Source: Gracilimonas sp. (lineage in GTDB: Bacteria > Bacteroidota > Rhodothermia > Balneolales > Balneolaceae). Taken from it: a stretch of DNA of 64,000 nucleotides. The notes below the pieces were generated by a model that was given only the letters and a program-made list of their open reading frames with translations, was not told the origin of the DNA and ran no database searches. Made by a program: the position numbers and the translations under genes. Location: contig NZ_JAEPPI010000001.1 in NCBI RefSeq assembly GCF_017641085.1, positions 310,001-374,000 on the forward strand, written 5' to 3'. Positions 1 through 64,000 of this stretch are shown one piece after another. Within the stretch, counting starts at the first letter, position 1, and the number at the start of each line of letters is the position of its first letter.

Positions 1-2
1 TT

Positions 3-1499
3 ATCCCACCTCGCGAAAGTACCGTGTCGGTTCAGGGGCAAATTCGTAGGCCAGCGATTTATGAAATGAAACCTGATGAGGGACTAAGTCAGCTTATCGA
101 GTTTGCCGGTGGAGTGAAGTCCGAAGCCTATGGAGACCGTTTTCAGATTAGCAGAGTGATACCTATTGAGCAGAGAGAGGATCCAAGCTTTGCCCGGCAA
201 ATAATTGATTATCCGCTTAAGGAGGTCTTATCCGGAGAAAGAGAAGTTAAGCTCTTTGATCAGGATAAAGTTCGGATGTTCAAGATATCAGAAGTATCTG
301 ATGACTATGTGCAGATTACAGGGTTAGTAAATCAACCAGGAATTTATGAGCTTTCTGAAAAAATAAGGACAATCAGAGACCTGATCTTAGCCGCAGACAG
401 TTTGCGAGACGACGCCTTTTTAGGAAGAGCCATACTTACCCGAACCAATGATGACTCGACCACCACGGTGTTTAGTGTTGACCTTCAGGCATTGATTGAA
501 AATGAAGGCTTAAGCCAAAATATAACGCTACAAAAAAGAGATCAGCTTCAGGTTTTTAGAAATACCGTTGAGCTCATTGATCAGAGATATGTGAATATAA
601 CCGGAGAGGTGAGTAATCCCGGCCGCTACAAATACAGCGAGAACATGAGCCTGGAAGATTTGATATTAAAGGCCGGCGGATTTACCGAAGCTGCTTACAT
701 TGGGGATTCAGAAATCACCCGGTCAGAGAAAACGCCGAGTAAAAACATGCTCACCAGTAAACTCACACATGAGTTGACTTCAGATTCAGAAAAGAAAGAT
801 GATTTTTATTCTGTGGAACATTTCTGGCCTATTCTTGATAACGCCAAAACATTTGATCTTCAACACAGAGATCAGGTGTACATCCGACGAAACCCACGCT
901 TTAATGAACAGCGGTTTATATCTATTGAAGGAGAAGTTGAATTTCCCGGCACCTATACCATTCTTTCTGAAAATGAGAGGCTTTCAACGGTAATAGAGAG
1001 AGCCGGAGGCCTAACCAGGGAGGCTTATGCCGCAGGGGCGAGGTTATTCAGGGGTGATCGGGAAGTAATAATTAACCTTCGGGAATTACTCCAGGGAGAT
1101 AGAACCCAGGAAATTTTTGTAAAGTCTGGTGATTCCATCCGGGTACCCCAAATTCCGAATACCGTTTTGGTATCAGGAAATGTTGCTCTTGACGGTTACA
1201 TCAAATTCAAAGACGGAGAGCGTTTAACCTACTACTTAGACCAAGCCGGGGGCATGCAGCAAGACAGTTATAAATACGTTCAGCTCACACAAGCCAACGG
1301 CGCCATATACCAGGTTAGGCGAAAAGGATGGTTCAAGCAAAATCCCAAAGTTGAGGATGGTGCACGCATCAACGTGATTTATGAGGCGCCCGAGCCAGAA
1401 TCTGAAAAACAGAGTGCGGGAGAAATTTTGCAAAAATCTGTTGCCACACTTACCAGCGCATTGACTATTATTATACTTGCAGAAAGAGCTTTTAATTAG
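3..1499 (+). CDS. SLBB-repeat polysaccharide export protein (5'-truncated)
   Basis: This is the C-terminal part of a polysaccharide-export outer-membrane protein. The frame is open to the left edge, so the real start is outside the window; the GTG at 24 sits inside a SLBB repeat and is not a credible start. Five SLBB-type repeats are visible, opening at VSVQGQI, VQITGLV, VNITGEV, ISIEGEV and VLVSGNV, each followed by a G-x-Y-like turn and usually an AGG core. A hydrophobic segment near the C-terminus (LTSALTIIILAERAF) resembles the closing helix of Wza-type proteins. Such proteins form the periplasmic and outer-membrane channel for capsule or exopolysaccharide. The next gene starts 17 bases downstream on the same strand, so it may be co-transcribed with the sulfate genes. 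The family is clear; the exported glycan is unknown. Confidence 0.88.
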   Translation: MPPRESTVSVQGQIRRPAIYEMKPDEGLSQLIEFAGGVKSEAYGDRFQISRVIPIEQREDPSFARQIIDYPLKEVLSGEREVKLFDQDKVRMFKISEVSDDYVQITGLVNQPGIYELSEKIRTIRDLILAADSLRDDAFLGRAILTRTNDDSTTTVFSVDLQALIENEGLSQNITLQKRDQLQVFRNTVELIDQRYVNITGEVSNPGRYKYSENMSLEDLILKAGGFTEAAYIGDSEITRSEKTPSKNMLTSKLTHELTSDSEKKDDFYSVEHFWPILDNAKTFDLQHRDQVYIRRNPRFNEQRFISIEGEVEFPGTYTILSENERLSTVIERAGGLTREAYAAGARLFRGDREVIINLRELLQGDRTQEIFVKSGDSIRVPQIPNTVLVSGNVALDGYIKFKDGERLTYYLDQAGGMQQDSYKYVQLTQANGAIYQVRRKGWFKQNPKVEDGARINVIYEAPEPESEKQSAGEILQKSVATLTSALTIIILAERAFN

Positions 1500-1516
1500 T
1501 TAATGAGTATTTATAT

Positions 1517-3286
1517 ATGACAATTGAAGGAATTGCGGTATTGTGTGTAATTCTGATTTGTTTAATCCTATTAGTCAGCACAACAGTATCAGTTGATATC
1601 GTTTTATTTGGGGGGCTTGCTGTTCTCTTTATTTCAGGTATTATCCCCGCTGAGCAGGCACTTTCCGGGTTTTCTAATGAAGGGATGCTTACCGTAGGGG
1701 CATTGTATATTGTTGCGGCCGGGCTTAAAGAAACCGGTGCCATTCACTTCATAGTGCAAAAAGTGATGGGCAACGCCCGAACGGTTAAGACGGCACAATT
1801 ACGGATTATGAGTCCGGTTATGGTGATGAGTGCCTTCCTGAATAACACACCTATTGTTGCATCATTTATACCCGCCTTGGAACGCTGGAGCCGAATTTCT
1901 CAAATTCCTGTGTCCAAAATACTAATCCCGCTAAGTTACGCTGCTATCCTGGGCGGCACCTGCACACTTATAGGTACAAGTACCAACCTGATTCTAAATG
2001 GATTGATGATTGAAGAGGCTTCTACCCGTGCAATCGGAATTCTGGAACCGGCGCTTATTGGAATTCCCTGCGCAATAGCCGGTTTTATCTACCTTGTGAT
2101 CTTTGGGGATAAACTGCTGCCGGAAAGGGGCTCCAGTATGGACACTTTTCAGGATCCCCGAGAGTACACCATTGAGATGATTGTGAAAGACAGTACGGCA
2201 TTGTCCGGAAAAACCATTGAAGATGCCGGTTTAAGAAACCTTCCGGGTTTATTCCTGATTGAAATCCAACGAAATGGTCGGGCAATTCCTGCTCCTGGGC
2301 CCTATGAAAAGCTGAGAGGGGAAGACCGGTTAATTTTTACAGGTATCGTAGATTCGATTATCGACCTGCAACAGATTACAGGATTAGAGCCTGCTACCAA
2401 CCAGGTTTTTAAATTGAATGCTCCCAGAAATGAGCGCAAGATGATTGAGGCGGTGGTTTCAAGATCAAATCCATTGATGGGGAGAACCATAAGAGACGGA
2501 AACTTCAGAGACCGATATGATGCCGTTGTTTTGGCGGTGTCTCGGAGTGGGGAGCGCATCAACGAAAAAATCGGGGATATCACACTCAAGAGCGGTGATG
2601 TGTTGTTGCTGGAGGCGCATCCGAATTTTGTGCAAAAATATAGAAATGCCAACGACTTTTACCTGGTAAGTTCCATAGAAGATTCTTCTCCGGTGACCTA
2701 TGAGAAAGCCTGGGTGGCTGCGCTTTCCCTCTTAGGTATGGTTGTGCTGGCTGCAACAGGGATTCTCAGCATGCTTCAGGCGGCTATTTTTGCTGGTGGA
2801 CTTTTACTCGTTACAAAGTGCTTCAGGTACACAACAGCGCTCGAAAGTGTGGATTGGCGGGTGTTGATTGCGATAGCTTCAGCATTAGGTCTTGGAAGCG
2901 CTCTGCAATACACTGGTGTAGCCGAACAATTGGCGACCAATCTATTATCCTTCGCTGAAAATGATCCCACACTTGCACTTTTACTGACCTACCTTGCCAC
3001 CTGGCTACTAACGGAAATGATTACCAACAATGCGGCCGCTGTGTTGATATTTCCAATCGCTTTATCACTTGCACAGTCGATGGGGGTAGATTTCATGCCT
3101 TTTGCGATGGTCATGATTATAGCTGCCTCCTCCAGTTTCTCAACGCCTATTGGGTATCAGACCAACCTGATGGTGTACGGCCCAGGCGGATATAAATTCA
3201 CCGACTTTGCCAGAATAGGCCTCCCTTTAAATTTGATCGTAGCCACAATAGCCGTATCTTTAATACCATACATTTGGAGTTTTTAA
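1517..3286 (+). CDS. SLC13-family permease with central TrkA-C domains, probable sulfate transporter
   Basis: A 589-residue inner-membrane permease. Hydrophobic helices fill residues 1-200 and 390-589. The middle (about 215-375) is soluble and holds two TrkA-C (RCK-C) domains, seen as repeated segments of the type LSGKTIEDAGLRN and LMGRTIRDGNFRD. This split layout is typical of SLC13/DASS members annotated as sodium:sulfate symporters. The paired N-terminal AFLNNTPIVA and C-terminal MITNNAAAVLIFP segments are the expected substrate and sodium hairpins. The neighbours are cysQ, cysD and cysNC, which makes sulfate the likely substrate. The family assignment is strong; the substrate rests on context, since relatives can carry dicarboxylates or other anions. 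Confidence 0.88.
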   Translation: MTIEGIAVLCVILICLILLVSTTVSVDIVLFGGLAVLFISGIIPAEQALSGFSNEGMLTVGALYIVAAGLKETGAIHFIVQKVMGNARTVKTAQLRIMSPVMVMSAFLNNTPIVASFIPALERWSRISQIPVSKILIPLSYAAILGGTCTLIGTSTNLILNGLMIEEASTRAIGILEPALIGIPCAIAGFIYLVIFGDKLLPERGSSMDTFQDPREYTIEMIVKDSTALSGKTIEDAGLRNLPGLFLIEIQRNGRAIPAPGPYEKLRGEDRLIFTGIVDSIIDLQQITGLEPATNQVFKLNAPRNERKMIEAVVSRSNPLMGRTIRDGNFRDRYDAVVLAVSRSGERINEKIGDITLKSGDVLLLEAHPNFVQKYRNANDFYLVSSIEDSSPVTYEKAWVAALSLLGMVVLAATGILSMLQAAIFAGGLLLVTKCFRYTTALESVDWRVLIAIASALGLGSALQYTGVAEQLATNLLSFAENDPTLALLLTYLATWLLTEMITNNAAAVLIFPIALSLAQSMGVDFMPFAMVMIIAASSSFSTPIGYQTNLMVYGPGGYKFTDFARIGLPLNLIVATIAVSLIPYIWSF

Positions 3287-3302
3287 AAGATAATCAGAGT
3301 TG

Positions 3303-4076
3303 ATGCTTAACCAAGTCATTAAGACGGCAGAAGAGGCAGGAAAAAAAATATTAGAGTTTTACCAGACGGATGTTGAAGTCATCACTAAAGACGATGACTC
3401 ACCGCTTACCAAAGCCGATCTGGCAGCGCATCATATAATCGTGGATGCCCTTAAAGAGATTGATCCCGGAACCCCAATAATATCAGAAGAATCCGGTATT
3501 CCTGATTTCCGGCAAAGAAAAGAATGGAACCGGTTTTGGCTGGTAGACCCACTGGACGGCACGAAAGAGTTCATCAAAAAGAACGGCGAGTTTACCGTTA
3601 ACATCGCTTTGCTTGAAGATGGGAAGCCCATTCTTGGCGTGGTTTATGTGCCGGCAAAGGATGTCATGTACTATGCTGAACAAAGCATAGGAGCATTTAA
3701 GAAAGAAGCAGACAAAGAAGCCGAAAAGCTGGAAAGCGATTCGTTTGCAAAACCGGGAGAAGCAAGAATTGTGGTAAGTCGCTCTCACGGTGATGACCAA
3801 ACAGCTAAAAAGCTTTCCGGGATCGGGATAAAAGTTATAGAAGAGGTTCCTTCCGGAAGTTCAATCAAATTTTGCCTGGTTGCAGAGGGGAAAGCGGATT
3901 TATATCCGCGCCTGGGACCAACCATGGAATGGGATACCGCGGCAGCTGATGCCATTTACCGGTATTCATCCAAAAACGGCGAAAAATACTCACCATTGGT
4001 GTACAACAAAGAATCCCTTAAAAATCCTTATTTTCTATTGGGATTAAACGAACATGTTGATGTCGAGAGTTTATAA
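3303..4076 (+). CDS. cysQ: 3'(2'),5'-bisphosphate nucleotidase CysQ
   Basis: CysQ hydrolyses 3'-phosphoadenosine 5'-phosphate (PAP), the inhibitory by-product of PAPS use, to AMP and phosphate. It belongs to the lithium-sensitive inositol monophosphatase fold. The metal-binding signatures are visible: EESG near residue 62, DPLDGTKEF near 81-89, and EWDTAAADA towards the C-terminus. The length of 257 residues is normal. I chose the ATG at 3303 over the TTG one codon upstream. It lies 16 bases after the permease gene and ahead of cysD, so it belongs to the same sulfate-activation unit. Confidence 0.93.
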   Translation: MLNQVIKTAEEAGKKILEFYQTDVEVITKDDDSPLTKADLAAHHIIVDALKEIDPGTPIISEESGIPDFRQRKEWNRFWLVDPLDGTKEFIKKNGEFTVNIALLEDGKPILGVVYVPAKDVMYYAEQSIGAFKKEADKEAEKLESDSFAKPGEARIVVSRSHGDDQTAKKLSGIGIKVIEEVPSGSSIKFCLVAEGKADLYPRLGPTMEWDTAAADAIYRYSSKNGEKYSPLVYNKESLKNPYFLLGLNEHVDVESL

Positions 4077-4122
4077 GAAAGCCTGACCATCAGAAAAATT
4101 TACATTATACTTTTTTAGAAAA

Positions 4123-5031
4123 ATGAGTGAAAAAAGATCACATTCACATCTTAAAGAACTGGAAGACGAAGGAATTTATGTTATGAGAGAAGTGGCGGCT
4201 CAGTTTGAGCGGCCAGTCTTGCTTTTCTCCGGTGGAAAGGATTCTATAGTTATGTTTCACCTGGCTCTGAAAGCTTTTCATCCGGGCAAGGTACCCTTCC
4301 CGTTAATGCATATTGATACGGGCCACAACTTCCCCGAAACCATTGAATTCAGAGACAAGCTTGTTGAGAAGTACGATGTGGAGTTGATTGTTGGGAGCGT
4401 TCAAAAATCTATTGATGAAGGACGGGTTGAAGAAGAAACAGGACCCGATGCCAGCCGAAATGCCCTTCAAACAACCACACTCCTGGATACTCTGAAAGAA
4501 TATCAGGTGGATGCTGCTTTAGGTGGTGGACGTCGTGATGAAGAAAAAGCTCGGGCAAAAGAGCGGTTCTTCTCCCACCGGGATGTTTTCGGCCAATGGG
4601 ATCCGAAGAATCAACGACCTGAACTTTGGAATCTGTTCAACGGTCGGAAGAATCCGGGCGAAAACTTCAGAGTCTTTCCGTTGAGTAACTGGACGGAAAT
4701 GGATGTATGGCAGTACATTGCACAGGAAGAGATTGACATTCCGGAACTCTACTTTGCCCACGAGCGAGAAGTTTTTAATCGTCGTGGAGTATGGCTTGCC
4801 GACACGGATTTTGTAAACCGAATGGAAGAAGAAGAGTTGGAAACGAAGACCGTACGTTTCAGAACTATCGGGGATGCCACGTGTACCGGTGCGGTATTAT
4901 CGGATGCATCAAACATGGAAGAGATCATTCAGGAAGTGGCTTCTGCCCGACAAACGGAACGCGGAAATCGCCACGATGACAAGCGCAGCGAAACCGCAAT
5001 GGAAGACCGAAAACGTCAGGGATACTTCTAA
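4123..5031 (+). CDS. cysD: Sulfate adenylyltransferase subunit 2 (CysD)
   Basis: CysD is the catalytic PP-loop subunit of ATP sulfurylase. It forms adenosine 5'-phosphosulfate (APS) from ATP and sulfate, driven by GTP hydrolysis in CysN. The PP-loop motif FSGGKDS is at about residues 35-41, followed by the MHIDTGHNFPETIEFRD segment typical of CysD. The conserved GGRRDEEKARAKER and VFPLSNWTEMDVWQYI blocks are also present. At 302 residues it is full length. It precedes cysNC by 53 bases on the same strand. Confidence 0.96.
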   Translation: MSEKRSHSHLKELEDEGIYVMREVAAQFERPVLLFSGGKDSIVMFHLALKAFHPGKVPFPLMHIDTGHNFPETIEFRDKLVEKYDVELIVGSVQKSIDEGRVEEETGPDASRNALQTTTLLDTLKEYQVDAALGGGRRDEEKARAKERFFSHRDVFGQWDPKNQRPELWNLFNGRKNPGENFRVFPLSNWTEMDVWQYIAQEEIDIPELYFAHEREVFNRRGVWLADTDFVNRMEEEELETKTVRFRTIGDATCTGAVLSDASNMEEIIQEVASARQTERGNRHDDKRSETAMEDRKRQGYF

Positions 5032-5084
5032 GCCATCCAAACACCATCCACTAAGAATACTGAACAACGAATTTTATTTCTCAA

Positions 5085-7016
5085 ATGAGCGAAAGCAACG
5101 GAAAATCGAACAACCCGAACACTGACAATAAATACCTGGATATGGATCTGCTCCGGTTTACAACAGCCGGAAGTGTGGATGACGGAAAAAGTACGCTGAT
5201 CGGGCGGCTTTTTTATGATTCCAAATCCATTTTTGAAGATCAGATGGAGGCCATCGAAAAGTCCAGCAAAAGCAGTGGGGAAGAAGATGTAAACCTTGCC
5301 CTGCTCACTGATGGGTTGAAAGCTGAGCGAGAGCAAAAAATCACCATCGATGTTGCTTACCGCTATTTTGCGACTCCCAAAAGAAAATTTATTATCGCGG
5401 ATACGCCGGGTCATACCCAGTACACCCGAAATATGGTAACCGGAGCTTCAACAGCTGATTTGGCAATTATCCTGGTTGACGCATCCAAAGGACTATTGAC
5501 TCAATCCCGCCGGCATGCGTTTATCTCATCACTCCTTAGAATCCCTCACTTGGTGGTGGCTGTTAATAAAATGGACTTGGTTGGCTATGATGAGAAAGTG
5601 TTCAATGAAATCGTAAGTGAGTTCAGAAGCTTTGCCAAGAAGCTGAATGTAAGCGATATCACCTATATCCCGATTTCCGCGCTGAAAGGGGATAACGTTG
5701 TCGATAAAAGTGAAAATACAAATTGGTATAACGGCTCTACACTATTGCACCATCTGGAAACTGTAAAAGTAGATGCTTCTGACAACATTGTAGATTTCCG
5801 TTTTCCGGTGCAGTACGTAATTCGTCCGAATCAGAACTTCAGGGGCTTTTCCGGAAGAGTTGCTTCAGGCCATGTTCGTCCGGGCGATGAAATTACGGTA
5901 TTGCCATCCGGCCTTTCATCCAAAGTGAAGAGAATTGTGACCCGGGACGAAGATCTGGAGATTGCCTACCCGGGCGATTCCATAACGTTGACTATTGAAG
6001 ACGAGATTGATACCAGCCGTGGCGATATGATTGTTCGGAAGAATAACGTACCGGCCGTCAGCAATGAGTTTGAGGCCTATATTTGCTGGATGAACGAGAA
6101 GGATATGGAGCTGAATAAGCAATATGTTCTGCAGCACACCACCCGAACGGTTCAGGTTTTTATGGAAGATCTGCTTTACCGAATGAATGTGGATTCTCTG
6201 ACCCGCGAAGATGCCAACAAATTGGGACTGAATGAAATTGGACGGGTAAAGCTGAAAACCAGTCAGCCTATTTTCTACGATCCTTACCAGGTGAACCAGA
6301 AAACGGGAAGTTTTATCATTATTGATCCTGCGACCAACGTGACCATTGGAGCCGGGATGATCCGTGCGGGGTCTACAGAATCGAAGTCGCCGAAAGACAC
6401 ATCTGAAGCGGGTATTAAAAGCAAACAAACCCGACAGAAGTCTCCGAATGTAGTTTGGGAACCGTGGAATATTCCCCGGGAAGAACGGGAAAAGAGAAAC
6501 GGTCATAAAGCAAGTTTACTGTGGTTTACCGGGATTTCGGGAGCTGGTAAGAGTACCATTGCCAAGGAGCTCGAAAGAAAGCTCTGGGAAAACGGTAAGC
6601 AAACGGTGCTCCTGGATGGAGACCAGGTTCGCCATGGTTTAAATGGTGATCTTGGATTTAGTGCTGCTGACCGAACCGAGAATATCCGCCGCGTTGGTGA
6701 AGTAGCCCGTTTATTCTATGAGCACGGAAATATTGTGATTTGCACATTCGTATCTCCGTATTCCAAAGACAGGGAAGCAGCTAAGCAATTATTCCCGGAA
6801 GGAGACTTCAAGGAAGTTCATATTACCTGCGACCCAAAGACAGCTCAGGAACGAGATCCGAAAGGCTTGTACAAAAAGGCTCAGGAAGGCGAAATCTCCG
6901 GCCTAACAGGCTATGATGCAGATTACGAGGTATCCGATGATCCAGCTTTAACTATCGACACAGATTCAATGTCGGTGGATGAGGCCGTTGAGGAGATTCT
7001 TAAAATTATTGAGTAA
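5085..7016 (+). CDS. cysNC: Bifunctional sulfate adenylyltransferase subunit 1 / APS kinase (CysN-CysC fusion)
   Basis: A 643-residue fusion with an EF-Tu-like CysN GTPase at residues 1-440 and an APS kinase (CysC) at about 465-643. The GTPase motifs are GSVDDGKST (29-37), DTPGH (106-110) and NKMD (161-164). The kinase has its own P-loop, GISGAGKST (483-491), followed by the DGDQVRHGLN and ENIRRVGEVA segments. With CysD it makes APS and then PAPS in one polypeptide, as in NodQ-type enzymes. It is the last gene of the block. PAPS may feed sulfotransferases or assimilatory reduction; neither is encoded in view. Confidence 0.96.
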   Translation: MSESNGKSNNPNTDNKYLDMDLLRFTTAGSVDDGKSTLIGRLFYDSKSIFEDQMEAIEKSSKSSGEEDVNLALLTDGLKAEREQKITIDVAYRYFATPKRKFIIADTPGHTQYTRNMVTGASTADLAIILVDASKGLLTQSRRHAFISSLLRIPHLVVAVNKMDLVGYDEKVFNEIVSEFRSFAKKLNVSDITYIPISALKGDNVVDKSENTNWYNGSTLLHHLETVKVDASDNIVDFRFPVQYVIRPNQNFRGFSGRVASGHVRPGDEITVLPSGLSSKVKRIVTRDEDLEIAYPGDSITLTIEDEIDTSRGDMIVRKNNVPAVSNEFEAYICWMNEKDMELNKQYVLQHTTRTVQVFMEDLLYRMNVDSLTREDANKLGLNEIGRVKLKTSQPIFYDPYQVNQKTGSFIIIDPATNVTIGAGMIRAGSTESKSPKDTSEAGIKSKQTRQKSPNVVWEPWNIPREEREKRNGHKASLLWFTGISGAGKSTIAKELERKLWENGKQTVLLDGDQVRHGLNGDLGFSAADRTENIRRVGEVARLFYEHGNIVICTFVSPYSKDREAAKQLFPEGDFKEVHITCDPKTAQERDPKGLYKKAQEGEISGLTGYDADYEVSDDPALTIDTDSMSVDEAVEEILKIIE

Positions 7017-7018
7017 AT

Positions 7019-7049
7019 AAAAAAGGGAAACACAAAGCTTGTGTTTCCC
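7019..7049 (-). terminator. Rho-independent terminator of the betaine-transport genes
   Basis: An 11-bp perfect inverted repeat (7025-7035 with 7039-7049, three-base loop) lies between two convergent genes. Read on the minus strand the stem is followed by six T residues (7024-7019), the canonical tail, so it mainly ends transcripts from the transporter operon. On the plus strand the tail is weak. Confidence 0.85.
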
Positions 7050-7080
7050 CATTCTTTGGTTTTCAGAAATCAGGTGCTGT

Positions 7081-7983
7081 TTACATTTCTGATTCCATAT
7101 TTCCTTCCGGAATCCAGTCAGCTATTACCTCTTCATTGTTGGCTAACCATTCCTTAGCAACTACTTCATTTGATTCGTCTGATTCATTGATTTGAACCAT
7201 TAGGTCAGCCAGTTCTGCATCGGTCAGATGCATGTTAGACAGAAAAGTGGCCAGTTCCGGTTTATCTTCCTGAAGGTCTTTACGGCCCATAATGTGGATA
7301 CTTCCGGTTTTCCATTTCATCATGTCTTCGTCTTGCTCAAGAAACTTGAGGTCGAAGCTTCCAAACATCCAATGGGGTTTCCAGCCGGTTACTACGATCG
7401 GTTCTTGATTCTCATAAGCTTTCTTCAAAGCTGAGGTCATTGCCGGTCCGCTTGATTGTACCAGCTCATAATCAAGATTATAGTCTTCAATTACCTCATT
7501 GGTTGTTTTCATGATTCCGGCACCGGCGTCAATTCCGGTAATCTCACCGTTGAATTTATCACTGACAGCATTCAGCTCAGAGATTTTATCGATCTCAACA
7601 TAAGTTGGTACTACCAGGCCGCTTTGGGTTCCCTCATAAACGGTTCCCAGATCAATGATGTCTTCCTGGTATTGCTCAACGTAATCTGCGTGCAGGGTGG
7701 GCAGCCAGGTTTCCATAAAAGCATCGGCATCGCCATTGGCTACGGCTGTGTAAGCAGGACCTACACCGGCTGATGTAATTTCAACCTCATAGCCCATCTT
7801 GTCTTCCAGTACTACTTTAGCAAGATTTGTGTAAGCAATCCCTTCCGCCCAGTTTACATATACCAAGTCGGCTGTTTTTGATTCATTTTCTGATTTTTGA
7901 CTACACGCGGTAATCAGTCCAAAAGCCAGGACGAATATCCCCAGCTTAGATAGCATGTTCCATATTCTGTTATTCGTTCTCAT
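7081..7983 (-). CDS. opuAC: Glycine betaine/proline ABC transporter substrate-binding lipoprotein
   Basis: The binding-protein component of an OpuA/ProU-type transporter. The N-terminus carries a lipoprotein signal with the lipobox LITAC at about residues 23-27; a second possible start is the Met at residue 10. The mature part is an OpuAC fold. Tryptophans expected in the aromatic cage that holds quaternary ammonium compounds are visible in YVNWAEG, METWLPTLH and VTGWKPHWMF. It is the last of four collinear minus-strand genes and ends just before a strong terminator. The ligand could be glycine betaine, proline betaine or choline; sequence alone does not separate them. Confidence 0.9.
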   Translation of the reverse strand: MRTNNRIWNMLSKLGIFVLAFGLITACSQKSENESKTADLVYVNWAEGIAYTNLAKVVLEDKMGYEVEITSAGVGPAYTAVANGDADAFMETWLPTLHADYVEQYQEDIIDLGTVYEGTQSGLVVPTYVEIDKISELNAVSDKFNGEITGIDAGAGIMKTTNEVIEDYNLDYELVQSSGPAMTSALKKAYENQEPIVVTGWKPHWMFGSFDLKFLEQDEDMMKWKTGSIHIMGRKDLQEDKPELATFLSNMHLTDAELADLMVQINESDESNEVVAKEWLANNEEVIADWIPEGNMESEM

Positions 7984-8034
7984 GGTTCTTTTGGTTTGAT
8001 GTTATGGTTCTGTTTCTGTTTATATCTTAAATTC

Positions 8035-8859
8035 TTATCCTGAAGAAGCTCCTAACGATTGGGTGACTCTGTCCAAAAACACAGCCAGTATTACAATAGC
8101 CAGACCGCCTTCAAATCCCAGCCCGATATCCAGCTGCTGGAGGCCTGTAACCACAGGTTGACCTAATCCACCGGCGCCAATCAAGGCAGCGATTACTACC
8201 ATCGATAAAGCCAGCATAATGGTTTGGTTTACTCCCGCAAGGATAGTGGGAAGGGCAACGGGCAGTTCCACTTTCAAAAGCATTTGTTTGGAATCGGAGC
8301 CAAAAGCCAGGGCTGCTTCCCTGATTTCCTCCGGTACCTGCCGGATTCCCAAATTCGTGAGTCGCACAGCCGGTGGCATAGCAAAAATGAGCGTAGCAAT
8401 CACTCCCGGCACCTGACCTAATCCAAAAAATAAAACAGCCGGAATCAGGTACACAAAGGCGGGCATGGTCTGCATAAAATCCAAGATCGGACGAACAACC
8501 TTTTCCACTGTCTTACTTTTAGAAGCCCAGATTCCGAGTGGAATACCAATCAGTAAAGCGATAACCACCGCGGTGATGATCAAAGCCAGCGTCTCCATGG
8601 TTCCGTCCCACATATCCATTCCCTCAATAACGAGCAGACCGAGAACGGTGAAAATCCCAACTCCCTTTCCTGATACATACCAGGCAAGGGCACTGAACAG
8701 CACAATCATTATGATGGGGTGGGGAAATAAAAGCAGGTTTTCAATCCCGACCAGAAAAGAGTCAACCACCAGGGTGACAAGGTCAAAGAAACCGCTCAGG
8801 TTATCGGTCAGCCAGTTGATTGCAAACTCAAATGCATCTCCAACAGGTAGATCAAACAT
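8035..8859 (-). CDS. opuAB: Glycine betaine ABC transporter permease (ProW/OpuAB type)
   Basis: The membrane component of the betaine importer: 274 residues with an amphipathic N-terminal region and about six to seven hydrophobic helices. The permease signature that contacts the ATPase is seen as EAALAFGSDSKQMLL near residue 180. The stop codon of the ATPase gene is three bases upstream of this start, which implies translational coupling. Family and role are secure; the substrate follows from the binding protein and from the CBS domains of the ATPase. Confidence 0.92.
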   Translation of the reverse strand: MFDLPVGDAFEFAINWLTDNLSGFFDLVTLVVDSFLVGIENLLLFPHPIIMIVLFSALAWYVSGKGVGIFTVLGLLVIEGMDMWDGTMETLALIITAVVIALLIGIPLGIWASKSKTVEKVVRPILDFMQTMPAFVYLIPAVLFFGLGQVPGVIATLIFAMPPAVRLTNLGIRQVPEEIREAALAFGSDSKQMLLKVELPVALPTILAGVNQTIMLALSMVVIAALIGAGGLGQPVVTGLQQLDIGLGFEGGLAIVILAVFLDRVTQSLGASSG

Positions 8860-8861
8860 AT

Positions 8862-10094
8862 TCAGGATGTAGTAGTTTCTTCGTTATTTTTGGTTTCTTT
8901 CTTTTGGGTGTCTAAGCCATTTTCGTTGAGCTCTGCCATAATGGTAGCACGATCAACAATGCCAAGCAGGCTGCTGTCGTCTTCAATAACCGCAATCGGG
9001 TACTTGGCTTCGATGGCTTTGGGCAGTAGTTGGTTGATGGGAGTTTCCGGACCACAGACTTCGATGTCAGAAATAATGATTTTCCCGAGATCCTTCACTC
9101 CGTCTTCCTTCAGCTTAATCGCGTCATCAATCTTGACAATTCCTTTGAGGTGACGGTTTTCATCAACCACATAGGTGGTTGAAACCCCCACTTTCTCCAT
9201 ATTTCGAATGGCTACCGATGGACCGTCTTTGGGCACCTGAACAGTAGGTGCTTTCCGCATGATGGCCTGCGCCGTAATGATCTTGGTGCGATCCACATTC
9301 TGGACGAAGGCTTTCACGTAATCATCAGCGGGATTGGTAAGAATTTCTTCCGGTGTGCCCACTTGCACCACGTATCCATCTTTCATGATGGCAATCCGGT
9401 CTCCGATTTTAAGAGCCTCGTCCAGGTCATGTGTAATAAAAACGACCGTTTTGTGGACTTCCGCCTGAAGTTCCAGCAGCTCGTCTTGCATGTCGGCACG
9501 AATGAGTGGATCAAGGGCACTAAATGCTTCATCCATCAGCAGGATTTCAGGATCGTTAGCTAATGCCCTTGCTAACCCAACACGCTGCTGCATGCCGCCG
9601 CTGAGTTCATCCGGCTTTTGTTCTTCATATCCTTTCAGTCCAACTTTTTCGATGGCTTCATAAGCTTTCTTCTTCCGCTGATCTTTATCCATGCCACTTA
9701 TTTCCAACCCGTATTGTACATTTTCAGAAACGGTGCGATGGGGAAACAAGCCAAAGTTCTGAAACACCATCGACATTTTTTTGCGGCGCATTTCCAGCAA
9801 CCTGTCTTTATCCACTTCGGTAATGTCTTCATTGCCAATCAGTACCTGACCTTTGGTGGGTTCTATTAGTCGGTTCAGGCAGCGCAGCACGGTAGACTTT
9901 CCACTTCCGGAAAGTCCCATGATCACAAACATCTCCTTCTCTTTTACCTCAAAGCTGGCATTATTAATACCGATGGTATTTCCTGTTTCATTCAGGATTT
10001 CATCTTTAGATTTACCTTCTTCTATCAGGGGGAAAGCCTTTTCAGGGTTCTTCCCGAAAATTTTAAAGAGATTTTTTACAGTTATAGCGGCCAT
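8862..10094 (-). CDS. opuAA: Glycine betaine ABC transporter ATP-binding protein with C-terminal CBS pair
   Basis: The ATPase that powers betaine uptake, 410 residues from the ATG at 10094; a TTG five codons upstream is a weaker start. Walker A is GLSGSGKST (about residues 60-68), the Q-loop is MVFQNFGLFPH, the signature is LSGGMQQRVGLARAL and Walker B is EILLMDEAFSALD. Residues about 275-395 form two CBS domains, which in OpuA sense ionic strength and gate transport. The N-terminal KIFGKNPEKAFPLIEEG segment is typical of the ProV/OpuAA subfamily. It lies between the porin gene and the permease gene on the minus strand. Confidence 0.94.
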   Translation of the reverse strand: MAAITVKNLFKIFGKNPEKAFPLIEEGKSKDEILNETGNTIGINNASFEVKEKEMFVIMGLSGSGKSTVLRCLNRLIEPTKGQVLIGNEDITEVDKDRLLEMRRKKMSMVFQNFGLFPHRTVSENVQYGLEISGMDKDQRKKKAYEAIEKVGLKGYEEQKPDELSGGMQQRVGLARALANDPEILLMDEAFSALDPLIRADMQDELLELQAEVHKTVVFITHDLDEALKIGDRIAIMKDGYVVQVGTPEEILTNPADDYVKAFVQNVDRTKIITAQAIMRKAPTVQVPKDGPSVAIRNMEKVGVSTTYVVDENRHLKGIVKIDDAIKLKEDGVKDLGKIIISDIEVCGPETPINQLLPKAIEAKYPIAVIEDDSSLLGIVDRATIMAELNENGLDTQKKETKNNEETTTS

Positions 10095-10126
10095 ATGTCC
10101 TTTGTTCAATAATTGTTGAGTTATAT

Positions 10127-10176
10127 GATGTCCGGGATCTCCTCAAAAAGGAATTTGGTTCCGTTTTCAGGACATC
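10127..10176 (-). repeat. Inverted repeat between porin and opuAA genes
   Basis: Seven-base arms GATGTCC (10127-10133) and GGACATC (10170-10176) enclose 36 bases. A competing pairing of CGGGAT with ATCCCG overlaps them. There is no T-tract, so this is not a terminator. It might act as an intercistronic processing hairpin or be a remnant of a dispersed repeat. Weak evidence. Confidence 0.3.
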
Positions 10177-10208
10177 CCGCATCAAGCAGGATGTATGTTC
10201 GTTATAGC

Positions 10209-11366
10209 TTAGAAGTAGTACCCAATGTTTATGTTGAACCGGGTGTTCCAGCGGGCGTCATTTACCCCTTGTCCGAGTCCGGTTCCGAAATTGTTGGTAA
10301 TCCAGGGCTGATTACTGCCTCTGGCAATGTCAAAGTAGGTATATACATTTCCGGCAGAGAGCAGGAAGCCAACCACATGTTGATGAGCATCGTAAAAACC
10401 GTCTATGTTTTTCTGAAAGTAGGTGTAGTCGTTATAGAAATTCAGGTTTGTGATGGGGCCCCAGTCTACATCATAGCTGTAGCTTAAACCGGCAGAGTAG
10501 ATATTCATTTCTGTAGCCACCGAATATGGAGTTCCGTATGCCCCCATATTTACGATATCAACACTCTGGCCGCTATTATTCTGGGCATCCATTCCATAAT
10601 TGATAAACTGCCCTTTGAAATTCCAGTTACCATAGTCGATATCTGTATGGGCCGCGAGTGCATATCGGGATGATGTTTCATCCAGCGGCTGATTCCAGAT
10701 TTGCCCAACTTCACCACTGGCACCGAACTCAATGCTTCCCTGTTCAATATCAATGGTTCGGGTAACGCGCAGGTTTAACTGGTTACGTTCATAATTGGTT
10801 TGATTTCCGGCAGGTACAATGTCATAGGAATAACGCCCGGATCCTCCAAAACCAAACGATCCGCTGCCGCCGGCCGGACCTGCAGGTTCAGGCTGGAAGA
10901 AATATGCTGCCATCAAGTCCCAGTTTTCTGCGGTATGGGTGTATTTGAAACCCATATCGTGATCATCCTCAAGGCCTACATAATAAGGCCCCTGAAACCA
11001 CCAGTTATGGGAGTTGTACTGCAAATTCCCAAAGGGTACCTGGGTGACACCAATTTGAAGATTGTTCTTTTCATTGAAATCATAGCCTAACCACCCCTGT
11101 TTCACAAAGTGTGTGTTAAAAGTGGGGTAGAAGCGGTACTCAAAATTAAGTTTCACTCCGTTCTTTTCGGCATTTACATTCAGTCGCCAGGTATCCCAGG
11201 TAAACTGTGCATCTTCGTTGTTGATGGTGCCGTCTTCATAGTCGGTTAGCAATACATTATATCGTACAGCCCCGCCTACCGACAACGAAGATTCATCTTC
11301 CTGAGCGAAAGTGAATGTTGAGAAAAACAATAGAAAAGTTGTAACAAGTAAGCTTAGTTTTTTCAT
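10209..11366 (-). CDS. Outer-membrane porin-like beta-barrel protein
   Basis: A 385-residue protein with a clear signal peptide (MKKLSLLVTTFLLFFSTFTFA, cleaved before QED) and a body of alternating hydrophobic and aromatic residues typical of transmembrane beta-strands. It ends in NINIGYYF, a terminal phenylalanine signal for outer-membrane assembly. Segments such as FNEKNNLQIGVTQVPFG resemble phosphate-selective porin (OprO/OprP) relatives. A Gly/Pro-rich stretch near residue 165 (PAGPAGGSGSFGFGG) may be an extracellular loop. It is the first gene of the minus-strand run leading into the betaine transporter, so it may be the matching outer-membrane channel. That link is inference. Confidence 0.72.
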   Translation of the reverse strand: MKKLSLLVTTFLLFFSTFTFAQEDESSLSVGGAVRYNVLLTDYEDGTINNEDAQFTWDTWRLNVNAEKNGVKLNFEYRFYPTFNTHFVKQGWLGYDFNEKNNLQIGVTQVPFGNLQYNSHNWWFQGPYYVGLEDDHDMGFKYTHTAENWDLMAAYFFQPEPAGPAGGSGSFGFGGSGRYSYDIVPAGNQTNYERNQLNLRVTRTIDIEQGSIEFGASGEVGQIWNQPLDETSSRYALAAHTDIDYGNWNFKGQFINYGMDAQNNSGQSVDIVNMGAYGTPYSVATEMNIYSAGLSYSYDVDWGPITNLNFYNDYTYFQKNIDGFYDAHQHVVGFLLSAGNVYTYFDIARGSNQPWITNNFGTGLGQGVNDARWNTRFNINIGYYF

Positions 11367-11669
11367 GATTAGCTCTGAAAATTTAAATTAGTTACCATTA
11401 CGTAGTTAGATTTAAATAAAACTCAACCTGAAGCAGTAGGCGAGAACACCATGAAGCTGTGCGGCAGTTAACTTCATTTTAACAGGTGTTTTGATTTTTT
11501 ACGGATTAAAAATCCTGTTAATGAATCACCTTAAGATAAAAGGCTGTGACGCTATTGCAAACGCTGTTTGTTAGGCTAATTTCATTAAATCATAAACCTA
11601 AGCACAGCAATCAAAAAATATTAAATGTTGGATAGCGTACAAAATACTCCGTTCGATATCATAAAGGAT
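11367..11669. other. Divergent intergenic region without a recognised gene
   Basis: About 300 AT-rich bases separate the divergent porin/betaine unit and the M1 peptidase gene. Both sets of promoters must lie here. I see no convincing TTTG/TAnnTTTG pair, riboswitch or RNA gene. An in-frame ATG at 11625 would extend the peptidase by 15 residues ahead of its signal peptide, which I consider less likely than the ATG at 11670. Confidence 0.5.
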
Positions 11670-13343
11670 ATGAAATTGAAAACGTTCAGAATTTTAGCAG
11701 TTGTTTTTTCACTGATTATTGCGTCCGGATTTTCGGTAGTGAATGCCCAGATATTTGCTCCGCAAACCGGGTTCACCCACCAGGATAGCCTTAGGGGTTC
11801 CATTACAAAAGAAAGGGAATGGTGGGACTTGACCTATTATCACCTAACCGTTGAGGTAAACATCCAGGACAGTTCAATCTCAGGATGGAACGTGGTTCAG
11901 TATAAAGTGCTGAAACCCTATCAAATCATACAAATTGATCTTCAGCCGCCGATGGATATCACCAAAGTAACGCAGAATGGCGAAGCGCTGGACTACCGCC
12001 GGGATGGAAATGCCTTTTTTATAACGCTTACAAAAAAGCAAAAGACCGGAGATGTTAATGAACTGATTGTTCACTTTTCAGGAAAACCTAAAGTTGCTGT
12101 TCGTCCACCGTGGGATGGAGGTTTTACCTGGACTCAGGACAGTAATGGCCGGCCATTTGTTGCTACTTCCAACCAGGGTATCGGAGCCAGTATCTGGTGG
12201 CCAAATAAAGATCATCCGTATGATGAAGTGGACAGTTTGCTGATCAGTGTAAATGCCCCGGATTCTCTGATGGATGTTTCGAACGGGAGATTGCGAGGGG
12301 TTGATGAACATCAAAACGGTACAAAAACCTGGCATTGGTTTGTGTCTAATCCCATCAACAGCTATGGTGTGAATATTAATATTGGCGACTATGTGCATTT
12401 CGGGGAAGAGTACGAAGGGGAGAAAGGCATACTTGATCTGGATTATTATGTACTCCTGGAAAACCTGGAGAAAGCAAAAGAACAGTTCAGGCAGGTTAAG
12501 CCTATGATGGATGCATTTGAATATTGGTTTGGCCCGTACCCGTTTTATGAGGATGGATTTAAGCTGGTGGAAGTACCCTACCTGGGGATGGAACATCAGA
12601 GCTCAGTCACCTATGGAAATAAATACCAAAACGGATATTTGGGCAGGGATTTAAGTGGTTCGGGCTGGGGACTGAAATTCGACTTCATCATTATCCATGA
12701 AACCGGCCATGAGTGGTTTGCCAATAATATTACCTATGCCGATGTAGCTGACATGTGGATACACGAAGGATTCACCAATTATTCCGAAAGTCTGTATTTG
12801 GATTATCATTATGGTGAACGGGCGGCTAATGAATACGTGCAAGGACTCAGGCTCGGAATTCAAAACAGCAGTCCATTAATCGGGGTTTACGGGGTGCATC
12901 ATGAAGGGTCGAGTGATATGTATAACAAAGGCGGTAATCTGCTGCATACGTTGCGACAGGTAGCAGACAATGATTCTCTGTGGCGGGAAACCTTGCGGGG
13001 GTTAAACCGGGAATTCTATCATCAAACCGTAACAACCGCCCAAATAGAAAATTACATCAGCGATAAGTTTGGCATGAATTTAGACCCTGTATTTGATCAG
13101 TACTTACGAGATATTCGCATTCCAACACTTGAGTATGCATTCAGAAATAACACGCTGCTGTACAGATGGGGCAATGCAGTAGATGGATTTAACCTTCCAG
13201 TAGATGTAACATTGAACGGAGAAAATCTGAGGTTGCAACCCGGCACCGGCTGGAAAACAGTAGCTCTTGAGTCCAATGAGTCATACACTCTTAGTGTTGA
13301 TCCGAATTACTATGTAGGCAGTTTCAACCTGCTTGGAAATTAA
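11670..13343 (+). CDS. Secreted M1-family zinc aminopeptidase
   Basis: A 557-residue gluzincin peptidase. The start at 11670 gives a normal signal peptide (KLKTFRILAVVFSLIIASGF then VNAQ). The zinc site is HETGH at 343-347 with the third ligand in WIHEGFTNY 18 residues later. The exopeptidase motif reads YLGMEHQS instead of the common GAMEN, a variant known in several bacterial M1 enzymes. The catalytic domain is followed only by a short beta-rich tail; the large C-terminal domain of PepN is missing. It probably trims peptides in the periplasm or outside. It is followed by a convergent cytochrome gene. Confidence 0.9.
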   Translation: MKLKTFRILAVVFSLIIASGFSVVNAQIFAPQTGFTHQDSLRGSITKEREWWDLTYYHLTVEVNIQDSSISGWNVVQYKVLKPYQIIQIDLQPPMDITKVTQNGEALDYRRDGNAFFITLTKKQKTGDVNELIVHFSGKPKVAVRPPWDGGFTWTQDSNGRPFVATSNQGIGASIWWPNKDHPYDEVDSLLISVNAPDSLMDVSNGRLRGVDEHQNGTKTWHWFVSNPINSYGVNINIGDYVHFGEEYEGEKGILDLDYYVLLENLEKAKEQFRQVKPMMDAFEYWFGPYPFYEDGFKLVEVPYLGMEHQSSVTYGNKYQNGYLGRDLSGSGWGLKFDFIIIHETGHEWFANNITYADVADMWIHEGFTNYSESLYLDYHYGERAANEYVQGLRLGIQNSSPLIGVYGVHHEGSSDMYNKGGNLLHTLRQVADNDSLWRETLRGLNREFYHQTVTTAQIENYISDKFGMNLDPVFDQYLRDIRIPTLEYAFRNNTLLYRWGNAVDGFNLPVDVTLNGENLRLQPGTGWKTVALESNESYTLSVDPNYYVGSFNLLGN

Positions 13344-13368
13344 AAAGGTTCAGGACAAGCCTGAACCT
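13341..13368 (-). terminator. Rho-independent terminator for the cytochrome c gene
   Basis: A perfect 9-bp stem (13346-13354 with 13360-13368, five-base loop) sits between convergent genes. Read on the minus strand it is followed by a short T-run, so it ends the cytochrome transcript. It overlaps the stop codon of the peptidase gene on the other strand. Confidence 0.75.
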
Positions 13369-13388
13369 CTTGGTAAACGGTCTGATTG

Positions 13389-14375
13389 TTAGTCTCCGAC
13401 AGGTGTAAACCTTGTAACCAAATGTTGAACTGGTTCTGTTGTGCGCAGATAAGCATAAATGGCTTTAAGCTCCTCTTCCGACATTTGAGCGTACATCGTC
13501 CATGGCATAGCTGTGTTAAATTCCCCGCTTGCAACTTCATGATACTCAAAGGTTGAATCGGCATACTCCTTGAAGCGATTTACAAACTGCTCCTCGGTCC
13601 ATGTTCCTATACCTGTTTCAATATCCGGAGTGATGTTTGCCGTCCTGACAATACTGCCGTCTTCCATCGGGAATTCCATGCCCCCGGCAAAGTTCATTCC
13701 AGGAATAGGAGCTCCTTGCTCCATGGGGGTGTGGCAATCCATACAGCTTGCAGCAGTTACCAGGTATTTACCCCAGCTTACGGGATCGGTTGTGACCGGC
13801 TCTTCATCCGAAAGTTCAGTCTCAGCAGGTATAGTATTGATGATGAAATTCATGGGGAAAAATGATTCCGAAGCAGGCACTTCGTTTTCAATGGGTTCCA
13901 ACGTTCGCAAGTATGCAATAATTGAATAGACATCTTCCTTACTCATTTGGGCATAATTCGGATAAGGCATAATCGGAAATAACGCTCGTCCGTCTTTGCT
14001 GACACCTTCAGTCACTGCGCGGTAAATTTCTCCATCTGTCCAGTTGCTGAGATTGGCCGGGGTCAGGTTTGGAGCATAATAATTTCCCGGAAAACCTTCC
14101 TCAGGACCAAATCGGGTTCCACCGGCAGCAAACATGTTTCGATCAAGAGGATGAGAAAACTTGGTTTTTTCTTGTGGAGAGTGGCAATGGGTGCAAACCA
14201 TTACGTTATTGGCAAGATGACGTCCCCGTTCAATTCTTTCTGCAGTCTGTTCAATTTGAATATCCGGCGCCGGACCTACACTCGGGAGAGCAGTAGAGAC
14301 ATAAATCAATAAACCAGCCACTCCGACGATCAAAATTAGAAACAGAGCCCCCAATACAAGTAATAACTTTTTCAT
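13389..14375 (-). CDS. Membrane-anchored dihaem cytochrome c
   Basis: A 328-residue protein with an N-terminal hydrophobic helix (about residues 4-30) that is either an anchor or an uncleaved signal. Two haem-binding motifs are visible, CTHCH near residue 60 and CMDCH near residue 212. The axial methionine candidates lie in the repeated segments FPIMPYPNYAQMSKEDV and TAMPWTMYAQMSEEEL, which shows that the protein is two homologous cytochrome c domains in tandem. It would carry electrons in the periplasm. Dihaem cytochromes of this type often pair with alcohol or sugar dehydrogenases, but no such partner is adjacent, so the electron donor is unknown. Confidence 0.9.
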   Translation of the reverse strand: MKKLLLVLGALFLILIVGVAGLLIYVSTALPSVGPAPDIQIEQTAERIERGRHLANNVMVCTHCHSPQEKTKFSHPLDRNMFAAGGTRFGPEEGFPGNYYAPNLTPANLSNWTDGEIYRAVTEGVSKDGRALFPIMPYPNYAQMSKEDVYSIIAYLRTLEPIENEVPASESFFPMNFIINTIPAETELSDEEPVTTDPVSWGKYLVTAASCMDCHTPMEQGAPIPGMNFAGGMEFPMEDGSIVRTANITPDIETGIGTWTEEQFVNRFKEYADSTFEYHEVASGEFNTAMPWTMYAQMSEEELKAIYAYLRTTEPVQHLVTRFTPVGD

Positions 14376-14506
14376 AGCATTTTATTAGTAGTTAGAGAAG
14401 CTTTGGTACCCCTTTTTCTATAAACCCAAAAGCCCCATAGGATTGGGACTAATTTGCATAAAAAAAGGGTGATTTTCTACTATGGGTAAAAGTGTGGATA
14501 AAAGCC

Positions 14507-15139
14507 CTAAATCAGGAAGGTAATATGCCTTCCATCGATGTCTAACTGGCTGAATCCAAATTCAGATTTCATCAAGTTGAGTGTATCCGGGTGATAAAAG
14601 ATTACGTGGGTTTCATCACTTTTGTAATACCAGCTATGGAAGTCGATATCATCGGTATAGATGTCGGTTTTCAGAAAAAGAGCACCACCGGGGTTTAACA
14701 TGCTTCTCAGTTTTGTGAATTCCCTGTGAGGATGATGAAAATGCTCCATTACCTCGCAACTGACGATATAGTCATAGTCCAACTCCAGAGCGTCCGGGTT
14801 GTTATCAAAGAATGGGTCGAACGTGTTGATGGAATATCCCTGATCGGTAAGCATTTTAGTGATAACGGGCCCGGTTCCGGAACCAAAATCCAGCCCAAGC
14901 GAATCCGGGGAAAACTTATCCATAATCTTTTCTACCAGCGGCGATACAAACTCCTGATACCGGGGATCTTCCACGTCATTATCATGACTTTCATACCTGA
15001 ATATCTCTTCTTCAGGAGTTGGGTAATCATCGGTATCCATGAGAACTGCCCGGCAGTTGGTGCATCTATGATATTGCCGGTCTTCATTCTCATAATGATA
15101 AAACGGTTTGGTTTCCGATGAGCAGAGGGTGCACTGCAT
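14507..15139 (-). CDS. Class I SAM-dependent methyltransferase with N-terminal zinc ribbon
   Basis: A 210-residue predicted methyltransferase. The N-terminus has two Cys pairs, CTLC (3-6) and CTNC (26-29), which should bind zinc. The SAM-binding motif I is LGLDFGSGTG near residue 80, followed by the acidic NTFDPFFD strand. The later EVMEHFHHP and LNPGGALFLKTD segments match UbiG/Coq5-like small-molecule methyltransferases. Substrate unknown. It is followed on the same strand by genes of unrelated function, so context does not help. Confidence 0.82.
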   Translation of the reverse strand: MQCTLCSSETKPFYHYENEDRQYHRCTNCRAVLMDTDDYPTPEEEIFRYESHDNDVEDPRYQEFVSPLVEKIMDKFSPDSLGLDFGSGTGPVITKMLTDQGYSINTFDPFFDNNPDALELDYDYIVSCEVMEHFHHPHREFTKLRSMLNPGGALFLKTDIYTDDIDFHSWYYKSDETHVIFYHPDTLNLMKSEFGFSQLDIDGRHITFLI

Positions 15140-15187
15140 AATTCTTTTTGAGGGAAGGTAGGAGTTCCGCTCAACAGATGTTAAACC

Positions 15188-15937
15188 CTACCTTGGATAC
15201 CAGTTCTTCAGGCGTACTTCGATATCTTTGTTACCTGCATCCACCAACTTTTTGAATTCCTGAATATCCTGTCCCCGGTGGTGATAGGGGTACACAATTG
15301 CCGGCTCAAAATCCAAAACGGCTTCGGAGGCTTGGTTAATATCCATGGTGTAAGGCAGGTTCATGCAAACAAAAGCGATGTCAATGCCCTCCAGGTTTCG
15401 CATTTCCGGAATTCCTTCCGTATCACCGGATACGTACACGTCCTTCCCGCCCATAGTAAGCACATAGCCGTTTCCCCAGCCTTTAGCATGGCGGGCGTCT
15501 TCTTCAGGCAGATTATACATGGGAACCGCCCGAATGGTGATGCCCTCATACTCCATAGTTTCGCCGTTGGCAATTACCGTTGTTTGAGCCAGATATTCTT
15601 CCGGCATTTGATCAGCCACAGCTTGTGGAACATAGAAAGTAGTATTCTCGGTATCGAGGCTTGTCAGGGTTTCGGGGCTCAGGTGGTCGCCGTGCGGATG
15701 AGTAATAAGGATGACATCAGGGGCAGGCTTGTCTTCATATAAACCGGCCTGGCCCCATGGGTCCATATACACCGTTTGTCCATTCCACTCAAAAATCACA
15801 CTACCGTGGAGAATGGGGTGAATAACCAGCTCCCCTTCATCGGTTTCAATTCGGTCTGGAGTGTTGTTTAGCTGAGCAAAGGCTGTAGAGAAAATAAACA
15901 GTCCTAAAAGAATGGAAGTAAGAACGGTACGAAGCAT
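15188..15937 (-). CDS. Exported metallo-beta-lactamase-fold hydrolase (UPF0173-like)
   Basis: A 249-residue protein with a signal peptide ending in FSTAFAQ. The metal-binding motif is ITHPHGDHLSP near residue 80, and later histidine and aspartate ligands lie in YVSGDTEGIPEM and YPYHHRGQD. The layout fits the small L-ascorbate-6-phosphate lactonase/UPF0173 branch of the metallo-beta-lactamase superfamily rather than true beta-lactamases. It probably hydrolyses an ester, lactone or phosphodiester in the periplasm; the substrate cannot be read from the sequence. Confidence 0.82.
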   Translation of the reverse strand: MLRTVLTSILLGLFIFSTAFAQLNNTPDRIETDEGELVIHPILHGSVIFEWNGQTVYMDPWGQAGLYEDKPAPDVILITHPHGDHLSPETLTSLDTENTTFYVPQAVADQMPEEYLAQTTVIANGETMEYEGITIRAVPMYNLPEEDARHAKGWGNGYVLTMGGKDVYVSGDTEGIPEMRNLEGIDIAFVCMNLPYTMDINQASEAVLDFEPAIVYPYHHRGQDIQEFKKLVDAGNKDIEVRLKNWYPR

Positions 15938-16068
15938 AGTTAAGAATTAATTGAAGGTTGACAGTGAAACTGTAAATAACTACCGATCATTCAACATGAT
16001 TGTTAGATGCCAAACAAATCGGTGTTTAAAAATGAGGGGTATAAACAGAGAAGTGATCAGTTTAATGG

Positions 16069-16506
16069 CTAAGTGGGATAACCGCCACCGATGTAATTCC
16101 GAAGGGAATCGATTTCTGATTTCTGATGGGCAATCACGGTTTTGACAACATCACCTATTGAAATCACTCCAACTACCTGTGCGTCATCAACAACGGGCAG
16201 GTGGCGTATTTTCTTTTCCGTCATCAGCTGCATACACAGGTTAACGGTATCGGTAGGTTGAACGCGAATAACATCTTCGGTCATGATTTCCTGCACTTCA
16301 GTGGTCTTGGATGTTCGCCCTTCAAGAATCACCCTGTTCCTGTAATCGCGCTCAGAAATAATCCCCTTCAGTTTAGAATCTTCCATTACCAGTAAAGCTC
16401 CGACATTGTATTCCGCCATTTTTGCGATGGCATCATACACGGTTGTGTCCGGCATTACGGAAAATATGTCTCTTCCTTTTTGGTTTAGAATCTCTTTTAC
16501 CTGCAT
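16069..16506 (-). CDS. Tandem CBS-domain protein
   Basis: A 145-residue protein made almost entirely of two CBS domains (about residues 8-62 and 72-128), seen in DTTVYDAIAKMAEYNVGALL and DTVNLCMQLMTEKKIRHLP. Stand-alone CBS pairs bind adenine nucleotides and regulate partner enzymes or transporters. No catalytic domain is fused. The partner is not evident from the neighbours, a lipase-like hydrolase and an exported metallo-hydrolase. Confidence 0.9.
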   Translation of the reverse strand: MQVKEILNQKGRDIFSVMPDTTVYDAIAKMAEYNVGALLVMEDSKLKGIISERDYRNRVILEGRTSKTTEVQEIMTEDVIRVQPTDTVNLCMQLMTEKKIRHLPVVDDAQVVGVISIGDVVKTVIAHQKSEIDSLRNYIGGGYPT

Positions 16507-16587
16507 AATGCGAACCTCCCTTAATTACAATTGGCTGTTGCTGTAATAAAAGGATTTTTTGGAGATTTGCAAGCGGAAAGGGTGTTA

Positions 16588-17517
16588 CTAGCTTTCAGTA
16601 TTACTGAGCCAATCAAACATTTTTTTAAAAGCCAGCTTCCGTACTTCTTTTTTGGAAAGAAAAACATCATGCATGGCTCCTGGGATTTCAGCCAGGGATA
16701 CATTAGGCCCTAACTTCTTGCCATAGGTTTTCATATGCTCCACATTCAGCACCATGTCCGTCTTCAGGATGTTTTCATTCCAGCTTTGATTGCGGCTCGA
16801 CTTATCCGAATGAAGGATTAGAATGGGAATTTCTATGTCGGAATTTCGGTGCAGCTTTTTTTGAGCTTCATGCATGGCTGCTACCCACTTCAGGTAGGCT
16901 GGAAACCCCAGTAATGGTTTCCAGTCGGTATTGTAATCCCATTCCCCATGCTTCTCGCTGGAAATGCTGGCTCCATATAAATGGGAAAATGGTTTTTTCA
17001 GGGAGGCATAGGGCTTGAATGTTGAAATCACCCGTGCGGCAGGCAGCAAAATAGCCCGTTGCCAGGGATTGAGGTTGAACTGCAGGAAAGGGGAGTTCAA
17101 AATCAATTTGTGAATACAATCCCGGTTTTCTCCTTCATTCAGGTAGAGGCTTCCGGTTAGAGCCCCCGTTGAATGCCCCAGAAGAATGATATCTCCATCA
17201 TTTTTAGATTGGATGAATTCCAGAGCGCGATCAATTTCCGGGAAATATTCTTTTACCGACCGGCAGTAATTCGGGGTTTGATGAGGAAGTAAGGAGCGCC
17301 CGTGTTTTCTCAAGTCTAGTCCGTAAAAATTGTACCCTTGTTCATGAAAAGCTTCTGCTACATGCACCTGGAAAAAATAGTCGCTCAATCCATGAATGTA
17401 TAAAACAGAAGGGCGGGAAGCATCATGATTTGGAGATGCCACCAGCGTGGCGATTACCCTACCTTCGTAATCTTCCCCAAAATCGAATGTGTGCTCTGAA
17501 AAATCCCCGATATTCAT
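16588..17517 (-). CDS. Alpha/beta hydrolase, monoacylglycerol lipase-like
   Basis: A 309-residue alpha/beta hydrolase without a signal peptide. The nucleophile elbow is LLGHSTGALT near residue 115. The likely acid lies in the ILILHSDKS segment and the histidine in PGAMHDVFLS near the C-terminus. The opening VLYIHGLSDYFFQVHVAEAF matches the serine aminopeptidase S33/lysophospholipase branch. It lies six bases downstream of ywbE on the same strand. The natural substrate (acylglycerol or lysophospholipid) is inferred from the family only. Confidence 0.83.
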   Translation of the reverse strand: MNIGDFSEHTFDFGEDYEGRVIATLVASPNHDASRPSVLYIHGLSDYFFQVHVAEAFHEQGYNFYGLDLRKHGRSLLPHQTPNYCRSVKEYFPEIDRALEFIQSKNDGDIILLGHSTGALTGSLYLNEGENRDCIHKLILNSPFLQFNLNPWQRAILLPAARVISTFKPYASLKKPFSHLYGASISSEKHGEWDYNTDWKPLLGFPAYLKWVAAMHEAQKKLHRNSDIEIPILILHSDKSSRNQSWNENILKTDMVLNVEHMKTYGKKLGPNVSLAEIPGAMHDVFLSKKEVRKLAFKKMFDWLSNTES

Positions 17518-17522
17518 ATTAA

Positions 17523-17714
17523 TTAAAGGATCTTTTTCACTCGTCCAACCTGGCCATCCGTTAATCTCACTTTTATACCATGAGGGTGAGTTGCCGAATT
17601 CGTTAAGATATTCTGAACTTCACCATTCGTGATTTTACCACTGCGTTGGTCTTTCTTGAGCACAATACCCACCTGCATTCCGGGGCGGATATTAGCTTTG
17701 TATTTGCCATCCAT
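17523..17714 (-). CDS. ywbE: YwbE family protein
   Basis: A small conserved protein of 63 residues from the ATG at 17714. Longer frames exist upstream, but the family begins close to the IRPGMQVGIVLKKDQRSGK segment, which supports the shorter start. The C-terminal HPHGIKVRLTDGQVGRV block is diagnostic of YwbE (DUF2196). The fold is probably a small beta-barrel; the function is unknown. Confidence 0.88.
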   Translation of the reverse strand: MDGKYKANIRPGMQVGIVLKKDQRSGKITNGEVQNILTNSATHPHGIKVRLTDGQVGRVKKIL

Positions 17715-17828
17715 AGCTAAGAGAAAATTTTGATTTACTGATTTCAGACTTAACACAAATTATTGAACGAATGTTTATAGTTTTATGAAAATAATTCAAA
17801 TTTCCTATTCTTTAGAAACGTAAATCCG

Positions 17829-17857
17829 TTTGGGATTTTCTTACTTAGATACTATAT
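17829..17857 (+). promoter_or_regulatory. Candidate promoter of the Nramp-pxp operon
   Basis: TTTG (17829-17832) is followed after 17 bases by TACTATAT (17850-17857), partly matching the Bacteroidota TTTG/TAnnTTTG promoter. The -7 element ends seven bases before the ATG at 17865, so if real it would give an almost leaderless mRNA. Read from sequence only. Confidence 0.35.
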
Positions 17858-17864
17858 ACAAAGC

Positions 17865-19100
17865 ATGAACAACCCGTTTAGAAAGTACTTTGGTCCCAGC
17901 ACACTGGTTGCTGCCGCATTTATTGGCCCGGGAACCGTCACCGTTTGTACTTTGGCAGGCGTCAGGTCCGGATATGTACTGTTATGGGCACTGCTTTTTT
18001 CTGTGATAGCCACTATTGTTCTGCAGGAGATGACCGGACGTTTGGGAATCATTACCCAAAAAGGATTTGGAGAAGCTATTCGGGAGCAGCTGGGAAATCC
18101 GGTGATCAGAATATCGGCCATCATCCTGGTTTTCAGTGCCATTGTGGTTGGCAATATAGCGTATGAAGGCGGAAATATTTCCGGAGCGGTATTGGGCTGG
18201 GAGGAGCTTTTTGTCGGATTTGATGTAACGGTGGGTGGGTCTGTAATCCGGCTTAGCTCTCTGGTTATTGGAGCCGTTGCTTTCCTGTTATTGTACTCCG
18301 GAAATTTTAAGCGGATTGTAAATGTGATGACCGCCCTGGTGGGAATCATGAGTATCGTTTTTGTGACTACGGCAGTAGTTATTCAGCCGGATGTTTCCGC
18401 CATCTTTAAAGGACTTTTCATTCCAACCGCCTCTCCCGATGAGCTGCTAACTGTGATAGCATTAATAGGAACTACGGTGGTTCCTTATAACCTCTTTTTG
18501 CATGCATCAACCGTACAAGAACGGTATTCGAGCTATGCTCAGCTGTCTGAGATGAGGGTCGAAAATGCAGTCGGAATTGTTTTAGGCGGATTGATTTCCA
18601 TGTGTATCGTCATAACCAGTGCTGCTGCCGCTGATGGATCTCTCGCCGAAATAAACAGCGCAGCCGATATGGCCGGACAGTTAGAACCGCTGCTGGGGAG
18701 TTGGGCGAAGTCGTTTATGGGAATCGGGCTGTTTGCAGCGGGTATCACCTCTGCCGTTACCGCTCCTCTTGCAGCTGCCTATGCAGCTAAGGGAATGTTT
18801 GGCTGGAAAGATGATCTCAAAGACCTCAAATTCAGAGTGGTTTGGATGCTGGTGCTTTTCACAGGGATGATATTCTCCGCTTTCAGCATTAACCCGGTAA
18901 AACTCATTGAATTTGCACAGATTGCCAATGGAATCACACTGCCGGTGATTGCTGTTTTCTTATTGTACATCATGAACAAGCCATTGTTGCTTGGTACCAA
19001 CTCCAATTCAACCCAACAAAATATTTTTGGAGTAGTTGTGATTTTAGTCACTATCCTGGTCGGGTTCAGAAGTTTGAATTCAGTCTTTAATTTCTTTTAG
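17865..19100 (+). CDS. Nramp-fold transporter (YcsG-like) linked to 5-oxoprolinase genes
   Basis: A 411-residue inner-membrane protein with about eleven hydrophobic helices and the Nramp fold. The first helix carries FIGPGTVTVC (residues 19-28) where classical Mn/Fe transporters have DPGN, and the sixth carries VPYN (206-209) where they have MPH. The metal-liganding Asp, Asn and Met of well-studied Nramps are therefore replaced. It is followed after two bases by pxpA, then pxpB and pxpC, as in the Bacillus ycsF-ycsG-kipIA cluster. It may import 5-oxoproline or another small substrate, or a metal by a different site. Fold is secure; substrate is open. Confidence 0.85.
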   Translation: MNNPFRKYFGPSTLVAAAFIGPGTVTVCTLAGVRSGYVLLWALLFSVIATIVLQEMTGRLGIITQKGFGEAIREQLGNPVIRISAIILVFSAIVVGNIAYEGGNISGAVLGWEELFVGFDVTVGGSVIRLSSLVIGAVAFLLLYSGNFKRIVNVMTALVGIMSIVFVTTAVVIQPDVSAIFKGLFIPTASPDELLTVIALIGTTVVPYNLFLHASTVQERYSSYAQLSEMRVENAVGIVLGGLISMCIVITSAAAADGSLAEINSAADMAGQLEPLLGSWAKSFMGIGLFAAGITSAVTAPLAAAYAAKGMFGWKDDLKDLKFRVVWMLVLFTGMIFSAFSINPVKLIEFAQIANGITLPVIAVFLLYIMNKPLLLGTNSNSTQQNIFGVVVILVTILVGFRSLNSVFNFF

Positions 19101-19102
19101 CT

Positions 19103-19858
19103 ATGATTAAAAAAATTGACTTGAATTGTGATTTGGGTGAATTCTACGGCATGTACGATGAGCGCCGTAATTCTAAGATCATGCCTTACATTTCGAGCTG
19201 TAATATTGCTTGTGGTTTTCATTCCGGCGACCCTGTCACCATTTCCAAAACCATTGAATTAGCACTGGAACATGAGGTGGCAATAGGGGCTCACCCTTCA
19301 TACCCGGATTTACAGGGCTTTGGCCGGCGCATAATGAATCTTTCGACTGAGGAACTTGAGGCCTGTATTTTGTACCAGGTATCGGCTTTAAAGGGGATGA
19401 CGGAATCGCTGGGAGGGAAGCTTCATCATGTGAAACCGCACGGTGCTTTATATAACCACGCCGCCAAAGATGAGGGTGTTGCCCTGGGCATAGCCAAAGC
19501 TATTGTTCAGATTCAAAAAGATATGATGATTTATGCCCCGGCCGAATCGAAATTAGCAAAAGTAGCAAAAGACGTAGGGCTGGAAGTTCGAAGTGAGGTT
19601 TTTGCTGACCGTCAATACGAAGATGATCTGAGCTTGCGCTCTCGTTCTTTGGAAGGAGCCGTGCTTCACGAAAAGAAGTCCGTTTTAAAACAAATGGCTT
19701 CCTTTTTGGATGGGGTTGTGCATACTCAGGGGGGGCTTGATCTATCCATCACCGCCGAAACCGTTTGCCTGCACAGCGATACCGAAGGAGCAGCGGAATT
19801 AGCTAAAGAAATCCACGATTTTTTGGAGAAACATGAAGTCGAAATTACTTCAGCTTAA
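19103..19858 (+). CDS. pxpA: 5-oxoprolinase subunit PxpA (LamB/YcsF family)
   Basis: PxpA works with PxpB and PxpC as an ATP-dependent 5-oxoprolinase that opens pyroglutamate to glutamate. The family signature is at the N-terminus: DLNCDLGEFYG then NIACGFHSGDP, followed by GAHPSYPDLQGFGRR and HVKPHGALYNHAAKD. At 251 residues it is full length. It starts two bases after the transporter gene and overlaps pxpB by 26 bases, which implies one mRNA with coupled translation. Confidence 0.95.
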   Translation: MIKKIDLNCDLGEFYGMYDERRNSKIMPYISSCNIACGFHSGDPVTISKTIELALEHEVAIGAHPSYPDLQGFGRRIMNLSTEELEACILYQVSALKGMTESLGGKLHHVKPHGALYNHAAKDEGVALGIAKAIVQIQKDMMIYAPAESKLAKVAKDVGLEVRSEVFADRQYEDDLSLRSRSLEGAVLHEKKSVLKQMASFLDGVVHTQGGLDLSITAETVCLHSDTEGAAELAKEIHDFLEKHEVEITSA

Positions 19859-20534
19859 TAACAGCAGCTGGTGGGTCTCAGCCCTTGGGGAACAAGCTCT
19901 TCTCCTAAAGCCGAAGCAGGATAATGTTTCTTTACAGCTTATTCATAAGTCATTCAGAATAATCGATGAAGCATCCATTCCCGGCGTTGTCGATATCATT
20001 CCGGCCTACGAAAGCATCGCTATTATTTATGACAGGCTGCTGAATAATCTTGGCAGTGAAATCGATATCCTTTCAAATGCCTTCCGGCACATTTCAGCAG
20101 AAAACCATTCACCCGAAAAACATGTGATACCGGTCTGTTATGAATTAGGCCTTGATTGGGAGGAAGTTGAAAATCACACCGGAATAGAAAAAGACAGGAT
20201 TATTCAAATTCATTTAGCCGGAGCCTACACTGTAGCCATGATGGGATTTCTTCCCGGTTTCTTATACTTGTCGGGGTTAGATGAGGAGATTGCCTGTTCC
20301 CGAAGACAGGAGCCTCGAAGTCAAATTCCGGCCGGTGCAGTTGGTATTGGCGGAAAGCAGACGGGGGTTTATTCGCTGGAAAGTCCTGGTGGCTGGCAAA
20401 TTATTGGGCGAACGCCTATTTCTTTTTTTGATGCAAGAAAAGACCCGCCAACTGTGGTAAGGGCAGGAGATCAGGTTGTTTTTGAGCGTATCCCCGAAAA
20501 AGAATTTTCCAAACTCAAAGATAGGGAGATTTGA
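19833..20534 (+). CDS. pxpB: 5-oxoprolinase subunit PxpB (KipI family)
   Basis: A 233-residue cyclophilin-like subunit of 5-oxoprolinase, homologous to KipI. Diagnostic segments are MMGFLPGFLYLSGLD, PRSQIPAGAVGIGGKQTGVY and SPGGWQIIGRTP. In Bacillus the homologue was first described as an inhibitor of kinase KinA; with PxpA and PxpC the established role is 5-oxoproline cleavage. It overlaps the end of pxpA, and its stop overlaps the start of pxpC. Confidence 0.95.
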   Translation: MKSKLLQLNNSSWWVSALGEQALLLKPKQDNVSLQLIHKSFRIIDEASIPGVVDIIPAYESIAIIYDRLLNNLGSEIDILSNAFRHISAENHSPEKHVIPVCYELGLDWEEVENHTGIEKDRIIQIHLAGAYTVAMMGFLPGFLYLSGLDEEIACSRRQEPRSQIPAGAVGIGGKQTGVYSLESPGGWQIIGRTPISFFDARKDPPTVVRAGDQVVFERIPEKEFSKLKDREI

Positions 20535-21451
20535 TGGGGAGTCTGGAAGTTACAGATGGAGGACTATTAACCACCATTCAGGATGGTGGCCGATTCGGAT
20601 ACCGGCAATATGGAGTACCGGTTTCCGGGGCGATGGATGACTACGCCTACAGATTAGCAAACCAATTGGTGGGAAATGCGAGCGACTTGCCGGTATTGGA
20701 AATGACTCTGAATGGGGGAAGATATCGCTTTAACTCAAACGCAGTTATAGCCATAACCGGCGCTGATATGAATTCCAAGATAAACGGTGAGGATGTTTCC
20801 CTGAATACCTCATTTGAAATTAAGTCCGGTGATGTCGTCTCTTTTGATTACTGCCAAACAGGGTGCAGAAGTTATCTCGCCATTCGCGGCCAATTGGATA
20901 TCAAGGAAGTACTGGGTTCCTGTTCAACCTATTTAACGGGAAAATTCGGTGGTTTTAAAGGACGTGCGTTACGTGAAGGAGATGTGCTTTCGTGGACTGA
21001 AAGTGAGGGAGGTTCTGTGCCGGAAAGTGTTCCTGAAGATCGGTTCCCGTATTATTCTTCAAAGGTGGAATTGCGAATTTTGGAAGGCCCGGAGTGGGGC
21101 TGGTTATCCCAACACCAAAAAGAGCAGTTTCTGAGAACCGAATTTGATGTAAGCCCGGACAGTAACCGAATGGGTGTACGGCTGAAAGGAAATGCTATTC
21201 AACCCATAGATCGCCAGATGGTATCGGGTCCTGTTATTCCGGGAACGATCCAACTGCCCGATAGTGGCCGGCCTATCATCATTATGAAAGACGGACAGGC
21301 AGTGGGTGGATATCCACGGATAGCAAAAATAGCTGATGCTGATTTGTGGAGGGCAGGTCAGTTATGGTCAGGTGTACAGCTAACATTCAGGAAAATCAGC
21401 AGAGAAGAGGCCACTACATTGAGTGCTTTTCAAAAAAATCTGTTATACTGA
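20534..21451 (+). CDS. pxpC: 5-oxoprolinase subunit PxpC (KipA/biotin-dependent carboxyltransferase-like)
   Basis: A 305-residue subunit of 5-oxoprolinase related to allophanate hydrolase subunit 2. The N-terminal TTIQDGGRFGYRQYGVP followed by SGAMD is the family hallmark. The C-terminal DGQAVGGYPRIAKIADAD segment is also conserved. I took the ATG at 20534, whose first base is the last base of the pxpB stop codon, over the TTG one codon earlier. It closes the Nramp-pxpABC unit. Confidence 0.95.
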   Translation: MGSLEVTDGGLLTTIQDGGRFGYRQYGVPVSGAMDDYAYRLANQLVGNASDLPVLEMTLNGGRYRFNSNAVIAITGADMNSKINGEDVSLNTSFEIKSGDVVSFDYCQTGCRSYLAIRGQLDIKEVLGSCSTYLTGKFGGFKGRALREGDVLSWTESEGGSVPESVPEDRFPYYSSKVELRILEGPEWGWLSQHQKEQFLRTEFDVSPDSNRMGVRLKGNAIQPIDRQMVSGPVIPGTIQLPDSGRPIIIMKDGQAVGGYPRIAKIADADLWRAGQLWSGVQLTFRKISREEATTLSAFQKNLLY

Positions 21452-21473
21452 GAGCAAGCTAACATCAAGATTT

Positions 21474-23153
21474 ATGTATTTTATAAGAGCGATTTTTGCC
21501 GGGCTTTGTGTATCCCTTTTTTTTCAGGTCCATTCATCAGCTCAAAATTCCCAAAAGTATGCTCAATCAAAAATTATCCCTTTAGATTACAGGGATTTTG
21601 AGAGGATTTGTACACTTACATCAACGGGGATTGATGCTCATTACCGGTTGCCTAAAGAGCAATTTAACAGCCAAGCAAAAACAGCCGGTGCTACTGCAAA
21701 TATACAGGTGGAATATATCGACCGCCCTTCCTGGCCCGAGGAAGCAATTACGGCATTTGAATATGCAGTGAACATTTGGGAGAGCCATATCACTTCAGAT
21801 GTACCGATAAGAATTGGTGCAAATTGGACTGGCCTGGGAGAATTTACATTAGGAAGTGCTGGGCCTTCCCAGATTATTCAAATAGTTCAGGCAGATCCGG
21901 TGGCATGGTATGCTATTGCACAGGCCAGTGCCATTACCGGTGTCGATTATGTCGCTCAGTCGGAAGGATCAGGAAATGAAATTGAGCATGATATCATTGT
22001 TAACATGAATTCCGAATGGGATAGCTGGTATTACGGCACAGATGCTCAAACTCCGGATGGCTTGATTGATTTTGTAACGGTTGTGCTGCACGAACTTGGC
22101 CATGGTTTGGGCTTTACGGGCTCGGTTCGGGTTCCGGAAGGTACAACGGCACAATGGGGATATGGAGTGCCTTTACGCCCTATAGTTTACGATGTTTTTG
22201 TTACCGACGGGACCGGTGTTAGTATTTTAAATGAAAGTGTGTATCCAAACCCATCGGGGCAACTCTACAGTGCTGTTACAGGACAAAGTAACGGACTTAG
22301 GTTCGATGGACTGTATTCTGTCAGTTCAAATAACGGTGGTATTGTCCCCTTATACGCACCTTTTAACTGGAGGGGTGGTTCGAGCTATTCTCATCTCGAT
22401 CTGGATACGTTTACCAATACGGTAAACGCGTTGATGCGTCCTCAAATTGGCCGTGCCTTTGCTATTCACTCTCCGGGACCGGTTACTTGTGGAATATTCC
22501 GGGATATGGGTTGGCCTTTGGCAGAAGATTGTCTGAACCTGTTGGATTCCGATTCCAGATTGGTTCTGAATAACATGAATATAAATCGGATAGACTTTGG
22601 GGTGATCAATGTTGGGGAAACCATCGAACAAACGATCGTGGTTTCTAATGATGCCGGCGTGCAAGACCCACTTGTTGGCCGTGTACGTACAACGGCCGGC
22701 AATTTATTTACCAGTGAAATTGAGGATGAAATATTCACGCTCGATCCGGGCGAATCCTTAGAAATACCGGTTCAATTTCAACCTGCGTTAGAAGGAAAGT
22801 TTACCGGAGAACTCGAAATCGCATATAACGCAAGTGAAGGACAGAATCCTGTGGTGGTTTCACTGGGTGGAGAGGCTTTACCGGAGAATGAAGTCTTTGT
22901 ATTGGATCAAAATTATCCCAATCCATTTAATGCTACCACAACGATACCGTATGCACTGGCACAAACAGCGGATGTTAGGTTAGACGTTTTTGATGCATTG
23001 GGAAAGCACGTACAAACACTGGTTGATACCCGGCAGCCTTCAGGCCGGTATAATCAGCCATTTCAGGCCAATAATGTTTCCAGCGGGATATTTATTTACA
23101 GGCTTATTGTAGATGGAAGAAGTAAAACGGGAAAACTGATATTAGTTAAATGA
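21474..23153 (+). CDS. T9SS-exported protein with metallopeptidase-like HELGH motif
   Basis: A 559-residue secreted protein from the ATG at 21474, which gives a signal peptide ending in VHSSAQ. Residues 206-210 form HELGH followed by GLGF, resembling the metzincin site HExxHxxGxxH, but the third-ligand position is Gly rather than His or Asp. The second half has a beta-sandwich domain (about 380-470) ending before a type A T9SS sorting domain that opens with DQNYPNPFNATT and ends in KLILVK. It should be exported by the type IX system and anchored or released at the surface. A peptidase role is plausible but unproven. Confidence 0.8.
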   Translation: MYFIRAIFAGLCVSLFFQVHSSAQNSQKYAQSKIIPLDYRDFERICTLTSTGIDAHYRLPKEQFNSQAKTAGATANIQVEYIDRPSWPEEAITAFEYAVNIWESHITSDVPIRIGANWTGLGEFTLGSAGPSQIIQIVQADPVAWYAIAQASAITGVDYVAQSEGSGNEIEHDIIVNMNSEWDSWYYGTDAQTPDGLIDFVTVVLHELGHGLGFTGSVRVPEGTTAQWGYGVPLRPIVYDVFVTDGTGVSILNESVYPNPSGQLYSAVTGQSNGLRFDGLYSVSSNNGGIVPLYAPFNWRGGSSYSHLDLDTFTNTVNALMRPQIGRAFAIHSPGPVTCGIFRDMGWPLAEDCLNLLDSDSRLVLNNMNINRIDFGVINVGETIEQTIVVSNDAGVQDPLVGRVRTTAGNLFTSEIEDEIFTLDPGESLEIPVQFQPALEGKFTGELEIAYNASEGQNPVVVSLGGEALPENEVFVLDQNYPNPFNATTTIPYALAQTADVRLDVFDALGKHVQTLVDTRQPSGRYNQPFQANNVSSGIFIYRLIVDGRSKTGKLILVK

Positions 23154-23201
23154 ACTGCTTTCTGATTAATTCTTTTCTTAATATGCCGATAAGATAATTA
23201 T

Positions 23202-23217
23202 TGGTATATCTATACCA
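23202..23217. promoter_or_regulatory. Palindrome upstream of the histidine kinase gene
   Basis: TGGTATA and TATACCA arms separated by two bases form a 16-base near-perfect palindrome 30 bases before the TTG start. The size and position suit an operator for a dimeric regulator, but only one copy is visible. Confidence 0.35.
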
Positions 23218-23246
23218 GAACGAGGCAATGATTCAGGTTCCTAATA

Positions 23247-25130
23247 TTGAAACAGCTATTCGAAAAATACAGGTTTATAAGTTCCGCCCTGATTGGTGTA
23301 GTACTGAGTGTTATAGTTATTCTGCTCTGGGTAGGAAACAAAAGCAATATTGAACAAAGCCAAGAGAATAAGGTTAAAGAAACTGCACAGCTTGTAACCC
23401 TGCAGTTTAAGAGTGCTGTCCACGATAACATCAATACTCTTCTGAATTTAAAAAGCCGGTTGGAAATAACCGGTGGTTCTTACTTTGATTTTTGGGAATA
23501 TGATGCCGGACGGATGGTAAATCAGGATTCTTCTTTTCTGTTTGTTGAGTGGATTGACAGCAGCATGGTGATCCGGAAAGTAGAGCCGTTGGAACCAAAT
23601 AAAAATGCCATTGGATTGGATATATCCAAACTCGACTACCGGCGTACCGACTGGCTTCAGGCGAAAGAAGATTCCGTGGTCAATGTAACGCATTGGCTTA
23701 AGCTGGTTCAGGGGCCCGATGCTTTTTTAGTGGATGCCCCTGTTTACTACAACGGTGTTTTTCAGGGCACAATTACGGCAGGAATGGATTTTAATCCCCG
23801 GTTTGACTTGATCTTGCAGGGCTTAGATCAGTATCGGGTAAAGATATATGACAGTAAAGGCAAAGTGTTTTACCAGCATGGAGATAGTACCGGTATTTCA
23901 GGTCTGAATGGGTTTTCCGTAGAAGAAAAAATCACCCTTGAAGGTACAAATAAAGATTATTGGCTTGTCAGTGTATCACCAAATGCCATTTTTGAAGCCG
24001 AAAACAATTCAAGTGGACTATATCTGAATCTTGCTATGGGGATCGTCTTATCAATACTGTTTTCTGTCATTTTCTATTTCATGCAAACAGCTTTTGCAGC
24101 ACAGAAATCTTCGCTGCAAGCAAACGATAAAATCCGGGCGCTCATAGAATCGTCACCAATGGCAATTTATACCATAGATACGGATGGAATAGTCCGGGAT
24201 TTTTGGAATAAGGCAGCCGAGGATATGTTGGGTTGGAGCCAGAAAGAGGCGATTGGTACATTCATGCCACATGTGGGGGAAGAATTGAAGGAAGATTTCT
24301 TCCGGTTGATGTCCATCATTTTCAAAAATGGGGAAATCAAGAATAAAGAGATTGTACGGTATCGTAAAGATGGTTCTCCCATTCACATGAGGGTAAGTGC
24401 CAGCCATATTGTAGGAAACAACAGTGAGAGTAAACAAATGCTGATAATTGCTGAGGATATAACTACAGAAGCCGAATATAAAAAACAGCTTGAGGATTCC
24501 GTTCATGAAAAAGAAGTGTTGCTTTCGGAAGTCCACCACCGGGTAAAAAACAACCTGGCTATTATTGCGGGTCTCATTGAACTGCAGAAAGAAGGGTTAT
24601 CTGATGAAAAGCTGCAGCTTATTTTGAAGGAAACACAGAATCGAATTTACTCCATTTCCGGCGTGCATGAATTGTTGTACAATACCGATAGCTTCACAGA
24701 TATCACCTTTGGAGAGTATGCCGTTAAGCTGATTGATCGGATTAGAGATATGTTTGACAGTTCAGATAAAAGCATAGTTATAGAGCATCAGTTTGATTCC
24801 CGCCGCCTGAATATAAATCAGGCTATTCCGTTAGGTTTACTGATGAATGAGCTGATAACGAATTCATTCAAACATGCGTTTAACGGCCGGAATAACGGCA
24901 GAATCTTCATCAGCCTGAAAGAGAATGGAGACCTGATCGAAGTAGTGTATGAAGATGACGGAAAAGGATTCGACAAAGATATTTTTGATGAATCAAATAC
25001 GCTTGGAGTTACTCTCATTAAGACGTTAATAGATCAGCTTACTGCCAACTACGAAATAGAGTCAGATAACGGTTTTAGATTTTCCTTTTCATTTGAAGTA
25101 AAAGGCAAAGGGGCGCATTCGAATTTGTAG
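23247..25130 (+). CDS. Membrane sensor histidine kinase (CHASE-like, PAS, HisKA_2)
   Basis: A 627-residue sensor kinase. A first membrane helix (about 10-30) is followed by a periplasmic domain resembling CHASE (FVEWIDSSM then a distal LVDAPVYYNGVFQGTI), a second helix near 270-290, a PAS domain (about 295-410), and a HisKA_2 dimerisation domain with EVHHRVKNN (phosphoacceptor His near 431). The ATPase part shows N-box MNELITNSFKHA and EDDGKGFD. The start is TTG: an in-frame TGA at 23229 blocks any upstream start and no ATG precedes the first helix. No response regulator is adjacent, so it is an orphan kinase. Confidence 0.9.
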   Translation: MKQLFEKYRFISSALIGVVLSVIVILLWVGNKSNIEQSQENKVKETAQLVTLQFKSAVHDNINTLLNLKSRLEITGGSYFDFWEYDAGRMVNQDSSFLFVEWIDSSMVIRKVEPLEPNKNAIGLDISKLDYRRTDWLQAKEDSVVNVTHWLKLVQGPDAFLVDAPVYYNGVFQGTITAGMDFNPRFDLILQGLDQYRVKIYDSKGKVFYQHGDSTGISGLNGFSVEEKITLEGTNKDYWLVSVSPNAIFEAENNSSGLYLNLAMGIVLSILFSVIFYFMQTAFAAQKSSLQANDKIRALIESSPMAIYTIDTDGIVRDFWNKAAEDMLGWSQKEAIGTFMPHVGEELKEDFFRLMSIIFKNGEIKNKEIVRYRKDGSPIHMRVSASHIVGNNSESKQMLIIAEDITTEAEYKKQLEDSVHEKEVLLSEVHHRVKNNLAIIAGLIELQKEGLSDEKLQLILKETQNRIYSISGVHELLYNTDSFTDITFGEYAVKLIDRIRDMFDSSDKSIVIEHQFDSRRLNINQAIPLGLLMNELITNSFKHAFNGRNNGRIFISLKENGDLIEVVYEDDGKGFDKDIFDESNTLGVTLIKTLIDQLTANYEIESDNGFRFSFSFEVKGKGAHSNL

Positions 25131-25151
25131 GGTGGGTTTTACTCCGAAAGC

Positions 25152-25187
25152 AAAAAAAAGCCCCGCAAGAACATTGTCTTGCGGGGC
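25152..25187 (-). terminator. Rho-independent terminator downstream of tRNA-Leu
   Basis: An 11-bp perfect stem (25160-25170 with 25177-25187, six-base loop) lies directly 3' of the tRNA on the minus strand and is followed by eight T residues (25159-25152). It is a textbook terminator for the tRNA transcript. Confidence 0.92.
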
Positions 25188-25191
25188 AAAG

Positions 25192-25274
25192 TACCCGAGA
25201 GAGGACTTGAACCTCCACGTCCAAAGGACATACGCACCTGAAGCGCACGCGTCTACCAATTCCGCCACTCGGGC
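25192..25274 (-). tRNA. tRNA-Leu (anticodon CAG)
   Basis: On the minus strand the 83-base sequence starts GCCCGAGTGGCGGAATTGGT, a standard leucine D-arm, and has the anticodon CAG (25240-25238), a long variable arm as expected of class II tRNAs, and the TTCAAGTCC T-loop. The acceptor arms GCCCGAG and CTCGGGT pair with one G-U, with discriminator A. The CCA end is not encoded. It reads CUG codons. Confidence 0.97.
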
Positions 25275-25337
25275 ATTTTTGTGAATAACAGATTCCAAAG
25301 ATAAAGAGAATTCAAATTCAATTCATAACAGAAATTC

Positions 25338-25370
25338 AATAAAAAGCCCCGACACTTCTGTTGGGGCTTT
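25338..25370 (-). terminator. Rho-independent terminator for the T9SS metallopeptidase gene
   Basis: A 12-bp stem with one G-T pair (25343-25354 with 25359-25370, four-base loop) lies 22 bases after the stop of the minus-strand gene ending at 25393. On that strand it is followed by a T-rich tail. Confidence 0.85.
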
Positions 25371-25392
25371 CGCATTTCTGAAAAAGAAATCC

Positions 25393-27720
25393 CTATTTCA
25401 TTAAGACCATTTTCTTGGTTTGGGAAAAGTCACCGGCTTGGATGGTATAAATATACAATCCGGAGGCCATGTCCTGAGCATCCCAGCTTATGGAATGATC
25501 TCCGGCCGGTAGCGTTGAATTGACCAAGGTTGCTACTTTTTGTCCCAACATGCTGTAAACCGTCAGTTGCACATCCGTAGTTTTGGGCAGGCTGAAGTTG
25601 ATGTTGGTGGTTGGGTTAAAAGGATTGGGATAATTCTGACTTAATCGAAATTTATCGGGCTGTACGGTTTCATTTTCAATGTCCGTAATGATGGCCTCGG
25701 CAAGTACCAGGTTGTTCCACACACCATGTTGACCGTTGGTGTCATCATCAGTAAACATATCTTCGAACTCGCCGGGGTTGGTCATAACATGGGTCACATC
25801 CTGGGTTCCGCTGCCATCATCAAGGCGCAGGGGAATGGAGTTGCTATCGCGATCAATGACCGGTACGATCACTTCATAAGCTACATGTATGATTTGACCC
25901 TGCTCCACATTGAGATCCCAATCGGTTACGTTAAAGGTTTGCCACCCGGTCCCGATTTCAGAAAAGTCTAAAGAATCTGAAGCCAATACATCACCGGGGG
26001 CACCATTGTTATCGGAATAGACAGCCAATCGAAGCGTTCCTTCTCCTTTAACGCCAATTTGCTCTCCTTCCGAACCTTGTCCGCCAACAACATAAAGTTC
26101 AAGAGAATGAACAAGGGCGTCAAAACCAATGGTATATTTATTACTGAACCCAAACCGCCCAACATTGGAACTGTTTTTATAGGGGATCGGCCAGTAGAAT
26201 TTGGGAGTATCTGAGTAAGTATTTACCGTAGTCAGATCATAAGCGAGCTCTCCGGAAGAAGAGACCGTGAAGGTTGCCGGTTCGCTTGTTGCTGTATTGG
26301 TATTCACCAGCATGATATAGGCTTTATCATACACTTCCTCTGATGGGGATGTGAATGTTTCACCGCTGTTCAGAGAGTTGATTTCAACATTGTTATTTGC
26401 TTCGGTGATAACCCGGATTTCTGTAGTCTGGGTACTAGAAGCGGAAACCGTTATTTCCAGGTTTTTGCTTTGTTGAAAACCTATGTATTCAATAGCTCCA
26501 CTTTCAACAGCTATTTCTTCAGATGAAATATCAGGATCTTCGAAATCGATACCCGCCCTCAGGCTGGAGAGGAAGGGGTGTTCGTATCCGTAAAGGTCGT
26601 TAATCTGTTTTGCGTTGATAAGGTTGGCAATTCCCCAGTTCACCAAAAATTCCTCGAAGTTAAAAGGAGCCCCAAGATCTGAAAAGGTATCTTCAATTCC
26701 GGTTCGGCCGGAAAGCGGATTTTGCGTTAAGGCTCCCGAGTTCTCAAATCCAAGCTGATCCCACATATAACTGGCAAAAGAAGCAGCCCGGCCATAATCA
26801 GGAAGGGTATTTCCGCCTGAGTTCCACTGGAATAAGGGCACATTTGTATCAGCGAGGTAGCTTCCATAACTGGAGTGCGGGAAGTATCCGCTCAGCAAAG
26901 AGGCAAAATTGGATTGGGCTTCATTTACAAAAGTGATTTCGCCTTGAACCCCACTGTTGTAGTTGTAATGAATGAGATGCTGGTACTCATGGGATAAAGT
27001 TCCCAATGGTTTAGTGGCATTAGCTTCACCGTTATTATAGATCCCCGGATAAGAATCGATGTATAAAACATCCCGTTCGTTGGAGCGATAACTTCCTCCA
27101 GGTCCGGGATCCGGATTTTGGTCAACACCATAAAAGAAACCGGCTGTAAATCCGCCCCCTTCCGTTGGTGACCAGCCATCCTGAACATCCGTAATCAGGA
27201 AATCCACTAAGTTATCACCGTCGTAGTTGGGTGGGCTACCCAGGTATTCGTTGCTGAGCTCGATAATACCTTTGCTGGGATTGAATGAGCTTTGATTGGA
27301 CTCTTCTTCCAGGTATTTAAACATCGTGTCGGCAACGGCCGTGTTTAAATGGCCGTTATCAATTTCAGCAACTTCAAACCAAATCTGGGTGAGATTACCT
27401 TTTCGAATCAACCGGAAGGTTTTCATATCAAAAACCAGATTGTTGGAAGTGCTTGCTTCAAAATTGTACACGTAAAATGTGCGTTCATCGCCCTCTTCAT
27501 CAACTATAAGCATGGATTTGTTGCGATTCGGCCGGGTTGAGGATTCTGCCCGTAAACGTTGCACCAGTTCACTGTTGTTCAGTTTATCACTGACATGAAC
27601 CGGGAAGCTTTTCGGTTGAAGCTGAGGAGCGGCTTGAACTTCCGGGACTCGTTTTTCTTGGCCGAAAGACATTGAGGTGAATAGCAGTAATGTGGTCGTG
27701 AGAAGTAAAAATTTCTTCAT
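25393..27720 (-). CDS. T9SS-exported M6-like zinc metallopeptidase
   Basis: A 775-residue secreted protein with a signal peptide ending in TSMSFGQ. HEYQHLIH at 244-251 provides HExxH and resembles immune inhibitor A-type and related peptidases. The later part is beta-rich, with a domain typical of carbohydrate or cell-surface binding (about 520-680). The C-terminus is a type A sorting domain that starts SQNYPNPFNPTTNINF and ends in KKMVLMK. It follows the small lipoprotein gene by 11 bases on the minus strand, so the two are probably co-transcribed. Export by the type IX system is well supported; the substrate is unknown. Confidence 0.82.
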   Translation of the reverse strand: MKKFLLLTTTLLLFTSMSFGQEKRVPEVQAAPQLQPKSFPVHVSDKLNNSELVQRLRAESSTRPNRNKSMLIVDEEGDERTFYVYNFEASTSNNLVFDMKTFRLIRKGNLTQIWFEVAEIDNGHLNTAVADTMFKYLEEESNQSSFNPSKGIIELSNEYLGSPPNYDGDNLVDFLITDVQDGWSPTEGGGFTAGFFYGVDQNPDPGPGGSYRSNERDVLYIDSYPGIYNNGEANATKPLGTLSHEYQHLIHYNYNSGVQGEITFVNEAQSNFASLLSGYFPHSSYGSYLADTNVPLFQWNSGGNTLPDYGRAASFASYMWDQLGFENSGALTQNPLSGRTGIEDTFSDLGAPFNFEEFLVNWGIANLINAKQINDLYGYEHPFLSSLRAGIDFEDPDISSEEIAVESGAIEYIGFQQSKNLEITVSASSTQTTEIRVITEANNNVEINSLNSGETFTSPSEEVYDKAYIMLVNTNTATSEPATFTVSSSGELAYDLTTVNTYSDTPKFYWPIPYKNSSNVGRFGFSNKYTIGFDALVHSLELYVVGGQGSEGEQIGVKGEGTLRLAVYSDNNGAPGDVLASDSLDFSEIGTGWQTFNVTDWDLNVEQGQIIHVAYEVIVPVIDRDSNSIPLRLDDGSGTQDVTHVMTNPGEFEDMFTDDDTNGQHGVWNNLVLAEAIITDIENETVQPDKFRLSQNYPNPFNPTTNINFSLPKTTDVQLTVYSMLGQKVATLVNSTLPAGDHSISWDAQDMASGLYIYTIQAGDFSQTKKMVLMK

Positions 27721-27731
27721 AGTCTTAAATC

Positions 27732-28130
27732 TTATTGTTCGCTCAATTTGTAATAATGCACTTCCAGTTCAGCTGCATTTTTAGATTTTTTCATTTTTCC
27801 GTAAATCGTTGCCCGTTTTCCATTCAGTTTGTTAAATGTCTCAGACATGAACGTCTGATCACCGATGAGTACATAAGCTTCAGAACCGGAAACGAATAGG
27901 GCCGGCCGGGTAAAAGGCTCATTGCCGGTGTAGTTCAGCTGACCGGTAATTTTAGTAAGCCCGACGGTATCAGCTGCTGCGCTGAAAGGCTGTGTTACCA
28001 ATGAATCCTGTTGGGCAGCTGTAGGTTGAACGTCAGATGCAGCCTGGTTATTTGCTGTGCTTTTCTTGTCTGAAGAAGCACAGCTTGCTGCCAACAGGCC
28101 CATCAGGATGATATATACAAGGGTTTTCAA
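27732..28130 (-). CDS. Small lipoprotein
   Basis: A 132-residue protein with a lipoprotein signal (lipobox LLAASC, Cys at 17), then a Ser/Ala/Gln-rich linker and a compact beta-rich domain (about 55-130) with no motif I recognise. It should be anchored in a membrane facing the periplasm. It sits directly upstream of the T9SS metallopeptidase gene, so a supporting role is conceivable but not shown by the sequence. Confidence 0.75.
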   Translation of the reverse strand: MKTLVYIILMGLLAASCASSDKKSTANNQAASDVQPTAAQQDSLVTQPFSAAADTVGLTKITGQLNYTGNEPFTRPALFVSGSEAYVLIGDQTFMSETFNKLNGKRATIYGKMKKSKNAAELEVHYYKLSEQ

Positions 28131-28234
28131 AACGGATATTGATTTATTGAACTTAACTTTCCAAAAAAGTACAACTTTTGCATCAATAATGACTACGTAA
28201 ATACCTGAACGTTGTATTGCCGGTTTTTAATCTT

Positions 28235-28933
28235 TTAAAGATCACTCAACAGAGTAACCAGCCTATCCCAGGATTTATTTCGTGCTATTACATTTGGATC
28301 GTCAGAAGTTGCTTCAGGATCATCTCCGCGCCGCATAAAAGCATGCCCGGCGCCCTCGTAAATTTCATATGTATAGGTTTTGCCAAACTTCTCCATGGCA
28401 GATTCTGACCGTTCTATGGTAGAATTCACGCGCTGGTCATCGCCGCCATAGAATCCATATACGGGAACCTCTATGTTGCTGTAAGCTTGCTCGGTATCGG
28501 GACCGGTTCCATAGAAGACAAAAGCCGCATCGATGGCACCTCCGGCATTGGTGGCAAAGCGGAAGGACTGTGAACCACCCCAGCAAAAGCCGGCTACGGC
28601 AAATGATCCATTTCCTGCTTCTATAGTTTTGGCGTATTCGAGCACGTTCATCAGGTCGGCAGTTACAAAATCAGGTTCAAGGCTGTAGATGGCCTGCCGG
28701 GCTGCATCCGAAGTTTCAAAATCACCGGTTTTTTCGATTCCCTCCATGGTATTCGAAATCAGGTCGGGGGCAATGGCTATAAATCCTTCACCGGCCAGCT
28801 GATCAGCAAAACTTCTGGCCCAGTCGTTTAATCCGCGGTTTTCGTGGATGACAATTACAACCGGAGCCGGTTCGGAAGTCTCCGGATATACTACAAAATT
28901 GTGCAATGTCCGGTCATTGGATTCGATCGTCAC
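28235..28933 (-). CDS. Dienelactone hydrolase family protein (N-terminus cut off by a frameshift)
   Basis: The open frame begins at a GTG and encodes 232 residues of an alpha/beta hydrolase of the dienelactone hydrolase family. The family glutamate is in VIHENRGL, the nucleophile in AGFCWGGS, the aspartate in YGGDDQRV and the histidine in GAGHAF, so the catalytic residues are complete. The upstream sequence continues the homologous protein in the same frame (QQLENSPRHHEW) back through the end of a signal peptide, but the frame has no start: the ATG at 29039 is one base out of phase because of an 8-base homopolymer. The true protein is probably secreted and about 267 residues long. Confidence 0.82.
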   Translation of the reverse strand: MTIESNDRTLHNFVVYPETSEPAPVVIVIHENRGLNDWARSFADQLAGEGFIAIAPDLISNTMEGIEKTGDFETSDAARQAIYSLEPDFVTADLMNVLEYAKTIEAGNGSFAVAGFCWGGSQSFRFATNAGGAIDAAFVFYGTGPDTEQAYSNIEVPVYGFYGGDDQRVNSTIERSESAMEKFGKTYTYEIYEGAGHAFMRRGDDPEATSDDPNVIARNKSWDRLVTLLSDL

Positions 28934-29039
28934 CCATTCGTGATGACGGGGAGAATTTTCCAGCTGCTGGATCGCATAATCCTGAGCAAAAACTGATACA
29001 GAAAAAAAATACGAAAATGGAAAGAAGAGCAGATTTCAT
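28934..29039 (-). other. Out-of-frame signal peptide of the dienelactone hydrolase gene
   Basis: Starting at the ATG at 29039, ten codons (MKSALLSIFV) lead into a run of eight T on the minus strand (29009-29002). With seven T the frame would read on as FFSVSVFAQDYAIQQ, a perfect signal peptide joined to the hydrolase. As given, the frame breaks and ends shortly after. The cause is a true mutation, a phase-variable tract, transcriptional slippage, or a sequencing error. Confidence 0.78.
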
Positions 29040-29090
29040 AGCAAAGGCATTTAATTAAGGGATAATGGATTAACCTGTGAATTCAGAATA

Positions 29091-30497
29091 TCATTTCACC
29101 AACAGCATTTTTTGGGTGAGTGTTTGTCCGGCTGTTTCCAGACGATAGAAATAAACTCCTGAAGCAAGATTCCCAGCCTCAAACGTAACCTGATGGCTTC
29201 CTGCTGCTTTCCGTTCTCCATTCACTAAAACAGCTACTTTTCGCCCGGTCACATCAAACACCTCCAGCCGAACCAAACTGTTCGCTGTCAACTGATAACT
29301 GATCACTGTAGAAGGGTTGAAAGGGTTGGGGTAGTTTTGGTTTAGGGTTACTTGTTTTGGGATTTCATTTTGATTGACCTCGTTACTAACGGGAATCTGC
29401 TTTAGAGAAGTTACAGATTTCGTCTCTGTATTAATTTCCAAAAGTTCTTTTCGGGTTAAAACATAAAGCAGATTTGAATTTGGTTTTTTGTAGAGGCCAG
29501 TAATCTCGTCATCCAAAGAGGAAAGGGTTATGAAGGTATCTCCGTAGTTGTCGGAGAACAGGATATCAGTAGAATCAGAAATAAATAAATTTCCTGAGGC
29601 ATATTTATCAACGGCCAGAAATTTAGATGAACCGGTTTCAAAATCAATACCTGAAAATTTCCAGGTATTTTGTTTTCCAAGATTATTCGAATGGAGCAGA
29701 CCTGAAGAAGTCATTGAATATATGTGAGAGGTATCGGCATCAAAGTAGATATTTCTGAAGTATGTGCTTGAATCAGCAAAAGTGAAAGCTGAAGAATAGT
29801 GCTCGCTTCGGTATAAATCCCCGGATGAATTGATGGCAAAGAAAAGAGAGTCAATTTCGGGGTGTATTCCTAAAATTTCCCATGCCAAACCTAAAGAATC
29901 TGCATAATGGTTGAAGTGCTCATAATCTTCAAAAACGGGCCAGGAATCACTATTTCCGGTAAAAGGCACAGTGCCAGAAACTTTAACGTATAATGAATCT
30001 CTATTGGGTGTTAAGTGAATGTTATTAGAAGAATGATACTCATTGAGTGAAGCTCTGGAATTACTTTTTGTAACAATTGGTACTTGAAAATCTAAATTAT
30101 TTCCAGAATAGTCATATACTCCGAAATAAGTATTTGCAGTTGCTAACCATTTTTGTGGGTTATTTTTATAGAAGATATATTCATCTATAGATTTGCTCTC
30201 GTACATTCCATCTAAACACCATTCAGAAAAGTAATCGGCAAATAGAACAGAGTCTTTCTGAGAAGAGAGATTTAAATGATACACATTGTTATTAATCACT
30301 AATGGCATTTTATCAGTGTCATCTCCTTCACACTCATATTGTCCTTTCTTGTATTCTCGGTAAAACAAATGTGTAACTCCACTCGAATCTTCCATGCCTT
30401 TTAACTCATGGAAATACTGTTCCTCAATCGTAGTCTGCCCCAAGGAAAGCGAGCTTCCAAATAACGCCAAAGAAAGTATGAGTAGTAACTTCTTCAT
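29091..30497 (-). CDS. T9SS-exported beta-propeller-like protein
   Basis: A 468-residue secreted protein with a signal peptide ending in SSLSLGQ. The body is rich in repeated aromatic/Ser segments such as SDNYGDTFITLSS and NLLYVLTRKELLEI, which resemble BNR/sortilin-type propeller blades. It ends in a type A sorting domain starting NQNYPNPFNPSTVISY and closing with TQKMLLVK. Export by the type IX system is well supported. No enzymatic motif is visible. It is divergent from gatB. Confidence 0.75.
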   Translation of the reverse strand: MKKLLLILSLALFGSSLSLGQTTIEEQYFHELKGMEDSSGVTHLFYREYKKGQYECEGDDTDKMPLVINNNVYHLNLSSQKDSVLFADYFSEWCLDGMYESKSIDEYIFYKNNPQKWLATANTYFGVYDYSGNNLDFQVPIVTKSNSRASLNEYHSSNNIHLTPNRDSLYVKVSGTVPFTGNSDSWPVFEDYEHFNHYADSLGLAWEILGIHPEIDSLFFAINSSGDLYRSEHYSSAFTFADSSTYFRNIYFDADTSHIYSMTSSGLLHSNNLGKQNTWKFSGIDFETGSSKFLAVDKYASGNLFISDSTDILFSDNYGDTFITLSSLDDEITGLYKKPNSNLLYVLTRKELLEINTETKSVTSLKQIPVSNEVNQNEIPKQVTLNQNYPNPFNPSTVISYQLTANSLVRLEVFDVTGRKVAVLVNGERKAAGSHQVTFEAGNLASGVYFYRLETAGQTLTQKMLLVK

Positions 30498-30659
30498 AAG
30501 TGTTAGCTTTAACTTTGTTTAATGTAATAGAAATGACGGTAATTTTCAGTTTAAAAGCTGATGTGAGTACAGACCACCTTTTCTGTAAGAAACATTCAAA
30601 ACTAACCCTCAACTTTAATATCTTTCAGGCTCTGAAAAATCCTGATACACAAAATTTTA

Positions 30660-32108
30660 ATGAGCACTATTGCCCACGAGAAGTACGAGGCGGTGATTGG
30701 CCTCGAAGTTCACGCCCAACTGTTAACGCAAAGTAAGGCTTTTGCCCCGGTTACTACCGAATATGGCGGAGCTCCTAACACTCAGGTTACCCCGCTTTGC
30801 CTGGGGCATCCGGGAACGCTGCCGGTGGTGAATGAAAACCTGGTTCGCTATATCATTAAAATGGGACTGGCCACCAAGTGTGATGTGGCTGAAAAATCTA
30901 TTTTTGCTCGAAAGAATTATTTCTATCCCGATCTTCCCAAAGGCTATCAGATTTCCCAGTACGATACGCCCATTTGTTTTGACGGTTTTGTGGATATCAG
31001 CCTGGAAGACTATGATAAGCGAATCGGGATCACCCGTATTCACATGGAGGAAGATGCCGGAAAGTCGATTCACGATCAGGATCCTTACAATACCCTTGTG
31101 GATTTGAACCGGGCCGGAACGCCGCTTATTGAAATTGTATCCGAACCGGACCTCCGAACCCCACAGGAGGCTTACGCCTACCTTTCCAAGATCAAGCAGA
31201 TTGTGCAGTACCTGGAAATTTGTGATGGTAACATGGAAGAGGGAAGTTTGCGCTGTGATGCGAACGTTTCTGTTCGTCCTCGCGGCCGGGAGAAATTCGG
31301 AACCCGAACCGAGCTTAAGAACATGAACTCGTTCCGGAATGTGGAGCGGGCTATTGAGTATGAAATTTACCGTCAGATTGAACTGATTGAAGATGGGGGC
31401 GAGGTTGTGCAGCAAACCCGCTTGTGGGATACCGCAAAAATGCAGACCCGCCCGATGCGCTCCAAGGAAGAGGCACACGATTACCGCTATTTCCCGGAGC
31501 CGGATCTTCCTCCGATTATCGTTACCGATGAAATGCTGGATGAAATCCGTGAAGAACTGCCTGAGCTGGCTGATGTACGCCGCAAGCGATTCATGGAAGA
31601 CTTCGGGATGAGCGAAGACGATGCGGTAACCATTACCGACAGCCGGTACCTTGCCGATTATTACGAAGAAGTGGTGGAGCATCTCGGAAATCCCAAAGCA
31701 GCTTCCAACATTGTATTGAGTGAAGTTCTTCGGGTACTGAATGAGCAAAGCATCGACATTCGCGAGTTTTCCATTTCAGCAAAACGGGTTTCGGACCTGG
31801 TGAAGCTGAAGGAAGACGACAAGATTAACTCTTCAGCTATGCAGCAGATTTTTAATGCTATGTTGGATGAAGATAAAGAGCCGGAAGCGTTGGCTAAAGA
31901 AATGAACCTGATTCAGGTTTCCGATTCCGGTTTCCTCGAACCCATTGTGGACGAAATAATAGACAACAATCCCGATGAGGTTGCACGTTATAAGGATGGT
32001 AAAAAACAGTTGATTGGTTTCTTTGTAGGACAGGCAATGAAAGCGTCCAGAGGGAAAGCTAATCCAAAGTTGGTTAAAGATTTAATTTCAAAAAAATTAG
32101 ACGACTGA
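30660..32108 (+). CDS. gatB: Asp-tRNA(Asn)/Glu-tRNA(Gln) amidotransferase subunit B
   Basis: GatB binds the misacylated tRNA and transamidates Glu-tRNA(Gln) or Asp-tRNA(Asn) with ammonia from GatA. The opening IGLEVHAQL and the blocks ARKNYFYPDLPKGYQISQYD and EEDAGKSIHD are conserved. A helical GatB/YqeY domain closes the protein at about 335-480. At 482 residues it is full length. It begins a long plus-strand run with short gaps. gatA and gatC are not in this window. Confidence 0.97.
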   Translation: MSTIAHEKYEAVIGLEVHAQLLTQSKAFAPVTTEYGGAPNTQVTPLCLGHPGTLPVVNENLVRYIIKMGLATKCDVAEKSIFARKNYFYPDLPKGYQISQYDTPICFDGFVDISLEDYDKRIGITRIHMEEDAGKSIHDQDPYNTLVDLNRAGTPLIEIVSEPDLRTPQEAYAYLSKIKQIVQYLEICDGNMEEGSLRCDANVSVRPRGREKFGTRTELKNMNSFRNVERAIEYEIYRQIELIEDGGEVVQQTRLWDTAKMQTRPMRSKEEAHDYRYFPEPDLPPIIVTDEMLDEIREELPELADVRRKRFMEDFGMSEDDAVTITDSRYLADYYEEVVEHLGNPKAASNIVLSEVLRVLNEQSIDIREFSISAKRVSDLVKLKEDDKINSSAMQQIFNAMLDEDKEPEALAKEMNLIQVSDSGFLEPIVDEIIDNNPDEVARYKDGKKQLIGFFVGQAMKASRGKANPKLVKDLISKKLDD

Positions 32109-32125
32109 AAATACAGTCATTTAGG

Positions 32126-33493
32126 TTGAACATGAGACATTTCGCACTTTATTCTATCGCTGCTTTAGTTTGGTTAACAGCCGCTTGCTCTAACGAGCCA
32201 CAAGAGCTGCAAACCGTTGTAAAAGGCACCTTTACGGTAGCTGATTCCGTTGACGACAGTAACGACTTTTCCGGAATCGGGGTTACTATTGTTTTCCGCG
32301 ATTCTGCCAATGCAAAGGTTGATACCCTGTTCCATGAGCTTACGAATGAAGCAGGCACTTTTATGGGCGATGTTACTTTCCCCGAAAAAAGTTATTACAA
32401 CATGATCATCAGCCGGAATGAAACCAATCTTGGTAATTTAGGGGTGATTTTGGCTGCCGGTGATACGCTGACGGTTACCGGAGAGCTTCCGGGCCTGAAC
32501 GAAACGATTGAGGTTAGCTCCCGCGAGCATGAAGCCATGGAAACGTTAGCCCGTGTAAATCGCGGATTTCAGAGAATAGGTGCTTTTGCCAGAAGCGGAG
32601 CCATCCCTGACTCTCAAATTATTGATGAGGTAAAAAAATGGTCGGACCTGTACTGGGAAGTGTTTGAAAAGCATGAGAATACATTTGCGGCCTATTTGGC
32701 AGCAGAAAAATCGGTTCAGATCTTAAGTAGTTTTGACCAGAACACGATGTTAGAAAGGATTGATGCCGCACTTCCAAATGACTACACGGTATCGGTTGCA
32801 TTGAATCTCGCTAAGCCGTACATCGCCCAGACCAAAGGGTTTGATGCCGCTTCCAATTACCTGGATTCGCTGGTACAGATTTCCGGTGATGAATCGGTTA
32901 AGGAAGCGATTAAGCGGGATAAAATTATGATGTATTTTGACAGCTCCCGCGTGAAGGAAGCCAAAACACTGCTCAACAGCTATGAAGAACAGTACACCGG
33001 CTCCGGTTCTAAAAAGTGGGCCCGCCGAATTCGTTACGATCTGAATTACCTGGCTCCGGGCGTTCAGGCTCCCGACTTTTCATTTGTAACGCTGGCAGGC
33101 GATACGGTAAGTAATTCCTCTCTGAATGGGGATGTGTACATTTTGGAAATTTCTCCTCTGGCCAATCCCGAGTATCAGAATGATTACGATCGTACCGTGA
33201 TCATTCATGAAATTTATAAAAACTATGGGCTGAAGATCTTCACCATCCCGCTGGATGAAAGCCGGCTCACCGTAGAGGGATTTTTTGAAGGCCGCCGCAA
33301 AATTTGGTCGGTAGCCGAAATCGGTTCATTTGACGTTCAGGATATCATACAAAAATTCAATGTAGTTCAGGTGCCCACCCGGTTTTTGATTGATGAAGAC
33401 GGCGTCCTGATCCGCAAGTACGAACGCGGCGAATTTGAGGAAGTAATTCAGGGATTGAACAAAGCATTTGATAACAGTAACTCACCAAGCTAA
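32126..33493 (+). CDS. TlpA-like lipoprotein with a thioredoxin fold lacking the CxxC
   Basis: A 455-residue lipoprotein (lipobox LTAAC near residue 21). The N-terminal half resembles the DUF4369-type domain of Bacteroidota TlpA-like proteins, and the C-terminal 140 residues form a thioredoxin-like domain recognisable from VQAPDFSFVTLAGDTV and VPTRFLIDEDGVLIRKY, including the cis-proline. Where a CxxC should follow the first strand the sequence reads YILEISPLANPEYQ, so there is no redox pair. It may act as a binding or scaffolding protein. It sits between gatB and tpiA. Confidence 0.82.
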   Translation: MNMRHFALYSIAALVWLTAACSNEPQELQTVVKGTFTVADSVDDSNDFSGIGVTIVFRDSANAKVDTLFHELTNEAGTFMGDVTFPEKSYYNMIISRNETNLGNLGVILAAGDTLTVTGELPGLNETIEVSSREHEAMETLARVNRGFQRIGAFARSGAIPDSQIIDEVKKWSDLYWEVFEKHENTFAAYLAAEKSVQILSSFDQNTMLERIDAALPNDYTVSVALNLAKPYIAQTKGFDAASNYLDSLVQISGDESVKEAIKRDKIMMYFDSSRVKEAKTLLNSYEEQYTGSGSKKWARRIRYDLNYLAPGVQAPDFSFVTLAGDTVSNSSLNGDVYILEISPLANPEYQNDYDRTVIIHEIYKNYGLKIFTIPLDESRLTVEGFFEGRRKIWSVAEIGSFDVQDIIQKFNVVQVPTRFLIDEDGVLIRKYERGEFEEVIQGLNKAFDNSNSPS

Positions 33494-33508
33494 ACAAACA
33501 CTCACACC

Positions 33509-34276
33509 ATGCGAAGATTTTTGATAGCCGGTAACTGGAAAATGAATTGCGGTCCTTACGACGCAGCCGAACTGCTGGAAGGGCTCAAAGAAAAGAAAGC
33601 CGAGGTTGACGAAAATGTAGATGTACTGGTTTGTCCGCCCTTTGTATCCATCGGGATGGCCGTAAATTATCTTCATGACACCGACATTCAGGTAGGAGCG
33701 CAGAATCTTCACTTTGAAGAAAACGGAGCCTACACTGGTGAAGTGAGTGGAAGCATGATCGCCGAAAGTGGATGCAATTACGTGATTATAGGTCACTCTG
33801 AACGCCGTCAGTATTTCGGGGAAACGGATAAAACGGTGAACAAACGGTCCCATAAAGCATTGGAGCATAAATTGGCTCCGATCATTTGCGTGGGAGAAAG
33901 CCTGGATCAGAGAAAATCAGGTGAACATTACGATTTGGTTAAAAACCAGGTAACAGCCGCTCTGTTTGATATTTCAGAAGAAGATGTGCTGGATGTGGTG
34001 ATTGCATACGAGCCAATCTGGGCTATTGGAACAGGGGAAACAGCCTCGCCGGAGCAGGCACAGGAAATGCACGAGCATATCCGAAAAGTAATTGCTGAAT
34101 TGTACAGCGAAGACACCGCCGATCGAATCAATATCCTGTATGGTGGCAGCATGAAGCCGGCCAATACCAAAGAGCTGTTAAATCAGCCCGATGTGGATGG
34201 CGGACTGATCGGAGGAGCCAGCCTCGATGCCGAAAGCTTTTCTGAAATTATCACCATTGCCGAAGAACTTTCCTGA
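33509..34276 (+). CDS. tpiA: Triosephosphate isomerase
   Basis: TpiA interconverts dihydroxyacetone phosphate and glyceraldehyde 3-phosphate in glycolysis. The catalytic lysine is in GNWKMN, the electrophilic histidine in VIIGHSERR and the catalytic glutamate in AYEPIWAIGTG; the phosphate grip is in GGSMKPAN and GGASL. The length of 255 residues is normal. It is followed by purD after three bases. Confidence 0.97.
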   Translation: MRRFLIAGNWKMNCGPYDAAELLEGLKEKKAEVDENVDVLVCPPFVSIGMAVNYLHDTDIQVGAQNLHFEENGAYTGEVSGSMIAESGCNYVIIGHSERRQYFGETDKTVNKRSHKALEHKLAPIICVGESLDQRKSGEHYDLVKNQVTAALFDISEEDVLDVVIAYEPIWAIGTGETASPEQAQEMHEHIRKVIAELYSEDTADRINILYGGSMKPANTKELLNQPDVDGGLIGGASLDAESFSEIITIAEELS

Positions 34277-34279
34277 GCC

Positions 34280-35557
34280 ATGAAATATAACGTTCTGTTA
34301 CTCGGAAGCGGTGGACGTGAACATGCACTGGCTTGGGCTATGGCTCAATCCCCCTCAATGAATAAGCTGTTCATTGCTCCCGGAAATCCCGGAACTGCGG
34401 AAGTGGGAGAGAACGTAAACCTTTCCATCAGCGACTTTGATCAGGTTTGGGATTTTATACAGGCCAATGATATCAACCTCACCGTTGTAGGTCCCGAGCA
34501 GCCGCTGGTGGATGGTATTGCCAATTTCCTGGAAACAAAGAGCCACCCGGTTTTTGGCCCGAAACTGCAGGCAGCTATGCTGGAAGGGAGTAAGGAATTT
34601 GCCAAAGAATTCATGCAGCGGCACAACATCCCAACAGCAGCGTATAAAGTTTTTGATCAGAACAACTTTGACGAGGCCGCTGACTACATCAAAAAGCAGG
34701 GTAAATTTCCGGTGGTGTTAAAAGCCGATGGTTTGGCCGGCGGGAAAGGGGTTTTCATCCCCGAAACTGAAGCCGAGGCTATGGAAGTACTGGAAGAGCT
34801 AAAAACCAGTGATTCTCTCAAAGATGCAGCCAGCCGTTTAGTAATTGAAGAGTTTATGATCGGGGAAGAAGCTTCGGTCTTTGCTATATCCGACGGGGAA
34901 TCATACAAGGTAATTGGCAACGCTCAGGATCATAAACGAATTGGAGAGGGTGATACCGGACTGAATACCGGCGGAATGGGTGCGTATTCTCCGGCTCCCG
35001 TGGTATCAACGGGAATTCTGGACCGGGTAGAACGAGAGATTATTGAACCGACCATTTCGGGGATGAAAGAAGAAGGAAATCCCTATGCCGGAATTTTGTA
35101 TTGCGGGCTGATGATCACCAAAGAAGGCCCCAAAGTGGTTGAGTACAACTGCCGGTTCGGAGATCCGGAATGCCAGGTAATACTGCCCCGATTAAAAGCC
35201 GATATGCTGGAAGTGATCGTGGCTTGCACCGAATCCAAGCTGGATACTGTGAACATAGACTTTGACGATGAAGTGAAATGCTGTGTGGTAATGGCATCAG
35301 GCGGATATCCGGAATCCTATGAAAAAGGGAAGGTGATTACCGGCCTGGATGATGTTAAGAATGCCATTCTATTTCACGCAGGTACCAAAAAAGAAGGGGA
35401 TCAAATTCTAACCAATGGCGGACGGGTGCTTAATGTTGTCGGCTCCGGCAAAGATCTGCAAACGGCTATTGATAACACCTACGCCGAAGTAAAAAAAATA
35501 GCTTTTGACAAAGCCTATTACCGGAGCGATATTGGGGCGAAAGGCCTCAAACATTAG
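34280..35557 (+). CDS. purD: Phosphoribosylamine-glycine ligase
   Basis: PurD is the ATP-grasp enzyme that joins phosphoribosylamine and glycine in purine synthesis. The N-terminal LGSGGREHALAWAM, the ATP-grasp lysine segment VVLKADGLAGGKGVF and NCRFGDPECQV are all present. At 425 residues it is complete. It is not linked to other pur genes here; it lies in the gatB-luxC run and its end is followed at once by a short repeat that runs into the next gene. Confidence 0.97.
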   Translation: MKYNVLLLGSGGREHALAWAMAQSPSMNKLFIAPGNPGTAEVGENVNLSISDFDQVWDFIQANDINLTVVGPEQPLVDGIANFLETKSHPVFGPKLQAAMLEGSKEFAKEFMQRHNIPTAAYKVFDQNNFDEAADYIKKQGKFPVVLKADGLAGGKGVFIPETEAEAMEVLEELKTSDSLKDAASRLVIEEFMIGEEASVFAISDGESYKVIGNAQDHKRIGEGDTGLNTGGMGAYSPAPVVSTGILDRVEREIIEPTISGMKEEGNPYAGILYCGLMITKEGPKVVEYNCRFGDPECQVILPRLKADMLEVIVACTESKLDTVNIDFDDEVKCCVVMASGGYPESYEKGKVITGLDDVKNAILFHAGTKKEGDQILTNGGRVLNVVGSGKDLQTAIDNTYAEVKKIAFDKAYYRSDIGAKGLKH

Positions 35558-35598
35558 AATATTGAATAGTGAACATCGAACATTGAATGATGAAGTTG
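35558..35598. repeat. Short AT-rich repeat at the purD end
   Basis: The 40 bases after the purD stop contain imperfect copies of ATTGAATRRTGAA interleaved with GAACATCGAACA. The sequence style matches dispersed intergenic elements that I recall from Bacteroidota genomes. It extends into the start region of the next gene and makes that start ambiguous. Confidence 0.4.
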
Positions 35599-36428
35599 GT
35601 TTACTTCCGGTAATCATTCGGGTTTGCTGCTCCTTTGTGTTCTCTATTCTCATCATTACCAACACAAGCGGCCAAGCTCTTCAAACCCTGTATTCGGGAT
35701 TAGACAATGCGGCGGGATTATACGTCACCCAGAACTCGGTATATATAGTTGAGCAGGGCAAAGACAGGGTGCTGAAACTGGATCATTCCGGAAATTTACT
35801 GGACACCATCGGGGGGAAAGGGGGCGGAAATTACCAGTTCAGCAAGCCGGTAGATGTGGATGCTACCAATGGTTTAAAAATTTTTGTTACAGACTTCAAC
35901 AACCGTCGCGTGCAGGTTTTTGACCGGCGCGGACAGTATCTGAGCAGTATCTCTGCCAGTGATGCATTTGGAACTAACCGCCCGTATAATCCCACTCAGG
36001 TAGCCGTAAACGGACTGGGAGAAGTCTTTTTTGTGGATGCCGAAAACTATATTCGCCGTTTTGACCTGGATTCCAACTTACTCGATGAATTCCGAATTCC
36101 GTCAGAAGTGAAATCTATAGATGAAATGAATGTGACCTCCCGGGAGATTTTGATTCTCGACAAAGAATCAAAAACGATTCACCGGTTATCCTTGAATGGA
36201 AATTATGAAGGGTTCTTTACTGCCAATGGAGTTCAAGCCCTGTTTGCCAACGAAGGGGGGATTTGGAGAGCTTTTTCAGATCGGGTTGAGTTTGAAAGCC
36301 GGTCAAGGCAGACGAAAACCATAAATCTATCTACCGATTTAAAAGCCACAGATATGCAGGTGGAGGATGGTATGATATTCATTCTAAGCTCAGGTGACTT
36401 GTACAAAATCCCAGGTTCCAACCAATGA
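35583..36428 (+). CDS. Secreted NHL-repeat beta-propeller protein
   Basis: A predicted propeller protein of about 281 residues. NHL-type blades are visible in YIVEQGKDRVLKLDHSGNLL, FVTDFNNRRVQVFDRRGQYL and FFVDAENYIRRFDLDSNLL. A hydrophobic stretch ending in NTSGQA looks like a signal peptide. The start is uncertain: an ATG at 35505 lies inside purD, the TTG chosen here falls in the repeat, and the ATG pair at 35588/35591 is out of frame. The stop overlaps the start of the LuxE-like gene by four bases, which implies co-translation. Binding partner unknown. Confidence 0.68.
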   Translation: MNDEVGLLPVIIRVCCSFVFSILIITNTSGQALQTLYSGLDNAAGLYVTQNSVYIVEQGKDRVLKLDHSGNLLDTIGGKGGGNYQFSKPVDVDATNGLKIFVTDFNNRRVQVFDRRGQYLSSISASDAFGTNRPYNPTQVAVNGLGEVFFVDAENYIRRFDLDSNLLDEFRIPSEVKSIDEMNVTSREILILDKESKTIHRLSLNGNYEGFFTANGVQALFANEGGIWRAFSDRVEFESRSRQTKTINLSTDLKATDMQVEDGMIFILSSGDLYKIPGSNQ

Positions 36429-37420
36429 TTACCCTGGAAGAAATTTTTGATGCTGGAACATCTTTTGAAAAAAAGGCCGTTCAGGTCTTCGAATTTCAGC
36501 GAACTAATAACCCGGTGTACCAACGTTTTTGTAAGGCTTTAGATATCGTTAAAGTAACTTCGCTTAGCGAAATTCCCCTGTTACCCATACAAGCCTTCAA
36601 AGACACCGAAGTGCTCACTGCTCCTGAAAATTCAAAATCCAAAATCCAAAATTTAGAATTTCAAAGCAGTGGCACGTCAGGAATGAGCAGGAGCAGGCAT
36701 GTTGTCCCCGATCCTGAGGTATATCTTCAGTCGATTACCAGGGGGATGAAGCATTTCTACGAACTGGATGATTATGTGATTTGGGCGTACACACCGGGCT
36801 ATATCGAGAACCCCAATTCTTCCCTAATCTGGATGCTGAACGTACTTATGGAGCGGGAAGAATCAGGTTTGAGCAGATTTATGGAACTAGGCCAACCGAT
36901 GAATATAGCCGGGTTAAAAAAAGTTCAAAATTCAGGAAAGAAACTGATGCTGTTCGGGGCCGCTTTTGGGCTGCTGGATATTTTGGATAAGGGGGAGATC
37001 CGGTTGCCGGAAGATTCTGTGATCCTTGAAACGGGCGGAATGAAAACGCACCGGCGGGAGATTACTAAGACTGAATTGCATGATCAATTAGCGAAAGGCT
37101 TTGGTTTACCCAAGTCGCAGGTTCACTCCGAATATGGGATGGCAGAGTTGTTGAGTCAGGCTTACAGCCAGGAAGGAGAATGGTTTGAGTGTGTGCCGTG
37201 GATGAAGGTGAGTATCCGAAACCCGAAGAATCCCATGGAAGAAGCAGCGTATGGGGAGGAGGGATTAATCGGAGTGATTGACCTGGCTAACCTGTATTCA
37301 TGTTCCTTTATTTTAACGGGAGATAAAGGCCTCCAGCGGGCTGATGGAAAATTCCAGGTATTGGGGCGATGGAACCCGGAAAACCTGCGCGGATGTAATT
37401 TCTTAATCGATCAGGATTGA
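36425..37420 (+). CDS. LuxE/PaaK-like acyl-protein synthetase family protein
   Basis: A 331-residue member of the LuxE family (acyl-protein synthetase, related to phenylacetate-CoA ligases). The ATP-binding QSSGTSG motif lies near residues 80-86, with HSEYGMAELLSQAY further on. LuxE uses a cysteine close to its C-terminus as acyl acceptor; here Cys324 in LRGCNF is well placed. It activates fatty acids and passes them to LuxC. An AT-rich repeat-like insertion (NSKSKIQNLE) precedes the SGTSG motif. A LuxC homologue follows after 90 bases. No luxA or luxB is present, so bioluminescence is unlikely. Confidence 0.82.
   Translation: MITLEEIFDAGTSFEKKAVQVFEFQRTNNPVYQRFCKALDIVKVTSLSEIPLLPIQAFKDTEVLTAPENSKSKIQNLEFQSSGTSGMSRSRHVVPDPEVYLQSITRGMKHFYELDDYVIWAYTPGYIENPNSSLIWMLNVLMEREESGLSRFMELGQPMNIAGLKKVQNSGKKLMLFGAAFGLLDILDKGEIRLPEDSVILETGGMKTHRREITKTELHDQLAKGFGLPKSQVHSEYGMAELLSQAYSQEGEWFECVPWMKVSIRNPKNPMEEAAYGEEGLIGVIDLANLYSCSFILTGDKGLQRADGKFQVLGRWNPENLRGCNFLIDQD
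36638..36672. repeat. AT-rich repeat inserted in frame in the LuxE-like gene
   Basis: Three tandem-like copies of a CCAAAAT unit (TTCAAAATCC AAAATCC AAAATTTAG) lie in frame before the SGTSG motif and encode NSKSKIQNLE. The composition differs from the surrounding codons and resembles the element at 46776-46839. Confidence 0.4.
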
Positions 37421-37460
37421 GCGGGTGTTTTATATAGCAGAAATGAAATTTCTAAAACTC

Positions 37461-37496
37461 GTTGTCATGCTGAACTTGATTCAGCATCTGATGCGG
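37461..37496. repeat. REP-like palindrome between luxE-like and luxC-like genes
   Basis: ATGCTGAA (37467-37474) and TTCAGCAT (37480-37487) form a perfect 8-bp stem around a five-base loop, followed by a second partial CTGATGC. This is the form of a dispersed palindromic element known in many Bacteroidota. It is in the 90-base gap between the pair. Confidence 0.55.
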
Positions 37497-37510
37497 TTTG
37501 ATAATTAGCA

Positions 37511-38572
37511 ATGGCAGAAGTAAATCTGAACAAATATATTTCCAAAATACAGAAGGCTGTAGAGGAATGGCTGAGTCAGGAGAATCAGGTTCTCTGGAAA
37601 GCCGTACAGCAAACTGTTGATGATGGATTGTTCAGTCAGCACGATATTGAATTCCAACTTTCCGTTTTAAGAGAAAATATTGCGAACGGAGATATCCGGG
37701 AATGGGTGAATCGATCAGAGTTGAGTGATCGGCAAAATGCTAAAGGCCAGAAAGTGCTCTGTCTTCATGCCGGAAATTTACCGTTAGTTGGCTTCCAAAC
37801 CGCTCTGGGAACCATTCTCTCCGGCGCTGATTACCACGGTAAGCTCTCCCGAAAAGACCCGCATTTATTGGCTTCTTTTTTGGATGAAATAGGAAAATCT
37901 CTGCCTGAGAAAAAGATTCACTATTCAACAGATCTGGAAAAATTTACAAACCTAAAAGCTGATAAAGTTATTTTTGCAGGATCTGAAGAATCCATTTCTG
38001 AAGTAAAAGAGAAAATCCGGGAGCTGAAGGCGGCAAAAGAAAATGCAGAGTACATCATCCGGACGGCCAAATTCTCCATTGCTTACCTGGAGGACTGGAA
38101 TGAAGAGACAAAAAAAGAGTTGATTGAAGCGATGCTGAGGTATGGCGGGAAAGGCTGTCGATCGGTAGCTGTAGTGGTTGCCAATTTTGGACTGAAGAAG
38201 GTCAAAGAAGAACTTGAAAAAGCTACTAGAGAATTTTGGGAATTGAATCCCCAACATCAAAAACCCGCTCCGGATTTACAGTATCAATATGCCTATAACG
38301 CAGCCGTGGAAAAGAGGCAGCTTTGGCTGGAGGACTTCCTGATCCAGGAATCCGAGGAACTGCCGGATACCGACTTTACGGTAAACTGGGTGGAAGGAGG
38401 AGAGGAGAAAGTCAGAGAGTTAAAAACTCAATTCGGAAAGAAGGTGCAGTCGGTTTATTCAGCCGGTAAAAAAATTGCCGGAATAGAGACGGAAGAATTG
38501 GAGAGGGCTCAGCTCCCGCCACTTTGGTGGAAGCCGGATGGGGTGGATGTGGTGGAGCGGTTAATCAGGTAA
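37511..38572 (+). CDS. LuxC-family acyl-CoA/acyl-protein reductase
   Basis: A 353-residue member of the LuxC acyl-CoA reductase family, which reduces an activated fatty acyl group to the aldehyde with NADPH. The catalytic cysteine is probably Cys216 in GGKGCRSV, and the cofactor-binding region contains KADKVIFAGSEES near 155. It is shorter than Vibrio LuxC (about 480 residues). With the LuxE-like protein it would form a fatty-acid reductase for aldehyde, alcohol or alkane synthesis, or for protein or lipid modification; the product is unknown. The gene ends directly before a repeat. Confidence 0.83.
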   Translation: MAEVNLNKYISKIQKAVEEWLSQENQVLWKAVQQTVDDGLFSQHDIEFQLSVLRENIANGDIREWVNRSELSDRQNAKGQKVLCLHAGNLPLVGFQTALGTILSGADYHGKLSRKDPHLLASFLDEIGKSLPEKKIHYSTDLEKFTNLKADKVIFAGSEESISEVKEKIRELKAAKENAEYIIRTAKFSIAYLEDWNEETKKELIEAMLRYGGKGCRSVAVVVANFGLKKVKEELEKATREFWELNPQHQKPAPDLQYQYAYNAAVEKRQLWLEDFLIQESEELPDTDFTVNWVEGGEEKVRELKTQFGKKVQSVYSAGKKIAGIETEELERAQLPPLWWKPDGVDVVERLIR

Positions 38573-38582
38573 ATCCCACCAA

Positions 38583-38640
38583 TCCCATAAATCATAGTTC
38601 CAAGTTTGAACCTTGATTTATGAGATTTTAGGATTGCCGG
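38583..38640. repeat. Interspersed repeat, copy A (palindromic)
   Basis: The arms 38583-38600 and 38608-38625 pair at 15 of 18 positions around a seven-base loop. The right arm carries TTGAACCTTGATTTAT, which recurs exactly at 41160-41175 in copy B. It lies between two convergent stop codons and may also work as a terminator. Confidence 0.6.
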
Positions 38641-38646
38641 TATTGT

Positions 38647-40371
38647 TTATTTCATCCCCTCAATATAATCCCCAAACTTCCAGCTTGATTTAAAATCTTT
38701 ATCCAATTCCTGATTGGTAAGCAAGGCTTTCACCATGGCAACGGGAATGCTGTTGTTTTGGAGGATGGTGTCGTGAAATTCCTTTTCGGTCATTTGCCCG
38801 GATTCGACAAGTTCCTGTCGCAGTGAATAAAACTGCATGGCTCCAACCATGTAGGCGATTTGATATAACGGCCCATAATTGCCTTCAAACGAGCGGCGGA
38901 CTTCCGCTTCGGCATTGGCATATTCATGGCCCACTTTATCCACCAGGTAATCAATACATTCCTGTGGCGACCAGTTTCCAAGATGGTAATTCAGTGAAAA
39001 CACAATACGGGCGGCACGGTGCATTCTCCAGTACAACATTCCGATTTTGTCTTCCGGGTTATCAGGGAAATCTTTTTCCCAAAGCACGAACTCCCAATAC
39101 AGTGCCCATCCTTCCGTCCAGAAAGGCGTTCTGAATATTCGTCTGTGGGTTTCATATCGCCGGTTCATAAATTGCTGTAAATGATGGCCGGGAATGAGCT
39201 CGTGATGGACTACAGCCTTGGAAAAGTGAGGATTATTCCCCCGCATGCTCATCATTTTCTCTTCATGAGTCATGGTATAGGTGGGGTAGGCTATTCTTAC
39301 AACCTCACCACCTAAAAAGAAGGGTGCAATTTTTTGCCATTCCGGGCTCAGCATCACCATGCGCCAGGTTTCCTTGGCCAGGGGCGGAATAGTGAGCAGG
39401 TCTCTATCTTCCAGGAAGGTGACGGCTTCTTCGGCTAAATCCTTCACCAACGGAGGTTGTTCTCCGGCGGGAACGTGTGTTGTCTTCACATACTCAAGGG
39501 CTGCTTTCCAGTCATCACCGTAGCCCAGCTCCCGGGAGGCTTTCAGCATTTCACTATAAGTCCACGCATACTGTTCGTTGGCAATATCTATGAGTTCCTG
39601 AGGTGTGTATGAAATCATCTCGAAGCCTAAACGGCGGATAATTTCACTTTTACCAATGGGGTTACCGATGATTCCTGAACCGTCATCATCTTCTGGTTTT
39701 TGATTGTAGTGTTGAGCAAGGGCTTTTTCATATTCTTCAAGAGAGGCAGTAAGAGCTGCATAGGGTTTCTCCACCCACCAGGTGAAATCAGGGTCGTAGC
39801 CATAATAAAACTCATAGGCTTCGGTAATTGCCTCTCTTCGTTCTTCGATTATACCGGCTGCTAACCCGGCCTGCTGCTTGGATAGCTTGGGGGTTTGCTC
39901 CAGTTCATTCAGCAAAGTAGCTGTTTCTGAATGCCAATTGTTAAACCGGGTGGCTACCTCTTTTCCATCCAGGGAGGTGCCCGACCTTCTCTCGGTAATA
40001 AAATCCATCATTCCCGTTTTAGCCGGAATACGTTCCGAAACCTCGTTAAACCGCTGGCGATCAGCCTGCAGGAAGTACAAAGAGCGTTCCAGATCATTCT
40101 TAAAAAGGAGGAAGTCCACTTTATCAGGATGAGCCAGCTCTTGGAAATTAATTTCATCCAGGTAGCTCAGCCACCGGGTATAAAATTCATCAAAACGGGT
40201 GAAATATTGTTCGGAGTTTTCTACAGAATATTTCCTGGATAATGCCCCGTAATCTTCCTGGTAAACAATAATGGCATCTTCAATAGAAGAAAAGGTAGTC
40301 TGAGCCACTATTTCATATTGAATAGAACACAGAAAAAGTGAAGTAAAAAAGGCCAGCAATGATGTTCGCAT
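38647..40371 (-). CDS. DUF885 family metallo-hydrolase, exported
   Basis: A 574-residue protein with a signal peptide ending in QYEIVAQ. The zinc-binding motif is HHELIPGHHLQQ near residue 400, followed by a glutamate in FWTEGWALYWE, as in DUF885 proteins and M32-like carboxypeptidases. Such proteins are periplasmic or surface hydrolases with poorly known substrates, probably peptides. The length and layout are normal for the family. It is convergent with the LuxC-like gene and divergent from the AbrB/PIN module. Confidence 0.88.
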   Translation of the reverse strand: MRTSLLAFFTSLFLCSIQYEIVAQTTFSSIEDAIIVYQEDYGALSRKYSVENSEQYFTRFDEFYTRWLSYLDEINFQELAHPDKVDFLLFKNDLERSLYFLQADRQRFNEVSERIPAKTGMMDFITERRSGTSLDGKEVATRFNNWHSETATLLNELEQTPKLSKQQAGLAAGIIEERREAITEAYEFYYGYDPDFTWWVEKPYAALTASLEEYEKALAQHYNQKPEDDDGSGIIGNPIGKSEIIRRLGFEMISYTPQELIDIANEQYAWTYSEMLKASRELGYGDDWKAALEYVKTTHVPAGEQPPLVKDLAEEAVTFLEDRDLLTIPPLAKETWRMVMLSPEWQKIAPFFLGGEVVRIAYPTYTMTHEEKMMSMRGNNPHFSKAVVHHELIPGHHLQQFMNRRYETHRRIFRTPFWTEGWALYWEFVLWEKDFPDNPEDKIGMLYWRMHRAARIVFSLNYHLGNWSPQECIDYLVDKVGHEYANAEAEVRRSFEGNYGPLYQIAYMVGAMQFYSLRQELVESGQMTEKEFHDTILQNNSIPVAMVKALLTNQELDKDFKSSWKFGDYIEGMK

Positions 40372-40582
40372 AAATTCCCGCTTTGTTAAAGAATATGGAA
40401 GCTATGAAAAGAAAAAACCGGCAGAACTGCTATGGGGAATTTGTTAAGGATTGAGATAGATTTTTATGAATGTCTCATATTCTTCTGAATAAGGCTTAAG
40501 ATTTATTTCTTTGGGTGACTGATTAAGAGATTAAAAGCCAAATTTTACATATATTCCATCGATCAATAAATCGTAAAACATT

Positions 40583-40789
40583 ATGGAAACAGTAAAAATA
40601 TCTCCAAAATTTCAGGTGGTTATTCCTGCTAAGGTTAGGAAATCTCTGAACCTGAAAGCAGGTCAACGTGTACGGATGATCCCTATAGATGGAAAAATTG
40701 AGGTTGTTCCTGTTCCTGAAGCAAAATCATTGCGAGGTTTTGCCAAGGGTATTGATACCTCCATTGAGCGGGAGGAGGATAGGTTTTGA
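40583..40789 (+). CDS. AbrB/SpoVT-family antitoxin
   Basis: A 68-residue protein with the swapped-hairpin AbrB fold: VKISPKFQVVIPAKVRKSL then LKAGQRVRMIPIDGKIEV. Such proteins bind DNA as dimers and neutralise a PIN toxin through the C-terminal tail, here ending in EREEDRF. The stop overlaps the start of the PIN gene, which is the typical arrangement of VapBC-type modules. It probably represses its own operon. Confidence 0.9.
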   Translation: METVKISPKFQVVIPAKVRKSLNLKAGQRVRMIPIDGKIEVVPVPEAKSLRGFAKGIDTSIEREEDRF

Positions 40790-41163
40790 ATGTTTTAGAC
40801 TCATCGGGATGGCTGGAATATTTCACGGATGATAAATATGCAGATGTATTCGAGCCCATTATTGAAAATGATGAAGAGTTATTGGTGCCTTCCATTTGTT
40901 TTTATGAAGTGTATAAAGTGTTAAATAGAGAGCTGGGAAAATCAAAGGCGCTGGATGGGATAGCGCTCATGGCCAACGGTAAAGAGGTGTCGGTGGATCA
41001 GGAAATTGCACTTACAGCTGCACAAATAAATGCGGAGTTAAAATTGCCTATAGCAGACTCCATGATTTATGCAATTTCCCAAAAATATGAGGCTGAGCTC
41101 TGGACTTTAGATTCTGATTTCGAGGGGCTGGAAGGCGTGAAATACTTTTCGAAGAAGAGTTGA
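40786..41163 (+). CDS. vapC: PIN-domain RNase toxin, VapC type
   Basis: A 125-residue PIN domain. The acidic site is visible in NVLDSSGW (Asp5), CFYEVYKV (Glu near 43), LPIADSMIYA (Asp near 96) and LWTLDSDF. The start is TTG at 40786, overlapping the antitoxin stop by four bases; the neighbouring ATG at 40790 leads to an immediate stop. VapC toxins cleave tRNA or rRNA. The stop codon falls within repeat copy B. Confidence 0.9.
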   Translation: MNVLDSSGWLEYFTDDKYADVFEPIIENDEELLVPSICFYEVYKVLNRELGKSKALDGIALMANGKEVSVDQEIALTAAQINAELKLPIADSMIYAISQKYEAELWTLDSDFEGLEGVKYFSKKS

Positions 41164-41200
41164 ACCTTGATTTATTGGATTTCAGGATGCCCTTGATTTA
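41160..41200. repeat. Interspersed repeat, copy B
   Basis: TTGAACCTTGATTTAT (41160-41175), then GGATTTCAGGAT, matches copy A at 38605-38635. The first bases include the TGA stop of vapC, so the repeat has landed at or supplies the end of the gene. Confidence 0.55.
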
Positions 41201-41340
41201 AATTCTTTTGGTCAAAAAGAATAACTGAATAATTGAAAGTTCTCTTACCTCCCCAATTAACCCCAAAATCCATTTCAAAGGTTAAACAGGATTGTCTTAT
41301 CTTTAATGCTCTGAGAATTTCGAAATTCAAAAAAGCATAA

Positions 41341-43872
41341 ATGCACTCTTACAATCCGGCCGACATCGAGTCTAAATGGCAACAACACTGGCTCGAAAAC
41401 AAAACCTTTGAAACGCCCACCGATAAATCCAAACCCAAGTATTATGTGCTGGATATGTTTCCGTATCCAAGTGGGGCGGGGCTTCATGTAGGTCACCCGG
41501 AAGGATATACGGCTACGGATATCATTGCCCGCTACAAGCGAATGAAAGGCTTCAACGTACTTCACCCGATTGGCTGGGATGCATTTGGATTACCAGCCGA
41601 GCAGTATGCGGTGAAAACGGGAACGCATCCGCGAATCACCACAGAAAAGAACGTAAATAAATTCAGGGAACAGCTGCAGGCTATTGGTTTCAGTTACGAC
41701 TGGGATCGCGAAGTGAATACCACCGATCCGGATTACTATAAGTGGACCCAATGGATTTTCCTGAAGCTGTATGAAAAGGGACTGGCGTATGAAGATGAGG
41801 TTGCTGTAAACTGGTGCCCGGAACTGGGAACCGTACTGGCGAATGAAGAAGTCATTGACGGTAAAAGTGAAGTGGGTGGATACCCCGTTATCAGAAAGCC
41901 GATGCGCCAGTGGGTGTTGAAGATTACAGAATATGCCGAGCGATTGCTTCAGGATCTGGAAGAGCTGGACTGGCCGGAGTCGTTGAAGGAAATGCAGCGC
42001 AACTGGATCGGGAAATCGGTTGGGGCTGAAATTGATTTTGAGATTTCCGGCCACAATGAAAAGCTGAAAGTTTTTACAACACGACCGGATACCATTTTTG
42101 GTGCTACTTATATGGTGATGGCTCCCGAGCATCACCTGGTGGATAGAATCACGACCGAAGATCAAAAGCAGGCGATTGCTGATTATCAGGAAGAAGCGGC
42201 CAAGAAATCGGACCTGGAGCGACAGGAACTGAACAAAGAGAAAACGGGCGCTTTTACCGGCGCTTATGCCATCAACCCGGCCAACGGTAAGCAAATCCCA
42301 ATCTGGATTGCCGATTACGTGCTCGACAGTTACGGAACAGGAGCCATTATGGCCGTACCGGGACAGGATGAAAGAGACTGGGAATTTGCCGAGAAATTTG
42401 ATCTGGAGATCGTTCGTACGGTTCAGCCGGAAGAAGGATTTGAAGGAAAAGCCTACACCGGAGAAGGAGTTGCCATAAACAGTGACTTCCTGAATGGGTT
42501 GAAAATCAAAGAAGCCAAAAATAAAATCATTACGTGGCTGGAAGAAAAGGGAGCCGGAACCAAGTCGGTTAATTACAAACTGCGCGACTGGCTGTTCTCC
42601 CGTCAGCGTTATTGGGGTGAACCGTTTCCGATTATCCATGTGGATGGGGAACCAAAACCGCTGCCTGAATCTGAATTACCGGTAGAGCTTCCGGAAGTGG
42701 ATAAATATCAACCTACCGGTGATGGCGAACCGCCACTGGCGAATGCAAAAAATTGGGTGGAAACCACCGATCCGGAGACCGGGAAAACAGCCATCCGTGA
42801 AACCAATACCATGCCGCAATGGGCCGGTTCCTGTTGGTACTACCTGCGGTACATCAGTCCAGAATTTGACGGCGGTCCCGTAGATCCGGATTATGAAAAG
42901 TACTGGATGCCCGTGGATCTGTATGTGGGTGGAGCCGAACATGCGGTTCTGCACCTGCTGTATGCCCGGTTTTGGCACAAAGTGCTATATGATATTGGCG
43001 TGGTTTCAACCAAAGAGCCATTTAATAAGCTGGTGAATCAGGGGATGATACTGGGTGAAATGGAATTCACCGGCCCCGATGGCAAAAAGATTACTGAAGA
43101 TAAAGTAGAGAAGAAGGGTGAGGGCTTTGTGCTCAAAGGCACTGATACGAAAGTGGAAGCCCGGGCTCACAAAATGTCCAAGAGTCGCGGTAATGTCATC
43201 AACCCCGATAACATCATAGCTCAATACGGAGCCGACTCGCTGCGATTATATGAGATGTTTATGGGACCGCTGGAGCAGGTAAAGCCCTGGAGCACCAAGG
43301 GTGTAGAAGGTGTGAACCGGTTCCTGAATCGTGTTTGGCGCTTGCTGGTGGATGAAGATTCCGGAGAGATTTCTGCTAAGGTGAAGGATATAGAGGCCGA
43401 GAAGAAACACCTTAAACCTCTCCATGAAGCCATCAAGAAAGTAAGCGAAGATATTGAGGGACTCCGTTTCAATACTGCCATTTCCGCACTGATGATTTTT
43501 GTGAACGAAGCCAATGGATGGGATGAAATTCCTTTATCGGTAGCTGAAGAATTTATTCAGATTCTGAATCCTTTTGCTCCACATATAACGGAAGAGTTGT
43601 GGCGAATGCTGGGTCATGAAGAAACGCTGGCTTACGAAGACTGGCCACAATTCAACGAAGAATACCTGAAGCCCGATTCCATTACGTATCCGGTTCAGGT
43701 GAATGGGAAAGTCCGTGCTGATATCGAAGTGGATGCTGATAAGGCCAAAGACAAAGATTATGTGTTAGGCTTAGCCAAAGAAGAAGAAAACGTAGCCAAA
43801 TATCTTGCTGATGGAAATCTGGTGAAAGAGATCTTCGTGCCCGGGAAGATTGTGAACCTGGTAGTAAAATAG
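41341..43872 (+). CDS. leuS: Leucyl-tRNA synthetase
   Basis: LeuS charges tRNA-Leu. The class I signatures are [10 protein letters not shown] (HIGH) near residues 44-53 and [13 protein letters not shown] (KMSKS) near 600. The CP1 editing domain lies between them with [14 protein letters not shown]. The anticodon-binding domain and the C-terminal [15 protein letters not shown] are present. The length of 843 residues is normal for bacterial LeuS. It is followed by a terminator that belongs to the convergent citrate synthase gene. Confidence 0.98.
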
Positions 43873-43880
43873 TCAGGCCA

Positions 43881-43912
43881 TAAAAAAGGCTCCGATGCAA
43901 AGCATCGGAGCC
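43881..43912 (-). terminator. Rho-independent terminator for citrate synthase
   Basis: A perfect 11-bp GC-rich stem (43888-43898 with 43902-43912, three-base loop). On the minus strand it is followed by six T residues, so it ends gltA transcripts and also separates them from leuS. Confidence 0.88.
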
Positions 43913-43920
43913 GTATAAAA

Positions 43921-43986
43921 GTGTGAATCGCAGATTATAAGGATTATGGGATTTCACTGATTGTTGTCATACAATCAGTGTCACAC
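43921..43986. repeat. Nested hairpin element between leuS and gltA
   Basis: Outer arms GTGTGA (43921-43926) and TCACAC (43981-43986) enclose a perfect 10-bp hairpin, CACTGATTGT with ACAATCAGTG (43955-43980). The intervening ATCGCAGATTATAAGGATTA resembles widespread dispersed repeats. It lies in the gltA 3' region. Confidence 0.5.
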
Positions 43987-44028
43987 CCCTAAATCCGGTT
44001 GATTCGTGTTTCTAAATACGCGATTGAA

Positions 44029-45198
44029 TTACCGCTCTTCAACGGATGTCCATTCCAGCCCTTTCTCACCAACATAAAGAGCACGCGGACGAATCAGGCG
44101 GTTATTAGCTGCTTGTTCCATGAAATGCCCGGTCCATCCTGAAACACGACTCATCGTGAAAATACAGGTGTACAGATCAGGCTCAATTCCAATTGAGTAG
44201 TACACGGTAGCTGAGAAGAAATCTACGTTAGGATCAATATCCTTCTCACTCTTCATGGTGTTCAGCATATCCATCGACCACTCATATAACTGCTGGTGTC
44301 CCGTTTCTTCAGAAAGATCTTTGGACATTTTTTGCAGCAATCGGGCACGGGGGTCAAAAGTCTTATACACCCGGTGACCAAAACCAGAAAGCTTTTCTTT
44401 ATTTGCTAACTTTCTTTTGGTGAATTCTACAGCATCCGCTGTATCCGGATCTTTATCCAGCTCAAGAAGCGTATTCATAACTGCTGTGTTTGCTCCACCG
44501 TGGAGTGGTCCTTTAAGCGCACCAATAGCTCCTGTGATTGCAGAATACATGTCAGACTGTGTAGCGCAAATGGTACGGGCGGTAAAGGTAGAAGCATTCA
44601 TTCCGTGCTCGGCATGCAGGATCAGGCAAAGATCCATGGTCTTTTCCGCTTGCTCACCGGGCTTCTCACCGTTCAGCATATATAAAAAGTTAAATGCGGT
44701 GCTGCCTTCATCAAGTGGCGCTACAAAGTCTTTGCCTTTACGGGCACGGTCAAAGGCTGCAATGATAGTAGGAATCTTAGCCGTGATGTCGATGGCCTGC
44801 CCCTCGAATAAAGTGTCATCAAACTTGCCATGCGTATCATCAAAGTCTGCAAGCATGGAAACGGCTGTTCTCAGAACGGCCATAGGCTCAGCACTCTTAT
44901 CGGTAGTATTAATATAGTCGAGTACCGGTTGTGGAAGTGAACGATGCTCAATCAAAAGCTTCTTTAAGCTTTCCAGTTCTTCCGCGTTTGGCAGGCGATC
45001 ATTCCAAAGCAAAAAACAAACTTCTTCAAAGGTTGCGTTTTCAGCCAGGGTGTCGATAAGATACCCGGAATAAATGAGTTCGCCTTTTTGTCCGTCAATA
45101 AAACTTTTAGATGTAGAAAAAGCTACAATGCCTTCAAGTCCTTTATTGATATAAGGATATTGTTGCTCGTCAAAGCCTGTGTGAATGCCTTCTGACAT
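44029..45198 (-). CDS. gltA: Citrate synthase
   Basis: A 389-residue citrate synthase that condenses acetyl-CoA and oxaloacetate at the head of the TCA cycle. The substrate histidines are in GPLHGGANT and GFGHRVYKTFDPRARLL, and the catalytic aspartate is in NVDFFSATVY. The size suits the shorter bacterial type II or 2-methylcitrate-like group, so activity with propionyl-CoA cannot be excluded. A candidate promoter lies about 250 bases upstream. Confidence 0.94.
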   Translation of the reverse strand: MSEGIHTGFDEQQYPYINKGLEGIVAFSTSKSFIDGQKGELIYSGYLIDTLAENATFEEVCFLLWNDRLPNAEELESLKKLLIEHRSLPQPVLDYINTTDKSAEPMAVLRTAVSMLADFDDTHGKFDDTLFEGQAIDITAKIPTIIAAFDRARKGKDFVAPLDEGSTAFNFLYMLNGEKPGEQAEKTMDLCLILHAEHGMNASTFTARTICATQSDMYSAITGAIGALKGPLHGGANTAVMNTLLELDKDPDTADAVEFTKRKLANKEKLSGFGHRVYKTFDPRARLLQKMSKDLSEETGHQQLYEWSMDMLNTMKSEKDIDPNVDFFSATVYYSIGIEPDLYTCIFTMSRVSGWTGHFMEQAANNRLIRPRALYVGEKGLEWTSVEER

Positions 45199-45497
45199 TT
45201 AGTACTCCAATTTATGTTAAAAGAATAATCTGCTCGGTAAGAGCCAACTTCACGCTGCTAACATTTTTAAATATACAAGCGTTTGTGGTTGGTAATAAAA
45301 TCCGATTCTCGTTTGAGAAGAGCATCGAATATAGTAAAACGACCGCACAATTTTAAGTCAAAATGTTTAAAACTATTTCAATAAAACAAATGATCTTGAA
45401 GAAAGTGTGAAGATGTGCAGGTTTTCTGAAATTGAGCCAAGTGTAACATCAAAGATACCACAGCGTACTTTTTTATCGAACCAATTTAAATAACGCT
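45199..45497. other. Divergent intergenic region between gltA and the DUF2306 gene
   Basis: About 300 AT-rich bases with no open frame of note and no RNA gene I can recognise. It holds the candidate gltA promoter at 45450-45480, which would leave a leader of about 245 bases before the gltA start. Confidence 0.5.
45450..45480 (-). promoter_or_regulatory. Candidate gltA promoter
   Basis: On the minus strand TATCTTTG (45457-45450) is a perfect Bacteroidota -7 element (TAnnTTTG), preceded after 19 bases by TTCG (45480-45477), one mismatch from the -33 TTTG. Not tested. Confidence 0.4.
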
Positions 45498-46010
45498 ATG
45501 GAATCTTATCAATTTGACTCTATCGGACTTGCTCACTTCGGCTTTGCTATTCTTTCTATGGTTTTGGGTGCGCTTGTCATTTTTAGAAAGAAAGGAGGAT
45601 CCGTCCATAAAAAGTTAGGATACGTCTATTTTGGCTCAATGATAGGGCTGAATGTAACCGCCTTAATGATCTACAAACTCTTCGGTTTTTTCGGGCCATT
45701 CCATGTGTTTGCTTTGATCAGCTTGGTTAGTGTGATAGCCGGATTTGTTCCCGCTTACCTCAAGAAACCAAAGGACACCTGGCTGGAGTATCACTATGAA
45801 TTTATGAACTGGTCGGTGGTGGGCTTATATGCTGCGTTCTGGTCAGAGACTTTTACCCGGTTCTTCAGTTTTCAAGGCTGGGATGGATTCTGGATGTTGG
45901 TAGGTACAGTCACGGTAATTACAGTTGCCATAGGTGCTTACCTGATTAAAAAGAAGAAGAGCTATTTTTTAGAAAAGTTTGGCGGAAAAAAATATGCCCC
46001 GGTTGATTAA
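45498..46010 (+). CDS. DUF2306 family membrane protein
   Basis: A 170-residue protein with four predicted membrane helices (about 12-30, 45-65, 75-92 and 105-150). HFGFAILSMVLGALVIF and the HKKLGYVYFGSM loop match the DUF2306 family, whose function is unknown. Its stop codon overlaps the stop of the convergent mazG gene by four bases. Confidence 0.82.
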   Translation: MESYQFDSIGLAHFGFAILSMVLGALVIFRKKGGSVHKKLGYVYFGSMIGLNVTALMIYKLFGFFGPFHVFALISLVSVIAGFVPAYLKKPKDTWLEYHYEFMNWSVVGLYAAFWSETFTRFFSFQGWDGFWMLVGTVTVITVAIGAYLIKKKKSYFLEKFGGKKYAPVD

Positions 46011-46771
46011 GCCTGATTCTTGGCCTCATTCCAAAATACATCCATCTCTTCAAGGCTGGCATCTTTGAGGGCTTTATCCTGCTCCTTTAGCTTTTTCTCG
46101 ATGTAACGAAAACGTTGCTCAAACTTGGCATTGGTTTTTCGGAGACTATCCTCTGCATTGAGGTCAAAATACCTGCTCACGTTAACCAGGGAAAACAACA
46201 AGTCACCAAACTCATCGGCGAGTTCATCAGGATTATTTGTCTCTAAAGCTTGCCGGAATTCCTGCAGTTCCTCATCCAGTTTTTCCCAGGCAAGTTTCCA
46301 TTCCGGCCAGTCGAAGCCCACATTCGCTGCTTTCTCCTGCATGCGTTGCGCGCGGATTAATGCAGGAAGGTGTGCAGGCAGGCCATCCAGCGTAGATTTC
46401 TTTCCTTCTTTAAGTTTGATGTTTTCCCAGTTTTCAGAAACCTGTTCTTCGCCATTTACTTCCGTATCACCAAAAACATGAGGGTGCCGGCGGATAAGCT
46501 TTTCCATCAGCGTGTAAATCACATCCCCCATGTCAAAAGTCTCGGTTTCGGTAGCCATCCGGGAATGAAATACGACATGGAGCAGCAGGTCGCCGAGCTC
46601 CTTTTTGAACTCATCGAAATCCTGATTGTCAAGCGCTTCAATGGCCTCGTAAGCCTCTTCGATCAGGTTGTCTTTGATGGATTCATGGGTTTGCTTACGA
46701 TCCCAGGGACATTCCTTCCGGAGAATAGCTACCAACTCTACAAGATCTTCAAACTTCCGGCTTGGCTTCAT
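46007..46771 (-). CDS. mazG: Nucleoside triphosphate pyrophosphohydrolase MazG
   Basis: MazG hydrolyses (d)NTPs to monophosphates and clears non-canonical nucleotides. Two helical all-alpha NTP-PPase domains are in tandem, with metal-binding LIEEAYEAIEALD near residue 36 and ELADEFGDLLF near 165. RKECPWDRKQTHESI is the family opening. The length of 254 residues is normal. It is the last gene of a minus-strand run that begins with maf, another house-cleaning pyrophosphatase. Confidence 0.94.
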   Translation of the reverse strand: MKPSRKFEDLVELVAILRKECPWDRKQTHESIKDNLIEEAYEAIEALDNQDFDEFKKELGDLLLHVVFHSRMATETETFDMGDVIYTLMEKLIRRHPHVFGDTEVNGEEQVSENWENIKLKEGKKSTLDGLPAHLPALIRAQRMQEKAANVGFDWPEWKLAWEKLDEELQEFRQALETNNPDELADEFGDLLFSLVNVSRYFDLNAEDSLRKTNAKFEQRFRYIEKKLKEQDKALKDASLEEMDVFWNEAKNQA

Positions 46772-46775
46772 ACTT

Positions 46776-46839
46776 GAAATTTTAAATTAAAAATTATGAA
46801 TCTGAAATTACCCAATTCAAAATCTATAATTTCCAATTT
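46776..46839. repeat. AT-rich palindromic repeat between mazG and the upstream gene
   Basis: Almost the whole 68-base gap is AT-rich and quasi-palindromic: GAAATTTTAAATT at the mazG side and AATTTCCAATTTC at the other end pair at most positions. It shares AATTCAAAATC with the in-frame element in the LuxE-like gene and abuts the stop codon of the 46840 gene. Confidence 0.45.
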
Positions 46840-48108
46840 CTAAGTTTTTTTCTTCTTCTTTTTGGCGGCGGGGAAGAGGATGTTGTTCAGTATCAGCCGG
46901 TAGCCGGGACTGTTGGGATGTAAGGCTAAATCGGTGGGGGGATCGTTTACCCGGTGCGTGTAGTCTTCAGGATCATGCCCGGCGTAAAAGGTGAAGGTTC
47001 CGCGACCGTAATTTCCATGGATATATTTAACCTGCTCTCGGCCGGGAGATTCGCCCAATATTACCGCCGATGATTTAACTTTGTCTTTCTGAAAGGCGGT
47101 AGTTTGTCCGTAAAAGCCACGCACGCTGCTCACGTGATTTTGAGTTAGCATAGTAGGAACCGGGTCCCACTTGGCTGAAAATTCAAAGAGGGTAAAAAAG
47201 TCCAGCGATTGGTCAACCCGGTTGATGCTTACCGGAACGTCAATGTTGGCATGCTCGTATTCACTGGGATTCAACACAATTTCAAAATCCTCAAAAGCGA
47301 GTGTTTTATTGAAATCCAGCTTTTCCTGGGCATTGGGATCGGCCGGGTCGCCGTCAAATTGTTCGGGGGCTATATCCACGCCTTCGGCAGCCAGAGCAAT
47401 GTCGAACGTATCGGTTCCGGAGCACATCGAAAACAGAAACCCACCATTGCCTACATAGCGCTTGATGGTACGGGCTACTTCTTTCTTCTGTTCGCTGACT
47501 GAGGAATAGCCGAGCTCGCTGGCCATCGCTTCCATTTGCTTAACTTGCGCAATGTACCAAGGCATGTTGCGATATGTGGCCCAAAATTTGCCATACTGAC
47601 CGGTGAAATCTTCGTGGTGAAGGTGAAGCCAGTCGTATTCATCCAGCTTACCTTCCAGCACTTCCACATCCCACACTTTCTCATATTCCACTTCGGCGTA
47701 GGTGAGGGCAAGCGTCACGGCATCGTCCCAGGGCAGAGCCTGGTCGGGAGTGTAAACGGCAATTTTTGGTGCCTTCTCGAGGTTCACAACGGCTGTATTG
47801 CTGCTGTTACTTTCTACATCCGCTACAATCTGCCGGGCTTCAGATGCGCTGATGGTTTCAAGCGAAACATTGCGCAGCCTGCTTTTTCGAACAATGTCAT
47901 TTTCAACCGTTGCCAGGAAGCTTCCTCCGCGATAATTCAACAGCCACTGGGCGGTATATCCATCGGTGATGTGATTAAAAATGACACCATAGGCTTTGAG
48001 GTGGTTGGTTTGCGAAGCATCCATCGAAATCAGCACGTGCTGCTGGGCCGAAACCATAAGCATCGGGCTTAGCGCAAATAATAATATGGTAAGCAGTCTC
48101 TTGATCAT
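46840..48108 (-). CDS. Exported class I glutamine amidotransferase-like protein
   Basis: A 422-residue protein with a signal peptide ending in MLMVSAQ. The central part (about 115-255) looks like a class I amidotransferase or ThuA-like flavodoxin fold, with a cysteine at the nucleophile elbow (GGFLFSMCSGTDTFD). Relatives in Bacteroidota are sometimes labelled asparagine synthetase B, but I see no AsnB domain. The C-terminus is a run of six lysines before the stop, which directly borders an AT-rich repeat. It is two bases from the TPR gene, so they are probably co-expressed. The function is not established. Confidence 0.68.
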   Translation of the reverse strand: MIKRLLTILLFALSPMLMVSAQQHVLISMDASQTNHLKAYGVIFNHITDGYTAQWLLNYRGGSFLATVENDIVRKSRLRNVSLETISASEARQIVADVESNSSNTAVVNLEKAPKIAVYTPDQALPWDDAVTLALTYAEVEYEKVWDVEVLEGKLDEYDWLHLHHEDFTGQYGKFWATYRNMPWYIAQVKQMEAMASELGYSSVSEQKKEVARTIKRYVGNGGFLFSMCSGTDTFDIALAAEGVDIAPEQFDGDPADPNAQEKLDFNKTLAFEDFEIVLNPSEYEHANIDVPVSINRVDQSLDFFTLFEFSAKWDPVPTMLTQNHVSSVRGFYGQTTAFQKDKVKSSAVILGESPGREQVKYIHGNYGRGTFTFYAGHDPEDYTHRVNDPPTDLALHPNSPGYRLILNNILFPAAKKKKKKT

Positions 48109-48109
48109 A

Positions 48110-50014
48110 TCAGGAGTTTTGATTGGTTAATTCTGTCAGTCGTTCTCTTGCATATGGGGCGTAAAATCCCTGCGGATATTCCAGTATAAGCCTCTCATAA
48201 ATATCTTTTGGGGAAATTTCTACTGTTGAAGTTGTTGAATCAAGGTTCCAAAAGCAATCCTCTGTAGATTCACACGCCTTTTGTACAGATTGAATGTTAG
48301 TCTGTTCAGCTAGTTTTGCCTGTTCCCAAAGTAATTTCTCTTTGATGGGGGTGGCAGGATTTGATGCCAAAAATACGCTCAGCTCATTATACTTTTTGGC
48401 TTTTTGAATATGCGGAGATTCAACGAAAAAGAGTAAAGCATCGTCTTTTAAAGCAGTAAAACGCTCATCGTTTATCATTTCCAAAAATGCTTCAGAGCTT
48501 TTTGCAGACGCACCGTTATTTTCCATGAAAACAGCATCGGCAAACCGGGAGAGTAACTCGCCTGAAGTATCTACGGCCGTTCCCTGTTGCAGCCATAACC
48601 GAAGTTCGAGGGCGTCGTTGGCATAATAAGAGGTGTTCTGCCTGCCCAGCGATTTCAGCTGAATGCCAGCAAATTCGTAATCACCGGCATAGAAATCGGT
48701 GAGGGCGAGAAAGTAACGGGTTTTTTCGGCGAGTTCTCCAATTTCAGCTTGCTTATTAGCCCGTGTAAAACTGATGCGCGCTTCGGTAAACTTTTTCTGA
48801 GCAAGATGAATTCTTCCCTCCAGGTAGGGAATTTCGGGTGAGTCTCGCATGGCCGGGAGGTTTTTGAGTTTTCGCAGCGCTGTCCGGGCTTTGTCCAGAT
48901 CAAAAACATGGTCGAGGGCTAACTCGGCTCTTTTAAGCTGCACATTCCCCATACCGCTATAATTGTTGGTCTCTGTCTCGATAGAATCCAGCATAACGGT
49001 AGCAAGTTTAAAGAGGCTGTCTCGTTTGTTGGTGAAGTCGAGATTGTAATCATCGATATACTTGGCCCATTTTGAATAGGTGTCCGCCAGTTCTTCCAGA
49101 CCCCGCCACTTAATCTCACCGTAGGCATTGTCGGTGTAATAGGTGAAGGCATCTTTAGCCAGTTCAAATTCATTATTCTCGGTCAGCTGCCTGCCCAGGT
49201 TAAACAGCGAGTAGTTGTAGGATTGAGATCGGCTCTCATATTCTTTAGCTGTAGCAAGCGCCCGGCGGTATAATTTGTTTTCCTGAAGCAGCCAAATCTG
49301 CAGCTGGTAAAACGTTTGATAGTTGGGGGATGAAATGGAGAGCTTACCCAACCGCTCATCAATTTCAATGATGGTGATGTCGTACAGAATTGGGTCGTTA
49401 TACCGAAGCAAACTGCGCTGTATATATGAAATCTGGTTTGGGGACGATTCCAGTAAATTCAGCCATTCTTCAATTGCCAGCTCGTATTCGCCGGCCCTCA
49501 TGTAAGCGTTAGCTATATCCCCAAAAAATAAACGGTCGTTTTGAAATACATTACGCGCCTTTTTATACACCTCAACGGCTTCAACATATTCACGCCGGCT
49601 CACCATGGTTCGGGCGGTGGTTATATAAAGTTGTAGCTGACGGGGATGAGATTCCAGGTTGGCATACCAGATATCTAATGCTTTTTCTGTGTCTTCCTTG
49701 AAATGATAGATTTCCCCGATTCGGATCTCTACCTGACTCTCAACTTCGGGCTGGTCCTGGTATTTGTGTGCTATTTCGAGTCCCTGATCATATTGCTTTA
49801 ACTGGATCAGGCAGTCGATTAACCGGTCAGCATAAACGTAAGTGCCGGGATTGTTATCGTGCAGTTCTTGTAACAGGGGCAGGGCATCGGCATATTGTTG
49901 CTGCTGCATAAGCCGGGTGGCAAGCTGGAAGTCGCTGTTGTTTTGAGCTGTGGCCGTGAAACTCAGCAGCCCGATAATCAATAAAGAGAATACGGTTTTT
50001 AAAAAAGTGTTCAT
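48110..50014 (-). CDS. Exported TPR-repeat protein
   Basis: A 634-residue protein with a signal peptide ending in FTATAQ and many tetratricopeptide-like helical pairs (for example YADALPLLQELHDNNPGTY, ANAYMRAGEYELAIEEWLNL and ARISFTRANKQAEIGELAE). It probably serves as a periplasmic scaffold. It overlaps the maf stop by four bases and is followed closely by the amidotransferase-like gene. No enzymatic domain is visible. Confidence 0.82.
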   Translation of the reverse strand: MNTFLKTVFSLLIIGLLSFTATAQNNSDFQLATRLMQQQQYADALPLLQELHDNNPGTYVYADRLIDCLIQLKQYDQGLEIAHKYQDQPEVESQVEIRIGEIYHFKEDTEKALDIWYANLESHPRQLQLYITTARTMVSRREYVEAVEVYKKARNVFQNDRLFFGDIANAYMRAGEYELAIEEWLNLLESSPNQISYIQRSLLRYNDPILYDITIIEIDERLGKLSISSPNYQTFYQLQIWLLQENKLYRRALATAKEYESRSQSYNYSLFNLGRQLTENNEFELAKDAFTYYTDNAYGEIKWRGLEELADTYSKWAKYIDDYNLDFTNKRDSLFKLATVMLDSIETETNNYSGMGNVQLKRAELALDHVFDLDKARTALRKLKNLPAMRDSPEIPYLEGRIHLAQKKFTEARISFTRANKQAEIGELAEKTRYFLALTDFYAGDYEFAGIQLKSLGRQNTSYYANDALELRLWLQQGTAVDTSGELLSRFADAVFMENNGASAKSSEAFLEMINDERFTALKDDALLFFVESPHIQKAKKYNELSVFLASNPATPIKEKLLWEQAKLAEQTNIQSVQKACESTEDCFWNLDSTTSTVEISPKDIYERLILEYPQGFYAPYARERLTELTNQNS

Positions 50015-50610
50015 GAACTCATGATATCAAATTCCGGGAAGAAAGATTTTATCTCCCTGTAAAAACGGTTCAGAGGAAACCCGACTACATTATAGTAGTC
50101 CCCATCAATTTTTTCTACAAACAAGGCGCCCAAGTCATCCTGAATTCCATAAGAACCGGCTTTATCCATGGGGTTACCGCTTTTTATATACGCTTTAATT
50201 TCCTGTTCACCTAACGTGCTGAAGGTAACTTTTGTTTGTTCATAAAAGGTGTGTTTGGCTTGAATGATGCCATTTTTATCAGTTTTAACAAATGCGACTC
50301 CCGTATAAACAAAATGATGGGTTCCACTTAACCGGCTCAAAAAGGCAAAAGCCTCGTCAGCGTCTGCCGGTTTACCCAACACTTCTCCATTATGCACCAC
50401 GATGGTATCAGAACCGATGATGAAGCTATCGCTGAATTTGGAGGCAACATCGATGGCTTTCAAAGCGGCAAGGTCTTCCACCATTGGCCCGGGCTCTGTG
50501 TGCGAGCTGATTTCTTCTACATCACTGGGGGAAATCTCAAAAGCCAGGCCAATCTGTTGTAATAATTTCTTTCTTCGGGGGCTCTGAGAAGCCAGAACAA
50601 TTCGAGTCAT
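50011..50610 (-). CDS. maf: Maf-family nucleotide pyrophosphatase
   Basis: Maf proteins hydrolyse dTTP, UTP and modified nucleotides. The N-terminal LASQSPRRKKLLQQIG, GSDTIVVHNGEVLGKP and AGSYGIQDDLGALFVEKIDG segments are diagnostic, closest to the YhdE (dTTP/UTP) type. At 199 residues it is complete. It is the first gene of a minus-strand run with the TPR protein, the amidotransferase-like protein and mazG. Confidence 0.94.
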   Translation of the reverse strand: MTRIVLASQSPRRKKLLQQIGLAFEISPSDVEEISSHTEPGPMVEDLAALKAIDVASKFSDSFIIGSDTIVVHNGEVLGKPADADEAFAFLSRLSGTHHFVYTGVAFVKTDKNGIIQAKHTFYEQTKVTFSTLGEQEIKAYIKSGNPMDKAGSYGIQDDLGALFVEKIDGDYYNVVGFPLNRFYREIKSFFPEFDIMSS

Positions 50611-50700
50611 ACCGTATTTGCACTTTTGGGTTTAGCAGATAATTAAATAACTTAGCCAACCATTTCGATCATAAATTTCAACTAAGTTAACTAAAAGAAC

Positions 50701-50949
50701 ATGGCAAAACGAGGACGTAAACAGGCGGATCATCAACCGATGTTTTTTTCCGCATATAACTACAAACTCATCGGGATAGCAATTTTCCTGATTGTAGCGG
50801 GTTTTACGGCCATGTACCTTGAAAATGAAGTGGACGGCTTTATTTCTCTTTTTATCTCTCCGATTGTGATTATGGCCGGCTATATCCTGGTTATATTTGC
50901 TATTATGAAGCACGACCGGGATGAAGAACCTGAAGCAGCATCCAGCTAA
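50701..50949 (+). CDS. DUF3098 family small membrane protein
   Basis: An 82-residue protein with two membrane helices (about 24-42 and 52-68) and a charged N-terminus (MAKRGRKQADHQ). The FFSAYNYKLIGI opening and the ending AIMKHDRDE match DUF3098, a Bacteroidota-specific family. In that phylum it is often near ftsX-like genes; here the partner is a DUF92 gene eight bases downstream. Function unknown. Confidence 0.82.
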   Translation: MAKRGRKQADHQPMFFSAYNYKLIGIAIFLIVAGFTAMYLENEVDGFISLFISPIVIMAGYILVIFAIMKHDRDEEPEAASS

Positions 50950-50957
50950 ATATAAAC

Positions 50958-51785
50958 GTGCTCGATCGCTGGGTAAATATCTTCTTTTCGTTAGCACTGG
51001 TTTTTGTATTCATCCTGTTTGGTGACTCTCAACAACACAACCAGATTCTTTTAGGGCTTTTTCTCGCCGCTTTGTTATCCATCACCGCTTTCATTTTGAA
51101 CTGGTTAACGATTGACGGTGCTTCTTCAGCAACCATATTTGGTGGATTTGCTTATGGTTTAGGCGGACTTGCCGGGGCTGCCGTAGTGCTGGCCTTCTTT
51201 ATATCGGGATCGGTGCTTTCCAAAGATTTAATATCCCGCGAAGGTTTCCTGGAAAAGAAATTCCGGCGTAATGGTAAACAGGTTTGGTCGAACGGGTTTT
51301 GGTTTGTCCTCTGGATTTTAATTTGGTTCTTGACCGATGTAGATGCTTTTCTGATTGGCGCCGTAACATCCATTGCAACCGCTGCTTCCGATACCTGGGC
51401 TACAGAAATTGGAGAAAACCGGCTAAAGGGTAAAACCCGGCTTATTACTACCGGAGAAAAAGTTCAGCCCGGAACCGACGGCGGCATTAGCTTTTATGGA
51501 ACCGTTGCTGCACTTACCGGCGCAGCTTTTATAGCGGCTGTGTTCTGGTTTTTTGCTATTAACACCATGCTTTCAACCATTTTGATAATTGCGATCACCG
51601 GATTTTTTGGTTCCCTCATCGATTCTTACATTGGCGCCCGGTTTCAGAATGCGGCGTACAGCCTTCCCGGACTTTCATTAATTGGTTTGGAGAATATGTA
51701 TGTTAGCAACAATTTCGTGAATTGGATTTCTGCAGGCCTGGCTTCAGTAATCAGTTTGATATTAATCTTAATCATTGGCGTATGA
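50958..51785 (+). CDS. DUF92 family membrane protein
   Basis: A 275-residue membrane protein with about six helices. GASSATIFGGFAYG, ATAASDTWATEIGE and TTGEKVQPGTDGGISFYG are the family signatures. Plant VTE6, a phytyl-phosphate kinase, belongs to DUF92, so a role in prenyl phosphate recycling is possible; bacterial functions are not settled. The start is GTG at 50958. Its TGA overlaps the ATG of the DAACS gene by four bases. Confidence 0.87.
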   Translation: MLDRWVNIFFSLALVFVFILFGDSQQHNQILLGLFLAALLSITAFILNWLTIDGASSATIFGGFAYGLGGLAGAAVVLAFFISGSVLSKDLISREGFLEKKFRRNGKQVWSNGFWFVLWILIWFLTDVDAFLIGAVTSIATAASDTWATEIGENRLKGKTRLITTGEKVQPGTDGGISFYGTVAALTGAAFIAAVFWFFAINTMLSTILIIAITGFFGSLIDSYIGARFQNAAYSLPGLSLIGLENMYVSNNFVNWISAGLASVISLILILIIGV

Positions 51786-53083
51786 AATGGTATAAAAAAC
51801 TACACTGGCAAATTATAATTGGATTGATTTTAGGTCTCCTTTGGGGGCTGCTGGCCAGTGTCACCGGGTTAAATGAATTTACTTCTGACTACATCAAACC
51901 CTTTGGCACCATTTTCATAGCCATGCTGAAGCTGATCGCGATGCCACTGGTGCTGGTATCACTTGTGGTAGGGGTTACCAGTTTAAATGATACCACCAAG
52001 CTGTCGAGGATGGGTTTCAAAACAGTGTCGATTTATGCCGTAACAACTGTTTTTGCGATCACTATAGGTTTAGTAGCGGTGAATGTGATTCAACCCGGAA
52101 AAACCCTCCCGGCCGAAACAACAGCCACCCTGCAGGAAAGCTACAGCGAGTCAGTTGACGATCGAAGCGCCACGGCAGAACTGGTGCAGAATCGCGGTCC
52201 GCTCGACTTTATTGTAGATATCGTACCCGAAAACTTCTTTGCTGCTGCATCCAATAACTCAAGTATGTTGCAGGTGGTATTTGTAGCTATTCTACTTGGA
52301 ATTGGGATTATCCAGATTGGAGGTAAAAAAGCCCAGACGCTGGTGGATGTATTCGATGCCTTTAATGATGTAATTATTCGGATTGTGGAGCTCATCATGC
52401 TTACCGCTCCCTATGGGGTTTTTGCGTTGATGGCCTCCTTGATCATAGATCTCGCCGGGGATGACCTCTCTCAGGCTATGGAATTATTATACGCATTGGG
52501 GTGGTATTGCCTGACGGTAATCATAGCCCTTATTCTTCACGTTTTTATAGTTTATGCCAGCCTGTTCAAAGTGATGAGCGACATGAAGCTTTCGACCTTT
52601 TTCAGGGCCATACAACCTGCTATGCTGCTCGGTTTTAGTACCAGCTCCAGTTCAGCTACGCTTCCGGTTACCATGGAGCGTGTGGAAAAAAACCTGGGTG
52701 TTGAAGACGAAGTTGCCAGTTTTGTGCTTCCCATCGGAGCAACCGTGAATATGGATGGAACGAGTTTATACCAGGCAGTAGCGGCCGTATTTATTGCCCA
52801 GGCATTAGGGATGGATTTAACCATTGCTCAGCAATTGATGATTGTGTTAACGGCAACGGCAGCTTCCATTGGTGCTGCCGGTGTTCCCGGAGCCGGTATT
52901 GTGATGCTGGTTATTGTACTGGAAGCCATTCAGGTGCCCACAGCGGGAATAGCGCTCATCCTTGGGGTAGATCGCATTCTGGATATGTGCCGAACCACAG
53001 TCAATATCACGGGAGATGCTGCGGTGGCAGTGGCAGTGGCATCCTCAGAAGGGCGGTTAGGGGCTCCTAATCTGGATGATTAG
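51782..53083 (+). CDS. Dicarboxylate/amino-acid:cation symporter (DAACS family)
   Basis: A 433-residue secondary transporter of the GltP/DctA family, importing glutamate, aspartate or C4-dicarboxylates with sodium or protons. The serine-rich hairpin SSSSATLPV near residue 300, the NMDGTSLY motif and the second hairpin region IGAAGVPGAGIVML are diagnostic. The ATG at 51782 overlaps the DUF92 stop; upstream in-frame codons are part of that gene. An extended loop after helix 3 (about 110-160) is common in Bacteroidota members. Confidence 0.93.
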   Translation: MKWYKKLHWQIIIGLILGLLWGLLASVTGLNEFTSDYIKPFGTIFIAMLKLIAMPLVLVSLVVGVTSLNDTTKLSRMGFKTVSIYAVTTVFAITIGLVAVNVIQPGKTLPAETTATLQESYSESVDDRSATAELVQNRGPLDFIVDIVPENFFAAASNNSSMLQVVFVAILLGIGIIQIGGKKAQTLVDVFDAFNDVIIRIVELIMLTAPYGVFALMASLIIDLAGDDLSQAMELLYALGWYCLTVIIALILHVFIVYASLFKVMSDMKLSTFFRAIQPAMLLGFSTSSSSATLPVTMERVEKNLGVEDEVASFVLPIGATVNMDGTSLYQAVAAVFIAQALGMDLTIAQQLMIVLTATAASIGAAGVPGAGIVMLVIVLEAIQVPTAGIALILGVDRILDMCRTTVNITGDAAVAVAVASSEGRLGAPNLDD

Positions 53084-53171
53084 AATTTCAGAAAACAGGA
53101 AATTTTATATGCCTTTATGCCTGAAAATCTGTTAATTGAAGGAACAAAACTAACGAGTAACACGTGTGCCT

Positions 53172-55994
53172 ATGGCTCAAAAGTTACTATCCGGTAAACA
53201 TTTAAAAGCACTACATATCGCCCTCTTCTTGCTGGTTGCCGCCTTGGGTTTCAAGGCAACAGCCCAGTCTGTATTGCTTCCGGGCGATGTAGTTATTGTA
53301 TCTGCAAATGCGGATACTCATTCCATCGATTTTATACCGCTTATCGATATTGAGGAAGGTACGGTGCTGTATTTCTCAAATGGGAAGTGGGATAAGGAAG
53401 CTCAAACTTTATCCGGGAATGAGCTTAAGGTAACATTCAAGAGCCCGATTCAGGCCGGCACAAATATTCACCTAAATGACTTTAATGATGACCGGCTGGA
53501 TATTGAAGGTGAGATGAGTTTTGAAGGCGGAACGTACCGTCTTTTTGCCTATCAGAGAGAAGAAGTATATCGGTTTATTTTTGCTATAGGCTGGGGGAAA
53601 GGGGGTGTATGGAATACCTTAGAGAAAGAAACACTGGGGTCAGACATCCCGGAAAGTTTGCAAGAAAGCGATCACACCTACCTGACACTGGGTGATGCCT
53701 CGAACTATCAGTATTACATCAGAAACGGAGCCAGCGGAACCCGGAATTTGTTGCTCCAGTATGTGGGAAATGAAAGCCATTGGCGTGGAAGTGAAAGCAA
53801 GCCTTTCCCAATTTTTGGAACCTCTTTTAATTTACTCGCCCCGCCGGTCGTTCTTTTTGATCAAAGTGTTTCTACTGTTCAGGAATCAGATTCGGTAGCT
53901 ATTTTGAATGTCGCTATTTATGAACATGATGGCTCCAGGCTTTCCGTTGATGTTAAGTTTGACACCCTTCGAAGTATCACATCTCCTGATGATTACACCG
54001 ACTTTGAAACCACAACCCTCAATTTTACCGGATTGATTGGGGATGGTGTATATGAAGTAAGGGTTCCGATTACAGATGACAGTGACTATGAAGGAAGAGA
54101 AACCGGTATTTTTACCCTGCAGAATTTAACAAAAGGAAATTACGGAGACTTCCTCACGCACAGCAAAATCATTCTGGACAATGAAAAGCCGGAGGTGTTA
54201 ATATCTCAGGTTGCAAATACCCCTGAAGGAGCTGATTTTGTGGAACTCCAGAACATGGAAGATGGCGTTGTCTCATTAAATGGCTGGAGCCTTTCCTCTA
54301 AAGACCAAAAATATACATTTGCTGAAGATGCTGTTTTATTTCCTCAGCAAACCATTCGTATTAAGCATAAAGCTTCAGCGGCTGAAGTAGATTCATTAGA
54401 GACTACTATTTACACAAATCTTGATAGGCCTTTGCTCAATAGAAGAGGCGGACAATTGGTGTTGAAAGATTTCAGCGGAGAGAAAATTCATGAGTTCAAG
54501 TACTCAGAACTGAAAAGGCAAAGTGAAAGCAATTCAGGGAGGGATGACTTGGTTTCAGGTAATGTTATAAATAATAGCAATCCACAAGTTAATGATGGTA
54601 ATCTGCTTGGGCTGAAGGCTTCTGTACAGCAAATGGCACAACCGGGGTTGAAAGTAATCACCCAGACTGATGGAATTAGAGATGTATTCCCGGAAGCACG
54701 ATTAAAAGGCTGGAATGAGAGCGAACAACAATTTGTGGAAGTAGCTTCAGAGTCGGCTTCGATGTCTGATTTTGGAATTCTGATTGGGCACTTCGAGGGA
54801 GAAGAAGCACAGAAATTAGCCGAGTGGAAAAAGAAAACTTCACAAAAAAAGCAGAATAGAAGCACACTCTCATTTAGTGTTTCAGCTACTGATCATGACC
54901 AAAATGAAGCCTTAAACGGAACGGAAGGTTTGAATCTGGTTTACAATAATTTGGACAGTCCCGTCAGCGTACAACGAATTCTTGAGCTGGCTGAAGAGAA
55001 ATATCCCGAAATTGCCATAAAACAACTTATCTACGGAGTGAAGCAAAATGCTACGGGAGACTTGGACTTTGTACCACTGCAAGATGAAGATCAAATTCCG
55101 GCTCAGGCTCCCTTTTGGATCATACTGGAAAATATCCAACCTGAAATAGAAATAAATTTCGATCTGCAGGAAATCAGCCAGCCGGCAGCTGCTGCAGATA
55201 CAGAGGAACTGACGGATGGAGAAATAACGACGATATCCCTTAAGCTTAATTCACAGGCTCAGAGCGAAAAGGTGACCGTTCACTTTGCAGATAACGGCAC
55301 AACGGAAAGCGTAAAAGACCTTAATTCGTACCCGGAGTTGTTCCTTGGCAACCACACTTTTCTGGATATGGCATTTTCCGGCGGGGAGGAATATTTCAGT
55401 GAGATTATACTATCCTCGAAAATAGAACAGGCGCTCTCATTGCCGTTGCAATTCAGTACTTCCGGTTCCGGTAAGTTGACTCTTTCTATAAGTGAGTGGG
55501 AGGCTATTCCTGCTGATTGGGAAATTAAGCTGGAAGATAAAGCAGCACAGAAAGAGTATGTTCTGAGAGAAGATTTCAGCATGACTTTCGACCACTCGGT
55601 GTTAGCTGAGGAAGCCAATCGGAACCGGGAAGCTTCGTTATCAGATTATGCGAAAAAAGACCGCTTTGTGATTCACATACAACCTCCCGGGCAAATTGCA
55701 GAAGGTGATGAGGAAGACGATACTTTGCCGCGGGAAGTAGAGCTTCACCAAAATTTCCCCAACCCATTTAACCCGGCCACTATTATTTCATTTTATCTGC
55801 CGGAATCAGAAGAAGTTCGTCTCTCTATTTTTAATATTGTAGGCCAGCCGGTTGCGGTGATTGCAGAAGGAACCATGTCGGCCGGAGAGCATCAGTTTGA
55901 ATGGGATGCCACAGACAAACCCAGCGGGATGTACATCTATCAGCTGGAAGTTGGAAAGAGTGTTATGACCCGAAAAATGACATTAGTAAAATAG
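53172..55994 (+). CDS. Large T9SS-exported protein with Calx-beta and lamin-tail-like domains
   Basis: A 940-residue secreted protein. The signal peptide ends in FKATAQ; the ATG at 53172 is preferred to the GTG two codons upstream. A beta domain (residues 35-220) is followed by a Calx-beta-like segment (VPITDDSDYEGRETGIF near 300), a lamin-tail-like domain (ADFVELQNMEDGVVSLNGWS near 350) and a long low-complexity middle. It ends in a type A sorting domain starting LHQNFPNPFNPATI and ending in RKMTLVK. No catalytic motif. Probably an adhesin or surface-layer component. Confidence 0.78.
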   Translation: MAQKLLSGKHLKALHIALFLLVAALGFKATAQSVLLPGDVVIVSANADTHSIDFIPLIDIEEGTVLYFSNGKWDKEAQTLSGNELKVTFKSPIQAGTNIHLNDFNDDRLDIEGEMSFEGGTYRLFAYQREEVYRFIFAIGWGKGGVWNTLEKETLGSDIPESLQESDHTYLTLGDASNYQYYIRNGASGTRNLLLQYVGNESHWRGSESKPFPIFGTSFNLLAPPVVLFDQSVSTVQESDSVAILNVAIYEHDGSRLSVDVKFDTLRSITSPDDYTDFETTTLNFTGLIGDGVYEVRVPITDDSDYEGRETGIFTLQNLTKGNYGDFLTHSKIILDNEKPEVLISQVANTPEGADFVELQNMEDGVVSLNGWSLSSKDQKYTFAEDAVLFPQQTIRIKHKASAAEVDSLETTIYTNLDRPLLNRRGGQLVLKDFSGEKIHEFKYSELKRQSESNSGRDDLVSGNVINNSNPQVNDGNLLGLKASVQQMAQPGLKVITQTDGIRDVFPEARLKGWNESEQQFVEVASESASMSDFGILIGHFEGEEAQKLAEWKKKTSQKKQNRSTLSFSVSATDHDQNEALNGTEGLNLVYNNLDSPVSVQRILELAEEKYPEIAIKQLIYGVKQNATGDLDFVPLQDEDQIPAQAPFWIILENIQPEIEINFDLQEISQPAAAADTEELTDGEITTISLKLNSQAQSEKVTVHFADNGTTESVKDLNSYPELFLGNHTFLDMAFSGGEEYFSEIILSSKIEQALSLPLQFSTSGSGKLTLSISEWEAIPADWEIKLEDKAAQKEYVLREDFSMTFDHSVLAEEANRNREASLSDYAKKDRFVIHIQPPGQIAEGDEEDDTLPREVELHQNFPNPFNPATIISFYLPESEEVRLSIFNIVGQPVAVIAEGTMSAGEHQFEWDATDKPSGMYIYQLEVGKSVMTRKMTLVK

Positions 55995-56072
55995 TGAACA
56001 GATTTCGTGTGATAACAGTTATTCCAAATAAGTAACCATAAATCAAAAAAGGACAAGTACTCTTTACCTATC

Positions 56073-56894
56073 ATGCAGTTTAAAACAATTCAAGGGGTGG
56101 AAGTGCCCGAAGTAGGGTTAGGAACACACCGATTAATTGGCAGAGAAGGCGAAAACACAATAAAGCTGGCACTGAATCTTGGCTATCGCCACATCGACAC
56201 TGCCCAAAGCTATAAAAACGAAAGAGAAGTCGGGGAGGCCATCAAGAGATCACATGTTGATCGGGAAGAGATATTTCTTACCACCAAAGTTTGGCATACC
56301 CATCTTGAGAAAGACGACGTTTTAAAGATTGCAGAAAACTCACTTCGGGAATTGGACACTCCTTATGTGGATTTGTTGCTGGTGCACTGGCCCAACCCGG
56401 AAGTAAACATCGAAAAAACGATGGAGGCTTTTCTGTCACTGCGCGACCAGGGTAAAGCGCTGAACATTGGCGTTGCCAACTTTCCGCTGAAGTTATTGAA
56501 GGAAGTGAATGAAGAGCTTGGTGCCCCCATCTTTTGCAATCAGGTTGAATACCATCCCTTCCTGAGCCAGTTTGATTTACTGGACTATACCGCCGAGCAG
56601 GATATCCTTTTTACCGCATATTCCCCGCTTGCACAGGCAAAAGTGATGGAGAATCCATTGCTTCAAAAGCTTGGTGAAAAATACGGAAAATCACCGGCAC
56701 AAATTGCCCTGCGCTGGTTGATAGAACAAGAGCAGGTGGTTGCAATCCCGAAGGCTTCATCGGAAGAACACCTGAAAGAGAACATCGATGTGTTTGATTT
56801 TGTGCTGGAAGACGACGACTTCTATGCCATCGATGATATCCAGAAAGATACCCGGTTAATCGATCCCGACTTTGCCCCTGAATGGGATAAATAG
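56073..56894 (+). CDS. Aldo/keto reductase
   Basis: A 273-residue NADPH-dependent reductase of the AKR superfamily. The catalytic tetrad is visible: Asp and Tyr in HIDTAQSYKNE, Lys in LTTKVWHTH and His in LLLVHWPNP. The cofactor region IPKASSEEHLKENI is also present. The size and motifs fit the AKR5-like group that reduces 2,5-diketo-D-gluconate or methylglyoxal; the physiological substrate is not evident. It ends shortly before a pair of palindromic repeats. Confidence 0.93.
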   Translation: MQFKTIQGVEVPEVGLGTHRLIGREGENTIKLALNLGYRHIDTAQSYKNEREVGEAIKRSHVDREEIFLTTKVWHTHLEKDDVLKIAENSLRELDTPYVDLLLVHWPNPEVNIEKTMEAFLSLRDQGKALNIGVANFPLKLLKEVNEELGAPIFCNQVEYHPFLSQFDLLDYTAEQDILFTAYSPLAQAKVMENPLLQKLGEKYGKSPAQIALRWLIEQEQVVAIPKASSEEHLKENIDVFDFVLEDDDFYAIDDIQKDTRLIDPDFAPEWDK

Positions 56895-56914
56895 TAGCTG
56901 ATAAGCAACTATTC

Positions 56915-56978
56915 AACCCTTCCAGGGTTAAGCCAAATTTGTTTGAGTCAGACCGATTGCCAAAACCCTGGAAGGGTT
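56915..56978. repeat. Palindromic element, copy 1
   Basis: Perfect 15-bp inverted repeats AACCCTTCCAGGGTT (56915-56929) and AACCCTGGAAGGGTT (56964-56978) enclose 34 bases. Copy 2, 63 bases downstream, has the same layout and the shared ATTGCCA next to the right arm. Confidence 0.8.
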
Positions 56979-57041
56979 AGTTCAGGCATCGAAAGGTAGA
57001 TTCGGGCAAGAAAAAAAGCTTTTACTACCCATATATATTTC

Positions 57042-57108
57042 ATAACCCTTCCAGAGTTAAACCCTCGTGCTTTTGTTAGGCTTATTGCCATAACTCTGGA
57101 AGGGTTAT
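57042..57108. repeat. Palindromic element, copy 2
   Basis: Perfect 18-bp inverted repeats (57042-57059 and 57091-57108), core AACCCTTCCAGAGTT and AACTCTGGAAGGGTT, enclose 31 bases. Compared with copy 1 one position differs in both arms in a way that keeps the pairing. Confidence 0.8.
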
Positions 57109-57132
57109 TGGTAGTATAGGTAAGGAGTTTAA

Positions 57133-57861
57133 TCAGCTGCAGGCAGCTAAGGCCAGTACATCCCCATCCTGGTTTGTAAGCTGATGGCGGTAGTTTTGAT
57201 GCTCTTCGTTTTTTCGTTCGGAAGTGATCATATCACCAGAGCGGCTTTCCCGCATGAACATGATATCCATGTTTTTGATCAGGTAGGCTTTGTCATCATC
57301 GTAAGTCTCCATCAGCCACTCCACAAAGCGGGCATTGTTTACGTGCTCGTTCATATCCAGGTCTGAATTTCGGACTACAAACTTTTTAGTTACATCCGCA
57401 TCCTCAAAGGAATTCAAGCGATCGGATTTTACCGGCATCACATGTTCCAATTCTGATAACCGAAGGTCCAGAACGTCTTGCGGCATGCGGGTAGGCTTAC
57501 GGGTCTTTAAATTGATCATCATCCAATAGCTGAGGCAAGCCCCGATTTGGGTGCCTTCTTCATCCAAAATGCGGTAATCCCGATAGGCTCGTAAAGCATC
57601 GCCGGCGGCCGGCCAGGTTTCGATAGTGATTTTTTCCCTCCAGTTTGGATAACGCTCAATCTTGATGTCCATACGATGAAGCACCCAGGTGAGGTCTTTC
57701 TCCTGAAGCTGAGTGATATCAAAATTGAGTTTGTGGGCGTGATTCCCGGCTACTTCCTGAAAGAGAGAGCAAAGGGCCGGAAGGGTAATTTGCCCCCCGG
57801 AGCCAACTTCACTGGCCCGGATGGTAAAGGTTTCGCTATGCTTGGTGATGTTATCAGTCAT
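57133..57861 (-). CDS. Acyl-ACP thioesterase
   Basis: A 242-residue double hot-dog thioesterase of the FatA/FatB type that releases free fatty acids from acyl carrier protein. The N-terminal half shows TLPALCSLFQEVAGNHAHKL and TWVLHRMDIKIERYPNW. The active-site NxH motif lies in the second hot-dog domain as VRNSDLDMNEHVNNARFVEW. The likely role is tailoring fatty acid supply for lipids. It is followed on the right by a minus-strand RND gene. Chain-length specificity cannot be read from the sequence. Confidence 0.9.
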   Translation of the reverse strand: MTDNITKHSETFTIRASEVGSGGQITLPALCSLFQEVAGNHAHKLNFDITQLQEKDLTWVLHRMDIKIERYPNWREKITIETWPAAGDALRAYRDYRILDEEGTQIGACLSYWMMINLKTRKPTRMPQDVLDLRLSELEHVMPVKSDRLNSFEDADVTKKFVVRNSDLDMNEHVNNARFVEWLMETYDDDKAYLIKNMDIMFMRESRSGDMITSERKNEEHQNYRHQLTNQDGDVLALAACS

Positions 57862-57925
57862 GGATGAAGGTGAAGTTCCGAATCACCCCAAACATAAATG
57901 AAAAAAAGGATTTATGTGTCGATGA

Positions 57926-60900
57926 TTACTTAGCCGCATGCAATATTCGGTTGCTCCAGATCTTGATGTCATCCAGGATCACATAAATGGAGGGCAGTAC
58001 CAAGAGGGTTACTACTGTAGAAAAGGTAAGTCCGCCTACAATGGCACGTGCCATCGGGAAGTAGGGAGGGCCGTCGCCGCCAATCTGTGTGGTTCCGAAA
58101 CAAAGGGGAACCAAACCAAGCACAGTGGTAGCTGCCGTCATCAGGATAGGGCGCATGCGGTCTCGTCCGCCTTGTATAACGGCTTCCCTTCGCGATAAAC
58201 CCTCACTGCGCAGATGGTTAATATGATCAATCAGCACGATCCCGTTATTCACTACAATTCCCATCAGGATAAGAATTCCGATGAAGGCCATCAGGTCAAA
58301 AGTGGTTCCTGTGATAAAGAAGAACCAAAAGATTCCGATCATACCGTAAAAAATGCAGGAGAGCACGCTGGTGGGATAAATAAGCGATTCAAACAGGGAG
58401 GCCATGATCAGATAAATCAGGAAAAAAGCTATGGAGATATTAAAAAGCATGGTGTTCATCGCATCCATATCATTTCCAAAGCTTCGTCCGTAGCTCCATC
58501 CGTAGCCGGCGGGATATATAATTTGATCCATCACCTGCGATATTTTTCCGCGCGCTTCATCCGATGTAATATCATCGAGGTTGATGGAAATCCCCAGGGA
58601 AGTGCGGCGGTTTTCACGGAAAATGCGTCCGGCGCCGGGTCGCTCTTCAAAGTCGGCAAGGGTGGCAAGCTTCACTGATTGATCGTCATTAATAGAAATC
58701 GGCAGGTTTTTAAGATCATCGATGGTTTGCCGGTTTACATCCTGAAAGGCAAGGACCACATCGATTTCACTGTCTTCACCGCGAATACGCTGTATGGTTT
58801 GTCCGCGCATAGCTCCGGATACCATGCTGGCAACCGCCGATGAGGTAAGCCCGAAATTACGGGCGCGGTCATGATTTACGGTGAGGCGGATTTCATCACT
58901 TCCGGTCTCCGCTTCAGAACGAACATCGGCAAAGCCTTCAATTTGACCAAGTCGCCATTCCACCTGTTCGGCCAACTCTTCAAGTACGTCCATCGATTCG
59001 CCCTGTACAAAAACCCGAACCTGTTCGGCACTGTTACGGCTGATAAACTCAAAAGCCGGCTGACCGAGTGCAATTTTGGGCAGGTCTTTTTGGATTTCTT
59101 CCTTAATCTGCGTCACCGCCTTTTTGGCATCGTCCTCGTCAATAAGGTTGATTGTAGATTGGGCGTATTCGGGCTGGTAGTAGGTGTAAACAGACTCTAT
59201 TTCGAATTTATCCTGGTTTTCGTAAAGGTATTCTTCAATCCGATCTACCGATTCTTTTACTCGATCCAGGGTATAACTGGCATTCAGATTATATTGAAGG
59301 CGTAGCTGCCGTTCTTCAATCCTTGGAAACATATCCACGTTCATAAATGCAATAGGGACGCCGCCACTCAAAAACAGCAAAACAATAAAAAGCACTGAGA
59401 TTTTACGACGTTCCAATAACCATCCAAGCAAGGCGGAGTATTTTATGGAAAGTTTATCAATAACTGTTTTTTTCTTTGATTTTTCAGGCGGATGAATCTT
59501 GGAGGCGAGCAGGGGTATCACTGTAAGCGAAATAACCAGCGAAGCCAGCAGAGCAATGATAATCGCCATACCTATGTAATACATATGCTGTGAGATAAAG
59601 CTCTCATTCACTACGTTTGGCAGGAAAACGATGATGGAGGTCAGCGTACCAGCCGTAACGGCTATGGAAACTTCTTTGGCTCCTAGAATAGCTGATTTAC
59701 GAGCGTCATTTCCTTTGCGTTGATACCGGTGTATGTTCTCGGTTACTACTACGGCGTTGTCCACAAGCATACCAATAGCGAGCATCAGTCCCATCATGGA
59801 AAGGATATTCAGCGAAATGTCGAGGAAGTAGAAAAAGCCAAGCGTTACAATGAGTGAAAAGGGGACGGCTGTGGCAACGATGAGGGTGGTGCTCATTTGT
59901 CGAAGGAAAATATACAGTACAATTACCGAGAGCAGTGCACCGATCATTCCGGAATTAAAAAGCTCCCGAAGCGAACTCAGGATTCCGTCGGCCTGGTTAA
60001 ACATCTCATAAATCTCTATGCCCTGCATTTCAGGAAGCTCATTTACCTTGTCAATTTCGGCTAAAACTTCATCAACTACCTGAACGGTATTGGCGGTAGA
60101 TTCCTTGGTGATATCCAACCCGATTGCGTATTTGCGATCGAGGTGACGGGCATAATTTCGTTCGGGGGAAGTATATTTAACGGTGGCAATATCCTTTACG
60201 CGGATGTTATTATCGGCCACAATGAGATTTTCGATATCCTCAACGCCATTCAGGTTGCCAACCGGACGAACCATGTATCGCAGACCGGAATCAGTAATTT
60301 TACCTGCTGAAATTGAAAAATTCGCTTGTCTTAGGGTACTGCTCAGCCTGTTCAAGTTAATATTGTACTGGGTGAGCCGGTCCGGGTCAAGTTCAATACG
60401 TATTTCCTTTTTCTCTACGCCATACAGGGTAACCTGTCCAACTCCGGGAATGCGTTCGATGCGCTGCTTCAGGTTGCGGTTCAACAACTCATAAGCATCT
60501 GACAGATCCCGGTTACTGGAAATACGCAGCTGAAGGGTAGGGGCATCTCCATCCTGGAATTTATTGATGGTATAGTATTCAAAATCATCAGGTAGCTGAT
60601 TTCGGATGCTTTCGATCTTTTCCTTAATCTCGATGGCTTTGAGATCAATTTCATTTCCCTGCTTAAAAATGACGATTACCCCGGCATTATCCTCTCCCGA
60701 ATTGGAGTTAATACGTTCTACCCCGCTGATGGTAGCCAGCACTTCTTCAATAGGCCGGGCTATATTTTCATTTACCTCGGTAGGTGTAGAATTGGGGTAT
60801 GGAAGCTGCACAAAAGCCCCGGGAAAAGTGATGTTCGGCATAAACTCGAGCGGTACCAGCCGAGTGGCAATTAACCCTACAACCAACAGGCTGACAAAAA

Positions 60901-60949
60901 CCATGAGTGTGGTTACCGGGCGACGTATGGATAAATCGGTAATATGCAT
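57926..60949 (-). CDS. RND efflux transporter permease (AcrB-like)
   Basis: A 1007-residue inner-membrane permease of the resistance-nodulation-division family, complete from MHITDLSIRRPVTT to the stop. About twelve membrane helices and two large periplasmic loops are apparent. In helix 4 the relay motif is GMLVDNAVVV, so the second of the two aspartates typical of AcrB (VDD) is Asn. The gene follows the second permease by nine bases, so the two form a tandem as in MdtBC or Bacteroidota RND pairs. A membrane-fusion protein is probably encoded further right, beyond the window. Substrate unknown. Confidence 0.93.
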   Translation of the reverse strand: MHITDLSIRRPVTTLMVFVSLLVVGLIATRLVPLEFMPNITFPGAFVQLPYPNSTPTEVNENIARPIEEVLATISGVERINSNSGEDNAGVIVIFKQGNEIDLKAIEIKEKIESIRNQLPDDFEYYTINKFQDGDAPTLQLRISSNRDLSDAYELLNRNLKQRIERIPGVGQVTLYGVEKKEIRIELDPDRLTQYNINLNRLSSTLRQANFSISAGKITDSGLRYMVRPVGNLNGVEDIENLIVADNNIRVKDIATVKYTSPERNYARHLDRKYAIGLDITKESTANTVQVVDEVLAEIDKVNELPEMQGIEIYEMFNQADGILSSLRELFNSGMIGALLSVIVLYIFLRQMSTTLIVATAVPFSLIVTLGFFYFLDISLNILSMMGLMLAIGMLVDNAVVVTENIHRYQRKGNDARKSAILGAKEVSIAVTAGTLTSIIVFLPNVVNESFISQHMYYIGMAIIIALLASLVISLTVIPLLASKIHPPEKSKKKTVIDKLSIKYSALLGWLLERRKISVLFIVLLFLSGGVPIAFMNVDMFPRIEERQLRLQYNLNASYTLDRVKESVDRIEEYLYENQDKFEIESVYTYYQPEYAQSTINLIDEDDAKKAVTQIKEEIQKDLPKIALGQPAFEFISRNSAEQVRVFVQGESMDVLEELAEQVEWRLGQIEGFADVRSEAETGSDEIRLTVNHDRARNFGLTSSAVASMVSGAMRGQTIQRIRGEDSEIDVVLAFQDVNRQTIDDLKNLPISINDDQSVKLATLADFEERPGAGRIFRENRRTSLGISINLDDITSDEARGKISQVMDQIIYPAGYGWSYGRSFGNDMDAMNTMLFNISIAFFLIYLIMASLFESLIYPTSVLSCIFYGMIGIFWFFFITGTTFDLMAFIGILILMGIVVNNGIVLIDHINHLRSEGLSRREAVIQGGRDRMRPILMTAATTVLGLVPLCFGTTQIGGDGPPYFPMARAIVGGLTFSTVVTLLVLPSIYVILDDIKIWSNRILHAAK

Positions 60950-60958
60950 GGCAGTTTA

Positions 60959-63900
60959 TTAAGCCGTTTCGGTTTCGGGTTGAGGGGTATAGCTCTTGCG
61001 GTCAAGGATGTCGTACATCACAGGAATAACCACGAGGGTGAGCAAGGTTGAAAACAACAGTCCGCCAATTACGGTGATACCCATCGGGGCACGCAGTTCG
61101 GCACCATCGCCAAAACCAATTGCAAGAGGGAGCAAACCGAGAGTAGTAGTCAAGGTGGTCATCAAAATCGGGCGTAAGCGGGATTTTCCCCCTTCTTTGA
61201 TAGCCTCCAGTTTCTCAACGCCTTTCATGCGCATCTGGTTAATCAGGTCGATAAGCACGATTGCGTTATTAACTACAATACCGGCCAGAAGTATCAATCC
61301 TATAAATACAACCACACTGATAGTTGTGCCGGTGATGTATAGCCCAAGAATGGCTCCAACTAAAGCCAGCGGAATGGTAAAGAGGATGATGAATGGATGC
61401 AGCAGCGACTCAAATTGAGAGGCCATCACCAGGTACACAAGGAAAATAGCGAGAGAAAGAGCGAAGATGAGGGACTGAAAAGAGTCCGCCATTTCCTCAT
61501 TTTGTCCGCCAATTTGGGCAAGAATTCCGGCCGGTAAAGTGGTTTCAGCCAGAGCTTGTTCTACTTCTTCGGCTGCTTCGCCCAAATCACCATAATTCAG
61601 GTTAGCTGAGACAATAGCGACACGTTGCTGTGCCACACGGCGGATTTCACCCGGTCCGTTAGCAATCTGCACTTTAGCTATCGCGCTGAGAGGAATAGGA
61701 CGGTCGCTGTCCGGGTTTACAATCAAACGCTGAATTTCATCGATGGATGCACGATCGGCCTCACGGGCTCGAACCAGCACATCAATTTTACGATCTCTCC
61801 AGGAATAGCGGGTAGCCACATCTCCACGAACGTTACTTACAATACGGTCGGCTACTTCATGTACCTGTAAACCGAGGGCGGCAGCCCGGTCGCGATCAAA
61901 TAAAATCTGGATTTCAGGGCTTCCGGTTTCCATGGTACTTTTCACATCAGCAAACCGGTCGTTTGAAGAAAGTTTACGGGCCACGGCATCACCGGCTAGT
62001 TTGAGTTTGTCCAGGTCAAAACCTGAAATTTCAATCTCAATAGGTGTTTTGAAAGAGAACAGGGAAGGGCGGGAGAATTTGTACTGCAAACCCGGAATTT
62101 GTTGAAGGGAAGATCGCATCTGATCCATCGCTGCTTCTTCTTCTGTAGTGGAAGAACCGGATGCAAGCGTTACGCTGAGCTCTCCCCAGTTTTCGCCGCC
62201 TTGTTCTGGATTGGCATCCATTTGGTTTCCAGTTCCTGCTACGGCAAAGGTGGTTCTTACATTATCCAGGTTCCTGGATTTGTTCTGAACCGAGCGCAGG
62301 GCTTTATCGGTTTCTTCAATTGGAGTTCCGGGAGGCAACTTGAATTCCACGGCAAACTCACCCTGCGATAGCTGAGGTATGAGCTCAATGCCGATTTGGG
62401 GAACCAATGCGAGTGACCCCACAAAAGACAACAAAGCAACCGTGAGGACAACAAATTTATGATTCAGAGACCAGCGAAGTAAGCCGGCATACACTTTTTC
62501 CGTAGCCTGATAGGATTGATCAAAAACCCATACAAAGGGTGAAAACAGAGCTTTTGTAATTTTGCTAATCCAGCGGAAAATGAATTTAATTCCTTTTGTT
62601 AAAGCAGTAGGGATGGTGTAAAACAAAAACATACGTACGGATCGTAGTCCGCGACCGGCCTTGGTTTTAGGCTCTTTTAAATTCAGGGGCTGAGATTCGG
62701 TTTTCTTTCCTCCAATAGAAGAGAGCATAGGAATCAGCGTGATGGCTACAATCAGTGAAGCCAATAAGGAGAAGGTCACCGTCAGTGCCTGATCACGAAA
62801 AAGCTGTCCGGCAATTCCTTGAACAAATACCAACGGAAAGAATACAGCGATGGTGGTGAGGGTGGAGGCGATTACGGCCATTCCAACTTCTCCGGCACCT
62901 TCACGGGCCGATTCTACAATTCCTTTCCCCATTTCCCGGTGCCGGGCTATGTTCTCCAGCACTACGATGGAGTTATCCACCAGCATCCCGATACCAAGAG
63001 CAATACCACCCAAAGACATAATGTTTAGTGAAATATCGTTGCCGTACATCAGGTTGAATGTGGCTATAATGGATACCGGAATAGAAACAGAAATAATGAC
63101 GGTGGTCCAGAAATTCCGGAGGAATAAATACAGCACAAGTACTGCCAGAATACCACCAATGATTCCGGCATTCTTCACTTCATTCACTGCAGAAGCTATA
63201 AACACAGACTGATCATACACTTTTTCCAATTTCATGTTAGAAGGAAGGGCATCACGGATATTCCCCATTCGGGCGTTGACGGCCTCAGCCACAGCTACGG
63301 TGTTGGCATCCCCTTCTTTGTAAATGGCAATTTCCACGGCTTCAGCACCATTCAGGCGGGTGATGGCCTCACGTTCTTTATACGCCTGGGTTACATCGGC
63401 TACATCTTTCAGGTAAATGGTATTGTCCTGATTTCGGGCAACAACCACATTTCGAATTTGTTCTACCGACTTAAATTCATTCAGCGTCCGCACCAGATAC
63501 TGCTGGGTTCCTTCCTCAAGCCGACCCCCGGAAAGATTTACGTTTTCAGCACTTAAAATCTGTGTTACGCTTTCAATAGGGATGTTCAAATAAGCGAGTC
63601 GCTGCTGATCAATGTTTACCTGTATCTCTTCTTCAAGTCCACCACTGATTTTTACCGAAGCAACCCCAAGGGCGGATTCTAAATTCTTTTTGAGCTGTTC
63701 ATCCGCTAATACACGCAGGCCTTTCAATCGGGAAATTGCGTCCGGGCTTTCCAGGTCCTGATAGCCTGCGTAATCCACATTTACACCATCCCCGGAAGGA
63801 TTATCAGTCCCGCCTTCGTTGTAATAGAGGGCATACCGCATGATGGGATCGAGCGTGGGATCAAAGCGTAAGGTAACCGGTTTATCGGCGTCTAAAGGAA

Positions 63901-64000
63901 GCTGAACGGCATCCAGTTTGGCCATAACGTCCAGGTTCGCAATGTTCATATCGGTTCCCCAGGCAAATTCCAGCACTACATCAGACTGACCCGCACGGGA
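60959..64000 (-). CDS. RND efflux transporter permease (AcrB-like), N-terminus beyond the window
   Basis: More than 1000 residues of a second RND permease. The frame is open to the right edge (codons for SRAGQSDV precede the GTG at 63976), so roughly the first 70-100 residues, including the first helix, are missing. Helix 4 has GMLVDNSIVVLENI, again with one Asp. Between the two halves, at about residues 450-500, is an extended basic linker (KPLNLK-like, TKAGRGLRSVR) and amphipathic stretch longer than in the partner. It lies nine bases before the other permease gene and probably forms one tripartite pump with it. Confidence 0.92.
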   Translation of the reverse strand, partial: SRAGQSDVVLEFAWGTDMNIANLDVMAKLDAVQLPLDADKPVTLRFDPTLDPIMRYALYYNEGGTDNPSGDGVNVDYAGYQDLESPDAISRLKGLRVLADEQLKKNLESALGVASVKISGGLEEEIQVNIDQQRLAYLNIPIESVTQILSAENVNLSGGRLEEGTQQYLVRTLNEFKSVEQIRNVVVARNQDNTIYLKDVADVTQAYKEREAITRLNGAEAVEIAIYKEGDANTVAVAEAVNARMGNIRDALPSNMKLEKVYDQSVFIASAVNEVKNAGIIGGILAVLVLYLFLRNFWTTVIISVSIPVSIIATFNLMYGNDISLNIMSLGGIALGIGMLVDNSIVVLENIARHREMGKGIVESAREGAGEVGMAVIASTLTTIAVFFPLVFVQGIAGQLFRDQALTVTFSLLASLIVAITLIPMLSSIGGKKTESQPLNLKEPKTKAGRGLRSVRMFLFYTIPTALTKGIKFIFRWISKITKALFSPFVWVFDQSYQATEKVYAGLLRWSLNHKFVVLTVALLSFVGSLALVPQIGIELIPQLSQGEFAVEFKLPPGTPIEETDKALRSVQNKSRNLDNVRTTFAVAGTGNQMDANPEQGGENWGELSVTLASGSSTTEEEAAMDQMRSSLQQIPGLQYKFSRPSLFSFKTPIEIEISGFDLDKLKLAGDAVARKLSSNDRFADVKSTMETGSPEIQILFDRDRAAALGLQVHEVADRIVSNVRGDVATRYSWRDRKIDVLVRAREADRASIDEIQRLIVNPDSDRPIPLSAIAKVQIANGPGEIRRVAQQRVAIVSANLNYGDLGEAAEEVEQALAETTLPAGILAQIGGQNEEMADSFQSLIFALSLAIFLVYLVMASQFESLLHPFIILFTIPLALVGAILGLYITGTTISVVVFIGLILLAGIVVNNAIVLIDLINQMRMKGVEKLEAIKEGGKSRLRPILMTTLTTTLGLLPLAIGFGDGAELRAPMGITVIGGLLFSTLLTLVVIPVMYDILDRKSYTPQPETETA

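Follow-up and report, generated by a model that had tools for sequence, protein, structure and literature searches.

The window, a stretch of 64,000 nucleotides of the Gracilimonas sp. host genome, carries two neighbouring palindromes which we consider likely to be copies of a non-autonomous REPIN-type repeat, probably spread by a REP-associated tyrosine transposase and then locally multiplied. Each palindrome is a doublet made of inverted 15-17-nt near-palindromes on either side of a 31-34-nt spacer. The two near-palindromes could each fold alone or pair with each other into a stem of 15-17 bp. The copies would most likely have spread as single-stranded hairpins by the action of a tyrosine (HUH) enzyme, presumably of the kind that remains between element copies in the closest congener (G001), and may later have multiplied locally as clusters together with their flanks. 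The host copies are probably immobile today, because no intact cognate transposase was found in the host.

Element copy 1 lies at 56914..56979 (covariance model R1, 76.7 bits, E 2.9e-17) and copy 2 at 57043..57107 (79.8 bits, E 4.8e-18), both with the minus strand as the better-scoring orientation and both among the training sequences of R1. The perfect arms described in the sequence-only reading were confirmed. In copy 1, the left arm AACCCTTCCAGGGTT (56915..56929, plus strand) and the right arm, which is its reverse complement (56964..56978, minus strand), are 15 bp long and enclose a 34-nt spacer with a weak central hairpin (56930..56963, strand not assigned). In copy 2, a left arm of 18 bp with the core AACCCTTCCAGAGTT (57042..57059, plus strand) and a perfectly complementary right arm (57091..57108, minus strand) enclose a spacer of 31 nt (57060..57090, strand not assigned). 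ATTGCCA adjoins the right arm in both copies, as had been noticed, and the single arm difference is indeed compensated, with a G-C pair in copy 1 and an A-T pair in copy 2, both arms being altered. The proposed likeness to a REP doublet holds for the build, which is REPIN-type, but not for the pair as a unit, since each palindrome alone is a doublet and the window has two. The copies sit between convergent genes. An aldo/keto reductase gene (56073..56894, plus strand; PF00248, E 8.8e-62) ends 19 bases before copy 1, and an acyl-ACP thioesterase gene (57133..57861, minus strand; PF01643, E 1.2e-34, and PF20791) ends 25 bases beyond copy 2. The closest named relative identified through a flanking protein is a Balneola MAG, at 81% identity.

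The whole-genome arm search that the earlier reading called for revealed a dispersed family. When up to one mismatch is allowed, the arm AACCCTTCCAGRGTT is found 26 times in the 3.49 Mb of the host genome (7 contigs), against 0 matches of the reversed sequence used as a control. The covariance model, trained on 15 copies, found 21 places in the host and at least 63 in seven of the ten genomes of the genus, host included, distinct places being counted with both strands merged. The counts per genome (host 21, G001 24, G007 8, G003 5, G006 3, G005 1, G008 1) are lower bounds, as 150 of 1218-2108 candidates were scored per genome. With the same 150 candidates scored, the model found no element in the congeners G002, G004, and G009; G004 nevertheless has one exact match to the degenerate arm AACYYTTCCARRGTT. 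This degenerate arm matches exactly 38 times in the host and the control 0 times, the control having one match each in G006 and G007. Thirty-two of the 38 host arms make up 16 doublets, plus then minus, whose starts are separated by 48-51 bp (0 in the control); five of the remaining six lie in model places with a drifted second arm, and one is single. The strict doublet occurs in 8 of 394 sampled genomes of the phylum, a sample that did not include G001, and all eight belong to two genera within the host's family. The arm of the second genus is mostly AACTCTTCCAGAGTT. The exact doublet pattern gave 0 matches to the GTDB-220 contigs, a set that may lack the host and its near relatives. The element is neither unique in the genome nor absent from relatives, and its stem is conserved.

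All 60 places examined are intergenic, with none overlapping a frame of at least 90 aa by more than 12 nt (our own frame caller). These are 60 of the 63 places, two G003 places and the single G008 place being left out of the gene-context list, and the 57-copy comparisons below are likewise without G003 or G008 copies. Clusters of two elements occur at several sites. We sought a longer repeat unit with one element and its flanks; most of the 21 matches stop within about 2 nt of the core. The exceptions, in the host (G000), are G000:C1:1060985, C2:71357, and C3:332271, the last with one arm. At L184/L189 (G000:C2:858742 and G000:C3:332271), the longer shared flank of one element recurs with a single arm left, perhaps by arm-to-arm deletion. 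Elsewhere in the window, a weak model match at 14407-14471 on the minus strand (15.8 bits, E 0.13) is probably due to chance.

The arm-to-arm covariation that the sequence-only reading proposed to look for is present. In a set of 15 copies, double changes are seen at three inner long-stem pairs; the arm-only fold is broken at one pair in 6 of the 15, without any double change. We then compared 48 copies of both genera (alignment A3, drawn from 54 sequences with G001:C3:423016 and five similar other-genus copies left out). In the long stem, 94.5% of 816 cells are paired, 78 cells are changed on both sides, and the covariation score is 0.259. In the arm hairpins, 92.9% of 672 cells are paired with 71 double changes; one of the pairs does not form in 14 copies out of the 48. 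For either structure, none of 500 shuffles equals the paired percentage, the number of double-change cells, or the covariation score, values which are favoured both by relatedness and by collecting copies with a model or pattern that looks for both arms. Neither the count of doubly changed pairs (reached by 46 of 500 shuffles for the long stem and 119 of 500 for the arm hairpins) nor that of pair types (500 of 500 and 317 of 500) is exceptional. The wider alignment thus supports both folds, with stricter support for the long one. The two arms of a doublet share one four-position subtype in 49 of 57 cases, and the subfamilies of relatives differ at a few arm positions, mostly in both arms together.

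In a permutation analysis of foot pairing (12 combinations), local pairing at the foot of the left arm exceeds chance, with fractions of 5000 permutations of 0.0002 for all 39 copies, 0.0016 for T-arm copies, and 0.10 for CC-arm copies. The right arm, the outer flanks, and the inner spacer ends gave no clear signal (0.08-0.74). The foot-pairing set, like the list of 54 sequences, omits 18 G001 copies considered to be orthologues of copies in the host. A GTAG tag on either strand within 8 nt of the arm edge was found in 1 of 39 copies at each of the four edges (background 96/4680), and GT[AG]G in 4, 1, 2, and 2 of 39 (background 224/4680). A motif chosen post hoc, TA[AC]GG or TTAGG within 9 nt past the right arm, is present in 10 of 22 T-arm and 0 of 16 CC-arm copies (background 25/2340).

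The site in the window differs between relatives. It has two elements in the host and G001 and one in G006, where the TTCCA/TGGAA core is now TTCAA/TTGAA in its two arms. The two genes stand side by side without the element in G004, G007, and G008 (BLAST) and in G002 (by eye), and they are non-adjacent in G003 and G005, with G009 outside this comparison. At 17 sites common to the host and G001, differences were counted at 11 of 509 arm-core positions (2.2%), 48 of 539 spacer positions (8.9%), and 176 of 1305 positions in the adjacent 40-nt flanks (13.5%), the flank value of the pair 67602 / 1931952 being inflated by the comparison of a transposase end with a gene flank. The arms change about four times less than the spacers (bootstrap 95% interval of the ratio 0.09-0.53), which overstates arm conservation to some degree because the sites were located via their arms. 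Left out of the 17 were the pair G000:C3:693014 / G001:C2:395853 (4/30 arm-core changes, unrelated spacers), the 129089 pair, and the second host copy at 788433. A reading of G000:C3:129089 and G001:C1:2091439 as a spacer replacement was rejected, as their alignment is that of a second element beside the decayed orthologue. Six sites common with more distant congeners keep 28-33 of 34 arm positions, with a spacer identity of 0.42-0.58 versus 0.42-0.46 when shuffled.

The spacer is inverted between the arms, with flank order kept, at three shared sites: G000:C1:553749 / G001:C2:178255, G000:C2:73641 / G001:C1:1924973, and G001:C3:423016 / G006:C8:200545. The third case is weaker, one G001 arm being decayed and one outer flank different. 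Template switching at inverted repeats may be the cause. A literature search, judged by its listing, found no report of spacer inversion in REP or REPIN.

An enzyme that may have mobilised the element is found in the closest congener. In G001, the gene of a 187-aa REP_Tyr_transpos homologue (E 1.2e-18) lies between direct element copies, starting 44 bp after one copy and ending 12 bp before the next, and a third copy follows. The orthologous host site has by BLAST a single copy bearing the outer flanks of both G001 copies and no gene. Between the host site and the G001 locus, BLAST gives two segments which overlap in the one host copy and omit the gene and one copy. Such overlap implies either a gain of the gene and one copy in G001 or their loss from the host through direct-repeat recombination. 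In G007, the element is present at this site without the transposase gene.

At E 0.01, the G001 protein matches one PDB entry only, 4er8 of E. coli TnpArep (E 0.0035). Pfam Y1_Tnp falls just below the cut-off for this protein and has no match to the other two linked proteins. NCBIfam REP_Tyr_transpos is the only family matched by the three (67.4, 65.5, and 60.7 bits, E 1.4e-16 or better). They miss its curated cut-off of 80 bits, but that cut-off serves naming, and their homology is clear. In G003, a 210-aa RAYT-type homologue, 37% identical to that of G001, has a short same-arm doublet 28 bp upstream of its gene. A protein 62% identical to that of G001 occurs in G092 and G025 (second genus), and the G092 gene has only a mismatched arm-like sequence upstream. 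N-H-x-H and Y-I-H-x-N-P are invariant in six aligned proteins (L073 first), so that the HUH motif and the tyrosine, whose catalytic role is described in the accessible text of PMC3733652, are both present.

The distribution of these genes counts against the transposase link, as the presence of RAYT-type genes does not follow that of the elements from genome to genome. REP_Tyr_transpos has 16 matches in G002, 12 in G004, and 11 in G009, yet the model finds no element there. Only 3 of 28 RAYT-type frames have an arm-like sequence within 350 nt, the third with mismatches only, and 25 have none; the 28 are the frames passing a motif filter among the fetched loci, of which some are duplicated and one has a partly masked flank. 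The arm adjoining another G001 transposase (L123) was given no weight, being a single arm with none at the G006 counterpart locus.

RAYT mobilisation had been suggested along with a search of the genome for Y1 or RAYT genes. Such genes exist in the host, and RAYT-type genes adjoin copies in two congeners, but no host transposase locus examined carries an intact arm. An arm with at most one mismatch is absent from the host's five Y1 (PF01797) loci and from two further RAYT-type loci. The host's sole over-cut-off REP_Tyr_transpos gene, whose locus also lacks such an arm, carries an in-frame stop; this gene (L031/L269, G000:C1:948451) lies near a GTTCCCAACA-type hairpin. Four other host genes are intact IS200-like Y1 transposases, all above the NF033573 cut-off, and they could have moved the element as an IS200/IS605-type MITE. 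HUH/Y1 enzymes of the IS200/IS605 TnpA type act on hairpin ends, according to the available portions of the REPIN and REPtron papers. One such gene lies at L029 in an intergenic region that also contains a decayed element, and this locus has two 2-mismatch arm matches; the same gene pair carries an IS200-type transposase and the decayed element in both the host and G001 (L029, L124, and L125), the element being better kept in G001. However, the G006 counterpart has a full element without the transposase, which makes the element independent of this gene. The IS200-type genes are also flanked by hairpins that are shorter than and unlike the element (by eye), as is the case for each gene at L027, L028, and L030 with its own short hairpins. 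We regard an IS200/IS605 origin as improbable.

Conservation and pairing of the arms at individual sites may reflect a residual use of the hairpin, either at an RNA 3' end or as a DNA structure. A possible but doubtful reading goes further and takes the copies as host-selected RNA hairpins at gene 3' ends, which spread once and are now kept for transcript protection or termination. The slow change of arms relative to spacers and flanks, at the 17 host/G001 sites and the six distant ones, agrees with such a role, as does the orientation of the neighbouring genes at the 60 places (18 convergent, 37 co-directional, and 5 divergent). However, these sites were picked for a detectable element, which biases them toward conserved arms, and several congeners have the same gene pair without the element. 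The window copies also lack a terminator-like site: a scan of 56800-57250 for intrinsic terminators (G+C-rich stem, short loop, T run) found 0, the element loop being 31-34 nt, and an Rfam covariance-model scan of 55500-58500 gave 0 matches up to E 1. The spacer inversions could suggest an invertible hairpin, whose spacer flips in place and whose arms are held by selection locus by locus. Here, RAYT-derived repeats would have become host hairpins and inversion would be driven by strand-switching or by the transposase itself, which we consider unlikely.

Paired protein-binding sites, for example those of a dimeric regulator looping DNA, would account for near-palindromic arms at near-fixed spacing without any folded element. 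A symmetric dimer would not need the two arms to change subtype together, nor the single orientation of all 16 exact host doublets, and we find this explanation very improbable. The integron attC consensus was used to weigh an attC-like reading, which was dropped as the element sites are dispersed. Chance palindromes have a negligible probability, given the arm matches against none in the control and the RNA folding of both copies on both strands, which is stabler than that of 200 out of 200 dinucleotide shuffles (z -5.5 to -6.4).

The preferred reading, a REPIN-type repeat probably moved by a REP-associated tyrosine transposase, was compared with known systems. REPINs, which are REP doublets forming hairpins and are associated with RAYT transposases, were described by Bertels and Rainey (2011; PMC3116915). 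As in the accessible parts of that paper, the present element has conserved inverted short palindromes, a less conserved spacer, and compensatory changes, and is extragenic, found in tandem clusters with flanks, and accompanied by a RAYT gene beside copies. Two inverted short palindromes at near-constant spacing able to form a long hairpin, arms that are themselves palindromic as in a REP, and multiple extragenic copies are all found here, and a RAYT-type gene with the repeat in its flanks is found in G001 and G003 but not in the host. The alternative between long stem and arm hairpins is the same as that proposed in a figure legend of PMC3116915, where REPINs form either a long hairpin or a 'clover'. 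Unlike REPINs, the element has another arm sequence, lacks a GTAG-type tag, is low in copy number, has its RAYT link in congeners only, and shows spacer inversions in place. REPtrons are RAYT/tnpA_REP genes flanked by REPs (PMC3733652 and PMC6006769, as far as their accessible text goes), and the G001 transposase between direct copies resembles them. Unlike in REPtrons, the GTAG motif was not found, and the host has no intact REPtron of such type. PMC3733652 states in its accessible part that REPtrons may be absent through deletion, which would fit the host state. The cleavage by TnpA_REP is treated in PMC8266576.

TnpA_REP subclass 2.6, mostly of Bacteroidetes, is described in the available part of PMC6006769 as having 'atypical secondary structures' on its flanks, which lack GT[AG]G and have copies elsewhere. 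The element is similar in lacking GT[AG]G and in having hairpins with copies elsewhere, a comparison by that partial description alone, and it may equal a hairpin listed there. The motifs of L172 (G003; NHLH and YIHNNP) fit the subclass 2.6 signatures NH[LIV]H and YIH[QN]NP as given in that text, and YIHQNP of L286 fits the latter. In contrast, NHFH in L286, NHFH and YIHLNP in L073, and the lack of WQ in the aligned proteins differ from the signatures in the same text. Placement of these proteins in subclass 2.6 is not established. The G003 gene also contains, between its HUH and Tyr motifs, an in-frame AAACCTCCAAGGTTT-type hairpin (L172:1551-1583), which resembles what the accessible text of PMC6006769 describes for subclass 2.4; similar hairpins flank this gene.

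Our literature search on Balneola palindromic repeats and RAYT in Bacteroidetes, judged by title, found no description of this family, which is new as far as that search goes; its kind, REPIN, is already known. With this family, the Balneola group gains a REPIN-type repeat that lacks GTAG and has a likely transposase. A transposase gene that is there in one close relative and missing in another at a single site, the spacer inversions, and the slowly changing arms offer natural test cases for the movement of REPINs and their putative use by hosts. In the second genus, four doublets lie within 15 kb amid ordinary-looking genes at L244 (G201:C17:381652-396648).
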